DNA of 64,000 bases from Cylindrotheca closterium (taxonomy: Eukaryota > Bacillariophyta > Bacillariophyceae > Bacillariales > Bacillariaceae): contig CAKOGP040001112.1 of NCBI GenBank assembly GCA_933822405.4, positions 248,001 through 312,000 on the forward strand, written 5' to 3'. The position numbers were made by a program, and so were the translations under genes. The notes beneath the pieces are model-generated. The model ran no database searches, was not told the origin of the DNA, and saw only the letters and a program-made list of their open reading frames with translations. Within the stretch, counting starts at the first letter, position 1; the number at the start of each line of letters is the position of its first letter. Positions 1 through 64,000 of this stretch are shown here, piece after piece.

Positions 1-211
1 GCGTTGCTTTGGTCCTTGACGTTCGCAGCTTACCAGGGGATGCTGGCATGGAACCAGGAGGCGGTGACTTCAATGAGGATGCCTTGACAGATGATTTGTT
101 GCCTCCCTTTTTTGCGGCTTTGGGTTTGGCTTTTCCTACGGGGCGAAATCCTATTTTCTTCTTCTTGGTGACCTTCTTGGAGGATACCAAGGTGGTAATT
201 GGTTCCGACAT
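1..211 (-). CDS. Partial basic low-complexity protein (N-terminus only)
   Basis: The minus strand is open from an ATG at 209-211 to the left edge, about 70 codons with no stop. A stop codon lies in frame four codons upstream of this ATG, which supports it as the true start. The visible protein begins MSEPITTLVSSKKVTKKKKI and continues rich in Lys, Ser and Pro, as in a nuclear or nucleolar basic tail. No domain is visible, so no function is assigned. The reading frame could be the first exon of a longer gene that continues to the left. Confidence 0.5.
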   Translation of the reverse strand, partial: MSEPITTLVSSKKVTKKKKIGFRPVGKAKPKAAKKGGNKSSVKASSLKSPPPGSMPASPGKLRTSRTKAT

Positions 212-620
212 TCTGTATGTTCACTGGTTCCCTTCTTTGATGATCTGTTCTTTGATGTCCACGGTATGGTACAAGCAAAGCTGTTGATCCATGTTCGAGC
301 AGCAAACTTCTGGCGCGTTTGCCGCCACCAACTGCACCAATCGAAGAAGTCGTGTTCGAATGAGTCAGTCGATATGATATCGATGGATTGATTCAATTGA
401 AATCTGAAATCTCCGTATCTACCAGTACCAACAGTACGTCATTCAAAGCTTCAAAGATTTCTCCTCTAGACAAGAAGTACAAGAACTGTCCTATCATCAG
501 TCATAAGCGTTGTTGTTGTAGCTAGAATTTGTCGGCAGCACATCAGAATCGATAGTAGTGAATCTAAGACGCGATAGACAAACTACAAGCACAACAAGAA
601 ACAACACATCAATCGCAATC
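212..620. other. Divergent intergenic region
   Basis: About 400 nt lie between the starts of the partial minus-strand gene and the magnesium transporter. The short frames here overlap each other and lack family features. This presumably holds two divergent promoters. I see no clear repeat or RNA gene. Confidence 0.4.
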
Positions 621-1850
621 ATGACGATGATATCATACAGTAGACGGAATTCCGTCTTGGCTGCAACACTGCTACTCCTACAGCACTATTCCTTGGTGTG
701 TCAGGCCTGGAGTCCGCTGAAACCGCTATCTATCAATCCGCTTTCGATTCGCCATCAAAGTTCCAATCTTTTCAAACGCGTCCTGCCAAGAAAGATTACC
801 CTACCCTCCTTTGAATTGTCGTCCTCCAGCACGGCGGAAGAAGACTTGGACGAGATGAAGTCTGAGAATTCCGTCTTGAGAGACACGATACGACAATTGG
901 AAGAAGAAAATCAGAACTTGAAACAAAGGAACAGAATTGTGTTGGAGAGTTTTGAAGGAGAGTCCTTGTTTTGGGATCAAGATAGTGCTACTGGTATGTC
1001 ATCCGGCATTACACTAAGTGGAGACGAAATTTCTCAAGATGAACTGTGGTGTGATGAATTGGAAGGTGGTAAGTATCTTGCATTTGGCTGTTGCATAATC
1101 ATCGCTGGATGCAGTATTTTGGATATGATATGTCGCTGTTGTTCTTCAGCTGATTTCATATCAATTGTTTTGTCATTTTCCCTCATTTTCAGACCAATGC
1201 CCCGTCGAACCTGCCATTTCTTTCAAGGAGGCCCTTCGCGATCGTGCTTTGTGGTTGGTTGGATTATTGGTGATGCAATCCTTTTCGGGGATTATTCTGG
1301 GACGAAATGAAGCACTATTGGCAAACCATCCTGTCATTATTTACTTCTTGACCATGTTGGTGGGAGCGGGTGGAAATGCCGGCAATCAAGCGTCAGTGCG
1401 AGGTGAGTATAAATGTTGAATGCCACTTTTTTTAGATGCGTGGGTCGCTCTCACACAGCTATTGCCCCTTCAGTCATTCGCGGTCTAGCCTTGGGCACAC
1501 TCAATGAAAAGACCCGCAATCAATTTTTGAATCGCGAAGTCAAAATGGCGGGTGCCCTTTCAGTAATTTTGAGTGTGGCAGGATTTTTAAGGGCCATCTT
1601 GTTCAAGACGCCCTTGCCGGAAGCCATTGCGGTAACATCGGCCTTGACATTGATTGTCTTTAGCAGCGTTTGTCTCGGAGCAGTCTTGCCAATCATTTTG
1701 GAATTCATTGGTGTCGATCCAGCTCACTCATCGACGTCGATTCAGGTCATTATGGATATCCTTGGTGTGATACTGGCCGTCACTGTTTCTAGGGCAGTCT
1801 TAGACGGTCCACTGGGAGTATTCATCATGTCCAAGTTGGGATTAGTATGA
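621..1850 (+). CDS. MgtE/SLC41-type magnesium transporter, spliced
   Basis: Probable divalent-cation (Mg2+) channel/transporter of the MgtE-SLC41 family. Three exons fit consensus sites and phase: 621-1068, 1193-1402 and 1474-1850, giving 344 aa. The membrane domain carries the family signature GAGGNAGNQASVR, joined exactly across intron 2 to VIRGLALGTLNEKT, as expected for MgtE. About five membrane segments follow residue 165. The N-terminus (MTMISYSRRNSVLAATLLLL, then CQA-WSP) looks like a signal peptide with a possible plastid-type cleavage context. It is followed by a short coiled coil (about residues 75-110). It lacks the bacterial N and CBS regulatory domains. The upstream in-frame GTG at 558 is rejected as a start. 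Subcellular location (plastid envelope or endomembrane) is inference. Confidence 0.85.
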
Positions 1851-2318
1851 GAACCGCGGCATGGTGTCGGAAGGTGAAAATGACCAATTGGAACGTGTGA
1901 TAGGACTCGGAAGCCCTTTCCAGCCTACTGAAACTGCATATTGTAGAGTCCTTCAACCGGCTAACAGGTAGACAAGACAATCAGCTTCGAGTCAGCCACA
2001 GTCTCGAGCTGATGCAACCTGTGGTTCATCGACTAGACGTGTAGAAAATAAGGGAAACTCCAGGATAAAACAATGATCTAATCTTACCAACGGTGATGTA
2101 GCGTCTTTCCACATTTGTTTTACTGCTTCGCTCCTTCTGAGTGCAGATGAAGGCACTGTCAAGTATCAATAGACTAAAAGTTTGCGTAAATGAAAATGTA
2201 GGTTCTAAAATAAATTTATGCAAAATAGAAATATACACAGGGTATTCAATTGATAATCGAAAGAGTTCGCTCCAAGCGCTCTTGCAATTTCATAATTGAT
2301 TCCCTCCTTTAGGAGTCG
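1851..2318. other. Intergenic region between convergent genes
   Basis: The transporter gene (+) and the next gene (-) converge here, so this holds their 3' ends. The sequence is AT-rich toward 2150-2300. I see no supported gene. A 70-codon minus-strand frame at 2026-2238 has no family character. Confidence 0.4.
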
Positions 2319-3203
2319 TTACGATGCAGCATTCATGTTGGGGATGGTAACGCAACTCATTTCATCACTTTCGGTCCGTCGCAAGTAAAAGTCACCGTCC
2401 TCCACCGTCGTCAAATCAACGCGGCAAGCTTCGCAAGGGTCAATGATTCGAATTTCATCCAGGGGCACTAGACTTTGGAGTTGCTTTTCGCGCATTTCTT
2501 CAGTAAATAAAGGTGCTTTGCCATTGACTGGGTCATTCAAAGGAGCTTCATCAGACGATCTGTTGGAACCATAGAATGACATTGCGGGAATGGTTTGGAT
2601 GGATTCCAAAAGGTTCTTCGGGATCACCTTTCCAATATCGAAACCGACAAGCGAAGGCCTGCTGTCTCTCTTCGCATCTTCCTCTCCTTCTTTGGTCTCT
2701 TCCACTCCATCAGTTGGGCAGTTTTGTGTCATGAAGAACTTGTTCGAAATGTCCCTTAGGCTGATTCCAAGATAGGTTTCAGCTGCGTCCTTTCGGACGT
2801 CCTCAGGCTCCGGTTGCTTCTGTTGCTTGCTCAAGTCGTCTGAAGCTGATGAAACATCCAAGTGTCTTGTAGATCGATGAACACCAATGGTGGTTCCTCC
2901 ATACAATTGCTCTCTGGACCTGCGTTCATCAGAAGATCCAGAACCTGCACTTTTTTCTTCACTCAAAAAAGAAGAAGACTGATGCTTTTGTCCCAGTTTA
3001 AATAGGAGATTCATATGCTGGCGCTGATCTGTTTCTCGCTTTGCTTCAGGATTTTGTTGTGATGGTTCTATGTTCTTTAACCATCTTGGTGGTCCTTCTC
3101 CAACTGTTACTGGCTTTGTTTCATAGACTTCAGACTCTATCTGAACAGTTGCCAAGGAAGTCTCGACTACCTTGGTCTTTTTGTATACCTTGGAATTCAT
3201 CAT
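2319..3203 (-). CDS. Unknown hydrophilic protein, 294 aa
   Basis: A single uninterrupted frame begins at tandem ATGs (3198-3203) and ends at 2319. The protein is polar and probably largely disordered, rich in Ser, Glu, Lys and Gln. A few more ordered stretches are visible: AAETYLGISLRDISNKFF (about residues 140-157), GFDIGKVIPKNLLESIQ near residue 190, and a C-terminal DPCEACRVDL motif with two closely spaced cysteines. No signal peptide, membrane segment or known domain is seen. It is transcribed divergently from the PDCD2-like gene, about 350 nt away. The length and codon usage like that of its neighbours make it a likely real gene. No function is assigned. Confidence 0.65.
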   Translation of the reverse strand: MMNSKVYKKTKVVETSLATVQIESEVYETKPVTVGEGPPRWLKNIEPSQQNPEAKRETDQRQHMNLLFKLGQKHQSSSFLSEEKSAGSGSSDERRSREQLYGGTTIGVHRSTRHLDVSSASDDLSKQQKQPEPEDVRKDAAETYLGISLRDISNKFFMTQNCPTDGVEETKEGEEDAKRDSRPSLVGFDIGKVIPKNLLESIQTIPAMSFYGSNRSSDEAPLNDPVNGKAPLFTEEMREKQLQSLVPLDEIRIIDPCEACRVDLTTVEDGDFYLRRTESDEMSCVTIPNMNAAS

Positions 3204-3552
3204 CTTCGAGTAACAATGGAGCTAATGGAACCAATGATTTCAGTTTTTTTTTGGGTTTTCAAGCAGTTTTCAATTTTGTACTTCAGCCGGCCGTCACACG
3301 GTCAAAAAAAGGTGCAGGTCTGCTCGCTCTTCCTATGTATGTTTATTCAACGTCAACAAAAAACGAAGTTCAAGACTGTTGGCTGGCGATTGTAGAGGGC
3401 TGGCGACTGACAAGAATTTTCTCTCGTCACTCGGGATTGAACGAAAATCGCGCAATCAAATGCGCAGAGGATGAAGATGACATGGCCATCAAAATATCGT
3501 CACAACATTTTCAATTTTCGAAAATCCCACCCTCCAACCACATTGCATCAAG
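3204..3552. other. Divergent promoter region
   Basis: About 350 nt lie between the unknown 294-aa gene (-) and the PDCD2-like gene (+). It includes T- and A-rich tracts but no feature I can name. Confidence 0.4.
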
Positions 3553-4797
3553 ATGTGGGGCAACAATGACGATTACAGTGATAACGGTGAACCCGTAAAA
3601 CTATATGTTCCCACACAAGGGCCGCCTAGAAAAAACAGTACGGCACCAATAGAGTCCCATATCGGTGGAGTTGCATTTTCCGAGTTGGGTCCGGCTCCAA
3701 CTTGTCAGCATTGTGACGACAATATGAAGCTACTCGTACAGCTCTATCGCATAGAGAACCAAATGGAAAGATTTCTTACTGTCTACGGATGTCCGCAATC
3801 GGCATGTTTCAGCAAGCTAAAGTTCGAAAATGGATTTTCATACGGAAACGGTGTCATGTCCTGCAGAATGTTGGTGAGACCAATCCGCGAAAAGCCCAAG
3901 CCATCTGCACCGGCGGCACCAGTGAAGTCGTCATGGTATAGTGATGATGGAGATGATATGGATAATGATTGGGGTGCAGATACGGGAAGTGACAACGACG
4001 TGGCCGATTTGGAGTCGAAAATTGCGGCCATGGAAGCCAATCTAGAAGATGGTGCCATGCCAAAGAAGGAAGCAGCAGCAGCCAAGACCCCAAAAGGCAC
4101 TGTGCCAACAGCCAAGGTATCCCCCGATAGCTTCCCTTGTTACATGCTGAACCAACAAGTTGAACCACCTGCTCCTAGACAACAAATTGAAGAAGACGAT
4201 GTTGGTATGGGTGCGAGTGACGATAAGATTCGAAACATGTTGGCTCGGTACATGGCCGAAGAAGAGGATGAAGATATTCTTGCTGCACTCTCTGGAACTG
4301 CAGGTGGAGGAGGTGGTGCTGGTGGTGAAGCTGATGAGCGACTATCCGAAGAAGATCGAATCCTGCTGGGCTTTCAGGATCGTCTGCGGAGAGCTCCTCG
4401 ACAGGTCGTTAGGTATGCTCCTGGTGGCATCCCAATGTGGTCCATTCCTACAGAAGCTCCTACTGTTCCATCCTCTCCTGATGGAAATCCACGATCTTTT
4501 GAATGCCAATTGTTGCCACCGCTTTTGCTCACACTGAATGTGGACAAGTTTTCGGGAGCCGAGCAGTCAGAGTCGGGAATCAATGGCATGCTTTCCGATG
4601 GTATGAATTGGGGATCAGTGGCTGTCTTCACTCGGGCCAACCCAACGAGTGAAGTGGAAACAGAAGAAGTACTTCTTATCCAAAAGAGTGTTGATGAAAT
4701 GAGCGAGATGCAAGGACAGCCAAAGATGGACTTGGAGCCAGCTATTGCGGTTGTCGAAGATATGGATGATGATGATGAATTTACCCCGGATGCTTAG
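3553..4797 (+). CDS. PDCD2/Tsr4-family ribosome assembly protein
   Basis: Homologue of PDCD2/PDCD2L and yeast Tsr4, which act as dedicated chaperones of ribosomal protein uS5 in 40S biogenesis (family knowledge). The N-terminal part shows the family start: VAFSELGPAPTCQHCDDNMKLLVQLY followed by ERFLTVYGCPQ, with paired Cys for metal binding. The middle (about 115-280) is an acidic, low-complexity linker. The C-terminal PDCD2_C domain (about 315-365) is marked by SFECQLLPPLLLTLNVD and DGMNWGSVAVFT, the equivalent of the family's LDWGTLxVYTC. At 414 aa it falls in the usual size range. One exon, with the ATG at 3553 directly followed by MWGNNDD. The final residues are acidic. Confidence 0.88.
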   Translation: MWGNNDDYSDNGEPVKLYVPTQGPPRKNSTAPIESHIGGVAFSELGPAPTCQHCDDNMKLLVQLYRIENQMERFLTVYGCPQSACFSKLKFENGFSYGNGVMSCRMLVRPIREKPKPSAPAAPVKSSWYSDDGDDMDNDWGADTGSDNDVADLESKIAAMEANLEDGAMPKKEAAAAKTPKGTVPTAKVSPDSFPCYMLNQQVEPPAPRQQIEEDDVGMGASDDKIRNMLARYMAEEEDEDILAALSGTAGGGGGAGGEADERLSEEDRILLGFQDRLRRAPRQVVRYAPGGIPMWSIPTEAPTVPSSPDGNPRSFECQLLPPLLLTLNVDKFSGAEQSESGINGMLSDGMNWGSVAVFTRANPTSEVETEEVLLIQKSVDEMSEMQGQPKMDLEPAIAVVEDMDDDDEFTPDA

Positions 4798-4951
4798 GCT
4801 AAAGTTGTAATTTATTTAAAATAGTGTCTAGAATGAATGATAACCTTGATAGCATTTCTAACTGTAAAAGTAATCTTGTTACATAGCGTGTATTAATCTA
4901 TTCTGTTTCCGAATCCACAGTTTCGGAACCCGATGACGATTCGACCTTCTT

Positions 4952-7884
4952 TCATGACTGCAAAACACTCCGGCGCCCTCCGACCGTCTTGATAGTGCGG
5001 GCTTTGCGTTCGGGATCCAAATCTTGAGTCGCCTTTCGCTTGACAGCCGATTGGCGAATCGGTGAGCTGGTGGCCTTCTCGGGACGTCCTGGGGACAAGA
5101 TGCGACGTGGCGAGGGAAAGGATCTGGGAGAGTCAGTGGTTCGGTTGCTGCGGGTCGATCGGGCAGGAGATGCCAAGACTTTCTTGTTGGGAGTAGCACT
5201 AGATTTGACTGCAATCTTCCCACTCATAGGCTTGGTTGCTGATCGTGGGCGCACGGGCTGTTTTCGAATGGCCCGCTTGGGTGGCGGTTTCTCGTCAGCA
5301 CTGGTGGTTGGACTGCCTTCCGATGATTTATCCGACGAGAATGAAGCCGCAACACCATTACTTGTACCATCCAAGACATCCCACTCTTCCTTGTCAGCAT
5401 CTGCAGTTTTCTTCAGGGTTCGAGATCGAACGGGAATGCAAAACACGGAACTAATGTCCAATTCGTGACCCAGAGATTCATCTACCAACCTCCAGCGAGT
5501 GCGACCATGGGATCGCTTTCGTTCAGGACCAAAGACTCCATCGGGAACCATTGGTGCCAAGTGACACCACTTCAAGTCGGGAATGTACGTGAGGACAAAC
5601 CTGTAAAAGTGAACGGAGAATGGAAAAAAGTTAGTACAAAATCGATAAAATTTCAAATGATACGATCCAACACAAAAAGAAAAACGTACCAATAGGTATA
5701 TTGCTTGCCTTCCAACGCGTCATCCCGCAACTTGACCACCTTGCTGAAAAGGTTGTCGTCCTTTTCCAACACAGTCTCAACGAGTGGAAGCTTGTCGCAA
5801 TCATCCTTCCACTTGGCGTACGCCTTTTCAAACTTTGCTTGAGCATCGTCAAAGTGCTTGGCGCAATCCTTCGCCACATCTTCGTAGCGGGACTGCTTTA
5901 ATTTGGACAATAGGTCCCATTTGCCCTTGATCAATTGACGATTGGCAGCATTGGAGTCACGAAGTTCCGGATAAAGTTGCTTTTGATGATCCTGAAAGAC
6001 ATTGAATCCAGATGGTGGCTGGGGTGGTGGAACTGGTGGTCGGGGCAAATTTCGACGTTTCTTGGTCACCACCTTTTGGGTCTTGGGGGCTTCCATTAAA
6101 AGGGGCGGTGGTTGATAGGGTTGGACCTTGGCCGCCAAGGAATTGCGCACATCACGAGGCGCACGGGCAGACTTTCGTTCCACCTTGTAGACCATCATGT
6201 AACTGGGTTCTCCATTTTCCACAGAGGCATCGTCAGGAAAGCTCCAGTGACAATATTGTTGGCAAATATTGTCCGGCTTGTCAAAGTTGTTGACCTTGAC
6301 TCGAGTTCCTTCCTTGAGCCGGGAAGCTGCTTGCAATTCTGGCAATCGAGCAACATTGGCTTGGACTAATTGGGTACAAGGCACACCGTGCATCTTGGCA
6401 ATCTTGCGTGGAGTGTCATTTTCCTTGGCCACAAACCATTTAGTGGGTGTCTCCTCCTGGGTTGGTGCTTGAGGACTGGATGCAGCATGCAGAGCATCTG
6501 TTTTCGATTTGGGGACAAATAGTGTGGTACCCTTTTTCAGTTTGCTATGTACCGTGAGAGACGGATAAATGTCCCGATTCAAAAAGACGACATCCCATGG
6601 ATCCACCTTGTGCCTAGCGGCAATGTCCTTTGGTGTCCATCCGCCTTGCTTGACAATGTGTACCTCCAAGGGGCTGGAGACAATTCTGGACGGTCGAGCA
6701 AGAGCATCCTGCTTGTCGGGTGACGATGGAGCCAAAGGTTCTGCCACTACAACACCACTGCCGTTACTTTCCATGGACGTGTCGGTAACGCTACCGACGC
6801 TGCTGCTATCACCGCTCGTCGAGTCACTCGTCGATTTCGAAGGCGTCTTTGTATCGGTGGAACCTGTTGATTGGTTCTTCTTGTCATCATTACCAAAGGT
6901 CACCGCCCCCACACGAACAAATCCGATAGACTCGTAAAAGCCAATCGAATTATCCGTCGCTTGCAGAACCAAGTAATCATAGTTGGCATTGGCACTGGGC
7001 TTTTGAAATTCCAGCTGTTCAATGGCCAACTTGAGTAATTGTTTTCCACATCCCAAGGCTCCCAACAAGGAGACTTCAGCAATACGGGGCCAGACAATCC
7101 CTTCGTTGTAGGGATCTCCCAATCGGACAGTGTTTTCCAACTCTTGGGCCAAGGATCCATCCAAGTCTATTTTGCGAGCCTTCTTGGGAGGTTTCTTTGT
7201 CTCAGCAGTAGTCTCCTCCTGTTTTGGCTTCTTGGTGGATGGTTGCTTCTTGGCGCTCTCTGGTTTCGTATTCTTTCTCTTGCGGGAGGGGATTGGTGTG
7301 TGATATCTACCTTCACCGGCATAACTTTCATCATCGTCGTCATCCTTGTCTTCAAACTCAGCTTCGTCCTCTTCCTCTTCCTCTTCGGACTTAATTCCTT
7401 CCTCATCTTGTTGATCGTTTCCTTCTTTCTCCTTTTCATTAGCATCATCATCGTCGTCATCGTCATCATAGTAGAAAGAGGCTTCATTTTTGGAATCCCA
7501 CCGAAAGTTCTTTTGCCAATTGGTAAAAGTCGTGAGGGTAATGAATCCTTGCAATTTTCCTTCGTTGGATCTCGCCAAATACCCAAAACAGGGATCGTCC
7601 ACATCCAATCGATCGGCAATGTACTCCAAACTCAATGGTTTGCTCTTGCACTTTTTGAGAGAATTGCGTCTGATAGCTTCATTGCAGAGCAAGACCATTT
7701 CGGACATGCACGCCTTGAAATGGTCCCGGTCCTTGACTTCTTGCAGGATGGATCCGGACAAGTCTTTGGTGGCTTTGGGGACTTGGGAAAAGACGTAACT
7801 CGGAGATCTCAGAGGAGGTTGAGGCGCTCGGTGAGCATTCAAACCCGTCATGAGCGGGACAGTAGCGGTTTCGGAATCATCCAT
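4952..7884 (-). CDS. GNAT acetyltransferase - 2x LysM - HMG box fusion protein
   Basis: Two exons, 5690-7884 and 4952-5600, joined by an 89-nt GT-AG intron (donor GTACGT, acceptor TTTTACAG), encode about 947 aa. Domains in order: a GNAT-like fold (about 85-330) interrupted by an acidic insert (about 138-190) and a basic NLS-like stretch (200-240), with GALGCGKQLLKLAIEQL as acetyl-CoA loop and NSIGFYESIGFVRVG as the C-terminal motif; two LysM-like repeats (about 407-459 and 481-531, each with TPxxIAxxHxV and LKxGT); an HMG box (about 617-697, PPSGFNVFQDHQKQLY onward); then a conserved C-terminal module beginning FVLTYIPDLKWCHLAP, and a basic Ser/Pro/Arg tail. The ATG at 7884 is chosen; the in-frame TTG at 7893 is not a start. 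A nuclear chromatin role is inferred from the HMG box, acidic stretches and basic tail. LysM modules normally bind N-acetylglucosamine polymers, so their role here is unclear. Confidence 0.8.
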
Positions 7885-9332
7885 GGTTTCCAATTGAGGG
7901 AAAGCTGGTGCAATTTGGGTGTGGAAATATGAATGAATGATGGGTTCTCAAGAAATGAATTCCAGTCTGTTACAAGTTTTCAGGGTTGTGTTTGTCAGAA
8001 AGCAGCTGGAGAGCCAAGTGTTGTCTCTGATGCTATTTTCCTTCAGTGTCCTGAACCGATGATCCACGTTTCGTGCTTCTCAGCGCCTGAATCACAGGGC
8101 TTTTTGTGCAAAAGAATTTGGTAGAAATGCCACGAGAGAGAGAGATGTTTGGGTTTTGGTTTGACAAAGCTCGAGGTTTGGTTTTTGCCGTGTGTGCACC
8201 TGAAGGCTTTTGAGAACTGATGGACGGACTGTGAAAAATGTCGTACTTGGAACACGTGGAGATCACGTAAACCTGAATCCGGACGGCGACAGAATTGGCA
8301 GGCGAAAGCATTTCGGTACCGAAATACATCGCTGTAGAAAGTTGTGTACATTTTCTACCAAGCAATGCTCATTCAATTTGGCGCGGCAGGAAAGGCCTAA
8401 ACAAGTTCATTCAAGATCATCTCATGGATGATTCACCCAAACTCTTGACTTTCGAGACGCAAACTCGCCGCAACCCACTGAAGATGTAATGTACAATATA
8501 TTTTAAACTTGATATAGCGATGCTCTAGCGAACAAATTGAAAATGTATTGTTGTGCTCCTGTCCCTGCATCCATGTGCTGGAAGAATTTTAATTTAAAAA
8601 ATCAAAAGCTGTTGCAATAGTAGGACTATCATCCAACTACCGGTAACAGTATCCCCTACAATACTTTCTTCTATTCCTCAGAGCATGCTTCTTCTACAGA
8701 TGCGGTTGCAGACGGACGCACGAGATCAATTCCAATCTCGAATTCCCAAGCGAAACTTTGAAATCGCTTCCACAAACCTGCAGTAGTCGACAGCTTCTTG
8801 GACTCCATCACTGAAGAAACAAGACCCAACAAGAAGTAGTAGTACTAATGTTAGTACTAGTAGTACTCAAAGGACAAAACAAGGCGATGAAAAGATGATT
8901 GGATATGGTGCTATATAGTTAGTAAGTAGATTCTATTACATCAGCCACTACTGTTGTTGGGATGCTGAACAATACCGAAAAATATCTCGAGAAGAACTCT
9001 TTTTCAGAATTTATCACATCACAGTGGCACGATGCTTCTTGGCATCGAATGTAGGAGCAAGGCTCAACAATGAGTAGGTACAACAACGACAAGGACGAAT
9101 TAGAGGAAGACCGGGAATTTATAATGCTAGTAGTAGTCCATTCAGGAAGATGACTTCATGATACCGAGCGACATTATTGCTTATCGACGGCGTACTACAG
9201 TAGATACTAGCCAGCCTTGATTGGTCTTTTTTGGGCCAAGATCATGAGATTTCAACCAGTTGTGGCTTCCAAAAACTGTTAAGTACTAGCTATGCATTAA
9301 TATAAATGATCAATACATTCCCAGTACTACGC
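7885..9332. other. Long intergenic region with one small candidate ORF
   Basis: About 1.4 kb separates the HMG fusion gene from the first TPR gene. Apart from the 45-codon frame at 8671-8808, annotated separately, I see only short overlapping frames. Around 8840-8870 there is an AGTACT-rich stretch able to fold back on itself (alternating AGTACTA and TAGTACT). Confidence 0.4.
8671..8808 (-). CDS. Candidate small protein or 3' exon, 45 aa
   Basis: A 46-codon frame on the minus strand starts MESKKLSTTAGLWKRFQSFA and ends with an acidic tail and TAG. The composition (amphipathic, WKRF then AWEFEIGIDL) looks protein-like rather than random. The ATG is preceded by a polypyrimidine tract ending in TTTCTTCAG, which could be a splice acceptor, so this may be the last exon of a gene whose first exon I could not find. 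It is too short for statistical support and matches no family I know. Confidence 0.3.
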   Translation of the reverse strand: MESKKLSTTAGLWKRFQSFAWEFEIGIDLVRPSATASVEEACSEE

Positions 9333-10376
9333 TCAGGCAGCAAGTTCGTCCAAAAGCTTTTGGGTCTTGATGGTGTCTTCATGATCCGCTCCCAGACATT
9401 TTTGACGAATGTCCAATGCCTTTTTATAGGTAGTTCTGGCCTGGTCAATCTTTGATTGTTCTTTATAGACGGTTGCCATGCCATGGTGGGTGGCCGCAGT
9501 GTCAGCATGGTCTGGTCCGACAGTGCTGATGCGAATCCCTAGGGCGCGTTGAAACATTACCAAAGCCTCGGCGTATTCCTGAGAGAGGAAAAAATTTAGG
9601 TTAGTATCAAGCCACTAGATCATATAATCATATCTCTCGGCTTCCATGGTGTGACTTACATGTTGATCACACAGAAGACAGGCCATGTTCGTATACGAAT
9701 CGGCGAGATCCGGGTGCTCTCGTCCCACTTTCTTCAATCGAATGGAAAGGATCAATTGATGAACTCTCATAGCCCCTTCGAAGTTTCCCTGATTCTGCAA
9801 AACATTGGCAATAGAATTGTAGGTATCTGCGGTGCTTTCATGATCCCATCCATGAACCTTAATTCTAATCTTCAAGGCTTTTTGATAATTGTCCATAGCC
9901 TCGTCGTATTTTTCTTGACTGAACAGGACATTTGCAACCTTAAAGTAGGCCTCTGCTGTATCCCTGTGGTTCTTGCCCTTTGTTTCAAGTTTTTGATCAA
10001 GTGCCTCCTTGTAAAGTACCAGAGCCTCTTCATATCTGCCCTGTTCTCGGAGGCTGTCGGCGGTGTCTGCGATGTCGTTCTCTCCAACAGTTTCAAGAAT
10101 ACTGAAATTGTCACCACTCCTCGTGCTAATGTCAAGATCCCCACTCGTCCTTGCGCTGCTGTCGAGCCCAACGCTCCTCCCGCTTGTGTCGAGATCCTCG
10201 TTACCAGCAAAGAGAATATTTCTGACGCTTCGAGTCATGATATCTTTTTTTTCATACATGGGCTTTCTACCCAACATGGCTCGTCTGCCGAAAGGGCTGG
10301 TGGTAAGTTCCATGAGGTCTTCTGGTGCTTTGGGTGGTGGTACAACAGCATCTCTGGCTGGCATGGCGGACATCAT
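9333..10376 (-). CDS. TPR (kinesin-light-chain-like) protein, copy 1
   Basis: Two exons (9660-10376 and 9333-9578) around an 81-nt GT-AG intron in phase 0 encode about 320 aa. After an N-terminal region with SPFGRRAMLGRK and RSVRNILFAGN, the protein is a series of about five 42-residue TPRs of kinesin-light-chain type, each with a pattern like YxxALKIRxKxxGxDHxxTADTY. Such repeats are protein-binding scaffolds. There is no motor or catalytic domain. It is the shortest of three tandem paralogues on the same strand. The unspliced frame would end in a short unrelated tail (SHTMEAERYDYMI), whereas splicing restores a TPR (EYAEALVMFQRALGIRI), so the intron is well supported. Confidence 0.82.
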
Positions 10377-10772
10377 ACTAGAGTATTAAATGAAAAGTAG
10401 TGTTGTTGTATGGTATCAGAGAGGTGATGATGATGAATGAATGCAAGCGCTAATTTGCGAAAAAACAATTAATCACTTACCGGTACCGCATACGCCTTCT
10501 CGCTGGACCGAATATCAGGTCATATAAATGTTGTTTGTGGCGAAGCTGCATACAGAGTTCTGGTATGCGCGTGCCGACCCAGAATTCTGGCTGGGTACAG
10601 TTGGTCCGCTTAGTCGACTTATTAAAAGGTGCCATAATCCGACTGCCTGATCTGTCAGTGCTACCTGTAATCTAGACCATGCTATATTCTCTATGTTTAA
10701 AATGTTATGCAATTTACATTAGCAAACAAGTCCTCCACTGCATTGGCCAATTGTACTTTGCAAATCAAGGTT
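10377..10772. other. Intergenic region between TPR copies 1 and 2
   Basis: About 400 nt, holding the promoter of copy 1 and the 3' end of copy 2. It contains an ACCGGTACCG palindromic stretch near 10480. No gene is supported. Confidence 0.35.
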
Positions 10773-11873
10773 TCATCTTCCTGTTCCATCGAGTTCTTTC
10801 AGATAATTTTGGGTCTCGATAGTGATTGGATGATCCTTTCCTAGTGATTTCAGCCGTATGTCCAATGCCTGCTGATACATTTGTCGCGCTTTCTGATTCT
10901 TGCCCTGCTTTCTCAAAGCATTAGCCATGCGGTGATAAGTAGCCGCAGTGTCTAGATGTTCTGGTCCAATATTCTTGAATTGGATCGCCCAAACTCGCTC
11001 ATACATGTTCATGGCCTCTGTATTTTCATCTAGGTCATAATGGACCGTGCCAATGGACGAGTAGGTATCAGCAAGACATGGATTATCACGTTGTACCTTC
11101 TTCAATTGAATAGCAAGTACCAATTGATAAACTCGCATCGCTCCTATCAGATCACCTTGTTTGTAGAGGACATGGCCAATGCTGCAGTAAGATTCTGCAG
11201 TGGTCTCATGATCCCAACCCAAGGCCTTGATTCGAATCTTCAATCCTTTCTGATATTTCCTCATCGCTCTGTCAAATTTGTTCTGACTAAATAGAACGTT
11301 TGCCATATCGGTGTATATCTCTGCAGTACTGACATGGTCTGGTCCCAGCGTTTCCAGTCTAAGTTTGAGTGCTTTTTGGTATAGCGCATAAGATCTGTCA
11401 TTTTTGCCCTGGCTCTTACGAAATTTTGCAAGGCGGAGATAGGTTTCTGCAGTTTCTCGGTCGCTCTGTTCTTCTACAGAAACAAGGCCACTATCATTCC
11501 CTTGATAGCCCTCAAGGATTCTCTTCTCACTTCTGTCGAGTCTCTCACTATGGTCAAGTTTCTCACTATTGTCGAGTTGGTCGTTCTCGGCAAATATTAT
11601 ATTCCTAACACTCAAGGTCAACATGTCTTTCTTTTTGGCATGCATGGCTCGCTCCAGGACAGCTCGCTTCCGGAAAGGGCTGAAAGGGCTCAACAAGTGG
11701 GAGATGGAATCGTCAAAACAAGGTGGGATTGGGATATCACTTGGTTGATTCTTGTTGAGTTTCTTCTTGCAAGCCTGCTGAGGACTTTGGAGCACCTCTT
11801 TGGGTGACGCCAGAACATGCTGGATCTTGTTTTCGGCAGAAATGCCATCGTGTGTTGGTATAGGCGGAATCAT
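10773..11873 (-). CDS. TPR (kinesin-light-chain-like) protein, copy 2
   Basis: A single-exon frame of 366 aa starts at ATG 11871-11873. The N-terminal part shares the motif SPFRKRAVLERAMHAKKKDM and LSVRNIIFAEN with copy 1, then has a short degenerate run of LDxSEx units (about residues 100-115). Six or so TPRs follow to the C-terminus, for example YQKALKLRLETLGPDH and YQKGLKIRIKALGWDHETTA. The phrase GWDHETTAESYxSIxxVL is also present in copies 1 and 3, which shows recent common origin. Probable protein-interaction scaffold with no enzymatic motif. The function is unknown. Confidence 0.8.
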   Translation of the reverse strand: MIPPIPTHDGISAENKIQHVLASPKEVLQSPQQACKKKLNKNQPSDIPIPPCFDDSISHLLSPFSPFRKRAVLERAMHAKKKDMLTLSVRNIIFAENDQLDNSEKLDHSERLDRSEKRILEGYQGNDSGLVSVEEQSDRETAETYLRLAKFRKSQGKNDRSYALYQKALKLRLETLGPDHVSTAEIYTDMANVLFSQNKFDRAMRKYQKGLKIRIKALGWDHETTAESYCSIGHVLYKQGDLIGAMRVYQLVLAIQLKKVQRDNPCLADTYSSIGTVHYDLDENTEAMNMYERVWAIQFKNIGPEHLDTAATYHRMANALRKQGKNQKARQMYQQALDIRLKSLGKDHPITIETQNYLKELDGTGR

Positions 11874-12082
11874 GATCAGGTAGGAGGCAGAACGATGTCG
11901 TTTGTGTGTTTGTATTTACTTTGCTGTGTTGAGGGAGAGTGTGTGAAAGAACGAAATAGCGTCTTCACTCACTGGTTCATGCAGTTTTCAGATGCGAAAC
12001 AAGGCACACGAAAAGTCGCAAGTGACATGAAACTATCAAAAGAGTCCGTTTAGTCAAACTTAAAACAAACTTTTTCGTATCG

Positions 12083-13387
12083 TCAGGCACAAAGTTTGTC
12101 CAAAAGTTCTTGCGCCTTGGTTGTGTCTGGATGATCCTGCCCCAGGCATTTTTGCCGAATCTCCAATGCCTCTTGACACATTTCTCGGGCTTGCTGCTTT
12201 TTGCCCTGATTTTGAAGGATGATAGCCATGCAGCGATAGGTATCAGCAGTGTCTGCATGATCTTTCCCAGTCGTCTCGAGTCGAATTTTCAACGCTTTTT
12301 GGTGCATGGCCATGGCCTCATCGTATTTCCCCAACTTTCTCAGCACATTGCCAGTATTGTAATTCGTCGTTGCAGAATCTGGATGGTCCGGTCCAACAGT
12401 CCTCAATCGAATCGCCATGGTTTGCTTGTACAGCTTCAGGGCCTCGTTGAATTTTTTCAGATCATAGCATATACAAGCAATATTGTTGTAAGTATCAGCA
12501 ATATCGGGATCCTCACGGCCTAATTCTTTCAATCGAATAGCAAGAACCAGTTGATGAATCTTCATGGCTCCATCTAATTTGCCTTGATTGTACAGCACCC
12601 CCGCAATATTACAGTAGGTGTCGGAAGTGATCAAGTGATCCCAACCAAAGGCCTTGATTCGAATCTTCAATGCTTGCTGATATTTCTCCATGGCTTTGTC
12701 AAATTTTCCCTGACGGCTGAGGACATTGGCCATGCTATTCAATGTCTTGGCGGTATCGGGATGGCTGGCTCCGAGGTTTTTCAGTCGAATCGCAAGAACT
12801 TTCTCGTAGGTTTCCAGCGCCTCATCATATTTAAGTTGACAACGAAAGATACTCGCGATTTTGTTGTATGTACCTACAACGACGAGGTGATCCTTTCCCA
12901 TAGTCAATAGTCGGATTTCTAACGCTTGTTTGTAAGACTTCATGGCTTCCTCAAATTTGCCTCCCTCTGTATATCCATCAGCTACGTCCTCATAAGTTGT
13001 TGCCTGATCCTCTGTATTGTTCGGATTACCATCACCGTGAACAGTCTGCAAATTGGTCTGAGAAGATTCCAAGTCTTCTGGGGATTCTTCAATTGTATCA
13101 ATGTCAATTCTGCGACTTCCGTCAAAGATTTCTGAAACGCTTTGCTTCATATCTTGTTTGCTGAAATTTGTAGTCTGAACTTCTTCCAGAATATCTTCCT
13201 TTCGGAAAGGACTCAGCATGTTGGATATAAAGTCCAAAAAGCAATTATTCCCTTCTTCAGTTGGTTTCTTGGTTTCCTTTTGTTGAAAATCTCTGCGAAT
13301 ACGACGCTGACTGTCTTGATTGATATGCTTCATCTTGGACTTCCTTGCATCATTAATGACGCTTTGTTTTGTCGCACCGGCTGTCAT
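12083..13387 (-). CDS. TPR (kinesin-light-chain-like) protein, copy 3
   Basis: A single-exon frame of 434 aa starts at ATG 13385-13387. It is the longest of the three tandem copies, with about eight TPRs from residue 125 to the end (for example YKQALEIRLLTMGKDH and YQQALKIRIKAFGWDH). Its N-terminal leader is basic (KQSVINDARKSKMKHIN) and retains a divergent form of the shared motif, LSPFRKEDILEE then KQDMKQSVSEIF. Extra repeats in the middle (YEKVLAIRLKNLGASH, YKQTMAIRLRTVGPDH) suggest internal repeat gain. Role as a scaffold is inferred from the repeat type only. Confidence 0.8.
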   Translation of the reverse strand: MTAGATKQSVINDARKSKMKHINQDSQRRIRRDFQQKETKKPTEEGNNCFLDFISNMLSPFRKEDILEEVQTTNFSKQDMKQSVSEIFDGSRRIDIDTIEESPEDLESSQTNLQTVHGDGNPNNTEDQATTYEDVADGYTEGGKFEEAMKSYKQALEIRLLTMGKDHLVVVGTYNKIASIFRCQLKYDEALETYEKVLAIRLKNLGASHPDTAKTLNSMANVLSRQGKFDKAMEKYQQALKIRIKAFGWDHLITSDTYCNIAGVLYNQGKLDGAMKIHQLVLAIRLKELGREDPDIADTYNNIACICYDLKKFNEALKLYKQTMAIRLRTVGPDHPDSATTNYNTGNVLRKLGKYDEAMAMHQKALKIRLETTGKDHADTADTYRCMAIILQNQGKKQQAREMCQEALEIRQKCLGQDHPDTTKAQELLDKLCA

Positions 13388-13689
13388 GTTGGGCTGCCTT
13401 AGGAATCAATCTATATGTAATGTATTCGTTTGCTGTTGAATTGAAACTGATATCGAGCATCAGCAAGTTTGTCCCTTCAAATGCCGGATCGCCCATTTGG
13501 CGTTTCATGAAGACGGTTTTCAACTTCCGGACGTTCACCATAAACCATGTTTCACGTTGAACGTTGACGGGAAAATAGTGACGAAGTCTGGCCACCTGTC
13601 CTATTTCGACAATCTGATCCATCATCACAACTTCCTCAACATACATCTCAAATTCATCCTCATCGCTCTTGTGGTTTCTTTCGATCATC
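13388..13689. other. Divergent promoter region
   Basis: About 300 nt between TPR copy 3 (-) and the EngB-type GTPase gene (+). Overlapping short frames on both strands have no family character. Confidence 0.35.
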
Positions 13690-15634
13690 ATGCATGCTGC
13701 CAAACTTGCAAGCAGGAACCTTATTAGATCGAGACCTGGGAGTTCATTACACTTGGCATGCGGTATTCATCCTTTGTATATTCGTCATATGGTTAACCAA
13801 TCATCTTTCAAGATACTCCAACAGTATTCCAGATCACCAACAACACTACTGCGATCCACTTCATCTTACAGTCCATGTATGACATCATATCGATTCCAAA
13901 GGGCTTTATCCAATGACATATTATCAACGACAAAGCCATATGGACATTATTCATCGGTGTTATCATTCTCATCTTCAACTGAATCGGATCACCTTTTCTC
14001 ATCCAATCGATCCAACTTCAAGGAAATCCCAGTCAACCCTTCAATACTCTCTTACATTGAGAATATTGGGATAGGTATTCCCAAACGTATTCCAGTGAAG
14101 CGGCGATTGAATAGATTACGAAAGAAGAACAGTGCTAATAGAAATTATAGTCGACGCAATAGTAAGAGTGAATTCTTGACGAGAGAAGAAGAGGCAGAGA
14201 GCTTATCACCAAGCATTCGACGATTGCCATCACGAATACCACCTCCACCATTTGCCATGCCGCCACAATCCAAACCAAGACGGAACGACGCAATGATAGA
14301 GACAGAAAGTAAATCGCACCGCAAAAAGCCCATCGATGGCAAGAAGAACACAAGAGGCAACGATAAGAACAAGAAGAGGAATCATAGCAACAATAAATCT
14401 GCAAAGCAAACTAGCAACGAGCAGCAACCTCTGCAGCAACCACAACAACAACCGCAGCAACGATCGATTCGAAGATATCCAGTAAAGTGCATAGCGAGTG
14501 TTGGAACGGCAGAGGAATCATTCCCAACGGGATCATTGAAGGTTCCGGAAGTGGTACGTAGTAGTATATCCAGCTGTCCACTTTTTAGATCCATGGACAC
14601 ACAAGTCAAAACTTAGAAAGTTCAAACTAGAAAAGTCTGATCACCTTTCTCTTGTTTTTCCCAAAATGCCCATTCTCATTTTCAACTTTTCACTCCATTG
14701 ACAGGCAATAGCAGGACGGTCCAACGTAGGAAAGTCAACCTTGTTGAATGCGCTCTTGTACGGGAATCACCCCAAGGCAAGTCAGGAGCAGGACGGTAAT
14801 GGTGACGAATCCATACCTTCCCATCGAAATCAACGTCGTGGCAAAGGTCCGAAACCCACGGCCCGAACTGCCAAGCTTCCAAAGGGTCTCAAAGCAGCAA
14901 CTTCTTCCAAGCCTGGACAGACGCGAACCATTGACTTTTATCGACTCACTGCCAAGACTAGTACCACTAGTACCATTACTCCCAAGAATGATGAAGCAGC
15001 AGGCGATAATACCTCTGAAGATGAATCGTCATCAGTAGAAGAAACACTACACACCACAACGAAAATCTCACTGCAATTGGTGGACTTGCCTGGATATGGC
15101 TTTGCGTATGCTACGGACGACAAGATGGAAGCCTGGAAGTCCTTGATGCAAGATTATATTTTAAATCGGGGTAAGCCATTGAAAAGGATTCTCTTGCTGA
15201 TTGATGCCCGACATGGTATGAAGATTGCAGATGTGGAATTCATGGAATCGCTCCAAGAGGCTCTTAAGAAGCAAGCAGCCTCCTCTAAGAATCATCCGTC
15301 AGCCAAGAAGGTACGTTTCGGATGCAGTTTATATTTGTGAAATAGCAGATCCTCTCACAGTCTTCCCATTCTCCCCGTACCACAGAAACGAGAATTGCCA
15401 CCCATTCAGATTGTCTTGACCAAATGCGACTTGGTGTCTCAAGCTGATCTGGCAAGGCGAGTCACTCAAGTCCGACAACAACTTTCTGATAGCTTAATCA
15501 GACAGCCTAGTGCACTTCCTGTCATGCTCGTCAGTGCGCAAATGGAAGGCCAACGAGGAGTACTTGAGCTACAAAAGGAACTGGCTTCCTTGGTTCCTGG
15601 AATCATTGGTGCTAAAGATGCAGTAGTCGCATGA
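13690..15634 (+). CDS. EngB/YihA-type GTPase, organellar, spliced
   Basis: Ribosome-biogenesis GTPase of the EngB (YihA/YsxC) family. Three exons in phase 0 (13690-14553, 14705-15310, 15386-15634) give about 572 aa. Junctions are exact: exon 1 ends VPEV and exon 2 starts AIAGRSNVGKST (G1, about 289-300). G2 is the PGQTRTIDFY region, G3 is VDLPGYGFAY, G4 is LTKCDLV and G5 is LVSAQ. The bacterial protein is about 200 aa. Here a 285-residue N-terminal extension, rich in Ser, Asn, Lys and Gln (poly-Gln near 250), and an insert between G1 and G2 add length. The extension probably includes a mitochondrial or plastid transit peptide, consistent with service to an organellar ribosome. The TTG at 13669 upstream is not a plausible start. 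Confidence 0.87.
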
Positions 15635-15890
15635 ATAAGTAGCTAGTCATTGTTATAGTAATGAGACTAAGTTGTCAAGCCATCAAGAATGTCAGCAACT
15701 ACAGGTAGTTGTCAGGCAAGCATAGAAGAGACCCACACAACGAACAGGAATGGGCCTGAATACAATAACTGAATGATGACTAGTTCGAATCGATTTCTGT
15801 GGTCTGTCATGCACACCGCTGTGAACAAAAACCCCAAGACCACAATCATCTCAACAACAACAATACCTACCAGTTGCAACAAGTATTAAT

Positions 15891-16301
15891 ATGGCAGCTA
15901 ACAACCCAGGTGGCGCAATGGCCGCAGAAATCGATGCCGAAGTCGAAGTCTTCAAGGAAATTCAAGGCCAATTGCAGAGTGTTCGGACTGACTTGCAAAC
16001 AGTTCTTGGGCAAATGACGGAGAATGAAATGGTACAAAAGGAGCTGGAATTAGTGGATAGTTCAGCTAGCGTTTATAAGATGGTTGGGCCCGTTCTCATC
16101 AAGAATTCACTGGAAGATGCCAGAGACACCGTCAGCAAACGTTTGGAATTTATCACGGCCGAGCGGGACCGACTGGAAGCAAAAACGAAGGAACTTGAGA
16201 CAAGGGGAGCAGCAATTGCCACTAAGGTTCAACAAATGCAAGCCACATTGCAACAAGCAACTGTTGCCGCAGTGAACGAGGTTGCCAAGCAAGCGGCTTA
16301 G
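15891..16301 (+). CDS. Prefoldin subunit 6
   Basis: Beta-type prefoldin subunit (PFDN6/Yke2/KE2 family), part of the hexameric cytosolic chaperone that hands actin and tubulin to CCT. The 136-aa protein has the expected two coiled-coil helices (about 14-55 and 90-130) flanking the beta hairpins. Family hallmarks are QMTENEMVQKELELVDSSAS followed by VYKMVGPVLIKNSLEDA and the RLEFITAERDRLE helix. Length is typical for the family. Single exon. The ATG at 15891 is the first in a clean frame. It is convergent with the NOC2 gene, whose 3' end lies 155 nt away. Confidence 0.92.
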   Translation: MAANNPGGAMAAEIDAEVEVFKEIQGQLQSVRTDLQTVLGQMTENEMVQKELELVDSSASVYKMVGPVLIKNSLEDARDTVSKRLEFITAERDRLEAKTKELETRGAAIATKVQQMQATLQQATVAAVNEVAKQAA

Positions 16302-16456
16302 GAGGGACGGAGCTAGTGAGATCTAGCTAAGTGCTAAAAAAACACTATAAAAAATTGTAACATTTGAAGCTTCTCAGAGGGCTACCGTAGATATTCAGAA
16401 CGTACAAACAAACAAGTCGAAATGAAGGATAATAGCTCTATTAGAATTTAGAATGG

Positions 16457-19034
16457 TTACTCTTCGTCATCTGACCAATCGATACCCTCGTGGACTTCGT
16501 CTTCTTGTTCCAAAGCATCCTTTGGCACATCCGACATTTTCGGAGCTTCTGCCTTTTTCTTCTTCTTGGAGCGCTTCCTCTTGTTGGATTTCTTCTCGTC
16601 TGGATCTTCGACATCAGCTTCCTTGACTTTCTTGGCAGTCTTTTGCAATGGACGACTGGCGGCCTCCAATCGCTTCTCCTTCTCCAAGGACTCCTTGTAC
16701 CGTGCGCCCATGCTGGGTACGCGAATAGGTCTAAGAAGTTCGAGTTGTTTCACATCTCTAGGAGCAACATCGTTCAGTTTGGCACGCTCGTTGACGCCTC
16801 GTTCGTGATACTTGGTGCAGAGCTCAAGACATCCGCGTGCATATGCCTTCCATCGAGGAGATCTGCTTTCTTTTGCAAACTGAACAAGAATTGTGAGATA
16901 TGGAAGTTGAAATCAAGCGAACAAAATAGTAGACGTTTCTGCTTACTTTTCGTAACCGTTGCGAAATCCTGATTGAGAACTCTGGGAAACCGGGCGAATA
17001 TTGATATAAATCCACCTCTCGGTTTAGCAATAGGAATATTTCCGAAATACACATCTCCAACTCATCCATAGTCCGGAGGGGACTGTCGGCTCGGAGTCTG
17101 AGTGTCAATGCCAATGGCTGAACACCTCCCTTTGTTGTCTTTTTGGATGGCTGGTAAATTTCTTTCAAGTCCAGACAGCCAAGTAGAATAGATGTAGTTG
17201 GGATGAACTGTTCAGATGCAGCAGCAAGTTGCTGAAGCAGTCTCACGCAATGGAGACGAAGCGGCAAATATCGCGTTGATGGGATCAAACTGACAGTTCC
17301 CAAAATGACTTGAGTGAGTGGGAATACCAACGAACGCAGCAACTGATCGTCGCTCCCTCCTGCCCCAGATTCGTCAGACTGGCATGCTTCGGTCAAGACT
17401 GCGACCCAAAGCTTCAAGCAATGGAGGTATTGCCAGCAGTACACGGTCGCCATTGCCTCTTGTGTTTTCTTTTGCATTGCGGAACGCAAATGCAGGGCCA
17501 GTTGCCGGATGTAAACAAAGGCGTGCTGATAAGATGAATGGTAATCGAGACTGTAGAGCTCTACCAAACAGTTACCCATAAAAGTCAAAGTAGGCAAAGC
17601 AGAAGTGACAGATGCTGCATTGGCAAACTTTGCTCTTTGGGCATATGCTAGGTAGAGCTTCTTCAAACATTCCTCGATGAATGGGAATGGTTGCGTTAGG
17701 GCCAACTGCCGGATTCTGAGAAAGGCATGCAAACGAACTACTTGGTAGTCCTCTGATGCATCAATGGGTGCACTCCAAAGCCCAGTGAGCGTCTTGAGGA
17801 AGTTTTCTGCAAGGCGAGGAAATGGAGTCATGTAGGGCATATAGTTGGAGAGTGACTTGAGAACATACACAACGAGATCTGGTTCTTTTGCTTCGGAGAG
17901 AATGTGCAAAGTGGCCTTGATGAAGGTCATTAGAATGGGCTTTGCATCGGCCCACCTTTGTGACTTTTCAAGAGTCTTGGGATTGATTGGCTTGTTTGGG
18001 TCCATTTCTTCATCTTCTTGATCTTCTGCATCCTCATCGGCACTCTTTTTGACTCCCTTCTTTTTTGGAAGCTGGTTCTTTTGGGTGGATCCCTTCCCCA
18101 AGAGATGATAATGGAATTCCTCGTGAACTTTTGTCAAGGCAACAACCATGAGGCGATCGAACACTTTGGATGACTCGATATGGTATCTTTGGCCCCTCAT
18201 GTCGCTATCGGAGCCGTCTGTCAAATGACAAGCAGATTTGTAAGCGTTTACCAACTTCCTGAGATTCTTGATTCCATGATGTTGAAAGGCACCCTTCTCA
18301 AGCTTTGCCAGAGCAGCAGGCGTAAGACGCATCGCATTTCCATCGATTGGCTGGGACTTTTCCTCGTCATCATCTCCCTCTTCGTCATCTTCGACTGCAG
18401 CCATATCATGGTCCTCGTCGCTATCACTGTCACCTTCGGCAGATTGCCCATATTGCAACAGGGACCCGTCATTTTCTTGCAAGAATTCATGAAATTCAGG
18501 GTCTTCTGATTCAAGCTTTCCCATTTCAGACTTCATTCGTTTCTCTAGAACTTCGACGTCTTCTTCCTCGCTATCACTGTCGGAATCGCTCCTTTCGTGA
18601 TTCTGCTGTGCCTCTTTTCGGGCTTTCTTTGTTGGCTTTTCTTCTGCTTCCGCCTCTGCTTCTTCGTCTTCGTCACTATCTTCTTTGTCATCATCGTCGC
18701 TACTATTATCCGCGGCAGCCTCCTCTTCGGCGTCGTCGTACTCATCAGGATCGACTCCACCCGCGAACTCGGAAAAGAAAGATTCCATATCCAAGTCTCC
18801 TAGATTCTTTTGGGAAACAAAATCTGCTTCTTCCCGCTTCCTCGCCAATCCCTTGGCGTAATTATTTGCTTTGGCCTCTTTGATGGCGTCGATACCTTCT
18901 TGAGCGTCATTTTTGGGACCCTTTTTCTTATTGTTCTTCACTTTTCCCTTCTTGTTGATGGTGCCCTTCTCAAGTCGAGCCTTTACACCACCGCTCTGCA
19001 CGAACTTGCGTGTTCTCTTGGATTGCTTCGCCAT
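16457..19034 (-). CDS. NOC2: Nucleolar complex protein 2 (NOC2) homologue
   Basis: Pre-60S ribosome assembly factor of the Noc2 family, which pairs with Noc1 and Noc3 for nucleolar-to-nucleoplasmic transit of pre-ribosomes. Two exons (16947-19034, 16457-16879) across a 67-nt intron, phase 0, give about 836 aa. The N-terminus is basic (MAKQSKRTRKFVQSGGVKAR), followed by acidic runs (about 85-150 and 205-230), then the Noc2 domain (about 240-715). Typical segments are LVNAYKSACHLTD, HLLGKGSTQKN and a long helical repeat region with FPFIEECLKKLYLAYAQRAKF and YCWQYLHCLKLWV. The splice restores KFAKESRSPRWKAYARG. The C-terminal tail is Lys-rich and ends in an acidic WSDDEE. Confidence 0.88.
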
Positions 19035-19311
19035 TAGTGTTTATTCAATTCCAAAGCTTAAAAGCCAAGTTCAAGCAATAATCAGAATGAAGTGAACCAG
19101 TTGACAACTTTGGCTTGTGTTTCGCAGTGGGAGGAGATTTTGGTTTGATTTTTCGATGATTGGATTTCGGGAGGTACGTTCACCCGTCGACCGGATAGTT
19201 AGTTTGAGTTTTGTAGAAAATCTGACAAGCACCGAACCGCTCTCCCATCCACCGTTTCTCATACCGGTAGAGTAGGACATCATCTATCTTTTTGCTGTCA
19301 CACAAAATATC

Positions 19312-20574
19312 ATGTCTTCGAAAGAATTATCCAATGAAGAGAGCGTGGCAAAGAAACCAAATTCGAATAGTGAACCAGAAGAGAAAGAAGATGAAAATGG
19401 GCCGGGAGAAACTGATTTGGTGATGAGAGATGGATTTCCAGCTCTGCGGATACCTGGGACGAAGTGGAAGCCTATGGTGGATGGAGAAGAGCCAATACCT
19501 CGCCACCAATTTTGGGCCGGGGACGATGTTATTCAATTCAACCCCATTCATTTGGAAACAATCAGAGAAGACTGTAAGACGGTGTTTACAGCAAGAGATA
19601 AGCCGGATGGGCAAGCATATTCTGCTGGGCAGACTTTCTTTTTACCTGCCAAGATGAAGCCAAGGTGTGCGTTGGAGGGGCTTGTGAAAGAAATATTTAA
19701 CAAGCACACTGCTCATCTCGAAAAAGGAACATTCAGCTTTGAGCATTCTGGAGCAGAATGGTGGACTCTTGTTATGGATTCTGAAAAGGATGAAAAGCCT
19801 CAATCGACAGGGGATGATGGCGAGGACGAGGATGAAGAAGACGAAGTTGGACTGCACTTTGATGCAGACTACGAGCTTGAAGAACAGGCCTCAAATATAC
19901 TACTACACCCGAGATTGGCAACGGTTACCTATATTTCGAACTATGGGGCTCCGACAGTCGTCCTTTCACAGAGGAGTCCACCGATAGATGATGTCAAGAA
20001 AACGACACTGGAAAAGGGCATTGAAAAGGCTTGGCTTTCGCATCCAAAGGTTGGGAAACACATCGCGTTTGATGGACGACTCCTTCATGGAGCTCCTGCA
20101 CTTTACTTTCCAAGCCGAAAGCATTCGGAGGGCGACGAACCAAAGGCAAAGCGACAAAAGGTGGAAACTGTGCGATACACCCTGCTGGTCAACATTTGGC
20201 TGAATCATTGGGTTTTGGATGCAGCTTTACTCGACGAGGAGGTTTGCTCGCAACTGAAGACACCATGGGAAGAAACAGGGGGGAACCTGAAGGGTGATGA
20301 TACTTATAAACCACCATTCGTTTGGAACAACGTTGACCTCGGGCAAGCACCAACCATCGAAAAGCAAAAGCTTGCTCCTTCAACCGTGGATCCGGCAGGA
20401 GAAGATGAAATCGCACTATGCAATTACAATGTTACTGTCAAGTACAACCCAGCAATGGCAGAGTGTCATGTCGCTTCTGCATTGGCGCCTACATCCGAGC
20501 TTGAATTGGCAAAGGGGACAATTACATTGCACGTTGGAGAGGAACTACCATCAGACGATGAAGGGGATGAGTAG
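19312..20574 (+). CDS. 2-oxoglutarate/Fe(II) oxygenase-like protein
   Basis: Unknown 420-aa protein with signs of the 2OG-Fe(II) dioxygenase fold. A candidate metal triad is H182-x-D184 (GLHFDADYE) and H259 (FDGRLLHGAP), with R288 (RYTLLVNIWLNH) placed where the 2-oxoglutarate-binding Arg is expected. Between them, TVTYISNYGAPTVVL reads as core beta strands. The first 40 residues are polar and acidic, and an acidic loop (166-178) precedes the HxD. No signal peptide or membrane segment is visible. Single exon; ATG at 19312. The gene is divergent from NOC2 and convergent with the F-box gene, with only about 107 nt between the stops. The substrate is unknown and the assignment rests on motif spacing only. 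Confidence 0.65.
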   Translation: MSSKELSNEESVAKKPNSNSEPEEKEDENGPGETDLVMRDGFPALRIPGTKWKPMVDGEEPIPRHQFWAGDDVIQFNPIHLETIREDCKTVFTARDKPDGQAYSAGQTFFLPAKMKPRCALEGLVKEIFNKHTAHLEKGTFSFEHSGAEWWTLVMDSEKDEKPQSTGDDGEDEDEEDEVGLHFDADYELEEQASNILLHPRLATVTYISNYGAPTVVLSQRSPPIDDVKKTTLEKGIEKAWLSHPKVGKHIAFDGRLLHGAPALYFPSRKHSEGDEPKAKRQKVETVRYTLLVNIWLNHWVLDAALLDEEVCSQLKTPWEETGGNLKGDDTYKPPFVWNNVDLGQAPTIEKQKLAPSTVDPAGEDEIALCNYNVTVKYNPAMAECHVASALAPTSELELAKGTITLHVGEELPSDDEGDE

Positions 20575-20681
20575 GTAGATGAAAGATTTGCTGCCTAAGT
20601 TGACAGAGAAACAACGAAGAATAGGCTTCAGAGAAAATTGGAACCGAAGTCTTATTAATAACTTGACTAGACATGGCATGG

Positions 20682-23555
20682 TTACCCTAACGTCTGACGC
20701 ATACCTCGTGCAAAAACATCCTTTTTCTGCTTCCCATACCCTGCCTTCTTTTTCTTCTTTTCAGGCCGCCTTCTCTTGCTAGAAGCTGCATTCGTAAATG
20801 CCCTGACATCTTGCCCGGCCAAGACCAAGCCATTGTTCGTTGCAACTGCAACTGTATGCTGGTGACACGTGAGAGCAAATTCAGACGAGCTCTCGATGAA
20901 TTCGAACGAATCCTCGATTTGTATTCGATAGATCATGGCACGTGATTGGACATTGATCAAAAGAGCAGTGAGCATCTTATCGCAGTCCGCACCAGGGGAT
21001 GCGTCTGATGTAGTAAAGGCAATAATGTGATTACCTCGAAGCGTCTCAATGGGAAATTCAAAGCAGCTTCCCTCGACAGAAAGTTGTTGTATTTGATTGT
21101 GCTCGCTATCTGCAGTGGGATAGAACGTGAAGACAGATTTATGGGACAATCTTGTTGTGTCCCGTGCGACGTGACTGTAGCATTCCGCAACGACAATATC
21201 GGACGAAGTCGCAATAACCACGCGATTGTGCTCCGGGCTCCGATGCCACATGCCACCATCATCAGAAAAGGAATCTGAAGTCGTGTTCTTGCCCACTTTC
21301 ATACAAACCACATCTCCTTCTTCACTGACAAGGATGGAAGAAAGGTCTGCGGATACTCGAGAAACAAAGACGGTTTCTGAATATGGATGCGAGTGTTCAG
21401 AATCCAACTGAGGACTAGAGTTACGGGCAATTGAATTCTTCAGTGGATACCAGAATTGCATCGTGGCAGTGCCTCCGATACCTGACGGGCCCACCCATAC
21501 AACACCCCCTCGTTTTGCGTCGAAAAGAAAGAGTCTTAGAAGCGCAGTTGATATTAAGTCCGGGTCATCGTGATCATCGCCAAACGTCATCGGCACCATA
21601 ATTGCAGCCTCGAACAGAAATTGACTGCTCCCACAAGCCACAATGTTCTCCTTGATATCGCACTCGATCGGTGACAAGTCCAGTCCATCTTCGCCGAGTA
21701 GATTGCTATAAATCCACCCAGTTACTTCCTCGTCGTCACAGGAAACCAAGCAGTCAATTATTTTCTCTTGTAAATCGAAGGATTGCAGAGAACCTTCTTC
21801 CAATTGCGAGGTTCCTCCACCACGACCCGCAGCTGACTGAAATGACTGCCGGTTGACGACCCCAAGCATCGTTTTGCGATTCTCACTTCCTCCGACCGAA
21901 AACAAGCATCCAATCGTTTCGTCATCCAAATCCATGGAATTTAGCAAACATTTGTTTTTCTTGGAATGACCAAGAGGTGCTACAAACACTGATAGCTTCC
22001 TCCGACACCTACGATCGGCACTACCGTTGGTTTCGGCGACGTCATAGAGGCTCAACGTGCAATCCGTTTTGTCGGCCACCAATACGCATGCCTCGGAGAA
22101 TACACGCAAAATTGTTTCTCCTGGCTTGTAGTGCCCATGACTATCCTTCTCGCGGAGTATAGCAACATCCTTTGCCATTGGCTTGGATGGAGCCGACGAC
22201 CTGCAGCCGGCCTCGATTGCTTCCAGACCTTGCACAATCGTGTCAAGATTACGTGCTGCTGAAAAATGCGAACGGAATGTGCGACGATAAAAATCTCGTT
22301 CCTCTGACGGCTCTAGCGACAATGCAAGATCGTTTCGAGGCCACTGCCGGCGCCGCAAAAGCTGAATCCACAAATCTGGGGACGACTTGCCAATTTCGTC
22401 GTACCAAGACTTGCAAACCAATGGCATGGAGGAAACTGATTCGTCTGGTAGAAATAAAACAATATATTCCAATATTTGACTGGGCAGATATCGGACCATG
22501 TTCTGATGATGATCCAGAATATCTTCGTTTGGTCCTTGGGTGGTATCTGCGTATCCTCCAATCGACACGGTCCGTCTCTTGAATCCAACCCCGTTGCAAT
22601 CTTTGTATAGTAAATGTTCTCCACTATTGGTCAGAACGATCCCATCCCTGTATCGATCAAAAAGAAGCATGCCGTCAATAACCAGGTAGACAATACTGGC
22701 AATTGGACAATCCTGTTTCGATAGCAAACTGCTGATCTCCTCAGAAACCTTTGGTGGATTCTCTGTGGTCTTGCCGAGTTTCATGGTCAAATAGTATATT
22801 GCTGGCATTTGATCGGTCAAGGTAAGGATCTCCGAGGCAAAATTGGCCTTGCTTGCCGCCTTGCAAGCTTCCAATGCATCTCGTCCTAGTGTACACTTTT
22901 CTTCTGAGAGTTTGGAACTTGTCAATACCTGAAAGAGACTGATGTTTTGCTTTGAAACTGAGGTTGCAGACAGATTCGATCCTTTTTTCTTTAGTTTCTT
23001 GCCCCCGCTCGTATCCTTTCCAGCGAAAAAGTGTTGGGAACACATCGTTGGGATTTGTTCTTCCTCACTTCTATCTGAAACGTTAGACATGCTTCGTTGC
23101 CTCCCCCCTTTTCGACCTAAAACATAATCTTGACCAGTCTTGTTCTTTTTGCTCCCTTTCTGAGGCGATGAGTGTGGCGCAGTATAGGAGTTTGATCGGT
23201 TTCGCCGATTTTGCTTGGCACTAATGGGTGTGGATGGGGAAGATGTGGCATATGAATTGGACCTCGCTCTTCCTTTCTTGGTCGGTGTCATCGTCATGTC
23301 ATCCGTGTATTCATCTGCAATAACGTAATCTGAAGGTAGGGAATCGGTCCAAATATGGATGTCAAGCGGTTTTGCTTTGTCCAGGGACTTTGTCAATAAT
23401 CTTTCGCCAATCTCATCCAAGCGTGTCAACAAATTCTGAGCATTTAATTTATGAGATCGCTTTCGGCTCTTTTCTTCTTTTCGTTCCTTTGTCACCCTTC
23501 GCCGCTCGGCAGCTTCAAAGGCCCGGGTTTCCCAGCTCTCATTCACCTTCACCAT
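20682..23555 (-). CDS. F-box protein, 957 aa
   Basis: Single-exon protein whose clearest domain is an F-box (about 355-402): RYLPSQILEYIVLFLPDE then SMPLVCKSWYDEI and LWIQLLRRRQWP. F-box proteins usually link substrates to SCF ubiquitin ligases through Skp1. The N-terminal third is basic and Ser-rich (repeated RSNSY and RQRSMSN motifs, likely phosphosites). The long C-terminal half (about 430-930) has alternating beta-type segments such as VCMKVGKNTTSD, VVIATSSDIVVAECY and HTVAVATNNGLVLAGQD, suggestive of a beta-propeller that lacks clear WD signatures. It ends in a very basic tail (KRRRPEKKKKKAGYGKQKK). The substrate is unknown. Confidence 0.75.
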   Translation of the reverse strand: MVKVNESWETRAFEAAERRRVTKERKEEKSRKRSHKLNAQNLLTRLDEIGERLLTKSLDKAKPLDIHIWTDSLPSDYVIADEYTDDMTMTPTKKGRARSNSYATSSPSTPISAKQNRRNRSNSYTAPHSSPQKGSKKNKTGQDYVLGRKGGRQRSMSNVSDRSEEEQIPTMCSQHFFAGKDTSGGKKLKKKGSNLSATSVSKQNISLFQVLTSSKLSEEKCTLGRDALEACKAASKANFASEILTLTDQMPAIYYLTMKLGKTTENPPKVSEEISSLLSKQDCPIASIVYLVIDGMLLFDRYRDGIVLTNSGEHLLYKDCNGVGFKRRTVSIGGYADTTQGPNEDILDHHQNMVRYLPSQILEYIVLFLPDESVSSMPLVCKSWYDEIGKSSPDLWIQLLRRRQWPRNDLALSLEPSEERDFYRRTFRSHFSAARNLDTIVQGLEAIEAGCRSSAPSKPMAKDVAILREKDSHGHYKPGETILRVFSEACVLVADKTDCTLSLYDVAETNGSADRRCRRKLSVFVAPLGHSKKNKCLLNSMDLDDETIGCLFSVGGSENRKTMLGVVNRQSFQSAAGRGGGTSQLEEGSLQSFDLQEKIIDCLVSCDDEEVTGWIYSNLLGEDGLDLSPIECDIKENIVACGSSQFLFEAAIMVPMTFGDDHDDPDLISTALLRLFLFDAKRGGVVWVGPSGIGGTATMQFWYPLKNSIARNSSPQLDSEHSHPYSETVFVSRVSADLSSILVSEEGDVVCMKVGKNTTSDSFSDDGGMWHRSPEHNRVVIATSSDIVVAECYSHVARDTTRLSHKSVFTFYPTADSEHNQIQQLSVEGSCFEFPIETLRGNHIIAFTTSDASPGADCDKMLTALLINVQSRAMIYRIQIEDSFEFIESSSEFALTCHQHTVAVATNNGLVLAGQDVRAFTNAASSKRRRPEKKKKKAGYGKQKKDVFARGMRQTLG

Positions 23556-23930
23556 TGCCTATCAATCCCCCCTATGAGCCACAGAAGTATCCAAATACTT
23601 GGAGGTTGGACTGTAGCATCGAATCTTCTCAAGAGCTCCAGCGGTGCGTCACCGAATGTTCTGATTTTTGGTCGGAGGGGTCATATATGATTAAAAAATA
23701 TTAGGAGGGAGAATAATAGCATTCTACTTTATGAAGTGACGCGTGGGACGTACAGGCCACTCTTCGTCACTGACGGAAAAATCTGAATCCAGTACAGGAC
23801 GAGATGATCTTGATCAGATGTCTTGATTATGAGGCTCAACCAAGACAACCTCTCGATCTTTTTTTCACCGCTAACAGGTACTGATACTACAGTACCTGAT
23901 ATTGCACTGTAGCTTTTCACCAGTTATTCG
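23556..23930. other. Divergent promoter region
   Basis: About 375 nt between the F-box gene (-) and the HDAC-family gene (+). It includes a CTAACAGGTACTGATACTACAGTACCTG stretch near 23870, partly inverted. No gene is supported. Confidence 0.35.
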
Positions 23931-25167
23931 ATGATTACGAACGGATCGTCAATTGGCAGTATTGTGGTCACATTTGTGTCATTCTACTTATATCCAATAG
24001 CGGGCCTCAATGTGCCGATATGGTTTGATTCTTCCAATGGCTGGCATCGCTCCATCGACTATCACCCAGAGCAACCTGCTCGAATTGATGCCTGTGTGAA
24101 GGAGATCCAACGATTGAAGGAGAGCCAACAAATGGAAGGTACCATATTGATAGATACGACACCTGACACAAGCACTCTATGGAAGGATTGTGCACATGAA
24201 CATCAACCTTTTTCTGAAGAAGAGCTTCACCATGCTCGTGACATCCTCCTGAAAACACACGATGAAGAAATGGTGTTGACGATTGAAGGAAGCTGTAGCA
24301 AAAGCCGCGACTTGCGTATTTCCGAAGGCAAAGATCCGCTTGGTTTTATCGGCAATATCGACGAAGACACCTTTCTAACGACCGAGTCTTTTGACGTTTG
24401 CCTCCGAGCCACCGCCGCATGGATCAGGGCTGTGGATCATGCATTCGACAAGAAACAAGCAGCATTCGCACTCACAAGACCACCTGGGCATCATGCAACC
24501 TTCCAACTATCCAACGGATTTTGTATTGTAAACTTTGCGGCTGCCGCAGTGGTCCACCTGTTGGAGTCACATGATGATATCAAGGTGTCAGTTTTCGATT
24601 GGGACGTGCATTATGGTAAGCAATCATCACACTAGTTGTTCTCGGAACCACGAACCAGGTACTTCTTACGTCATATTTTATTACGATCGATTGGCAGGCC
24701 AAGGAGTTGCAAAAATAATTCAGAAGTACTCAAGAGCAAGATATGTTTCAATTCACCAAACTCCTGCCTTTCCGTACATGGGAAACAAGCTGGGGGTATC
24801 AGGGGAACACTTGAATGTGATGACCATCCCTATACCAGCGGAAACGACGTGGACATGTGGATACAAGGAGAAGTTTGAGGAGAAAGTATTGCCATTTGTA
24901 TGCTCAGATAATGACTCGTGGAAGCCTAATCTCGTGCTGATTTGTGCCGGATATGATGCACTCGATAGCGATGAACTGGCAAGCGTGAGTTTACAGGCGA
25001 AGGACTACAAAGCGATGGCATCAAGACTTGTGAAGCATTTGCGCGAGAATGAATCCAGCGCATCCATTGCATTGGGGCTTGAGGGAGGATACCAGCTCAG
25101 CGAGTTTGCAGGTGGTGGGAATCTCCCAAATGCAGTCACGGCCACAATTCAAGGATTGACTGAATGA
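23931..25167 (+). CDS. Histone deacetylase family (class II/AcuC-like) enzyme
   Basis: Zn2+-dependent deacetylase fold. Exons 23931-24615 and 24698-25167 (82-nt intron, phase 1) give 384 aa. Active-site motifs: RPPGHHATF (H187/H188 charge-relay His), FDWDVHYGQG across the splice (zinc ligands D225 and H227), and LICAGYDALDSDEL carrying the third zinc Asp. The family usually has DVHHGNGT, and here it reads DVHYGQGV. The C-terminal LGLEGGYQLSEFAGG is the family's GGY motif. The N-terminus (about 8-26, IGSIVVTFVSFYLYPIAGL) is a hydrophobic segment that looks like a signal peptide or anchor, unusual for a nuclear HDAC. A non-histone substrate such as an acetylpolyamine or a secretory or plastid protein is possible. 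The 3' end of the gene is repeated just downstream. Confidence 0.85.
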
Positions 25168-25200
25168 ATCATCGATCTTCAAGCATCTGTTCCCGCATGA
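25064..25200. repeat. Direct repeat, copy 1 (3' end of HDAC gene)
   Basis: This segment covers the last 100 or so coding bases of the HDAC-family gene, its stop and about 30 nt of 3' flank. It is followed after 8 nt by a near-identical second copy at 25209-25336. Confidence 0.85.
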
Positions 25201-25208
25201 GTTTTGAA

Positions 25209-25336
25209 CCATTGCATTGGGGCTTGGGGGAGGATACCAGCTCAGCGAGTTTGCAGGTGGTGGGAATCTCCCAAATGCAGTTACGGCCACCTGATTGAAT
25301 GAATGAATCGATCTTCAAGCATCTGTTCCCACATGA
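25209..25336 (+). pseudogene. Duplicated 3' fragment of the HDAC gene
   Basis: A near-identical copy of 25064-25200. It repeats the codons for LGLxGGYQLSEFAGGGNLPNA with few substitutions (one changes Glu to Gly) and carries a short deletion before the stop region. It is not attached to the rest of a gene, so it is a fragment from a local tandem duplication and not an exon. It could act as an alternative 3' UTR if transcription reads through. Confidence 0.8.
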
Positions 25337-26058
25337 TTTTTTTCAAATTTGCGTCAGAATTGTCTTCTGAACTGTACCTACCGGTACCGTGTAGCAGTGC
25401 AAGGTACACCTGTACGGTACCCCTACTGCCAAAGACCAGCATCCAGAATATTTAAGAATAATGCTAGGTCAGGACTGGTACCGTACAAATAAGGAACTCA
25501 CTATCTCTCATTGTGAGGACGCAATTGGAGTAAATGGGATCAAGGCATCCGGGGGAATAATGTGGTACCGTAGGAATAAGGAACATGAAAGTGGCGTCTG
25601 AGGATCCATTTCGAGTAAATGGGATCAAGAGGTTTTACAATCTTTTATGTGTCCGAACGGTTCTTCATGCCAACTGATCAAAGTAATTGTCTGGGTTTGA
25701 TTATGGAAAAAAGCTGAAAGTTCGGATTTTTCGCGGACCATGATTTTTATAAAAGTTTGGACTATTGCGAAGACCGTTCTGACGCAATCGCAAAAACTAT
25801 ATAGGAACGGAGATGGTTACGGAAGATCCCTATTTAGATGAACTCATCATTCGGTTGAAAACCATTAAATGAAGACTGTTTAACGACCCAATTCTGCGCG
25901 AGGGAACCGGCCATTTGATCAGATGGCCAGATCCTCCATGCCAACTACAAATTCGAGCTCACTGTTGGGTGTGACCTAAAGGCAAAGGCAATCGTAGCAG
26001 GTCGTGATGGTTTCCGAAGCTTATACTCTATTCTTTTTCTCTTCCACTTCACTGCACA
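25337..26058. other. Intergenic region upstream of the HSF gene
   Basis: About 720 nt containing several GGTACC-centred motifs (near 25380-25430) and an imperfect direct repeat annotated separately. This is presumably the promoter of the heat shock factor gene. I could not identify a convincing run of nGAAn heat-shock elements by eye. Confidence 0.4.
25477..25629. repeat. Imperfect tandem direct repeat, about 67 nt x 2
   Basis: Copies at about 25477-25544 and 25564-25629 share GGTACCGTA-(2)-AATAAGGAAC at their left ends and GAGTAAATGGGATCAAG at their right ends, with a diverged middle. It lies in the putative promoter of the heat shock factor gene. Confidence 0.7.
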
Positions 26059-27411
26059 ATGCATGGCAACGATGAGCCGCCACCATCTGGCGACCCTTCG
26101 GATATACGAAGGAGGGCTTGGTCATTGGAAGGATACCGGTATGGTAATCCCGGTCTTGCCATGTCATTGCTGCGAAATAGCTCGGAAATAGACGTCCCGG
26201 AAACTGTCTTCAATGAGACGCCTGCTGCGGAAAACTCTGTATTTCCCTCGTCATCTGGGCCCAATGATGCGCTATTCGTTCCTGGAGGATTACTCTCAAG
26301 AGGTGTAACATCGCATACTGAACATTCTGGAGCTTCATCATCTGTTGGCAATTTTCGGGCACACCAAGATGAAATGGCATGGGAAGCTGCAGCACGTACG
26401 AATGATAGTCCGTCCATGCAACATCTCGAGTCAAGGCTGTTACTTCAAAGCCAAATGCTTCGCCAACAAAGGCTCGCAAGCTTGACTCAGCAATCAATGC
26501 AAGGGTCACTTGATCTTCGACAAATAAGATTTCCAAATAATCTGCTCCTCAATATGCAAAATCAGCTACAGATGGATCAACAACATTTTGATCAACAAAG
26601 TCTTGAACAACAACAATTACAAAATTATCAGCCGAACCAAGCATTGATCAGTAACTTTCTTCCTGGTGGTTTCTTATCGCAACGGCCCGCTTCTCTCGCA
26701 ATGTCCCATTTGCGAAGCTACATGAACCCCTCTCTGCTGACACAGGATCCACTAGCTTCTAGCCCTCCTAATCTCGCTGCATCACACCCGATCATCCCTC
26801 GAAGTATACAATACACGACTGCTGCAAGTCAAGGAACCGACCTTTATGCGGGTGGGAGGGATTCCACGTTTCCAATGAAACTTCATCGGATTCTAGCCGA
26901 TCCTCGCTTTCGGGATTGTATTTGCTGGTTGCCAAATGGAAAGTCGTGGAGAGTTTTAAACCAACATCTTTTTGCGGATGTTGCTCTTCCTGAATACTTC
27001 AAACACCAAAAGTACGCCTCTTTCATGCGACAAGTAAACGGTAAGTCCCATCGGCATGTGATATATTGTATGCTTTTGCTTTGCGACGAATCTAAATATT
27101 TGCTTGACACACAGGATGGGGGTTCAAAAGAGTACGATGTAAAAAAATGGAAACGTCTATTGTCGCCTCATTCGAACGACCGGACTAACTCTTCACTCTT
27201 TTCCTTTCGCAGGCACGCCAAGGACCGGAGATCAACTCTTATTCCCATGAGGTATGTTTGTGCTGGTTCTGACTCGAAACTTTTAGTGTACTCTTCCACT
27301 GACATGCCCTTCCAGCTATTTCTACGTGACGACCCAGAACTCTGTTCAACTATGCGGAGGCTGAAGCAGAGCAGTTTTAAGGGAACGATAACGCAAGCTG
27401 ATGATACATGA
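26059..27411 (+). CDS. Heat shock transcription factor, DNA-binding domain at C-terminus
   Basis: HSF-family regulator. The gene must be spliced: exons 26059-27040, 27115-27131 (17 nt), 27213-27251 (39 nt) and 27316-27411, giving 377 aa. Only this structure restores the HSF DNA-binding domain (about 271-362): FPMKLHRILADPRF, WLPNGKSWRVLNQ, LPEYFKHQKYASFMRQVN, then GWGFKR, ARQGPEINSYSHE and LFLRDDPELCSTMRR. All introns have GT and AG ends and phases fit. Residues 120-190 form a Gln-rich, possibly coiled region placed before the domain. In animal and plant HSFs the DNA-binding domain is N-terminal and followed by a trimerisation coiled coil. Here only about 15 residues follow it. The unspliced sequence stays open by chance for 450 codons. 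Confidence 0.88.
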   Translation: MHGNDEPPPSGDPSDIRRRAWSLEGYRYGNPGLAMSLLRNSSEIDVPETVFNETPAAENSVFPSSSGPNDALFVPGGLLSRGVTSHTEHSGASSSVGNFRAHQDEMAWEAAARTNDSPSMQHLESRLLLQSQMLRQQRLASLTQQSMQGSLDLRQIRFPNNLLLNMQNQLQMDQQHFDQQSLEQQQLQNYQPNQALISNFLPGGFLSQRPASLAMSHLRSYMNPSLLTQDPLASSPPNLAASHPIIPRSIQYTTAASQGTDLYAGGRDSTFPMKLHRILADPRFRDCICWLPNGKSWRVLNQHLFADVALPEYFKHQKYASFMRQVNGKSHRHVIYCMLLLCDESKYLLDTQDGGSKEYDVKKWKRLLSPHSNDRTNSSLFSFRRHAKDRRSTLIPMRYVCAGSDSKLLVYSSTDMPFQLFLRDDPELCSTMRRLKQSSFKGTITQADDT

Positions 27412-27474
27412 TGGCTCCTGGGAACACCCGTCTTTGACTTGCTATTTTTGGTAGTAGCGCTTTGTTCTGCCAGT

Positions 27475-27550
27475 GTCAGGATATTGATATACGGTAGAAC
27501 TGCTCGGCCGCGCGTGGGAGGCGCTTTTGCTTGTATGGTACACAGTTGAC
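27475..27550. repeat. Perfect 76-nt direct repeat, copy 1
   Basis: Identical by eye to 27794-27869. It starts GTCAGGATATTG and ends ACACAGTTGAC. The tRNA-like 3' half lies shortly after it. Perfect identity implies a recent duplication or a mobile sequence. Confidence 0.9.
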
Positions 27551-27566
27551 GATTAACAGCCGCATA

Positions 27567-27600
27567 GCCGGAGGTCTCGAGTTCGAGTCTCGACTACCCC
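27567..27600 (+). pseudogene. tRNA-like 3' half (remnant)
   Basis: The sequence reads as the 3' side of a tRNA: GCCGG (anticodon-stem 3' strand), AGGTC variable loop, a perfect T arm TCGAG-TTCGAGT-CTCGA containing a B-box match (GTTCGAGTC), and CTACCCC as acceptor 3' strand. I found no GGGGTAG 5' acceptor strand or matching anticodon stem within the preceding 120 nt, so it is not a complete tRNA gene. It could be a decayed tRNA or the head of a tRNA-derived repeat. Confidence 0.55.
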
Positions 27601-27793
27601 TGAGTGTTCTTCTGCCCATACAATACTCAATATCCCAATTCCTTTCCAAAGGTCAGGAATGTCATGTAGGTCTGTGGAAAATCACAGCAGTGGCAATGTA
27701 CCCACGTATAGCCCCGAGAGCTACAGTATCACCTATAGGTATCAATGTCTAGTACGAACACCAACACTGATGGCGGTAGGTGTACGGTGGGAG

Positions 27794-27869
27794 GTCAGGA
27801 TATTGATATACGGTAGAACTGCTCGGCCGCGCGTGGGAGGCGCTTTTGCTTGTATGGTACACAGTTGAC
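27794..27869. repeat. Perfect 76-nt direct repeat, copy 2
   Basis: Identical to 27475-27550. After the repeat, this copy continues AGCCAGCGCATG, weakly like the AACAGCCGCATAG that follows copy 1, but the tRNA-like T arm is absent. Confidence 0.9.
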
Positions 27870-28637
27870 AGCCAGCGCATGATTTCATTTTTTGAGCCAA
27901 TTTTCAAGCAATCTGCCTAGTCCCTCCCGACAGTCGCTGTCTTTTTACTCGTGGCGCGATGATGCAGTGTGGCCAAACCATTTCAACTGGGTAATAATAC
28001 GGAAAGTGATACAAGTTTCTCCCTTTGTAAACGGTAAGGGGAAAGGAACACGAGAGATACTGACAGGAGTATGGCTGGTGCTTCCGCTGGCAGACTCTTT
28101 CAACTCCGAAGGAAGTCCCATTGCTGATGAATGTAGGTTGGAAAAGTTTCACAATAGCTTGTGTATGCATTGCTGCATTTGAAGCTGTGCAACTATGTTG
28201 TTTCAAACCACTCCAACATGAGAAGCAAGAGTAGTAGGCAAGTTCATCTGAAGGTCAAGAAAAGTATCCGAAAACGACTCGCTATGCGACACAGTCCAGA
28301 CAAATCTAAAACGTTCATAGGTAGACTTGCATTGAATTGAGAATACCGTTATTTTATTATTGACTGTACGAGTATTATAATTTGAGACAGACTACTGGCA
28401 AAACAAAAATGACATTGTCTCTTAGGATTTTACGATATGTGACGGTTCGGAAGAGCATGTTCCTGAAATGAAACAGTTGTTGTAAGGGAGAATCTCAAGC
28501 TGCGACTGCCTGCTGCCAAGTCTAAGCGCTAGTCTCAAGAATCGGCTCCAACAGAACAAGTCCATCCCACCATCTTTTTGTTGAAACCTTCATCATGGTT
28601 TCTTCAAGGTACAATTGCGGAATCATCAGCTGTCCGT

Positions 28638-31328
28638 CTACATGGAATCGTTGCTCGAGCCCGAATTTCGTTTTTTGCTAGGGGTCTTTATTCGTCTGGA
28701 ACTCTTTTTGCGAGTGGTAGTGGTACTATTTCGTTTCGCTCGCATTGCCTCTAACCGCTCCGCAATATTCATTCCTACAGAACCACTACTGCTGGCGGAC
28801 GATTGGCTGCTATCTTCTTCCTCCGACCCGGAGTCATCACTTGATTTCAGTTTTCCTGTCATATCGACTCGGAAATTCCCGCTATGAGCGCTGTCGGATC
28901 TCTTGAGGTCTTCGTACTTCTTTGCATCCGCTTCGATCGCTGCTAGTTCATCCTCGATACTTTGTCCCGCGATGATGGGTGCACTAATTTTTGGTGTGGC
29001 CACCACACTCTTTTCTCTTGTTTGTGGGGACTTGTGAGGCACCATGTTGTTCCTGTTGTTTAGGTCGTACGCGCTTTCATTTTCCTCAGTTCTTCCTCCC
29101 CATCCCCAACGTCCCTTAACGGGTTTAGCGGAGTCCGCAGGCTTTGCTTTATTTCCAAACACGCCAAGCCCTCCATTGCTTGTAGCCCCATTTGCCCTGT
29201 CGTAGGACGTTTGCTGGCTTCGACGGCCTCGACCTGCATCTTTTTGTTGACGAAGATCCTCAATTGTCGCTTCCAATTCCTGGATGCGATCCTGGGCTTG
29301 CCTCAACTCACCTTGGGTCTGGCTGAGTTGAATTCGGCTTCTAGCATAACCACCTCCTTTCGAATTCTGCATTTCTTGTATAGAACTTTCTTTTTCCTGC
29401 AGCTCCTTTAAATAGCCTTCTTCCATTATCTTCATCTTGTTCTGGAGTCCTTGATTGGTCTCGTCCAGAATGCGAATTTGTTCGGTAAAGGCCTGGATTC
29501 GCAGCATTTCGGCTTCTTCGTCTTGGCCAACGTTAGCAAATTTGAAGTGTAGCGTTTCGACTTCATTTATCTTCTCTTGCACGACCTTGTCGAGTTGTTG
29601 TTTTTCCATTGTGAGACGGACCATCTCGCTTTGCAAAAAGTCGATGGTTTCGTCCTTTTGCTTAGTCTTTTTGTTTGCACTTCCCTTGAATTCTCGAACC
29701 TGCAATTCGGCCTTTTTCAATTTCTGGGAAGTATCTGCCAGATCCTCCTTGAGTTCATAATTTTCCTGGTATGCTTGTTCGAGCTCTTTCTGCTGTCTAA
29801 GAGCAAACTCATCTTTCTTCTTCAATTGAATATGCATATCCGAATGTTGAATGTCGGCCTGCTCCAATGTCAATGCTTCGACTCGTCGTTTTAGTGTTTC
29901 ATTCTGGTCGTAAAGATCTTGCATTTGCTTCTCTGCACCCATTTGTATATTGCGGATTTCTTCGTTGCGACTTTGAAGCAGTTCTTTCTCTTGGGACTCA
30001 TAATTTGACAATCGCACCTTCAAGCGATCATTCTCCTCCCTCAAGACACTCGCATTGGCACCGCTTGATCCCGTACCTCGACTGAGCTGACCTCGTAATT
30101 CGTGGACTTCGCCCGTTTTCAACGCAAGGTTGCGCTTGAGAGTATTGATCTCTTCTTGCTTTTCTTCAAGTTCATATGTACTGATGAGACCTCCCGACGT
30201 GATTTGGTTGTTCTCCAATTGCTCACGTTCTCGTTCTTCAAATTGCAATTCCTTCATTCTCAAATCATCCTTTTGGTCGCTTAATTTCTCTTCTTCAATT
30301 TCAATCGCCTCTTCTCTGTCGACCAATGTCTTTTCCCTGTCGAGCAATTCTTGTTCCTTCATTAACAAATCATTCTCGCGCTCTTCCAAATCGCGTTCTC
30401 TCTCAAGCAACTCAGCATTTAGCTCTTCATTGAAAGGGCCGCCTTCTCCTCTGGGGGCGCCACCACCACCACCACCACCGACTATTCCACCATTGTTTCG
30501 GACTTCATCAATTTCATCTTCCATTTCTCTCATTTCGTCTTCCATCTTGACGAATTCTTCTTCCGCTCTTTGAAGTTTCAATTCTAAATATTCCACTTTA
30601 TCGAGCTGACAGTCCACAGCCTCGGTCAACTTTTTGATCAATCCATCTTTTTCTGCAACGGCCTCTTCGTATTCCTCGATCTCAGACTTTAGTTCGTTCG
30701 CCTCGTTCAAGGCCCTCTTCACATCCATTTGCAGTTGAGTCATTTCCATACTGTCGTCCTTCATGTTAAGCTTCCGTCGGAGACTGATAACTTCATCTTG
30801 CAATGCCTCAAATTCGTCCAAGAACTCTTCATCGTCCGACTCGGTAATGTCTTCCACAGAGTTGCTCTTCTTCTTCTTCTTCGTTTTCTTCTTCTTGCCG
30901 CCGCGTTTGGTAGATCTCGCAGATTTGGTGGATCTACCGGATTTAGTAGACTTATCATCCGCAGAGTCATCGTCGTCAGCGGAACCACCATTTTTGCTAC
31001 TCTTCTTGGGTTTCTTCGGGGTGCGCTTGACTTTTTTCTTCTTGCTATTGTTGCCGCTCATCATGTTTTCTTCCGCTTCGAATTGACTAAAGTCTGGATT
31101 GAATTGGTCAAAGGTACTTTCACGAGGATTGACTGGTGGCTCGTCTCCCTCTTCTGAAGACTCTTCTTCAGCAATAGCATCTGGAATCGAAACCTCATCC
31201 TCCTCTTCTTCACTGCTAGTATGTTCCGAAGGATTGGATAGTTCACTGATAACTGAGGACGATGACATGGACTTGTAAGCCTGCACCGACTTGGGCTTTC
31301 GCAGCTTTCCTTTCTTATTTTTGAACAT
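28638..31328 (-). CDS. Long coiled-coil protein, 896 aa
   Basis: A single-exon protein dominated by heptad repeats from about residue 170 to 700, rich in Glu, Lys, Gln and Leu (for example LNEANELKSEIEEYEEAVAE). The first 165 residues are basic and acidic low complexity with Lys-rich blocks (KKKKVKRTPKKPKK) and a short Ser-Thr-Lys repeat (STKSGRSTKSARSTK). A glycine run (GGGGGGG) breaks the coil near 290. The C-terminal 200 residues are polar and end with a Ser/Lys/Arg tail. Such architecture is typical of cytoskeletal or scaffold proteins. I recognise no family. The start is the ATG at 31326-31328. It is divergent from the anoctamin gene. Confidence 0.75.
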   Translation of the reverse strand: MFKNKKGKLRKPKSVQAYKSMSSSSVISELSNPSEHTSSEEEEDEVSIPDAIAEEESSEEGDEPPVNPRESTFDQFNPDFSQFEAEENMMSGNNSKKKKVKRTPKKPKKSSKNGGSADDDDSADDKSTKSGRSTKSARSTKRGGKKKKTKKKKKSNSVEDITESDDEEFLDEFEALQDEVISLRRKLNMKDDSMEMTQLQMDVKRALNEANELKSEIEEYEEAVAEKDGLIKKLTEAVDCQLDKVEYLELKLQRAEEEFVKMEDEMREMEDEIDEVRNNGGIVGGGGGGGAPRGEGGPFNEELNAELLERERDLEERENDLLMKEQELLDREKTLVDREEAIEIEEEKLSDQKDDLRMKELQFEEREREQLENNQITSGGLISTYELEEKQEEINTLKRNLALKTGEVHELRGQLSRGTGSSGANASVLREENDRLKVRLSNYESQEKELLQSRNEEIRNIQMGAEKQMQDLYDQNETLKRRVEALTLEQADIQHSDMHIQLKKKDEFALRQQKELEQAYQENYELKEDLADTSQKLKKAELQVREFKGSANKKTKQKDETIDFLQSEMVRLTMEKQQLDKVVQEKINEVETLHFKFANVGQDEEAEMLRIQAFTEQIRILDETNQGLQNKMKIMEEGYLKELQEKESSIQEMQNSKGGGYARSRIQLSQTQGELRQAQDRIQELEATIEDLRQQKDAGRGRRSQQTSYDRANGATSNGGLGVFGNKAKPADSAKPVKGRWGWGGRTEENESAYDLNNRNNMVPHKSPQTREKSVVATPKISAPIIAGQSIEDELAAIEADAKKYEDLKRSDSAHSGNFRVDMTGKLKSSDDSGSEEEDSSQSSASSSGSVGMNIAERLEAMRAKRNSTTTTRKKSSRRIKTPSKKRNSGSSNDSM

Positions 31329-31791
31329 GATGATTATGGATTATGCTGAGTGAGTCGAATGACTTTTACTCTTTTGACTAACTGACTGTAGGATACTCTT
31401 TCTATCCTTTGTCTTCTAGAGTGTTGAGAGCTTATTGCTTGTGCGTCAACATGCAGCCGCGTGTAGGTTTGATGTGCAATCGCAACAGGTTTCCAGTCTC
31501 GTCTCTTCCGCCAAAAAAATACTGTAATCTGGTAGATTCGGAAACGATGACCGTGTCTCAACACGTACCAATAATGTGTTTTCATTGGTCAACAGCTGTC
31601 AATATATTATCGTTTCGCATTTTCTAATTTCATGCAAAGAGTGAGTCACGCATCCGGGTTTCATTAGATCTCACAAAATCTGGCGGGACTGCTGTGATGT
31701 AGCGACCTTTCACTCACTCATGGATCAGGTTTCACTCATCAGGCAGGAGGTGTCACCAGTGTTTATATAAGAACTCTCATCTTTCATCACC
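31329..31791. other. Divergent promoter region
   Basis: About 460 nt between the coiled-coil gene (-) and the anoctamin gene (+). TCACTCA-type short repeats occur near 31710-31735. No gene is supported. Confidence 0.35.
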
Positions 31792-33780
31792 ATGATCACC
31801 ATGCAGCCTCCAGTCGAAAAGACTGGTACTGTGGTGTTGGAATGGACTAAGAAAGCCTTGACAAGTGATGTCATTCCCATGATTAAAAAAGAACTGGAAC
31901 AGGGAGGGATCCTTCTCATTCCGAACACTACCCCAGAAGTCGAGCTATTGACAGTCACCCAAGCGAGTTTGGAGCGACAAGCCCAGAATGAAAGGTTGAT
32001 CAAGAGGCGCAGAATCACTGATACCGAATTTATTATGGATCACTTTCAAGTGGCCAATCGATCGCAATTCCTCATGGCGGTACCTGGACGAGATCCAAAC
32101 CAGCTGTTTACGCAAAAAGAACGCTCCTTGTTGGTTCTTGGAATTTTGGAGGATATTTCCATCAAGAATAATGTCAAATTGAAAGAGCAGCTTGTACAAC
32201 AGACAAATAAGGCCAATACAAATATTCTTCGATACATTTTAGAATCACAAGGATGGATTCAGAAATTGGCGCCCGTTCATTTCGACGAGGCCAAAGAAAA
32301 GATTCAAAAGGCAACCATGTGGCCGCTCTGGCAAATCATGCCGCCAGTGCTCCAGATTGAAGAATACTACGGTCCCACCGTAGCTTATTACTTTGCCTTT
32401 GTAGGATTTCTGGCCCAGTGGTCGGGATACTTGGGAATTATCGGATTGTCCACCTTTTTGTTGCGAGTGTACCGACAAGACACAATTGATGAGGATGAAT
32501 ATACTCCCTTTTATGGCCTCATATGCTTTTTGTGGGCAATCTTGTTCTACATTTTTTGGCAGCGAAACGAGGCAGTATTGGCGTATCAGTTTGGTACATT
32601 AGAACTCTCGACCAGTTTGGAAGATGACGAAGTGCCCGACGACCCAGTGGTGCACAAGCGTCCTGAATACCATGGCAAAGTACGAGAGTCCCCCGTCACC
32701 GGCAAGTACGAGATTTACTACCCTTCCATCAACCGCAAATTGCATTATGTTGTCAGTGCGTTGGTGACGGTAATCATGCTGGTAGTGGCCTTTACAGTCA
32801 TGATTATTTCTCTGAACGTCCAAGGGTACATTCGGCCCAGAAGCGACGATGACTATCATCCATTTTACTGGCCCCGAGTTGCCTCCATGGCTGGTACAGG
32901 AGAGTTGTTCGATGCCATGTCCAGTTGGAAGTCCTTTTTGCCGGTCATCATTCATGCGCTCTCCATTATGACACTCAACAAAATCTATCGAAAGATTGCC
33001 ACCAAGTTGACGGACTGGGAAAATCACCAGTCCCAGACAGATTACGACAACTCTCTCATTCTCAAACGCTTCTTATTTGAAGCCTTTGACTGTTACATTG
33101 CCTTGTTTTACTTGGCCTTTTATGCCTGTGACATTGAACAACTTCGATCGGAACTGATTGCGGTATTCAACATTGACAGCTTTCGGCGGGTTCTCACCGA
33201 GGTGGCGATTCCAATGATTGCGCACAGGGTGACCAAAAAGGCAAAGGTGGAAGGTCATCCACAAGATCTGGATTTGGAAGTTTACGAATCCTTTGATGAT
33301 TGGATGGAAGTGTTGATTCAGTTTGGCTACGTAACCCTGTTTGCGTCGGCCTATCCAATGGCCTCCTTGGTCATGTCTGTGGCGCTCATGATTGAACTGC
33401 GATCCGATTGTTATAAATTGACGTACTTGTGCCAAAAACCAAAAGGAGAGCAAGTGTCTAGCATTGGAATGTGGAAGCGACTGCTCCAGTTCATGGTGTG
33501 GTTCTCCTGCTTGACCAATTGTCTACTCTTTGGCTTTACCAGTGACCAAATGCTCCACTATATGCCCGACTTTTACATGCGAGACGAAGAAGGGAATACC
33601 CATATTGTGCAGGACAAGGGATGGATGGCGATTCTCATCATCTTTGCGCTAGAGCGAGTCTTGATCTACATTGGACTGGCGCTGACTACTTTGATACCAA
33701 CCATCCCGGAACAACTTCTCATCAAGCTGAAGCGGCGAAAATATCTTCTCCATATGAATCAAAAGAAGAAGGAAGAGTAG
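31792..33780 (+). CDS. Anoctamin/TMEM16-family membrane protein
   Basis: Member of the anoctamin (TMEM16) family of Ca2+-activated chloride channels and lipid scramblases. The single exon encodes 662 aa with an N-terminal cytoplasmic domain (about 1-190) and eight or more membrane segments. Family-like stretches are IEEYYGPTVAYYFAFVGF (TM1 entry), ILFYIFWQRNEAVLAYQFGT (the equivalent of the anoctamin FLExWKR region), YRKIATKLTDWENHQSQTDY followed by LILKRFLFEAFDCYIALFYL, and EVLIQFGYVTLFASAYPMA near residue 515, a strong anoctamin signature. A basic C-terminus (KLKRRKYLLHMNQKKKEE) follows the last segment. An alternative ATG three codons downstream would make little difference. Channel versus scramblase activity cannot be told from sequence. 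Confidence 0.92.
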   Translation: MITMQPPVEKTGTVVLEWTKKALTSDVIPMIKKELEQGGILLIPNTTPEVELLTVTQASLERQAQNERLIKRRRITDTEFIMDHFQVANRSQFLMAVPGRDPNQLFTQKERSLLVLGILEDISIKNNVKLKEQLVQQTNKANTNILRYILESQGWIQKLAPVHFDEAKEKIQKATMWPLWQIMPPVLQIEEYYGPTVAYYFAFVGFLAQWSGYLGIIGLSTFLLRVYRQDTIDEDEYTPFYGLICFLWAILFYIFWQRNEAVLAYQFGTLELSTSLEDDEVPDDPVVHKRPEYHGKVRESPVTGKYEIYYPSINRKLHYVVSALVTVIMLVVAFTVMIISLNVQGYIRPRSDDDYHPFYWPRVASMAGTGELFDAMSSWKSFLPVIIHALSIMTLNKIYRKIATKLTDWENHQSQTDYDNSLILKRFLFEAFDCYIALFYLAFYACDIEQLRSELIAVFNIDSFRRVLTEVAIPMIAHRVTKKAKVEGHPQDLDLEVYESFDDWMEVLIQFGYVTLFASAYPMASLVMSVALMIELRSDCYKLTYLCQKPKGEQVSSIGMWKRLLQFMVWFSCLTNCLLFGFTSDQMLHYMPDFYMRDEEGNTHIVQDKGWMAILIIFALERVLIYIGLALTTLIPTIPEQLLIKLKRRKYLLHMNQKKKEE

Positions 33781-34318
33781 ATCTATTTCTGTTAATAGCC
33801 GTTCTTTAAAATAAGATCGGCGAAATAAGCTGTAGTGGTGCATGATAGCAAGCAGCTGTCTTCCTTACTACATCAATGGTGTGGCGCCGGATTAGAATAT
33901 CATATTTTTGCAACATAACATACATCAACTAACTTAGATGACAATATTGTTCAGAAAAGGTAGGTAGACATGAACGTCACCCACATTTCGTCATTCATAT
34001 CATACACTAAAGGAGTTTCAATGGTTGCATAAAATTCCCCGGTGATATTTTGCTGTCGCATCATTCGCGTCGCCACCAAACTGAGAGAATCGAAAGCAAT
34101 AGCGTTGTCCGACGGTTCAGCCAACCAAAAAGCAAAAACTCATCTATTTGCAAGTCGTTGCCCCAAGGTTGCGTCATTCTCGGCACGCCACGTTTCATTT
34201 CTCGTTTCCAGCCCATTGACAGCTTGAACAAAAATTCTTCGACAGGCATGTCATTGTAAGGCATATTGGTTGCTATTTCCACTGTGGATACTCTTCATTC
34301 TTGGTCCCCTTCACAAAA
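33781..34318. other. 3' flanks of anoctamin and selenoprotein T genes
   Basis: About 540 nt between two convergent stops. On the minus strand this is the 3' UTR of the selenoprotein T gene and should hold its SECIS element. Several ATGA and AATGA cores occur on that strand (for example near 34170-34180 and 34055-34060) but I could not fold one convincingly by eye. Confidence 0.45.
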
Positions 34319-34997
34319 TTATTGGGATACTTGTGTCAAACCAGCATTCACCAATGGGGCCACCAAATCACCCATTTGAGGCAGACGGCCAGTCTCTAGC
34401 TTGGAAAAAATTGTCTCACCATCGAGAATGATCTCAAAAGCACCAGAAATCATGTACTTCGAGAGCACGTTAGGAAGCAAGAGGTAGACAAAGATGGCTA
34501 TTTGCATCCCATTCTTTTGTACCGTTGCATACCAAGAAGGAACGTAGCTCATTCCAACGACACCAAAGAGCTTGTCTCCAAGGAAAACAAAGAGGAGACC
34601 GCACATTTGGATAACGTTCAAGATCTTGAGCAAGAGTTCCGCCGTGGGCGGTGGAGGGTAGTTATCCCCCGTGACTTTTCCTCGCAGCTCGGGGAAATTG
34701 GCGTAAAGCCACTGCCTGACCTGCAAGAAATTTTTCTTTGAACCTCAGCTAACACAGAAGAGAACTTCAATATTGTGATCGCCAACTACTTTGGAGGCCA
34801 TTTCTTCCTTTTGTTCGGTTTCGACAGCCTTTCGAAATGACCAATGATTCCAGAACACGAATGAAACGTTTAGAACACAACGATTATGGATAGCAATTGG
34901 TTGATTGCTTCCTCACCTCATTAGCCAAGGAAAGGCTGATCATTCCCAACATGATCAAGCATAGTAGAAACAAAGTGGACGCCTTTCTTACGCGCAT
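34319..34997 (-). CDS. SELENOT: Selenoprotein T (in-frame UGA = Sec)
   Basis: Thioredoxin-like ER selenoprotein. Two exons (34917-34997 and 34319-34828, 88-nt intron, phase 0) encode 196 aa if the TGA at 34745-34747 is read as selenocysteine. Exon 1 encodes a signal peptide (MRVRKASTLFLLCLIMLGMI). The redox motif is CVSUG (Cys52, Sec55), exactly the SelT motif, followed by SKKNFLQVRQWLYANFPEL and GDNYPPPP, matching the family's spacing to the conserved GENY site. The C-terminal half keeps ISGAFEIILDGETIFSKLETGRLP (family: STGAFEITLND..WSKLESGHLP). Ordinary translation would stop at codon 55, and a frame started after the TGA lacks the redox motif. Sec insertion would need a SECIS element in the 3' UTR, which I could not confirm. 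Confidence 0.88.
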
Positions 34998-35018
34998 CTT
35001 TTGCAAGAACAGCATTGG

Positions 35019-35046
35019 GTTGTTGTTGTTGTTGTTGTTGTTGTTG
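35019..35046. repeat. (TTG)n trinucleotide microsatellite
   Basis: About nine consecutive TTG units. It sits just upstream of the selenoprotein T start and reads as CAA repeats on that gene's strand. It makes a poly-Gln string in a spurious minus-strand frame at 34921-35136. Confidence 0.85.
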
Positions 35047-35257
35047 AATGTTTTTCTTTCTTCCGCAGAATTTTGCTGTGTGTCGGTTGGATTTTCTGCA
35101 CCACCGGCGGACAGACTTCCTTTGCGTCAGCCTCATGGAAATGAGAAACCTGACGAAGTTATGTGATGGTCACGACACAAACATTCGTTCTCATTGCTTC
35201 TATTAGAACAGTTTGGAGGGCACACAACAACTCTCTTCTCATAGCATCTTCAAAATC

Positions 35258-35770
35258 ATGATCCCCACATCAGTAGCATCCCGCCAATGTCGTTCGTTGG
35301 CATCGCGCCAAGTAATCAACCGCTTCACATCGCAATCCCAAAACAAGACCCAACTGGTGCGCAGATGGCAATCCTCGTCGGAGAAGCCAGCAGATACTCC
35401 ACCTCCCACGGTCCAGAACCTTGCTCTTGCTAGTGTACTCGCTGGATTTACTTTCTTCGTCTTTACCTATTCCATGAATTCTGTCGGCAAAAGTGATGCA
35501 GAAAATGATCCTTTGGCTCAGCTCAAAGAGGAAGCCCAAGACGCTAGAGTAAGCAAGGCAAATGAACACAAGAAACGATTGACTCCACAAGAAATTGCAG
35601 CTTTGGAGAGTGGAATGACCGGTGCATATGATAAGAATGCTAAGGTAGAAGTTGCGGTCGCAGCGCCTGCAGAAATTGCTGAACTGGAGGAGCAAGGCCT
35701 GAAGGTATTCCAATCAAAGCAAGGAGGAGAAGAAAAGAAGAAGAAGCCGTGGTGGAGATTTGGATTTTAA
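35258..35770 (+). CDS. Probable mitochondrial inner-membrane protein, COA3-like
   Basis: Small protein (170 aa) with a mitochondrial-type N-terminus rich in Arg, Ser and Gln and free of acidic residues (MIPTSVASRQCRSLASRQVI). One membrane segment (about 65-85, LALASVLAGFTFFVFTYSMN) is followed directly by an acidic amphipathic stretch, SVGKSDAENDPLAQLKEEAQ. This layout, TM then Y-x(3)-S/V then DxLxxLxxEA, resembles cytochrome c oxidase assembly factor 3 (COA3/CCDC56), which stabilises nascent COX1. The C-terminal extension (95-170) is Ala/Glu-rich and ends in a basic-aromatic KKKKPWWRFGF, not typical of COA3. Codon 35258 is the first ATG; the frame upstream begins only at a TTG. The assignment is by pattern only. 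Confidence 0.6.
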   Translation: MIPTSVASRQCRSLASRQVINRFTSQSQNKTQLVRRWQSSSEKPADTPPPTVQNLALASVLAGFTFFVFTYSMNSVGKSDAENDPLAQLKEEAQDARVSKANEHKKRLTPQEIAALESGMTGAYDKNAKVEVAVAAPAEIAELEEQGLKVFQSKQGGEEKKKKPWWRFGF

Positions 35771-36090
35771 TTAATGGAAATAATTTTTTAAAGTAATACC
35801 TCTGTAGGCATGTATGAAAGGCCTGGACAAAGCTACTCGATGACGAAACCTTGTCGTTGTCAACAAAGCACTTGGCCGACAAGAAGGTCAAGCTTCCATA
35901 GTCTTCAACGACACGTCAACATTGTACTGTAACTGTGACGATATTGACATTAAAGTAACTATTATAGTTATTATAGTTATAATATTGTCTCAAAATATTA
36001 TGTGTCTTTTTCGGAACAGAATATGACAGGGATTGTCAAACTCTTCTTTCATATACGGTACTGTAGCTTGTGCACACTCTATAGCTTTCT
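35771..36090. other. Intergenic region between convergent genes
   Basis: About 320 nt containing an AT-rich patch with TATAGTTATTATAGTTATAATATT near 35960-35985. No gene is supported. Confidence 0.35.
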
Positions 36091-36517
36091 TTACTTCAGG
36101 CGCGGGTCGTCAGTCTTGGCGTGCTTGCACCAGCTTTGAGAAGGAATTTGGCGGAAGGGTGCCACAGGTCTTCTTTCACGCTCGGCGGAAACGCTAAACA
36201 ACATGGTGGCCACACAAACAATACCGACTCCAGCAATACCGGTGTTGCGCTTCCAGTGGGTTGGGTTTGACCACCATCCTCCATATGGAGTCCATACCTA
36301 TTTTTTAAAACAAAATGAGAGGAGCAACGTCAGTCAACCTGTCAATGAGACTAAAGACACTCAACAGCAATAACAACAACAGATCAATCGAAAGTGATTC
36401 ACACTGTTTCCTTAAAATCATCAGTCATCTAAGTCACAGCCATAAAGTTCGGTCCTAACTGGGTATGATCAAACTGCAACCTACCTTTGGAACGTAGAAC
36501 CAGCCTCCAGCTCCCAT
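36091..36517 (-). CDS. Small single-TM protein, complex I accessory-like, 79 aa
   Basis: Found by joining a tiny first exon (36485-36517, MGAGGWFYVPK) to a second exon (36091-36297) over a 187-nt intron with GTAGGT donor and AATAG acceptor, phase 0. The protein then reads VWTPYGGWWSNPTHWKRNTG, a single hydrophobic segment (IAGVGIVCVATMLFSVSA), and ERRPVAPFRQIPSQSWCKH, ending DDPRLK. The pattern GGWW..P..W+RNT, one TM, then RP..P...IPSQ.WC is reminiscent of small accessory subunits of mitochondrial NADH dehydrogenase seen in plants and algae. That identity is inference from pattern. The gene is conserved-looking despite its size, since every part of the spliced frame is structured. Confidence 0.65.
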
Positions 36518-37354
36518 CTTTCTTTGATTTTATGATGTTGTTGCAAAACTTTGCTGTTCGGTTGTTACATGACGACGTACGGATTAAAGCCGGGTCCTTT
36601 TATCCCATACCACGACGGAAGGACGGACGTTAGTGACGAGCGCTTGCTCGAGACTAACTCGACCCCCGTTCGCGTGCCGAATCAATCTATCAGGTCGGTG
36701 CAGTACTGTACTGTACCTGGTACTGCGAGTCGAAGGGACAGTCATCGTTGCAGTTGTACGTGAACAGCAATGCCAACGGTTGAGGGATTCCGCTTTGCAA
36801 CAGAAAATGTGAGAGGAACCGCAGTTGACATTGGAAAAGTTGAGAGGAACTTCTGGGTGGCGTCAAATTAGAGCACCGATGAGTGACCATCGCAAAGGAA
36901 TCTGTTCTATGGTGGTGGTACCATTAGGGGTTTTGGTCGTGAAGAGATAAAACTGTGAACTCTGGATAAATGTCAATCTTGCTTTTATATATCCCTACCT
37001 ATCATATATAAAAAAGATGTGAATTGTGCCTACGAATATTGTTCTGTCAGTGGAATGACTCGTGACGGTGACCAGGCCACTGCAGCTGGAGAACCGATTC
37101 TACTGGTATCGTATCAGGGAGTAACTCAAAAGTATCAAAGCGAAATGCTTCATAAATCTAGATGATACCAAATGGTTCGATTTCGCACTCTAAATCCGAA
37201 CCCTTCGCTCGCCATTTCTCACAGAACGGCAACGCAACAACCCCCGTTCCATGCGAATTCCTGAATCATCACGTGGCGAAGACCAAACCCAGTTCCCACT
37301 TGGTCATAAAAAATTCCGAAAAAAAAGAATCTCACAAAATCAAGAACAACAACA
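36518..37354. other. Divergent intergenic region
   Basis: About 840 nt between the 79-aa gene (-) and the first copy of the CWYSSEEY family (+). It contains short GTACTG/CAGTAC motifs near 36700-36725 and an AT-rich block near 36985-37015. No gene is supported. Confidence 0.4.
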
Positions 37355-38029
37355 ATGTGCACAAGACAACAAACGATCCAATTGGCCTCAACAGTGCCAT
37401 CCAAGCTTGAGACAGCTCGCAGCACAGTTTCTTCCACCATGAAGAAATCATCTGTTTATTTTTCCGAAACTGTCAAAGTCCGTTACTCTCTCAGTTTAGA
37501 AGACTACTCCGATGAGGAATATGATGCATGCTGGTATTCTTCCGAAGAGTATCAAACAATAGAAAAGGATTTGTGCAGACAATTCATGAAGATGGAGGAA
37601 GGAAAGATATTACATGATATGAAATCCTGCTCGCGAGGATTGGAACGATACTTGACTGTGAATGCTTTTCAAAAAAAAGAGAGCCAAAGAGTTGCAAGGC
37701 GATCTGTCTTGGACGAACAAACCCACCAAGCCGAACTGAATCAACGCGACGAAGAAGCCATTGCAAGACTGTACAACAATGTCTCATCTAGTTGCCAGAT
37801 GTGGGCAGCGGTACTCGGCCTTCGAGACCAGCGAGAAGCCGAAAAGTACATTCAAGATGATGACCTTGAAACTCGTTTCGATGATCTTGAGACGCTCACG
37901 CAAGCGCAAGAATCTCAAGAATCATCAATCCGACAAGACTACGTTGCACCTCAAAAGATCTATGATTCCAGCAGCACGCGAGCCATGACTTCGCCGCAGC
38001 AAATGGCCGTGACTGCAAGGTCAGCATAA
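37355..38029 (+). CDS. Unknown 'CWYSSEEY' family protein, copy 1
   Basis: First of four tandem paralogues with no domain I recognise. Single exon, 224 aa. Family features in order: SETVKVRYSLSLEDYSDEEY, the hallmark CWYSSEEYQTIEKDL (about 60-75), CSRGLERYLTV (about 93-103), a helical VLDEQTHQAE segment, then YNNVSSSCQMWAAVLGLRDQ. The C-terminus is polar and ends VTARSA, nearly the same last residues (VSARSA) as copies 3 and 4. Mostly alpha-helical and soluble by composition, with no signal peptide or membrane segment. This copy is the most diverged from copies 3 and 4 in sequence and flanks. Function is unknown. Confidence 0.75.
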   Translation: MCTRQQTIQLASTVPSKLETARSTVSSTMKKSSVYFSETVKVRYSLSLEDYSDEEYDACWYSSEEYQTIEKDLCRQFMKMEEGKILHDMKSCSRGLERYLTVNAFQKKESQRVARRSVLDEQTHQAELNQRDEEAIARLYNNVSSSCQMWAAVLGLRDQREAEKYIQDDDLETRFDDLETLTQAQESQESSIRQDYVAPQKIYDSSSTRAMTSPQQMAVTARSA

Positions 38030-38744
38030 GCAATATTCTATAATTTGCTTATTGCTATTCCTTCTTTTGAGCCTGGTAAGGAATGGTGTAACTGATGAAG
38101 TCCCTATTTGGCACACAAGTCTAAATGGAAATAAGAAACAATTTTGATACTTATTAGTCCTAGCCTTTATGTAGAAAGTACACAATCCGATGGAACGACC
38201 ACCATGATGGTACTATCGGAGTGACTGATCATCGAAAAGCGAACGGATCGAACAAGATAACCCTTTTTGTGTCTTGTTCCGTCTGGGTTCCTCCGCGAGG
38301 ATTCTTCTTCCTCCTGGTTGAGGGTGGGGTCTACAGCACTATGCCGGTACAGCGAGCGAACCCTTTCTGCCTCTCGGAACGCAAGGAGAAAAGTGTGTTC
38401 CCACCAAGCGAAGAACTTACTGCGATGCACTTATTTCTGGTTTTCATGTTGGAGTGACTTGTATGGTTCGCATTCACGCTACCCGCGATCGCTTTTTTGC
38501 TCCCATTACGAACGTCAGGTAAGACTTAGTCCAACTTATGTCCACTATTTTCAATTTGCAGTCATCATTGCTTCGCTGGACTACTTCGTCCATTTTTCTC
38601 CCTCCACAGAACATACTGTAGGTAGCCGAGAATATATCCGCTGTCTTTGCTCTGACAATCCCAAGAATCCCACAAAATCACAAATCAAGACAAAATACTC
38701 ACTTGCAATCTTTCTCAAATCACCCCAAGAAACTTCTGCATAGA
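38030..38744. other. Intergenic region between family copies 1 and 2
   Basis: About 715 nt. Overlapping frames at 38167-38457 have no family features. The last 60 nt (AATCCCACAAAATCACAAATCAAGAC) resemble the leader of copy 1 (AATCTCACAAAATCAAGAAC), consistent with a duplicated promoter. Confidence 0.4.
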
Positions 38745-39458
38745 ATGTGCCAAAGACAACACTATCGGTACCGTCACCATAAGCCAATGGTGCCTGCTGA
38801 ACTATTGACTGCAGAAACCAAGACAAGGGCCGCCCACAACCCCAAACGGCCTTCCATAACCTTCGCTGAAACTGTGCATGTCTATTCCACTACTGCCTTG
38901 CATGACTACACCGATGAGGAATACCGCGCGTGCTGGTATTCATCAGAAGAATATAATAAGATTGAAAAGGAAATGCTAGGCCAGTTCAAGCAACTGCAGG
39001 ATGGATGTCCATTTGATGCGATCTCTTGCTCCAGAGGATTGGAGCAATACTTGACTGTTAATGCAAGCTTAAAGCAGAGTAACAAAAGCAAAGCGCAACA
39101 AATCGTCCTCGATGAGCAAGATCGGCAATTGGAGGTCGAGAAGAATGACGAGAATGCCATTTCTAAAGCATATCAGGATGTCTCTTCTAGTTGTCACTTG
39201 TTGTGGGCAGCAGTTCTCGGCCACCGAGATCAACAAGACGCAGCACAGGCATACAACGATGGTGATGAAGACGAAATCCTTGTTGCTGAGTCATCAAACA
39301 GTACTCTGGATAAAAGTCTAGATGGCCCTGAACCCCTGATCCCGCTGCTGAAAGTAGTAGTGGGTGTGGAGTCGCCGCATGGGTCGAGAGTTGCACTCGT
39401 CTCGTCTCAAATGCTCCCTTTGAACATGAAATACCCCTTCATTGGCCGACGCAAGTAA
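38745..39458 (+). CDS. Unknown 'CWYSSEEY' family protein, copy 2
   Basis: Single exon, 237 aa from the ATG at 38745. A second in-frame ATG (MVPAELLTAETK) 20 codons on is also possible. It keeps the family core: SITFAETVHVYSTTALHDYT, then RACWYSSEEYNKIEKEMLGQ, CSRGLEQYLTVNASL, IVLDEQDRQLEVEKNDE, and VSSSCHLLWAAVLGHRDQQD. The C-terminus differs from the other copies (GVESPHGSRVALVSSQ and FIGRRK) and lacks the ARSA ending, so it may have gained a new 3' end. A decayed fragment of the kinase-like gene's 3' end lies about 470 nt downstream. Confidence 0.72.
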   Translation: MCQRQHYRYRHHKPMVPAELLTAETKTRAAHNPKRPSITFAETVHVYSTTALHDYTDEEYRACWYSSEEYNKIEKEMLGQFKQLQDGCPFDAISCSRGLEQYLTVNASLKQSNKSKAQQIVLDEQDRQLEVEKNDENAISKAYQDVSSSCHLLWAAVLGHRDQQDAAQAYNDGDEDEILVAESSNSTLDKSLDGPEPLIPLLKVVVGVESPHGSRVALVSSQMLPLNMKYPFIGRRK

Positions 39459-40783
39459 CTCATTAAATGTTGTTTCAACTTCTTTTTGCAAGGCATTGCA
39501 CCGGAAATACAACACTCACCTTTTGTTAAGTATGCTATATTGTGCATATCGGTCTCTCGTGGGTTTTTTCTTTACATTATTGCAAATATTCAACAACTAT
39601 TTTTTCGTACCATACGTTTTTTGCACTGGTTTGGTCGATTTTTCTAGCATCCATCTGCGCTACATACTCCATATCTGGTACCCTTTGGACCTTTCTTTGT
39701 TTCTTTCACACGGTAATGCATGAAAGAGGGCGGAAATTCTTTTTCAAAGCGGAGATGAAATGTAATTTTTCGGACAAAAAGTGGTGGCTTTTTGATTTTC
39801 TTGCTCTTTTTGGAGTAACGTGACTGTCTGGACTGCCGAGTACCGAGCATATGCCAATGAGCGATCAAGAGCCAACAGTCGTCGCCGATCTCAAGCCTAA
39901 GAACTACATTCTGGCGCCTACATAGTCCCCGTCTAACTGCCCCAATGTAGTCTGCAGGTAGCAAGCAATGGTTGGTCTCGCAATATTTGCTCAATGACGG
40001 TTTGAACTTTCGAATAGCTTCCATTCTGACAGCAGTGACTCACTCAACACTCAAATTTGTAACCTGTCAATTTTAAATATCGACCTCTTTTTGCACAACG
40101 TGATCTTCGAATGGCAAAGATACACACTATGGTAAAGTACAAATCTGACAGTTTATAAAATAGTGCAATATGCTGAAAGCTACCATACTCATCCTTGCCA
40201 TACTGTATAGTAGATAATTTTCAGATGCATGCGTAACTGGTTTGGGGGATGATTGATCGCAAAAGAGGGTCGAGATCCTCATTGATTGCCACAGAGGAAT
40301 GGCAAATTTTATGCCTGCGATAAAAAATATGGTTCCCACACTATATACCGGTACATATTAATACGTACGTTACGAGCACGAGTATGGTACGTGTACGTGT
40401 ACCTGGTAGACAAACGCTTCTGTCGAAAGTGACTATGATACAAAACACTGTGACAACAGTTTCTGTTCAGAGAAGAATCTTGGTTTTGCGCGACGCTTCC
40501 CACTTATTATGCCCAGCGCAAACGACACAGTTCACACCGATAAGAGGGACCGCTCATCACCCTAACTCATATTATGGCACACACACAAGTGACTGCTCCG
40601 AGGCCGATCAGAAGCAAATTTTCAAATTTGCAGGGCGGAACAACAACTACCGGACGAGTAGTTTGTTAAGCCGAAACGAACGTTGTTTTATGGCTCGCAT
40701 AAAAGTCTACCGGTTCAGTAAACGCACAGCACCTCCTCGAAGACCAAATCCTTAGTGCTTAAACTTCCAAACAAACTCACACA
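39459..40783. other. Duplicated intergenic segment
   Basis: About 1.3 kb that includes a decayed gene fragment (annotated separately) and, from about 40455 to 40760, a leader that matches the region 41915-42170 ahead of copy 4, including GTTTTGCGCGACGC and GGGCGGAACAACAACTAC. A frame of 123 codons at 40384-40755 is probably part of this shared leader and not a gene. Confidence 0.5.
39926..40043 (-). pseudogene. Decayed 3' fragment of the kinase-like gene, remnant 1
   Basis: On the minus strand this matches the last coding portion of the intact gene at 42873-43853. Shared words include ATGTAGTCTGCAG, CTCGCAATATTTG-like, and TTCCATTCTGACAGCAGTGA. The encoded residues still show LLPADYIGA, against LLSEVAADYIGE in the intact gene. 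The fragment has no 5' portion and carries frameshifting differences. Confidence 0.8.
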
Positions 40784-41362
40784 ATGACTATGATGAGAAG
40801 TGAAAGATTGGTACGCATTGCAGAGACTGAACAGATTCAAGTCGTATGCAGTTTAGATGACTACAAGAAAGCTGAAGTCAAAGCCTGCTGGTATTCTTCA
40901 AAAGAATATTCGAAAATTGAAAAAAACATTGTGAAAGAATGTGACAAGATGGCAAAGAGAAAGGACCTCAAAGACAAGAAGTACTGTTCACGGGGATTGG
41001 AAACGTACCAGACCTACATGTCCAGAAAACAGAACTACAGAGAGGCACTGCACGCTGTCTTGGATGAACAAGACCGTCAAATCGAATCGAATGTGTACGA
41101 TGAAGAATCTATCGCGCAGGTCTACCACAATGTTTCATCCAGTTGCCAGATGTGGGCCACAGTGAAGGGACTCTGGGATCAGAAGGAAGCAACAAGCTAT
41201 CATATCGAGGATGATGATGATGATGACTTCGAAGATGACAAGACTATCCCAACACAACCTCCAATATACTCCATAACTCCAAAGGAAAAGATTCAATTCA
41301 GTCACAAGATGCGGCCGATGACCCAACTTCACCAGGTTGCAGTCAGTGCAAGGTCGGCATAA
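40784..41362 (+). CDS. Unknown 'CWYSSEEY' family protein, copy 3
   Basis: Single exon, 192 aa, start ATG 40784. Nearly identical to copy 4 over most of its length. Core features: AETEQIQVVCSLDDYKKAEV, KACWYSSKEYSKIEKNIVKE, KKYCSRGLETYQTYMSRKQN, HAVLDEQDRQIESN, AQVYHNVSSSCQMWATVKGL, an acidic run near 150, and the ending QVAVSARSA. Compared with copy 1 the N-terminus is short. An in-frame stop lies in the leader where copy 4 stays open (CTTAG versus CTCCTT), so the two proteins differ mainly at their N-termini. Role unknown. Confidence 0.75.
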   Translation: MTMMRSERLVRIAETEQIQVVCSLDDYKKAEVKACWYSSKEYSKIEKNIVKECDKMAKRKDLKDKKYCSRGLETYQTYMSRKQNYREALHAVLDEQDRQIESNVYDEESIAQVYHNVSSSCQMWATVKGLWDQKEATSYHIEDDDDDDFEDDKTIPTQPPIYSITPKEKIQFSHKMRPMTQLHQVAVSARSA

Positions 41363-42130
41363 GCTACTGTACTCGATCCATTTTTCCATCGATCAGAATG
41401 GCAATTTTGACCCCACTTTAGAAATAATAAAATTAGAACATTGAAATGATATATTTTATGGCCTACTACATAGCGCCTATGTAGTCCCCGTCTAATTCTT
41501 TCTGCGAATATGCCCCGATGTAGTCTGCAGGTGCTTCAGAAATCAAAGGTTGACCTCGCAATATTTGCACAATTGTGATGATTTGACTTTTCGAGTAACT
41601 AGTACTGTACCATCATTCTGAAAGCAGTGACTTCGATGCTAGTTGGGAATGCAACACTCAAATTTTCCAAACTATCGTTATTTCAATTTTAAATATCGAT
41701 CACTTTTGGCACCCAAATGATGCAAAATAAACTACGAATGTTGTTTCCTTCGAATGGCAAAGACACACGAAGGTACTAGTACCTGATATTATACCAATCT
41801 GAAAATTTGTTCGAAACCTCGGAGGAATTTCAGTGGAAAATACAAGAATGCGAATTATTTCCGCGATCAAAAATGACCTTTGCGCCTTCACTCGTCTGAC
41901 TCAACTCAAGTGAAAGTGACTACAAACCAGCTGACCCACGGTGCAGGAACGAATTTTCTGTTCAAGAACCTTCGTTTTGCGCGACGCCCTACTTATGCTC
42001 AGCATAAATGATCAGAGGCCGAGCAGAAGTAAAATTTCAAAATTTGGAGGGCGGAACAACAACTACGAGTAATAGTGTCGAAATGCGCACGAAGTTTTAG
42101 GCCGTAACGAAAGTTGATTCTTTTTTACGA
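41363..42130. other. Duplicated intergenic segment with gene remnant
   Basis: About 770 nt. The left half matches 39914-40130 (including the gene remnant), and the right half matches the leader ahead of copy 3. It separates two units of a tandem segmental duplication. Confidence 0.55.
41508..41646 (-). pseudogene. Decayed 3' fragment of the kinase-like gene, remnant 2
   Basis: Minus-strand match to the C-terminal coding part of the intact gene at 42873-43853 (ATGTAGTCTGCAG, CTTCAGAAA-CAAAGGTTGA, CAATATTTG, TTTGACTTTTCGAGTAACT, ATTCTGA-AGCAGTGA-TTCGATGCTAGTTG). A short insert (about 12 nt, GTACTGTACC) lies in the middle and shifts the frame. Closer to the intact gene than remnant 1 is. Confidence 0.85.
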
Positions 42131-42790
42131 ATGTCTCTCACAAATCTAGACGCTCAGCGCCTCGAAGACCAAACCCTCCTTGCATCTACTACTTCCGAAC
42201 AAGCTTCCACAATTACTATGATGAGTGAAAGACTGGTACGCTTTGCAGAGACTGAACAGATTCAAGTCGTATGCAGTTTAGATGGCTACAAGAAAGCTGA
42301 AGTCAAAGCATGCTGGTATTCTTCAAAAGAATATTCGAAAATTGAAAAAAACATTGTGAAAGAATGTGACAAGATGGCAAAGAGAAAGGACCTCAAAGAC
42401 AAGAAGTACTGTTCACGGGGATTGGAAACGTACCAGACCTACATGTCCAGAAAACAGAACTACAGAGAGGCACTGCACGCTGTCTTGGATGAACAAGACC
42501 GTCAAATCGAATCGAATGTGTACGATGAAGAATCTATCGCGCAAGTTTACCACAACGTTTCATCCAGTTGCCAGCTGTGGGCCACAGTGAAGGGACTCCG
42601 CGATCAGAAGGAAGCGACGAGCTATCATGTTGAGGATCACGATGATGATGATGACTGGGAATATGCCAAGATTATCCCAGCACAACCTCCAATGTACTCC
42701 ATTACTCCAAAGGAAAAGATTCTATTTAGCCACAGGACGAGGCCGATGACCCAACTTCACCAGGTTGCAGTCAGTGCAAGGTCGGCATAA
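42131..42790 (+). CDS. Unknown 'CWYSSEEY' family protein, copy 4
   Basis: Single exon, 219 aa from ATG 42131, or 190 aa if the internal ATG that matches copy 3's start is used. The core is the same as copy 3 with a few substitutions (for example LDGYKK for LDDYKK, VSSSCQLW for VSSSCQMW). It ends VAVSARSA and lies tail to tail, 82 nt from the stop of the kinase-like gene. That arrangement is the ancestral unit whose 3' piece is repeated, decayed, behind copies 2 and 3. Function unknown. Confidence 0.77.
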   Translation: MSLTNLDAQRLEDQTLLASTTSEQASTITMMSERLVRFAETEQIQVVCSLDGYKKAEVKACWYSSKEYSKIEKNIVKECDKMAKRKDLKDKKYCSRGLETYQTYMSRKQNYREALHAVLDEQDRQIESNVYDEESIAQVYHNVSSSCQLWATVKGLRDQKEATSYHVEDHDDDDDWEYAKIIPAQPPMYSITPKEKILFSHRTRPMTQLHQVAVSARSA

Positions 42791-42872
42791 TTTCCACGAT
42801 CCATTTCGACAGTTTTGACCCCAATTCATAAACATGATACATACGAACAATAACATTTTTTAACTTGAACGA

Positions 42873-43853
42873 CTATTTTCTACCGTCCGAATATTCCCCA
42901 ATGTAGTCTGCAGCTACTTCAGAAAGCAAAGGTTGATCCTTCAATATTTGTACAATGGAGGCTGACCATTGATGGCGATCGTTTGACTTTTCGAGTAACT
43001 TCCATTCTGACAGCAGTGAATTCGATGCTAGTTGTACCAAGTCTTCCGGAACCAGATTCCAAATCTCCGATGTGAAGGATGTCGCAAGCGCGAGATCAAC
43101 AAAAGTAGGCGTCGATGAGATTTCCTGTGCCTCGGTCATGTCAATGAGCAGGACGGATCCAGTCTCGGTCGAAATGAGTGGCTGAACGTCAGTTGTCACC
43201 ACCCCTGCCGCCATCATTTGAAGCATGATCCGCATCAATTGGTCCACGGCTGTCTCTCTCAGAGCTGGTGTGGGAAGATCTGCAATATTGCTCACTGACT
43301 TGCCAACGACGACTGGTTCCATGGCAATCATGGCCCGATTCGAATCACCAAACGGATAGTCCAAAGATGTCAAGCACTTTTCGACTCCAGTGGATACGCC
43401 ACGCTCCTCTAGAACTTGCAAGACATGACATTCGTTTCGGACACTTTTTGCGCTTCCACTCCAACTAATCTTGACTGCTACATCGGGTAGACTGCTACTG
43501 CTGCCATCTCTAATGTAGCCAAAGACAGCTCCCCCACCGCCACTTCCCAATAGGGTAGGATCTCGAAGTCGGATCAACTCTGATTGGTTGTAGTTCTTGC
43601 GACCTTCCTTTGCGGAGTTCTTCGAGACGGAAATCTCCAAAGGGTTTGAAAGTGTCACAGACCCATTCCCCAAGTCATAGGTTTGAGTTTTCAGGGTGTT
43701 GGAAGCGCTTGCAATAAAAGCTGTGGAAGTACCGGTACCCACAACGGCAGTGTTGGTGTCAATACCGTTCGGGATTGGAGTAGGTTCTGATGCTAAGAGG
43801 GCACTGGTAGCTAACCAAACGGACGCTACAATCCTTGGAGGTAGCACCAACAT
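42873..43853 (-). CDS. Divergent protein-kinase-like protein with signal sequence
   Basis: A 326-aa single-exon protein with a degenerate kinase fold. Visible: glycine-rich loop LLGSGGGGAVFGYI (about 101-114), VAVKISW with the candidate ATP-binding Lys128, and NECHVLQVL with Glu141 as helix C. The catalytic-loop region reads GVVTTDVQPLI and lacks HRD; the DFG position reads LIDMTEA. It is thus an atypical or inactive kinase. The first 22 residues (MLVLPPRIVASVWLATSALL) look like a signal peptide, so a plastid or secretory location is possible. The ATG at 43853 is used; the frame upstream opens only with TTG. Its 3' end has been copied twice upstream (39926-40043 and 41508-41646). Confidence 0.7.
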   Translation of the reverse strand: MLVLPPRIVASVWLATSALLASEPTPIPNGIDTNTAVVGTGTSTAFIASASNTLKTQTYDLGNGSVTLSNPLEISVSKNSAKEGRKNYNQSELIRLRDPTLLGSGGGGAVFGYIRDGSSSSLPDVAVKISWSGSAKSVRNECHVLQVLEERGVSTGVEKCLTSLDYPFGDSNRAMIAMEPVVVGKSVSNIADLPTPALRETAVDQLMRIMLQMMAAGVVTTDVQPLISTETGSVLLIDMTEAQEISSTPTFVDLALATSFTSEIWNLVPEDLVQLASNSLLSEWKLLEKSNDRHQWSASIVQILKDQPLLSEVAADYIGEYSDGRK

Positions 43854-44768
43854 GGGCAAGTGATTTCTGTTCCTGGTGCAATTCGAATCTAAATGATTCT
43901 TACGCCACGATCAATCAATAGTCAGGTGTTCGATGGAAACATATCATATGTCAGGCCTTGGTCTAGATGCGATGCAACGATGATGCGATGATTGGGCAAC
44001 GATGGATGGCTCATGTGAATGGATTTCAGATGTTGAATATAATCGACTTCATCGACCAAAAGAAACGGGGGGTTCACTATAAACTCAAAACTCCCCTTTT
44101 TATCACAAATGCGGAGGCAACATATATCAGAGAAGCAATATCGTAGTATCAACAACAACAACCACAACAAGTTTCTCCGAGGTATCAACACTGCAGAATA
44201 TGCAGCATAGATATGTTGTAGCAAGGTTTCACAACTACATTGTTCATCATTTTTTCGATATGCCAACTTTCGAATCGTCCATTCCATTGCATCCTGCTGT
44301 GATCAAGCAACGGCTGTTGGAGCCACCCAATACAGGTGGTCATTTCCATATCTCAAGCCCTGCTGTCAAGAACGCCTCAAGCGCTGGCCGATCAAATCGT
44401 GTTGACAAACTCATCCAAAGATGGACGAAGCAAGGCTAGTAACAATGTTGGCGACCAAGCCACTACGAATCAAATTAATACGCTCTGAAGTCAATTTGCA
44501 CATGTCACGATTGCACAAACTATATGGGTGCTGATGAAGATGTGTCTACGTCAGGGGTCGATGGACTATTTGTGAGTGTTTCGTGATGTTCAATGTGTTG
44601 ATGTTCGACCATGATGTGAGGTCACTTCATATTCAACCATTTTTTTTAAGTCGCTGGAGTCATCTGGATCAGTCACAGAACTCATCTCAAATGAAAAGGG
44701 GAAAAAATGGCGAGAGCAAGTGTTGTTTCGGCACTGCAACGCTTCTGTTTATTTGATCTGCCCACCGA
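43854..44768. other. Intergenic region with a truncated gene copy
   Basis: About 900 nt. Positions about 44130-44534 are a broken copy of the 5' end and promoter of the RAD51-like gene (annotated separately). The rest (44535-44768) shows no gene. Confidence 0.5.
44130..44534 (+). pseudogene. Truncated copy of RAD51-like gene 5' end
   Basis: Aligns by eye with 46700-47090, which spans the promoter and first 90 codons of the RAD51-like gene: shared AACACTGCAGAATA-GCAGCA-A, GTTGTAGCAAGGTTTCACAACTACATTGT, CAAGCAACGGCTGTTGGAGCCACC and CTCAAGCGCTGGCCGATCAAATC. The copy starts MPTFESS but an indel after GGT shifts the frame, and it stops at GGCTAG (44437-44439). No Walker motif follows. It is a pseudogene fragment. 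Confidence 0.85.
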
Positions 44769-46232
44769 ATGGTTCGGAAAAGTCCATTTGGATACTTGGG
44801 GCTCTTCTCCTTTGTTGCATTCTTCTTTTTTTGCAGTTCCTGGAACTGGGGCAATAATTACAGTGCTTTATCTGAATACAGGAAAACATCCAACAGACTG
44901 GCATCTTCGGAGTCAGAAAAGTCCTTTGACGACGAAGAAAATGAGCTTTCCAGGGAGTTTAATTCATCTGAACACAACGATTCATCACCATTATCACACC
45001 ATGCTAACAACCAAAGCGTTTCCAAGATCGAAGATTCCACAAATTTGAACAAAACAGCATTATTGTCATCACATCAGGCTAACAACCAAAGCCTTTCCAA
45101 GAAAAATATCTATTACATCAATGGAACGTATGCTGTTTTGAACCCGTGGTATGGCTGGCAACCAGAAATACATCCAATGGATTGTTCCTGGCAATTTTGT
45201 ATGATGGATAATCACACATCCAAGACTTGTCGCGATTCGATGGAGGACATGGCGGTATCAAACAGCTCCTCCATCGATCCTGGGGAAGATTGGATCCCTG
45301 ATGTCACCATGTTGCGTCGAATGTTTTTGGACGGCTACGATGCCAATGGGCACCTTTGGCCCCCTCAATTGGAGGACGAACTGTGCCATGCGCTTGGCAA
45401 AAACACTAGTACCAAGAAATTGCTAGACGAGGCAAAGATAGTTGGGGCGCCGATTTCCAGAATGCCAGAAAAAAAGAACAACAAAATTCTGTGCTTTACT
45501 TATACCATGGAGAAGAATCATGCCACCTCGATTCGAGCAATGCGAGAAACCTGGGCACCAGGCTGTGATGGTTTCCTTGCCTTCTCGACAAAGTCTGATC
45601 CTCGCATACCTGCAATTAGTATTCCGCATAAAGGACGGGAAGGTTACAGAAACATGTGGCAAAAGGTTCGAAGCATGTTCCAATTCGTTGGAAAACACTA
45701 CCTATCGCAGTTTGATTGGTTCTACATTGGCGGCGATGATCTTGTGGTCTTCCCTCAAAACTTGAAAAAGTATCTTGGAACCTACAATTCTAGCCAACCC
45801 TTCTATTTGGGAAGACGCTTCAAAAGGGGGGCAGAGATTGGCTACAACACTGGAGGTGCTGGCTATGTCCTCTCGCGACCTGCCCTGCAGTGCTTACTCG
45901 AACACTTGGAAGACAAAAGTTGCGAGCCGAAGAAGAAAACATCCTCTGAGGATGCCAAGACAGCAACTTGTTTGAGACTTGCCTGTAATATCACTTACGA
46001 GGACACACGAGACGACCAAAAGCGGGAGCGGTTTCATCACTGGAGCGCTGAACGCGAGTATGAGTACGATGGCAAATCGAAGTTTTGGAATGGGTTGAAC
46101 AAAGATTGGGGACTCTTGTTGGGGAAAGACAGTTGCTCGCCCGAAACTGTCAACTTTCATTATATCAAGAACCCAGGATTGGCCCGGTACCTTTTCCACT
46201 ATGTCCAAGGTGGCTGTGTCCGAAGTGAATGA
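44769..46232 (+). CDS. C1GalT-like beta-1,3-galactosyltransferase (GT31)
   Basis: Type II Golgi glycosyltransferase of the GT31/core-1 synthase kind. The 487-aa single-exon protein has a short cytoplasmic tail (MVRKSPFGY), a signal anchor (about 9-24, LGLFSFVAFFFFCSS), a Ser/Asn-rich stem with several N-x-S/T sites (about 60-180), and a luminal catalytic domain from about 238: ILCFTYTMEKNHATSIRAMR ETW, DWFYIGGDDLVVFPQNL (DxD-type metal site at D323-D324), FYLGRRF and YNTGGAGYVLSRPAL. These match the C1GALT1 pattern (W+ADDDTYV, YxGxRF, GGAGYVLS), with GGDD replacing the usual DDD. The acceptor is unknown; mucin-type O-glycans are not established for diatoms. Confidence 0.85.
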   Translation: MVRKSPFGYLGLFSFVAFFFFCSSWNWGNNYSALSEYRKTSNRLASSESEKSFDDEENELSREFNSSEHNDSSPLSHHANNQSVSKIEDSTNLNKTALLSSHQANNQSLSKKNIYYINGTYAVLNPWYGWQPEIHPMDCSWQFCMMDNHTSKTCRDSMEDMAVSNSSSIDPGEDWIPDVTMLRRMFLDGYDANGHLWPPQLEDELCHALGKNTSTKKLLDEAKIVGAPISRMPEKKNNKILCFTYTMEKNHATSIRAMRETWAPGCDGFLAFSTKSDPRIPAISIPHKGREGYRNMWQKVRSMFQFVGKHYLSQFDWFYIGGDDLVVFPQNLKKYLGTYNSSQPFYLGRRFKRGAEIGYNTGGAGYVLSRPALQCLLEHLEDKSCEPKKKTSSEDAKTATCLRLACNITYEDTRDDQKRERFHHWSAEREYEYDGKSKFWNGLNKDWGLLLGKDSCSPETVNFHYIKNPGLARYLFHYVQGGCVRSE

Positions 46233-46824
46233 TTTACTGAAAAGACGGATGGTTGTGGGACCCAGAATCAGTAAAGGATATCTATTCTCCATACTACTTG
46301 CAGCGGACCCAAGGAAGCTGTCATGCTCTGTCGGACTGAAGCGTGGTCAGCTGCGTCAATCAATTGATAATCGCCTGGAGCCATGAGTATCAGATCGAAA
46401 GGTATAGGTATCCTGCCGCCTGAGATAGGACTGCAAAGTCACTCATCGCATCATCTCACGTCCTTCGCAGTAGTGATAGCCGAACTTACTATGTTTTTAA
46501 TACGAACGCTATCGATAGTAATATGAGCTATAATCTTCTGCATTTCGGCCATTTGTATCCTGAACATACACGACTGTTTCGACCAAACAAATTTGAAAAT
46601 GGGGTTCATAAAAGTCTCTCCCCGACCACTATTTTTTAAAATATTTGTACTCGTAGACCCAAAAATGCGGCAATAATAATCGAGGACGAGTTTCTAAATT
46701 ATGAGAGAAAGGCAACAACCACAACAACAACGTCAAGCGTTTCTCCTTCCAACACTGCAGAATACGCAGCACAGACATGTTGTAGCAAGGTTTCACAACT
46801 ACATTGTGCACCCTCTTTGTCGAT
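46233..46824. other. Promoter region of RAD51-like gene
   Basis: About 590 nt. The right third (46700-46824) is duplicated at 44130-44250. Otherwise no feature is visible. Confidence 0.4.
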
Positions 46825-48192
46825 ATGCCAACCTTTGAATCCATTCCATTGCATCCCGTGCTCAAGCAACGGCTGTTGGAGCCACCGAATCCAGGTGGTG
46901 TGAGCATTTCCACACCTCAAGCCCTGCTGTCAAGAACGCCTCAAGCGCTGGCCGATCAAATCTTGTTGACAAAATCATCCAAAGATGGAAGCAAGGCTAG
47001 TAACAACATTGGCGACCAAGCCACTATGAAACAAATTGATACCCTCCGAAGTCAAGTCGCACATGTCATGATGGCACAAACAAGGATGGGAAAATACCGC
47101 CTCCAGCAACAACAGCTGTACGATGACAGCACGGTACAATACGACACCAAAAACGGTACTGAGCATTACTATGCCACGCGACCTCTCGTATTGGGGGCGA
47201 CTGTTAGTGCAATGCAAGCATGGCAACAAGAACAGGAGCGAAAAGGACCGATCACCAATCTTTCCACCGGTTGCCGTGCCTTGGATGAGTTGCTTTCCCT
47301 TCCAGCAGAGTATTCAAATCCTCACCCTTATGCTCTTCAACAAGAGCAAAATGGTCAGCCGCAACAGCATCCTCATCATAGTGCAATGCTGGGTTTTCCA
47401 CGAGGACATCTTTTATCTTTTTCGGGTCATTCCGGATCGGGTAAATCCCAATGGTGCCTACAACTTGCGGCCCAAGCCTTGCGACAGCCATGGATCCAGC
47501 AGTTCCCTACGGCTCGAGTTCGATATTGCTACAGTGGCGCCGGTCACGATGGCAATGCCTTGGCCCAACGTCTGTCCCAACTGCTCCAACATCAAGTATC
47601 ACCAATGTCGCCTTCTTCTCCTTTCTCTTCAGGTGCTTTGGAAAAGGTCGAATATCAGCCTATTCGTACTACGACACAATTGGTAGCGATATTGCAAGCG
47701 TTGGAAGACGAACTATTAGAAGCATCCTCGTATGGCACCCGTAGTACTACAACAGCGGGCACCACTTTTCCGACACACAATGCAAACCAAGGAGGAGGGA
47801 TGATCTTACACCACCAACCTCCATTTGTGCTCGTTGTCGATTCCTTGTCCAACCTGGAAGTCCAGGGTGACCCATCTCAAATGTCTCGCCTCCTTCGTAC
47901 TTTGAAACGATTGGCACGGCAATATTCCCTGTGGGTGGTAGTGACTCTTTCCGAACACCACCACAAGGGCAACAAGAATGCACCAGCGACCAACCTACCC
48001 GGTGATTATCACGTGCTGTGCCAATCCATGACTGTCACTGCACCTCCACCAACACCCGAAACTTCCGCTATTACCACCACAACAACCATTCAGGCGACTC
48101 TGTGGAAACATCCCGCCAAACTGGACCAACCGTCCATTACGCTCTTTCATACACCATCGGGAATGTCCACAAGGGCTTCCCCTACCATGTAA
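46825..48192 (+). CDS. RAD51/RecA-like recombinase paralogue
   Basis: RecA-fold ATPase of the RAD51-paralogue type, for homologous recombination. Single exon, 455 aa from ATG 46825 (upstream TTG rejected). The N-terminal 140 residues are polar. The core starts with the RAD51 signature ITNLSTGCRALDELL (about 143-157). Next come GFPRGHLLSFSGHSGSGKSQ with Walker A at about 201-208, and FVLVVDSLSNL with the Walker B Asp339. A His/Gln-rich insert (about 165-186) and a long loop before Walker B enlarge it. Which paralogue (RAD51D, XRCC2/3 type) it is cannot be told by eye. A broken copy of its 5' end lies on the other side of the galactosyltransferase gene. Confidence 0.8.
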   Translation: MPTFESIPLHPVLKQRLLEPPNPGGVSISTPQALLSRTPQALADQILLTKSSKDGSKASNNIGDQATMKQIDTLRSQVAHVMMAQTRMGKYRLQQQQLYDDSTVQYDTKNGTEHYYATRPLVLGATVSAMQAWQQEQERKGPITNLSTGCRALDELLSLPAEYSNPHPYALQQEQNGQPQQHPHHSAMLGFPRGHLLSFSGHSGSGKSQWCLQLAAQALRQPWIQQFPTARVRYCYSGAGHDGNALAQRLSQLLQHQVSPMSPSSPFSSGALEKVEYQPIRTTTQLVAILQALEDELLEASSYGTRSTTTAGTTFPTHNANQGGGMILHHQPPFVLVVDSLSNLEVQGDPSQMSRLLRTLKRLARQYSLWVVVTLSEHHHKGNKNAPATNLPGDYHVLCQSMTVTAPPPTPETSAITTTTTIQATLWKHPAKLDQPSITLFHTPSGMSTRASPTM

Positions 48193-48493
48193 AATAGGTT
48201 GCAATTCATGTAGATAGGTAGCAAAAAAAGGCAATTATAGACACACAATATAAAACATGCAAAAGAGAAGAACCATCATAAAAATAGTTCATCCTTTCGA
48301 GAGAATACACCAATCACATTGAAACCATTTCGGATCTATTTTATTGCATATTGTACTGGTACTCATTCTTCATACGATCCTAGTAGATTCGATTTGAAAG
48401 TAATCATTCCTCAACAAATAATTGCGATGTTACAGTAAAGAGAGAATATTACAGTAGATACCCAATAAATACTACTGGCCAGTCCAGATCCTT
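48193..48493. other. Intergenic region between convergent genes
   Basis: About 300 nt of AT-rich 3' flank for the RAD51-like gene (+) and the small CaaX gene (-). Nothing else is visible. Confidence 0.35.
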
Positions 48494-48706
48494 CTACGAA
48501 ATCACACAACAATGGTGTGTGACTGTCCCGGTATCTTCCACATATCTCCTTTTGGTTTTTCGTTTTCGTACTCTTCTGGTGCGCCCATCTGCAGTCTTTT
48601 CTTCTTTATACTCGACGTCTTCGTCGACGCTAGTCACCACCCAGTCATGTTGGGGTCCTTTCTTATCGAATTGTTTGGGACCATTTTCATCGTCGTTTTC
48701 CGCCAT
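48494..48706 (-). CDS. Small CaaX-box protein, 70 aa
   Basis: A 70-aa frame starts at ATG 48704-48706 (MAENDDENGPKQFDKKGPQH) and ends HHCCVIS. The last four residues, CVIS, form a textbook CaaX prenylation box, and the preceding Cys could be palmitoylated. A strongly basic stretch before it (RTRRVRKRKTKRRY) would favour binding to acidic membranes. This polybasic-plus-CaaX tail is like those of small Ras-type GTPases, but there is no GTPase domain. The N-terminal 45 residues are acidic and probably disordered (DWVVTSVDEDVEYKEEKTAD). The coherent membrane-targeting design supports a real gene despite its size. Function is unknown. Confidence 0.6.
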   Translation of the reverse strand: MAENDDENGPKQFDKKGPQHDWVVTSVDEDVEYKEEKTADGRTRRVRKRKTKRRYVEDTGTVTHHCCVIS

Positions 48707-49127
48707 GTTGATCCTGTTGTTTCAGGAGTGTTGATGTCTTCTGGCTTGGGGCGAATGCGGCAAAGAGAGGAAGCCGGTTGTTATTGTGTTTTCAATTTCC
48801 TTTTATATCCACACTTTGTTTTAAGAGTGTGTAGCAAGCAAAACGGGTGCGTATTGAGGATGATTTTTTGAAGTGATATCGATGCTCATCCAATGCCAAA
48901 TGCCACCCCCTTTTTTAGCGTCTAATCCAACGGAAAAAAAGGCCTACTGTATGCATCGTTGCGCAAAATCGCGCTCTGCGGTATTTCAGTCTCGTCGACG
49001 ACAACTGACGACTCCTCTGACTGAATTACAAAGTTTAGGCCTGACGACGGACGAGCATCGTGTCTTTTGACGACGAAACACATCAACAAAGCAATAAACC
49101 AGATTCAAAACTCTCTTGTGGACATTA
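48707..49127. other. Divergent promoter region
   Basis: About 420 nt between the CaaX gene (-) and the flavoprotein gene (+). No gene or repeat is supported. Confidence 0.35.
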
Positions 49128-50828
49128 ATGATCCACCATAACCGTAATAATCACAAACAATGTTGTCAGAATAGGATTTTTTTCCTTTTTACGATGTGTT
49201 TATCGATTGCTTCGCCATCCTTCTATTCCAGAAAGTGTGCCTTCTTTGTTCGAGCACTATCGACATCGAGCAACAAACATGCTGATAAAAAGAAGATTGC
49301 CGTGATTGGAGGAGGAGCGTAAGTAGGAGGTGGACAAACAGTCATGTATTTATGCCATGTGTTCAAATGGTCATTCACTTACCACCTTTCTCCATCTCAA
49401 AAGGTCTGGTATATTTGCTTCCATTGCTGCTGCAGAACATTCACATACACAAGTCACAGTTCTTGAAGCGACTGGCAAAACTTTGCAAAAGGTGAAGATA
49501 TCTGGTGGAGGGAGGTGTAATGTTATGCACGACACGGACAAGTCCATTCAAACGATTTTGGGATCGTATCCTCGTGGGAGTAAGGAGTTGAATGGTGCCT
49601 ATCGCAAGCGATTTACTCCAGCAATGGCCAGAGACTGGTTCGAGTATCGTGGCGTAGAACTGAAAACGGAAGCCGATGGACGCATGTTTCCCACAACAGA
49701 CTCGTCGCAGACTATACTAGATACGTTGATGAACGCGGCCGAAGAGGAAGGTGTCGAAATCCGAACCAAACAAAAAGTGGCCTCCATCACTCCTTATGAC
49801 AATGGCTTTCTAGTTGGTTGGAAGGATGCCGAAGAACCTCCCGAGGAATTTGAAGCTATCATATTGGCTACTGGGTCGGCACCAGTCGGGTATGGTCTGG
49901 CAAAAAGTTTGGGGCATGACTTGGTACAACCTGCCCCGTCGTTATTCACGTTGAATTGCAAACATGCCATCAAAGAAGATGGGTTGCTTTACGGTCTCTC
50001 AGGCATATCTGTTCCCACCGCACGCATTACTCTCTCCATGACAACTATATCTGGTGGAGAAACTAATAACATCAGCGATCCAAGCAAGAAAGTAAAGAAG
50101 AAGAAAAAGACGACAAAGCTGCAGCAAGAAGGCCCACTTCTAATAACACATCACGGATTATCAGGGCCTGCAGCTTTGAGGTTGTCAGCTTTTGCCGCCC
50201 GTGAGTTCCAAGAAATCAACTACCGAACCCATATCACTGTCCATTGGGATACTGGTATCGGATCGAATGCTGAAGAAGTTTTTGAGAAACTGTGGCAGGT
50301 GACATCTAGCAATCCGAAGCGTACGGTCTCCAGCCTTTGCCCAATACCCAACAATCAAATCCCTCGTCGACTTTGGTCAGCTCTGGTGGAATATAGTGGG
50401 TTGGGCTCAAATGACAGCAACCCAAATGGTATTCTGTGGGGAGGTGCCCCGAAGAAGCTGGTTCGAAAGTTGGCCACGAACCTAGTAGCATGCCCCCTTG
50501 AAGTGACAGGGAAAGGGACTTTCAAGGAGGAGTTTGTAACTGCCGGCGGAGTTTCACTGGAAGAATTGGAAATGAAAACTATGGAATCCAAGAAATGGTA
50601 TGTCCAACATGTCGCGAATCAAGCATTAGGGCTATTTGTTTGTGCTGAACAAAGTCTCATGCATCTCCTTCGGTTGCGTTGCTCTTCACTGGCAGTCCTG
50701 GGGTTTTCCTGTGCGGTGAATTGATAAATGTTGACGGTGTGACCGGTGGATTTAACTTTATGAACTGCTGGGCCACGGGATTCATGGCTGGCCACAGTTC
50801 GGCAGACTATGTACACTCATCACAGTGA
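49128..50828 (+). CDS. HI0933/BaiN-family flavoprotein, spliced
   Basis: FAD-dependent oxidoreductase of the HI0933 (YhiN/BaiN) family. Exons 49128-49318, 49404-50597 and 50696-50828 give about 505 aa. Splicing rebuilds the Rossmann motif [20 protein letters not shown] over intron 1 and the C-terminal signature [35 protein letters not shown] over intron 2. Other hallmarks are [13 protein letters not shown] and [19 protein letters not shown]. The unspliced frame would stop at LGFSCAVN and lose the FAD-binding end, so intron 2 is strongly supported. The N-terminus has Ser, Arg and hydrophobic residues ([20 protein letters not shown]), as in an organelle-targeting sequence. An internal ATG at 49194 is an alternative start. 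A Lys-rich insert lies near residue 300. Confidence 0.88.
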
Positions 50829-50967
50829 ACTTAGCAAAAATTCCGAGCCTTGGGAAAAAACTATTTTGTTGATAGTCGAAACCGCACTGCCATCTACCCT
50901 TGCAAGCTCGTTCTGAATGCTCTGAGTAAATCTTTCAGTTGAAGTCGACACTAGTGCTACGTAACAT

Positions 50968-53400
50968 TTAGTACCGTCGTCTCTTTTTCTTTTGGTTCTT
51001 ATCTTGGCCGTTTCGGTTTTTTTTCGTCGATCCATTCGGTTTTCCATCCTTTTTTGTTTCTCTTGCACGAAGCTGAAATAAAGACCGCATCCGTCGAGTT
51101 GCTGAGATGTATATGCTGTCCTCGCTATCTTTGATTTCACCGTACTTAGAAACAACCCACCCATATACAACCTTTGTCTCGTCCTTCTTCCATCCATAAC
51201 CGCTCTCGGGAGTCACTAAGTGCAACTTTTCGTCCGCTTCAAAGTCTTCTTGATTCGTATATTCCCTGACCGAGCCGAACTCGCACCATCCAATCACTCT
51301 TGGGCCAATCGAATTGGAGCCTGATATATCAATCACATCACTCATGCTGCTTACTCCAGCCTTGCCTGCTGGTGACTGAAGGATCATGATGCGCTTCCCA
51401 ATCAAAGCTAGGGGCAGTGTGTACGCCCTCGTTTCGATAGGCTTCTTTCCTTGGACTACAGCCAGGGCCCACGGTTCTTGTAATTCGAGACAAAAGTTGG
51501 ATGTTGCCCAACCTTCCCAGTCCAATCCCTTGGCATGGTCGTTCGACTCCTTTGTGCTTTCGCTGTCTTGGTTTTCTTCTGGCTTTGGTAGGTCGCTCGC
51601 TTTTCGAGGCAGATAGGCACGTCCAGCTACTCGCAGGTCTTCGCTGATCTGTTTCAAACCATTCGGCGTGCCATCTATTGGGGACATTCCATATTCATCG
51701 ACTTGTTTCGTCCCTTCTGGAACATTGAATTGGAACGGCACATCCATCGGCCGACACTCAGGTCCGAGTTCTCGAAACACATGATCCTTTTCCCGCTTTT
51801 GCCAAAGTTCTCTCATCACAGCTCGTTCGTTTATTACCTCCGCAAGAGGCTCGTAGATGTTCTCCAGAGCGCTATGCTCATCCAACGAGCTCCGCGTCAA
51901 CAAATCTTCAATGCACGCCAATGCTTTCTTTCGGCGTTCCTTTGCTTTCCGCTCTTTTCTCGAAGGTTTGTCGTCATTTCTATCGGAATAAGTTCCAACT
52001 CCACACCTTTCTTCCGCTGCTGCTTTCAAGAGAGTTACGACTTGACGTGTTCGATTCTCCAAAAGGGTCCAAAATCGGAGCAGCTTCTGCATTGGTTCCT
52101 TCCATGCCTATGGTAGTTTGATGATACAGGTGTGAGTTCAATATGTTTTGTCAGCAAGAAGTAAGATTCAACAGAGACTTACAGGCCAAAGGAGTTCGAG
52201 ATGTTGGGAGCCTTGAATGTAGAACTGACGGATCCATTCCGACTCCAGCTCAGTCAACAACAGTTGTTCCGATCTCCAAAGCTTGCTTCCCTTCTTGTGG
52301 AAATTGCTACATGTTGTTTGACATCGAAGCAAGTGATAATCCACATTATGAGAATCTCGGAGTAATCGAAAGGTGCAAGAATAGCGAACTCCAGCCGAAG
52401 CGATGTCTCCAGTAGTTAGTACAGTGTGTTGATGGTGATGATTAAAGTCATCCAACAGATAGTATGCAGAACCTGAAGGAAGGGAAGCTGCTATGGGAGG
52501 TGTCTCCTTGATGATTGATGATTCTATGCCCTTCCCTCGTCTTGAAGCCTGAGGACCCTCCGAGTCGTGGGCCACTCTCAAAGCCACATACCACTGGCCA
52601 TCATTATTTGATGTTGAATTCTTTGGCGGTATCAGTGTTTGGTAGACAGCAATCGTAGAGTATTGCTCCAGCGAGGAGTCAGCATGCCAGCTAACGGATG
52701 CTTTCATATTCCCCATGGTGGGTTCAGGCTTCAGGTCATCGTAGGCTTCCATTCGATTGATGAGACAGATATCAAAGTTGGATCTTCCTCGTGTTGCCGG
52801 GGCATTCCGTTGAGCTCGAAGCTCGCTGAGCTCCTTTAGGTGGTGTTGTGTTCGTTGTGTCAGTTTTGCCCCTAGTTTTTGGATCTCTGTATTGTCCCAG
52901 GGATGAGCGAACATTCTTAATCCTAGGTATTTATAGGTTGTCCCTTGTTCTCCAAGGACGCACCTTGTGACATATGTCTTGGCACATTTCGTTCCGAGTC
53001 CAAAGGGTTGTGTCACATCCCGTCGAAACAATTTGTCGTCCAGCATCTGCTGAAGATAGTTTTGAGCACGTTGCTCATCATATATCGACTCATCAACAAC
53101 AAAACCTTCATACGATGTCTCTAATGCTTGTCGAAAGGATTCCTTGTACGGCTTCGCATTCTTCAGAAAATCGTCAGATGGTATTGGTAGGTTCTTTGGA
53201 AATGGGAGTGGATATTGGGGATTTGAAGGCTTCGATTCTACACTTTGGAAAGAATGGGGAGGAGTGTTCGCACTCTTGATCTTTGCGGTTGTTTTGGTGT
53301 CTCCTTTCCGTTGTCGTTTCTTTCCCATTGTCGTTTCTGTTGTTGTTCTGTTTGACGACTGGGATGAGTGAATGGTTGGCATTTGACATCGAAGATCCAT
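50968..53400 (-). CDS. FTO: FTO-type 2OG demethylase fused to an ASCH domain
   Basis: Homologue of FTO, the Fe(II)/2OG enzyme that demethylates N6-methyladenosine and related bases. Exons 52183-53400 and 50968-52107 (75-nt intron, GTAAGT donor, ATAG acceptor, phase 0) give 785 aa. Catalytic domain: NMKASVSWHADSSLEQYSTI with H239 and D241, SAYYLLDDFNHHHQHTVL with H325, and R339/R345 spaced as FTO R316/R322. ESEWIRQFYIQGSQ then runs across the splice (LLWP/AWKEPMQKLL) into the C-terminal helical domain, which ends at ELGPECRPMDVPFQFN, matching human ADQKPECRPYWE..MPLPFDLT. After a linker comes an ASCH-like domain (about 608-745): LELQEPWALAVVQGKKPIET, LIGKRIMILQSP, RVIGWCEFGSV and YGWVVSKYGEIK. 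A basic tail (KKKRRRY) suggests nuclear entry. M25 is an alternative start. Confidence 0.87.
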
Positions 53401-53722
53401 GTGGTCTACTGAGTCGAAAAATGCATTTTTCCGGGTTCGTTTGTTTCTTTGTTTACGTCATGCACGACATGACACCGCTATTTTAACATTCAAACTTCAA
53501 ATTATTTACAGTTGACATCCACGATCTCATCCTCATTTGATTCACATTGTCATTGCAAGTGCCGTTATCCGCTTTTCGCCCTTTGAGAAGTTGCAGAAAA
53601 TCGAACTTCGCAACTCTGAAAATAAGCAAATCGAATTCTGCAGTTCAATCTTGCAATAGAATCGTGTCAGCTCTTTTAGTGGATGGGAATAGGATCAGAA
53701 CTCATAGCGTTACCGGCGTAGT
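53401..53722. other. Divergent promoter region
   Basis: About 320 nt between the FTO-ASCH gene (-) and the DUF676 gene (+). No gene is supported. Confidence 0.35.
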
Positions 53723-55465
53723 ATGCTCTTGAAGGATCTGTTTAACAAATTATTACAATCGCCGCATATCACTGCCTTTCCAAGTATCGAAGAAATAGGA
53801 TATTTCGAGTCATTCGTTCGATTCATGATGATCGTTTCCATACTGTGGTTGATTTGCATCAGCTTATCACTCACACTGGGTTCGGCTAATGCCTTCAGTG
53901 GTATGCTTCGACGAAAGCTAGACACTGAAAAATTTAAAGAAATGGCGAACGCAGAGTCGATCCGCAAGTCGTTTCGCTCAACTACAGAATTTCTTAACGA
54001 TTTGAACAACGATTTGTCGCCCCCCTTTCAATTGGACCTTCAAGATCCTGACGGGTTGTCAGGTACCGTTCACTCTCCAGATGTGACACACTTTCTCTTT
54101 TTGATGCATGGTCATAGGGGTCAGAGCAAAGATTTGGCGTACATGCACACAGTTATGGAGAGAATTGCTGGAACCAAAAAGAAACGAATGTCTCGTGTGG
54201 CCAGTCCTTCTCGCAGCAAAAACAATAAAATCTCAGGAACGGATTCAGACCCAGTGAAACATGACATGTTAGTCCACAATACCGTGTCCAATGAGCACAA
54301 GACTGAGGATGGCATCCAGAATGGAGGTGATAGACTAGTGGAAGAAATGCGCCAAGTAATCGAAGGTGAAATGAAGAAACGACACCCTAACTCCAAAGAC
54401 GTCTTTGATATCACCATTTCCATTCTTGGAAACTCGTTGGGTGGTCTCTATGGTCGATACGCCATAGCTAAGCTTGTGGAGCGACACTGTATCAAAGATG
54501 GCAATGGCAAAGGTGGTGATTCCTGTTGGATGTTGGATGGAAGATACAGGTTACACCTCAATGTCTTTTGCACGACAGCGACCCCTCATTTAGGCGTTTC
54601 CAAGCACACATTTCTGCCAATTCCAAGAACTGGCGAAATCGCTGTTGCGACAATCATGAAGGACACTGGAAAGGATCTATTTCGAATGAATGATCTGTTG
54701 CACAAGATGGCCACGTGTCCGACATATCTTCGGCCACTTGCCAATTTCAGAAAGAGGATCGCCTATGCCAATGCATTCAACACAGACTTCCCAGTTCCTA
54801 CTGCCACTGCGGCCTTTCTGAGTGAAAATTCTACTTATCCTCACTATTTTGAGGACGACTCGTTAATTGTGGAACCAGAAAGGACACCGAAAAGCCAAAG
54901 CAGAAAGAGATCACCTGCGAGAGGCAACAGTCCAGAACGGGCCAAGAAAAAGCTGTTTGTTGCCTCTCTATATACACGAACACTGGAGGATAACCAAGAC
55001 GAAAGATCCGATAGCATGCAAACCGATTATGATGGCAAGAAACACAAGGATGAATTCCATCACATGTCGGAATGTCTCGACCAGTTGGGTTGGAAGAAAG
55101 TCTTTATTGACATACGCAGTGAACTCCCCACAGTTGAAATCCCAAAGGGTTTTATCAAGAAGCGGAAAGAATTATCCAAGGAGACCGAAGACGAGTCGGC
55201 GTCGTCGTCGTCCAGATGCATCCATTCGCTCAAACGGCAACGAACGACATTGTCCTCCAGAGACTTGGCCTCGGCAGTGGCACAGAACAACGACAATCGA
55301 TTCTCTTGGCCACTGGGGCACAATATGATTGTTGCGTTTTCTAGGACTCGCATGAGCACGTTAATGAACAGGGGAGGAAGGCCAGTGGTGGATGCCGTTG
55401 CCAAAGAACTGGTGGAAGATATCTTTGCCTGGGAGGACGGTGGAAAGAAATCTACCACTCAATAA
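53723..55465 (+). CDS. DUF676 putative serine esterase/lipase
   Basis: Alpha/beta-hydrolase of the DUF676 (ROG1/FAM135-like) group. Single exon, 580 aa. A membrane segment near the N-terminus (about 32-55, FMMIVSILWLICISLSLTLG) is followed by the catalytic domain: THFLFLMHGHRGQSKDLAYM (oxyanion strand with HGH in place of the usual HGxxG), ISILGNSLGGLYGRYAI (nucleophile Ser in GNSLGG), and VFCTTATPHLGV, the family's TPHLG motif. Polar inserts (about 150-195 and 385-450) enlarge it. HNMIVAFSRTRMS near residue 540 may carry the catalytic His. Probably membrane-anchored, acting on lipid esters; the substrate is unknown. Confidence 0.82.
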   Translation: MLLKDLFNKLLQSPHITAFPSIEEIGYFESFVRFMMIVSILWLICISLSLTLGSANAFSGMLRRKLDTEKFKEMANAESIRKSFRSTTEFLNDLNNDLSPPFQLDLQDPDGLSGTVHSPDVTHFLFLMHGHRGQSKDLAYMHTVMERIAGTKKKRMSRVASPSRSKNNKISGTDSDPVKHDMLVHNTVSNEHKTEDGIQNGGDRLVEEMRQVIEGEMKKRHPNSKDVFDITISILGNSLGGLYGRYAIAKLVERHCIKDGNGKGGDSCWMLDGRYRLHLNVFCTTATPHLGVSKHTFLPIPRTGEIAVATIMKDTGKDLFRMNDLLHKMATCPTYLRPLANFRKRIAYANAFNTDFPVPTATAAFLSENSTYPHYFEDDSLIVEPERTPKSQSRKRSPARGNSPERAKKKLFVASLYTRTLEDNQDERSDSMQTDYDGKKHKDEFHHMSECLDQLGWKKVFIDIRSELPTVEIPKGFIKKRKELSKETEDESASSSSRCIHSLKRQRTTLSSRDLASAVAQNNDNRFSWPLGHNMIVAFSRTRMSTLMNRGGRPVVDAVAKELVEDIFAWEDGGKKSTTQ

Positions 55466-55766
55466 TAATAGCTATGCATGTAAATATAATTTTTGTAACA
55501 TCAGGTCTCCGAAGTCCTATACACGTTACTGAATAAGAATAATCTTTCATGATAGTGAGCTACTTCATCATAAGCCTATCTTCACCATACTCATTCAATG
55601 TGGCAACATTGCGTTTTCTAAAACTCAGAATGAATTTTAAAAGAATTCGTCTGTATTTTGTCCGTCCTTCATTCTTTGGATACGAACCCAAGATGTTCTT
55701 CATGTCACACATCATCCTCACAACTGACATCATTCATTCATTCATTCAACTGCTTACAATAACAAG
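55466..55766. other. Intergenic region
   Basis: About 300 nt between two plus-strand genes. It contains a CATTCATTCATTCATTC stretch at about 55733-55748, just before the RRF start. Nothing else is visible. Confidence 0.4.
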
Positions 55767-56777
55767 ATGACAAGTCGACGGCTCATCCTAGATACACTTC
55801 TAAAGAGAAGACTTTCTGTATTTGAAAACTCTGCCTCTCGTAGCTTGTCTTGCATTGCCAACAATGGTAATTTTGCTTCCAACATTCCAACAACTCAGTT
55901 GACGTCATCGCCATTGAACCTTGCTTTCCATGGCCCTCAATCAACCATCATTGGTGCCAGAAGATTCAAACACGCGTCCAAAATGGGGCATCATCTGGAA
56001 ACACTTGATGAATTGGCCCACGAACCCGAACGAGAGGCTGCTGAAGAAAAGCGCAAAAAGAAAAAGGAACGAAAGGCAAACAAAAAGAAGGGCAAAGCGG
56101 CTGCACCTGCACAGGAAGAATTAGAAGACGACGACGACGATGATGACTTTGACTTTGATGATGACGAGGACATGGAAGAGGAAGAGGTAATTGGTGAAGA
56201 CGGCGAGGTTGAAATCACCCTCCCCGATCCGTCGGATGTCAAGCGACGCATGATGAATGTCGTAGGCAGGTTTGAAGAAGCCTTGAAGAGTATCCGAGGT
56301 GCCGAACCCTCTCCCGAAATCTTCGACGACTTGATGGTAGATGCGTATGGTTCTATGACTCCACTCAAGGCGATAGGACAAGTTGTCATTGTCTCACCCA
56401 CCTTGGCACAAATTACCTGTTTCGATCCAATGATTGCCAAGAACGCGGCCAAAGCCGTTCAACTTGCCTTGGAACTGAATCCACAAGTGGAAGAGGGGGG
56501 CAACATCAAGGTACCACTCCCCCGCATGTCTTTAGAAGTGAGAGAACAAACTGCAAAACAACTCAACAAACGATCAGAAGCCTGCCGTCAACGCATTCGT
56601 CAAGTCCGTCGCAAGGCAATGGATAAGGTGAAAAAGGGCAAGGATGGAAAGATTCCGGGTGTCTCTAAGGATGACGCCTTTGCTAATGCAAAAGAAATTG
56701 AAAGTGTGACAGAGTCCGCAATGGACTCGCTGAAGAGCTTGGTGGATAAGAAGACGGACTCCATCATGAATGTCTAA
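55767..56777 (+). CDS. Organellar ribosome recycling factor
   Basis: Ribosome recycling factor (RRF/frr family), which with EF-G splits post-termination ribosomes. Single exon, 336 aa. The first 70 residues are rich in Ser, Arg and Asn with few acids (MTSRRLILDTLLKRRLSVFE), as in mitochondrial presequences. A Lys-rich then Asp/Glu-rich region (about 90-140) follows. The RRF domain (about 150-336) shows VVGRFEEALKSIRGAEPSPE (three-helix entry), YGSMTPLKAIGQVVIVSPTL, and PLPRMSLEVREQTAKQLNKR then RQRIRQVRRKAMD, all characteristic. Bacterial RRF is about 185 aa, so the extra length is the N-terminal extension. Mitochondrial rather than plastid location is inferred from the presequence. Confidence 0.88.
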   Translation: MTSRRLILDTLLKRRLSVFENSASRSLSCIANNGNFASNIPTTQLTSSPLNLAFHGPQSTIIGARRFKHASKMGHHLETLDELAHEPEREAAEEKRKKKKERKANKKKGKAAAPAQEELEDDDDDDDFDFDDDEDMEEEEVIGEDGEVEITLPDPSDVKRRMMNVVGRFEEALKSIRGAEPSPEIFDDLMVDAYGSMTPLKAIGQVVIVSPTLAQITCFDPMIAKNAAKAVQLALELNPQVEEGGNIKVPLPRMSLEVREQTAKQLNKRSEACRQRIRQVRRKAMDKVKKGKDGKIPGVSKDDAFANAKEIESVTESAMDSLKSLVDKKTDSIMNV

Positions 56778-56884
56778 GCTACAATCGGAAGAAACAAATA
56801 AAACAATAGCAGTACTAGTCCTAGCATCAAAATTGAGCGCTATCAAATTTAAAAATGACTTTGCAAACGCCCATGAAAGCCATG

Positions 56885-59218
56885 TTATTGGCGCTTTGGA
56901 TAGATTTTCTCATAAATTGCAACGCACGTCCACGCATCGAGGGCAGCATATATCCGTTGACTCTCCGAAAGTGGACGAGAGGACCACATGCTGCACTGTT
57001 CTGCCTTGTCCAATGGTTTCCCGAGGTAGTGCTGGGAGACTCGAGCCAGGCCCAATTTGCGAAGCTTGGGCTCCTTTTCTCCAGCTATTCGCTGAGCATC
57101 TACCACGGCTCTAGTCCCCGAAAGCCAATGATTAGTGGAAACACATTTGCTGACTCGAAGCCGTGACAAATCTTGTCGTGGAGAAAAACCCACGACCGTT
57201 GCCTCCGAGGAATTCATCAAAGCACCTACCGTCTCGGATAAAGCCTTGACTCCTTCTTCGGTCGATGACAAGGCAGGAATGTCAATCAAGAGCACTTCAT
57301 TGCGACCAGAAAATTGAAAGAGTCCAGCCCCAATCGTTTCCTCGTCCCACTCGGCATCAATCCCAAAGACAGCATCGTTCCGAATCCGATCAAAGGCTGT
57401 CCGTAACTCTTGTGGTTCCGACAAGAGGTTGGGAATTCCTGCTCCAGCCAAACACTCGTCCCATTGTAGATATCGTTTCCGTCGTTCGGCAGCAGCAACT
57501 AGTATAGCTTCTTCATCGTAGACATAATCCATGGACCATAGCGATGCCAATCGATGTGCAGCGACGCCTTCACCTGCCTCGGTAAGTTTGTTCAAGGCAA
57601 ACCTTCTGATTTGCTTGCGAGCAGAATCTGTTTCATCTGACAACAACAGTACTTGCTGTTCATCGAGTACTACTTGCTCGTCATTGCTCTCTTTGGCCAT
57701 GTCACTCTTTAATTTCTCAACCGCCTTGTCCACTCGATCCACCTGGCGTTCAATAATGGGCAATTGTCGCTTGTAGACGACCTTGGTAATGGTATCAAAG
57801 GCATGATAGAGTCTTGCTTCTACATATTTCGATCGTCCTCCTTGTTCGTACAACTTGGTGGCCATGTTGTCGGCCAATCGAAACAGCCGTGCATCCATGG
57901 CAGTCTCAATCAAGGCTTCCGTGGCTTTTAGGACTTCCTCCAATCGCTCTTGTTGGTTGTATTGAATGGCTCCTGCAATGGGCACTTGTACATTGGAAGA
58001 GGCCGCCTTGTAGGCACTGATACAGACTTGTTCGGCTGTATGCCAATAATCCAGTTCAATGGCAATATCAATGAGTGGAACAGGTGACAACATGGGCCAA
58101 GGTCCCATTTGGCAGGCCAACGCCAGCGCGGAAGAGACTCGTTGTTTTTTCACATCCTCGGAAGCATCATTGGCTGGATCGACAAGAATGGTAGTGGCTG
58201 TGCTACCGTCCTCTACTAAATCATGCCGCAAGGAGTATCGAATGGCATTGGCCGCCAACTCGGAATACTGAGGATCTTGTTCGTGGTTGATCTTAAAGGC
58301 CTTGGCAAAGTGTGTCAAAATAGTAAGATTGATGGTATCGCTACAGCTCGAGTGTACCAAGAATGATTTTAAAACATTGTTGGCGATAATTCGTCCCTTG
58401 TGTCGAAAGTTTTTGTTGCGGGAGGTAGTGGAAGACATGGCGGAAGCAGCTGCCTTTGGGCCACTTTGGGCTTCGTCGTTTTGGTTGTTCTTGTTCTTGC
58501 TCTTTTTGTTGTTGTTGCTGTTGCTACCTGCAGTAGTAGCAGTTTCGGGTGGAAATAAGGAGAGCGCTCCAAAGACCATGGAAACGGCAAGTGCATTAGC
58601 TTCCGAGACATCACTTTGCAAAAATTCAGCGCGTTTCTGCAAGGCTTGCCATCGTTCCTTCTTGTGCAGATTCATATCATTGACAATGTCACACATGGAT
58701 TCGGCCACCAAAATGGCGTGTTGGGCAAAGCGTCGCTCTGCATTTTGATTGGGTTCCGCAGTAGAGTTTTGTTCCACTTCCATTTCAGTATCATCGGTAG
58801 AGACAGCTGCAGCAGGAGCAGCAAGGACCGATTGCAAGACATTCAACGCGTTCTGAATGTCTGGTTTGTCCGCGACACAACCGAACAAACCAAAAAGAGT
58901 TTCTTCCATTTGAGCATCATTATCAGCAGTAGTATCACTGGTGGAACGAAAACCGCCGATGGAATCTGTGCTTGTCATATCGAAGAGGCTGTTGTGAGAC
59001 GTCAACTTGGTGGCAAACGATGATAAATGCACAGGTCGTGTAGGAGTGTGATATTGAATGACAGTGAGGCAAGTGAGAGAAGGAATTAGACGAGAGAAGG
59101 ATAAAAGACTCAGAGCCAGTCTTTGCATGGTCCTGTCAACCAAATGCAAGCGCTGTTGTTGGAGTTGAGACGCGTCAGGGTGTTGAGTGAGCATGATGTC
59201 GATGAGACTTATTTCCAT
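56885..59218 (-). CDS. DEDDy 3'-5' exonuclease (RNase D/EXD3-like)
   Basis: Single exon of about 777 aa with a C-terminal 3'-5' exonuclease domain (about 609-777). Catalytic residues are in order: GIDAEWDE (D621, E623), FSPRQDLSRL (D683), and RIYAALDAW (Y757, D761; YxxxD of the DEDDy class). The rest is mostly helical (about 90-580), like the repeat region of Mut-7/EXD3 proteins, with a Gln/Asn-rich stretch near 230-245. The first 70 residues contain Ser/Arg-rich segments that could be a targeting peptide, and a later ATG (MTSTDSIGGF) is possible. The in-frame TTG at 59227 is not used. It is divergent from the SET-protein gene with only 144 nt between the starts. RNA processing or degradation is the likely role. 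Confidence 0.85.
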   Translation of the reverse strand: MEISLIDIMLTQHPDASQLQQQRLHLVDRTMQRLALSLLSFSRLIPSLTCLTVIQYHTPTRPVHLSSFATKLTSHNSLFDMTSTDSIGGFRSTSDTTADNDAQMEETLFGLFGCVADKPDIQNALNVLQSVLAAPAAAVSTDDTEMEVEQNSTAEPNQNAERRFAQHAILVAESMCDIVNDMNLHKKERWQALQKRAEFLQSDVSEANALAVSMVFGALSLFPPETATTAGSNSNNNKKSKNKNNQNDEAQSGPKAAASAMSSTTSRNKNFRHKGRIIANNVLKSFLVHSSCSDTINLTILTHFAKAFKINHEQDPQYSELAANAIRYSLRHDLVEDGSTATTILVDPANDASEDVKKQRVSSALALACQMGPWPMLSPVPLIDIAIELDYWHTAEQVCISAYKAASSNVQVPIAGAIQYNQQERLEEVLKATEALIETAMDARLFRLADNMATKLYEQGGRSKYVEARLYHAFDTITKVVYKRQLPIIERQVDRVDKAVEKLKSDMAKESNDEQVVLDEQQVLLLSDETDSARKQIRRFALNKLTEAGEGVAAHRLASLWSMDYVYDEEAILVAAAERRKRYLQWDECLAGAGIPNLLSEPQELRTAFDRIRNDAVFGIDAEWDEETIGAGLFQFSGRNEVLLIDIPALSSTEEGVKALSETVGALMNSSEATVVGFSPRQDLSRLRVSKCVSTNHWLSGTRAVVDAQRIAGEKEPKLRKLGLARVSQHYLGKPLDKAEQCSMWSSRPLSESQRIYAALDAWTCVAIYEKIYPKRQ

Positions 59219-59362
59219 GCCCCGCAATCTTTCCCCCTTTTTAAAATATTTTATTAATTAAGACATTGTTTAGCTCCTTCTGAAATTTTCGACAAAACGC
59301 ATCTTCAAATGACAACAACCATGGCCCTATTATTGTACCCTCACTGATTGATATTTCCAACA

Positions 59363-61396
59363 ATGACAAGTCTATGTTCTCGCAGGATAGGGATATTTCT
59401 ACATGTAATATTCATATTGCAATCATTACAAAGAGTAGAAGCATCATCGGACGGTTCCTCCTGCGGCAATGACGACTCGGAAACTTGCACCAATGATGAA
59501 AACATGGAATGCGGCGTGTGGGTTGGATTATCGACACTTCCCGGAACTGGAATTGGAATGTTTGCAGGTAAAGACTTTCGAAAGGGAGAGACTCTGCTGG
59601 ATTACGGAGATCATATCATTCCGATTGTCGATATCAGTTCCAAGTTTCAAAATCCAAAGGACATTGATCGGTCGGAGGTTTCCTTCTTGTGGACCGAGTA
59701 TACTTGGAATGCGGATTACTTTGGCATGAGCAGAATGGGAATGGATGCTGTAGAAGTGGCGTCCGCGGGCTTTGGGGCAGCGGCCAATTCCTTTATGGAT
59801 TTTGTCAATGTTAAGGAAGAAGACACGGCCAAGTACACAGTACCAGACAATATTCATAGATCTAGGGATCCGGAAGCAGGGGCCTTTACATATCATCACA
59901 GTCGGGGTTCCTTTGCAAACGATCATATACGAGCGGGACAAGAACTCTTTGTATCCTATGGAGACAAATGGTACGTACCTAATCGGGTTGTCGTTTGAAT
60001 TAGATGTTTTTCATATTTAAAAAATCAATGCTTCAACAAACCTTTCCATTCGTTGCTGCTCGTATTTTGATACTCCTCGCATATATACATACATATATAC
60101 ACATATATGTATTGCACCAAAAGGTTCAAAGGACGCAAAAAGTTGATTGGACCAGTACCGATTACCAAGGATCACGTCAAGGCGGAGAATTTGCATGTCA
60201 TTTTTCAACACAAACTGCTAAATCGGCGACCCAAACTCAAGGCAATACTGGAAGAAATGTGGCACATTTTTGTGGGCGACCCAGAGTTCAACCCATGGGA
60301 GTCGTCCCTGTTGGCTGCACTTCCAGAAAAGGACGAGTATGATTTGATGGAACAGATTGGACTGATTGAACTCAAACGACGAAAGATGGTCCGATCCCAA
60401 GAATGGTTGGAAGAACATGCGGTATGTGCCGATAATTTTTACTTTGGCGTCTCGTCCATTCCCAAAGCTGGTCATGGTGCCTTTGCCAAGCGAAAATTAA
60501 AAGCTGGTACCGCCATCCTGCCAGTACCACTCATTCACATTCCGGATCGATCCATCTTGGAAATGTATCACCCTTCTGGTGTGAGGGAAAAGAATCGACA
60601 GAACAAGACATCAATACCAGAAAAGGGCCAACAATTGCTGGTCAACTACTGCCTGGGGCATGCCAACAGCACAATGCTGCTGTCACCTTATGGGCCAGCC
60701 TTCAACCTCATCAATCACAATCAAACACGGGTCAATGTCAAATTGCAATGGGCGCTTCCGAAACGCAGCAATCACTTTCCAGAAATGTTGGAAAAGGATC
60801 CATCCTACTTTTCCGATATCAAGAGTGCCAAATTGGCCATGGAAGTTGTCGCGCTCCGTGACATTGAACCAGACGAAGAGATCCTGTTGGATTATGGCGA
60901 GGAATGGGAAGCTGCCTGGCAAAACCATGTCCAAACTTGGAATCCTGTTCCAGATGCCCACGACTACGTTTCGGCGGCCGAAATGAACAAACGACCCGAG
61001 CGATTGCGGACCGAGTTTGAACAAATCTACGATCCGTATCCAAGCAACCTTGCCATTGTCTTTAAGGAGAGTTATGAACACAACATGGGACCCTACCGAG
61101 ACACCAAGGAAATTGGACACAAGAATGTGAAATTTTCCACGGGAGATTCCAACAAACATACGTGTGAAATATTGAGTGCCAAACCATTGTACAAACGCAC
61201 CGTGTATACCGCAGTCCTTGGAATTGGAGGAGAAGGAGCGGAGGAGATGGTATTATTGGAAAACCTTCCAAGAGAAGCCTTTGAATTCCAAGACCGGCCA
61301 CATACCGAAGACTTGTTCTTGCCGAATGCCTTTCGGCACGATATCCGAATACCGGACGAAATGTTTCCAGAAGCATGGAAGAATAATATGCAATGA
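59363..61396 (+). CDS. Secreted-pathway protein with two SET-like modules
   Basis: Two exons (59363-59970 and 60124-61396, 153-nt intron, phase 2) give about 626 aa. The splice turns YGDKW-stop context into YGDKWFKGRKKLIG. A signal peptide is evident (RIGIFLHVIFILQSLQRVEA). Module A (about 45-205): LPGTGIGMFAGKDFRKGETL, then AAANSFMDFVNV and AGQELFVSYGDKW. Module B (about 310-470): SIPKAGHGAFAKRKLKAGTA, NLINHNQTRVNVK and EPDEEILLDYGEEWE. Both have the SET-domain order GxGxFA, an N-rich pseudoknot strand, and YG..W. Module B keeps the NH motif; module A does not. The C-terminal 150 residues are unassigned. Protein lysine methylation in the ER/Golgi is a possibility (silaffins of diatoms carry methylated lysines), but this is inference. 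Confidence 0.78.
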
Positions 61397-61582
61397 TTGG
61401 ATGGAGATGCCTGTCGGTGCTCGGTGCATACAAGCCGTGTTAAACTATAATGTGCCCCACAAGACACGTACTGCAGAATGTAGAATTCATATATATACTA
61501 GCTGTCTTCTATTTGTTTTTTTGTTTTTTAAAAAGGTATTCTGTAATGAAATAGGTATAAATCATTTTGATTTCCATTCATT

Positions 61583-63028
61583 TTACATGGTAGGTCCATC
61601 CTTGACAAAGTCAATGACAAATTCGGATCCAACAGTCTTGAGGCACTCCAAAACCTCAATGGTTCCGTCGTACATGTCAGCCTCGTGGTATTGGACGTTC
61701 CATTCCTTGCAAAAGGACTCAACAAATTCATGAGTCTTTCGCAAGTTGTGGCGAGGAATACCAGGCAACAAGTGGTGATCCACTTGGTATTGAAGTCCAC
61801 CGCAGAACCAGTCCACAAAGAATTGTGGGATTCCGTGTCCACCGGTAATGTTACGGGTGGTGGTGACTTGCAACTTCCAAAAGTCGGGTCGCTTGTCGGC
61901 ATCGTAGGTGGCCATACCGTTGTGTCCCAATCCAAAGACAATGGCTAGGTAAAAGCCAGAGGATGCAGTGACAGTAAGGTAAAGGGCAGCTGAATAAAGG
62001 AAAGAGAATCGTCCGAAACCACATGCATAGGCAAACATCCAGATGTGGTGCATGGTGATAAAGGACTTTTCAGTGATGGGATATTGAAGACCCTTGAGCT
62101 TCAATTCAATGGCAGCGTTCTCAGAGGCGGCTCCCAGTCCAAAGGAAGTCTTGAAGGACTCGTTCAACCAAGAGAGACGGGCGAGCAGAAGGATGGGGAA
62201 GTAAAAGATGTGTTGGTTCTTGATCATGAACTTGACAAATGCCGAATCCTTGCCATCCGCTTGCAATTCACGGTATTGCTGAGCTTGGGTGACAGACCAG
62301 GCAAGAAGAGGCATGGTGTCGATATCTGGATCACCATCGGTGGCCAAAGCAGAAGAGTTGTGAAGGTTGGGGACGGCGTGGTGCCCGTTGTGCTTGTTCT
62401 TCCACCATTGAACAGAGAAACCTTGCATGAGGTTTCCCCAGAAGAGTCCAGCGTAGTCTCCGTAACGGCGGTTCTTGAAGACTTGGTGGTGAAGAAAGTC
62501 GTGAGCCAACCATCCGCATTGTTGGAAAAAAAGCCCCATCAACATGGCAGATGCAAAGTGCACCAGTGGGTTTTCCGAGTACCACATCATGGCCATGGCA
62601 GCAGCCCACATCGAGATTTGCGAGACTTGCTTGTAAATGTAAAAGCCAATGTTAGACTTGAACATTCCCATCATGACCAACTTGGATCGCAATTCACGGT
62701 AGGCCTTTTCAAAGTCGCGTTGCTTTTGGTCCTTGTGTTCCACACTTTCGACAATGAGGTCTCCAATGAGAAACTTCTTCATCATGTTGTGGGAACCAGC
62801 AGCGTGAAAGGCAGCAAAGATGTCGGTCATGTCATCACCAGCGTGGGTGAAAATGACGGCACCTCCTGGGTGTTCGTGCCAGTTGGAGACGTCGTAGACC
62901 TTGTTGTTGTAGACCATCCAAGCATCGGCGGGTTGGGCGTGCTTCTTCACCTCACTCCATGTGTACTTTTCGAGCTTGGCAGTGGCGGCACTGTTGGCCT
63001 TGACTCCTGCGTCTCCTCCTTTTCCCAT
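61583..63028 (-). CDS. Delta-6 front-end fatty acid desaturase
   Basis: Membrane desaturase for long-chain polyunsaturated fatty acids (EPA route), ER-located. Single exon, 481 aa. An N-terminal cytochrome b5 domain carries WHEHPGGAVIFTHAGDDMTD (heme HPGG). Three His boxes are HDFLHH, HNGHH and QVDHH, the last with Gln as in front-end desaturases. Four or more membrane segments lie between them. The sequence closely resembles the Phaeodactylum delta-6 desaturase in many blocks (for example GLFWGNLMQGFSVQWWKNKH and FGLGHNGMATYDADKRPDFW), which supports delta-6 rather than delta-5 regiochemistry. The start MGKGGDA also matches. It is divergent from the gamma-glutamylcyclotransferase-like gene. 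Confidence 0.93.
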   Translation of the reverse strand: MGKGGDAGVKANSAATAKLEKYTWSEVKKHAQPADAWMVYNNKVYDVSNWHEHPGGAVIFTHAGDDMTDIFAAFHAAGSHNMMKKFLIGDLIVESVEHKDQKQRDFEKAYRELRSKLVMMGMFKSNIGFYIYKQVSQISMWAAAMAMMWYSENPLVHFASAMLMGLFFQQCGWLAHDFLHHQVFKNRRYGDYAGLFWGNLMQGFSVQWWKNKHNGHHAVPNLHNSSALATDGDPDIDTMPLLAWSVTQAQQYRELQADGKDSAFVKFMIKNQHIFYFPILLLARLSWLNESFKTSFGLGAASENAAIELKLKGLQYPITEKSFITMHHIWMFAYACGFGRFSFLYSAALYLTVTASSGFYLAIVFGLGHNGMATYDADKRPDFWKLQVTTTRNITGGHGIPQFFVDWFCGGLQYQVDHHLLPGIPRHNLRKTHEFVESFCKEWNVQYHEADMYDGTIEVLECLKTVGSEFVIDFVKDGPTM

Positions 63029-63561
63029 TTTGAATATATTAAATTGTGATCTTGTTTTAAGGATACAAAACTAAAACTTCCGCAAGCTGCACACACGTTT
63101 ACAGAAAACAAAGTCCGTTGCCAGCGCAGTTCCTGTTTTCTCCAATTTGCTTGAACCAGTTACGTGGTAGAAAATGTGAGTTCCACTTTTGAATTCGATC
63201 CAATGGATTCGAATTCACCAATCAAAACACTCATTTTGGGAAAGGAGAAAAAGTGGATGATGATTTTGGATTTTTCATTTGCGTCGTCACCAACTTCAAA
63301 CACGAACTCCGGGTTGATCCCGCAAATTCTCTGAAACTCCCGTCTCACAGAGGCAACGTCACTCCATTTTATGATTGCACCCGCCTGTCAGAAATGGGGG
63401 AAGTTGAACGTTTGGGGAATTGAAAAAGGGAACATGGAAGGGGGAAATGAGTCAGCAATCAAAACTCCATCATCACTTCTTTCAACCACCATCCACATGA
63501 AAGAGATGAAGCATGAACTCGTCATATAATAATCGACCACCGCTCTAATAACCCCACCACC
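63029..63561. other. Divergent promoter region
   Basis: About 530 nt between the desaturase (-) and the cyclotransferase-like gene (+). It is T-rich immediately upstream of both starts. A 62-codon minus-strand frame at 63160-63348 has no family character. Confidence 0.4.
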
Positions 63562-64000
63562 ATGTCCACAATCAGCGTCCTTCTCATCATTCTGATATTG
63601 GTTAACATGACTTTCTTTGGCAGTGCCTTGTCATCCTCGTCCTCGTCATCAAAGAAGAACAAGACCTACCGATATTTTGGATATGGTTCCAACGTCTTGG
63701 TTTCCACCATGAAGGCTTTGCGCCAGATTCAACCATTGGATGCTACCGCGGCAGTCTTGCCCGACTACGAATTGCGATTTGACGGGTCGGAATCCTCAAG
63801 GCTGGTGGAACCCTCGGCGGCCTTTGTGAATGCTGCAACAGGAAAACAGGTGCACGGCGTGTTGTATACCTTGTCGGCGGAGGATTTTGCCAAGGTGGGA
63901 AGGACCGAAGGAGTTCCCTTTGCGTACCGATGGCAAAAATGTCAAGTGTATCCCTATGTCGGCAATGGCAAAGAGGCTGGAAAGGAGGCCATGGAGAGTG
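63562..64000 (+). CDS. Gamma-glutamylcyclotransferase-like protein, partial (3' end missing)
   Basis: The frame is open from ATG 63562 to the right edge (146 codons). After a hydrophobic, probably cleaved leader (MSTISVLLIILILVNMTFFG) and a Ser run, the protein shows TYRYFGYGSNVLVSTMKAL, the glycine-rich YGSN entry of the GGCT/AIG2-like fold. Then come VLPDYELRFDG, AAFVNAATGKQVHGVLYTLS, and AYRWQKCQVYPY, in the family order. These enzymes release 5-oxoproline from gamma-glutamyl peptides. The catalytic Glu should be in the EGxPxxY region (EGVPFAYRW here). The leader suggests the secretory pathway or plastid, which is unusual for glutathione turnover enzymes of the cytosol. Confidence 0.8.
   Translation, partial: MSTISVLLIILILVNMTFFGSALSSSSSSSKKNKTYRYFGYGSNVLVSTMKALRQIQPLDATAAVLPDYELRFDGSESSRLVEPSAAFVNAATGKQVHGVLYTLSAEDFAKVGRTEGVPFAYRWQKCQVYPYVGNGKEAGKEAMES

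Follow-up and report, generated by a model that had tools for sequence, protein, structure and literature searches.

Related FTO and ASCH proteins

An FTO protein with a C-terminal ASCH domain was described for several marine algae in 2015 (Mol Metab, PMC4354923), where the algal fusion served as a clue to the binding of FTO to TRIP4, then reported in mammals. According to the same paper, human FTO lacks an ASCH domain, as the original prediction for the present locus had said. Human FTO also differs from the relatives analysed here by Glu234, where these have Ser. A 2007 report had already described FTO in Ostreococcus, Phaeodactylum and Thalassiosira (PMC2241624). Additionally, writers and erasers were surveyed in microalgae, including Cylindrotheca closterium, with queries originally identified in marine angiosperms (PMC11312118), and human FTO was overexpressed in Phaeodactylum in a work that does not use the term ASCH (PMC12024952). 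Searches of the open-licence literature gave no experimental follow-up of algal FTO-ASCH.

Several ASCH proteins of other kinds are known. TRIP4/ASC-1 lacks an FTO part; it contains a zinc finger and is reported to dock onto ASCC3 (PMC10076317), whereas the Cylindrotheca protein has no match to a zinc-finger family. EOLA1 (CXorf40A) is a stand-alone protein for which RNA binding was proposed from its structure. YqfB uses a Thr-Lys-Glu triad with Thr24 as the nucleophile (PMC6972931).

The gene studied here has the same two-part architecture, in the same order, as the algal FTO-ASCH of PMC4354923. Because that combination has been in print since 2015, the architecture is not new, contrary to what had been proposed for this locus. 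Compared with the parts of PMC4354923 that deal with algal FTO, the present analysis adds the species, its intron, the distribution among ochrophytes and the separate-protein states; its interest lies mainly in the fused-or-separate pattern and in the Ser at the Glu234 position.

Structure of the FTO-ASCH gene

The window, that is, the whole analysed stretch of 64,000 nucleotides from C. closterium (contig CAKOGP040001112.1), contains a single FTO-ASCH gene on the minus strand, with two exons at 53328 or 53400..52183 and 52107..50968 (Table 1). Left unspliced, the intron (52182..52108) would end the reading frame, since its fifth codon is a stop. After splicing, the product is 785 residues long if translated from the ATG at 53400 and 761 if from that at 53328. 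The C. closterium database protein P0001 (unnamed product; FTO-type dioxygenase in UniRef) is 100% identical to the spliced product over 97% of the query. Since P0001 has 761 residues and the consensus of 74 relatives opens with MGK at the same place, the 761-residue form is probably the right one, and translation probably starts at residue 25 (53328), the third Met in frame.

Table 1 Features of the FTO-ASCH locus and its neighbours (positions in the window)
Feature	Position	Strand	Basis or remark
In-frame ATG upstream of the likely start	53400	-	opens the 785-aa reading
Exon 1	52183..53328	-	starts at the probable first Met (residue 25 in 785-aa numbering), as does P0001
FTO_NTD catalytic domain, residues 88-346	52363..53139	-	Pfam PF12933, E 3.3e-52
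HxD iron motif His-Ala-Asp, residues 239-241	52678..52686	-	alignment with human FTO
FTO_CTD, residues 373-530, split by the intron	51736..52284	-	Pfam PF12934, E 2.1e-17
Intron, 75 nt, phase 0, GTAAGT...CCATAG	52108..52182	-	exons in frame on both sides
Exon 2, stop codon included	50968..52107	-	reading frame
ASCH domain with GxKxxExR motif, residues 600-755	51061..51528	-	profile, motif, predicted fold
Lys/Arg-rich C-terminal tail, residues 756-785, low model confidence	50971..51060	-	sequence and model
AAA_25 ATPase frame (at cut-off)	46804-48192	+	neighbour
HI0933-like flavoprotein frame	49330-50724	+	neighbour
DUF676 serine esterase frame	53723-55465	+	neighbour
Ribosome recycling factor frame	55767-56777	+	neighbour

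Whether the two exons could instead be separate genes, or their junction a mis-joined assembly artefact, was considered, as no transcript was seen for this very gene. However, the FTO_CTD match is one stretch (residues 373-530) that runs across the exon junction at 406/407, and the ASCH domain is present, by BLAST, in 91 of the 120 relatives listed, three of them named as MMETSP transcripts (P0011, P0045 and P0073), in which one open reading frame spans the two FTO domains together with ASCH. Separate genes or an assembly error are thus extremely improbable, and this reading was rejected. Moreover, among the matches listed, the similarity ends at the intron position, between LWx and V[R/S/C], in the gene calls for 18 of the 40 relatives without an ASCH domain, as expected if these models run into an intron there; 15 of the 18 were labelled by script, and P0126, P0128 and P0129 were assigned manually from their ends. 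The continuous FTO_CTD, the identity to P0001, the intron-stopped relatives and the MMETSP transcripts all bear out the earlier view of two frames joined into a single gene by a phase-0 intron. Its splice sites had been called perfect; the donor is indeed strong, but for the acceptor, which lacks a long pyrimidine tract, this was an overstatement.

The gene appears to be single-copy. FTO_NTD had one match in the 47.6-Mb C. closterium genome, and this ASCH domain had one clear match. A second FTO-ASCH copy or a free ASCH paralogue in this species was rejected, since the next best match was at chance level (E 0.33); no separate ASCH copy was found in this genome. The Pfam ASCH model had no match in the genome at E<=1 and, because it also missed the FTO-ASCH gene itself, was considered too weak for genome searching.

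Other RNA modification genes in the genome

One YTH m6A-reader domain (G000:C157:230032-230418, L004) and one METTL16-type methyltransferase (Methyltransf_10; G000:C112:907694-908560, L005) were matched in the C. closterium genome, which is compatible with the use of m6A in this species. The search for an MT-A70 writer found no match in the genome and none in the controls either, so that it had no positive control. The AlkB-type family 2OG-FeII_Oxy_2 had 11 exon-level matches (L006-L013 and three others), 9 of them over the cut-off. In a scan of viral_contigs for viral carriage of FTO, two stretches matched the pattern and neither was confirmed.

The FTO part and its altered pocket residue

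Both FTO families were found in one protein, with 177.9 bits for FTO_NTD and 64 bits for FTO_CTD (cut-offs 27 and 27). The HxD...H iron triad and the 2-oxoglutarate arginines could be aligned with human FTO and are invariant in a 74-row alignment (A1) of full-length rows with the ASCH domain. In the predicted model, the FTO fold is seen complete with its helical C-terminal domain. Thus, the catalytic residues and the two FTO domains named in the original prediction were supported by the Pfam profiles, the human alignment and the model alike.

The codon that follows HxD (52675-52677) encodes Ser, and human FTO has Glu at this position, which we take to be Glu234 in human numbering. Of the 139 relatives listed, 135 have a recognisable motif, and every one of these has Ser there; the other four gave no motif. 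The purine-contacting Arg of human FTO (R96) is present as Arg in the Cylindrotheca protein according to the human alignment; the vertebrate-type m6A pocket (R96 and E234) is thus changed by the replacement of Glu with Ser. R96 and E234 of human FTO are reported to form bonds with the purine, and activity is said to be abolished when they are mutated (PMC7835257). Considering this mutant result, the Ser suggests that algal FTO may handle a different base or may hold m6A in a different way.

The ASCH domain and the C-terminal tail

In a structure search with the full-length model, FTO and AlkB-type chains took up the whole list of matches; the ASCH domain was therefore modelled and searched by itself. 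The isolated domain was predicted to form an ASCH/PUA-like barrel whose best structural matches are solved ASCH structures, in line with the fold that had been proposed for residues 608-745. The profile search was less uniform: the two FTO domains were recovered above the cut-off, as anticipated, but the Pfam ASCH model scored only 14.7 bits on the Cylindrotheca domain against a cut-off of 21.2. Among ten relatives, P0003 (26.3 bits) and P0012 (24.3) pass, six match below the cut-off and two give no match at E<=0.1; at this threshold the model matches 16 of 17 domains. Precomputed database domains annotate ASCH in 1 of the 120 relatives listed.

The GxKxxExR motif, which is reported to sit in a cavity of ASCH domains (PMC6803910), is intact in the Cylindrotheca domain (GKKPIETR); its K, E and R are present in 52 of 52 domains and its G in 47. 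Pfam at E<=1 gave only the two FTO families for the whole protein, and no zinc finger family was found in it; the pairing of zinc finger and ASCH that marks TRIP4/ASC-1 orthologues is therefore absent.

The ASCH domain might instead act as a second enzyme on modified nucleosides or RNA, either as a YqfB-type ac4C amidohydrolase or as a ribonuclease like ZmASCH (Zymomonas mobilis), the top Foldseek match of the predicted domain. However, by motif spacing, the position of the YqfB nucleophile Thr24 is Glu in 212 of 219 domains and Asp in one (the motif was not found in six), so that hydrolysis of N4-acetylcytidine by the YqfB mechanism, suggested earlier for this domain, is unlikely. For ZmASCH, with Tyr47, Lys53 and Ser128 as the defining residues, a weak profile alignment was used that does not include Ser128; in it, the Tyr47 position is Leu (41), Ile (6), Met (4) or Val (1) in the 52 domains and never Tyr, and this residue is seemingly not conserved. 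A second enzymatic activity is thus considered very unlikely.

At least three consecutive Lys/Arg residues follow the ASCH domain in 88 of the 99 fused relatives among the matches listed, and the Lys/Arg-rich tail is possibly a nuclear signal.

Spread of the fusion in ochrophytes

Relatives were sampled as the best 120 of 310 from the first search and 19 new ones among the 120 listed of 377 from a second search, in which a distant relative served as the query. Eight of the 19 newly listed relatives have the ASCH domain, and the carriers from the second search include Triparma columacea (Bolidophyceae), Chrysoparadoxa, Phaeothamnion, Ectocarpus and the brown alga Discosporangium. In total, the domain was found in 99 of the 139 FTO relatives listed, so the same C-terminus does recur in other FTO genes, as the original prediction had proposed to survey. 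With carriers that include a bolidophyte and brown algae, an old age of the fusion within ochrophytes is probable. In the 74-row alignment (A1), identity to P0001 averages 0.61 over the NTD, 0.52 over the CTD, 0.52 over the ASCH domain and 0.29 over the linker.

Of the 40 rows without the domain, 18 break off at intron 1, another 12 reach only to about residue 580, and the remaining 10 retain a Lys/Arg-rich tail. Fragilaria P0089 ends near residue 580, and its ASCH part lies in another model, P0146, listed with an equal-sized contig. Domain loss in every such relative was therefore rejected, given the intron-stopped rows, the ends near residue 580 and the Fragilaria case. Only the ten tail-keeping rows and Seminavis point to a real absence of ASCH, and even here a skipped exon may be the cause instead of real loss. 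On an FTO tree of 102 rows, which predates the second search and leaves out Seminavis P0130, 19 rows labelled as lacking ASCH, cut models included, need 7 changes, 6 of them forced by well-supported branches. The ten proteins that retain the tail without the domain are P0075, P0095, P0098, P0106, P0109-P0113 and P0120.

Apparently free-standing ASCH proteins and Seminavis robusta

Short proteins were also searched by profile, which gave 149 matches, 120 of them listed. The domain begins near the start, with no FTO remnant, in 96 of these, while 19 are front-cut and 5 keep FTO_CTD remnants. A Lys/Arg tail or near-identity with fused rows marks some of the 96 as pieces of fused genes; among the matches listed, 84 of the 96 are tail-free. 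By this tail rule, 83 rows of a 207-row ASCH tree are candidate free proteins, which is an upper bound. A 43-row clade (42 tail-free) holds three Cyclotella rows (Thalassiosirales) as well as P0195 and P0234, whose names mark them as complete MMETSP transcripts, and a 15-row clade (14 tail-free) holds P0178 of Seminavis robusta (171 aa). Support on this tree is mixed, and of its 19 free-versus-fused label changes only 4 are forced by well-supported branches. P0178, P0195, P0225, P0234 and P0249 are short, apparently free ASCH proteins that belong to one subfamily with the domain fused to FTO; where the organism is named, it is a diatom.

The FTO protein of S. robusta (Naviculales), P0130, has 642 aa and no ASCH domain by profile. 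It lies on a contig of 119,338, and P0178 lies on a contig of 108,630. Since P0130 lacks ASCH and the two contigs differ in size, FTO and ASCH seem to exist as separate proteins in this diatom. Alternatively, P0130 may be a cut gene model and P0178 a free extra ASCH copy. Because some FTO relatives lack the domain, ASCH is not always needed in cis; where FTO lacks it, as in S. robusta, a free ASCH protein from this subfamily may take over its role in trans.

Proposed function of the two-part protein

We consider it reasonably likely that this protein is an Fe(II)/2-oxoglutarate demethylase of adenine in RNA with a nucleic-acid-binding ASCH module that holds its substrate. The single-copy diatom gene encodes one two-part protein, whose FTO part, as an Fe(II)/2-oxoglutarate dioxygenase, most likely oxidises the methyl group off adenine in RNA. 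The GxKxxExR cavity of the ASCH domain and the neighbouring cleft are most likely where nucleic acid binds, as is thought for other ASCH domains, and the domain would then hold or position the substrate for the catalytic domain. We infer catalysis, nucleic-acid binding and nuclear location from the protein families, and RNA reading by the ASCH domain is plausible on the same grounds. The Ser at the Glu234 position speaks against this explanation, as the substrate may differ from that of human FTO. Also counting against it are the negative MT-A70 search, albeit one with no positive control, the Pfam score of the Cylindrotheca ASCH domain below the cut-off, the weak or missing ASCH matches of several relatives, and the FTO relatives that lack the domain.

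The main rival is docking: instead of reading RNA, the ASCH domain would mainly attach FTO to a complex for transcription or repair through protein contacts, in the way TRIP4 is attached to ASCC3. The reported binding of mammalian FTO to TRIP4 (PMC4354923), the contact of the TRIP4 ASCH domain with ASCC3 (PMC10076317) and the separate ASCH protein of S. robusta, which fits a partner joining by contact, are all consistent with docking. However, the cavity residues are invariant, as expected of a ligand pocket, and it is the zinc finger, not ASCH, that is described as stably docking TRIP4 (PMC10076317). Moreover, the human FTO epitopes (30-48 and 249-269) given in PMC4354923 contact full-length TRIP4, with no ASCH domain mapped there. 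Docking as the chief role is therefore rather doubtful, and substrate holding by a nucleic-acid-binding ASCH domain is preferred.

A more speculative extension, to which we give still less weight, is that ochrophyte FTO is a two-site eraser, in which the ASCH cavity would read a base or a second mark adjacent to the methyl group, the Ser pocket would have a substrate preference different from that of vertebrate FTO, and in some diatom lineages the reader would have turned into a separate protein acting in trans. If two-site reading were true, FTO and its dedicated ASCH partner would form one functional unit, fused or apart. A diatom with one fused copy and a diatom with the parts apparently separate make it testable whether ASCH directs FTO to RNA, and the Ser at the Glu234 position offers a handle on which methylated base algal FTO removes.
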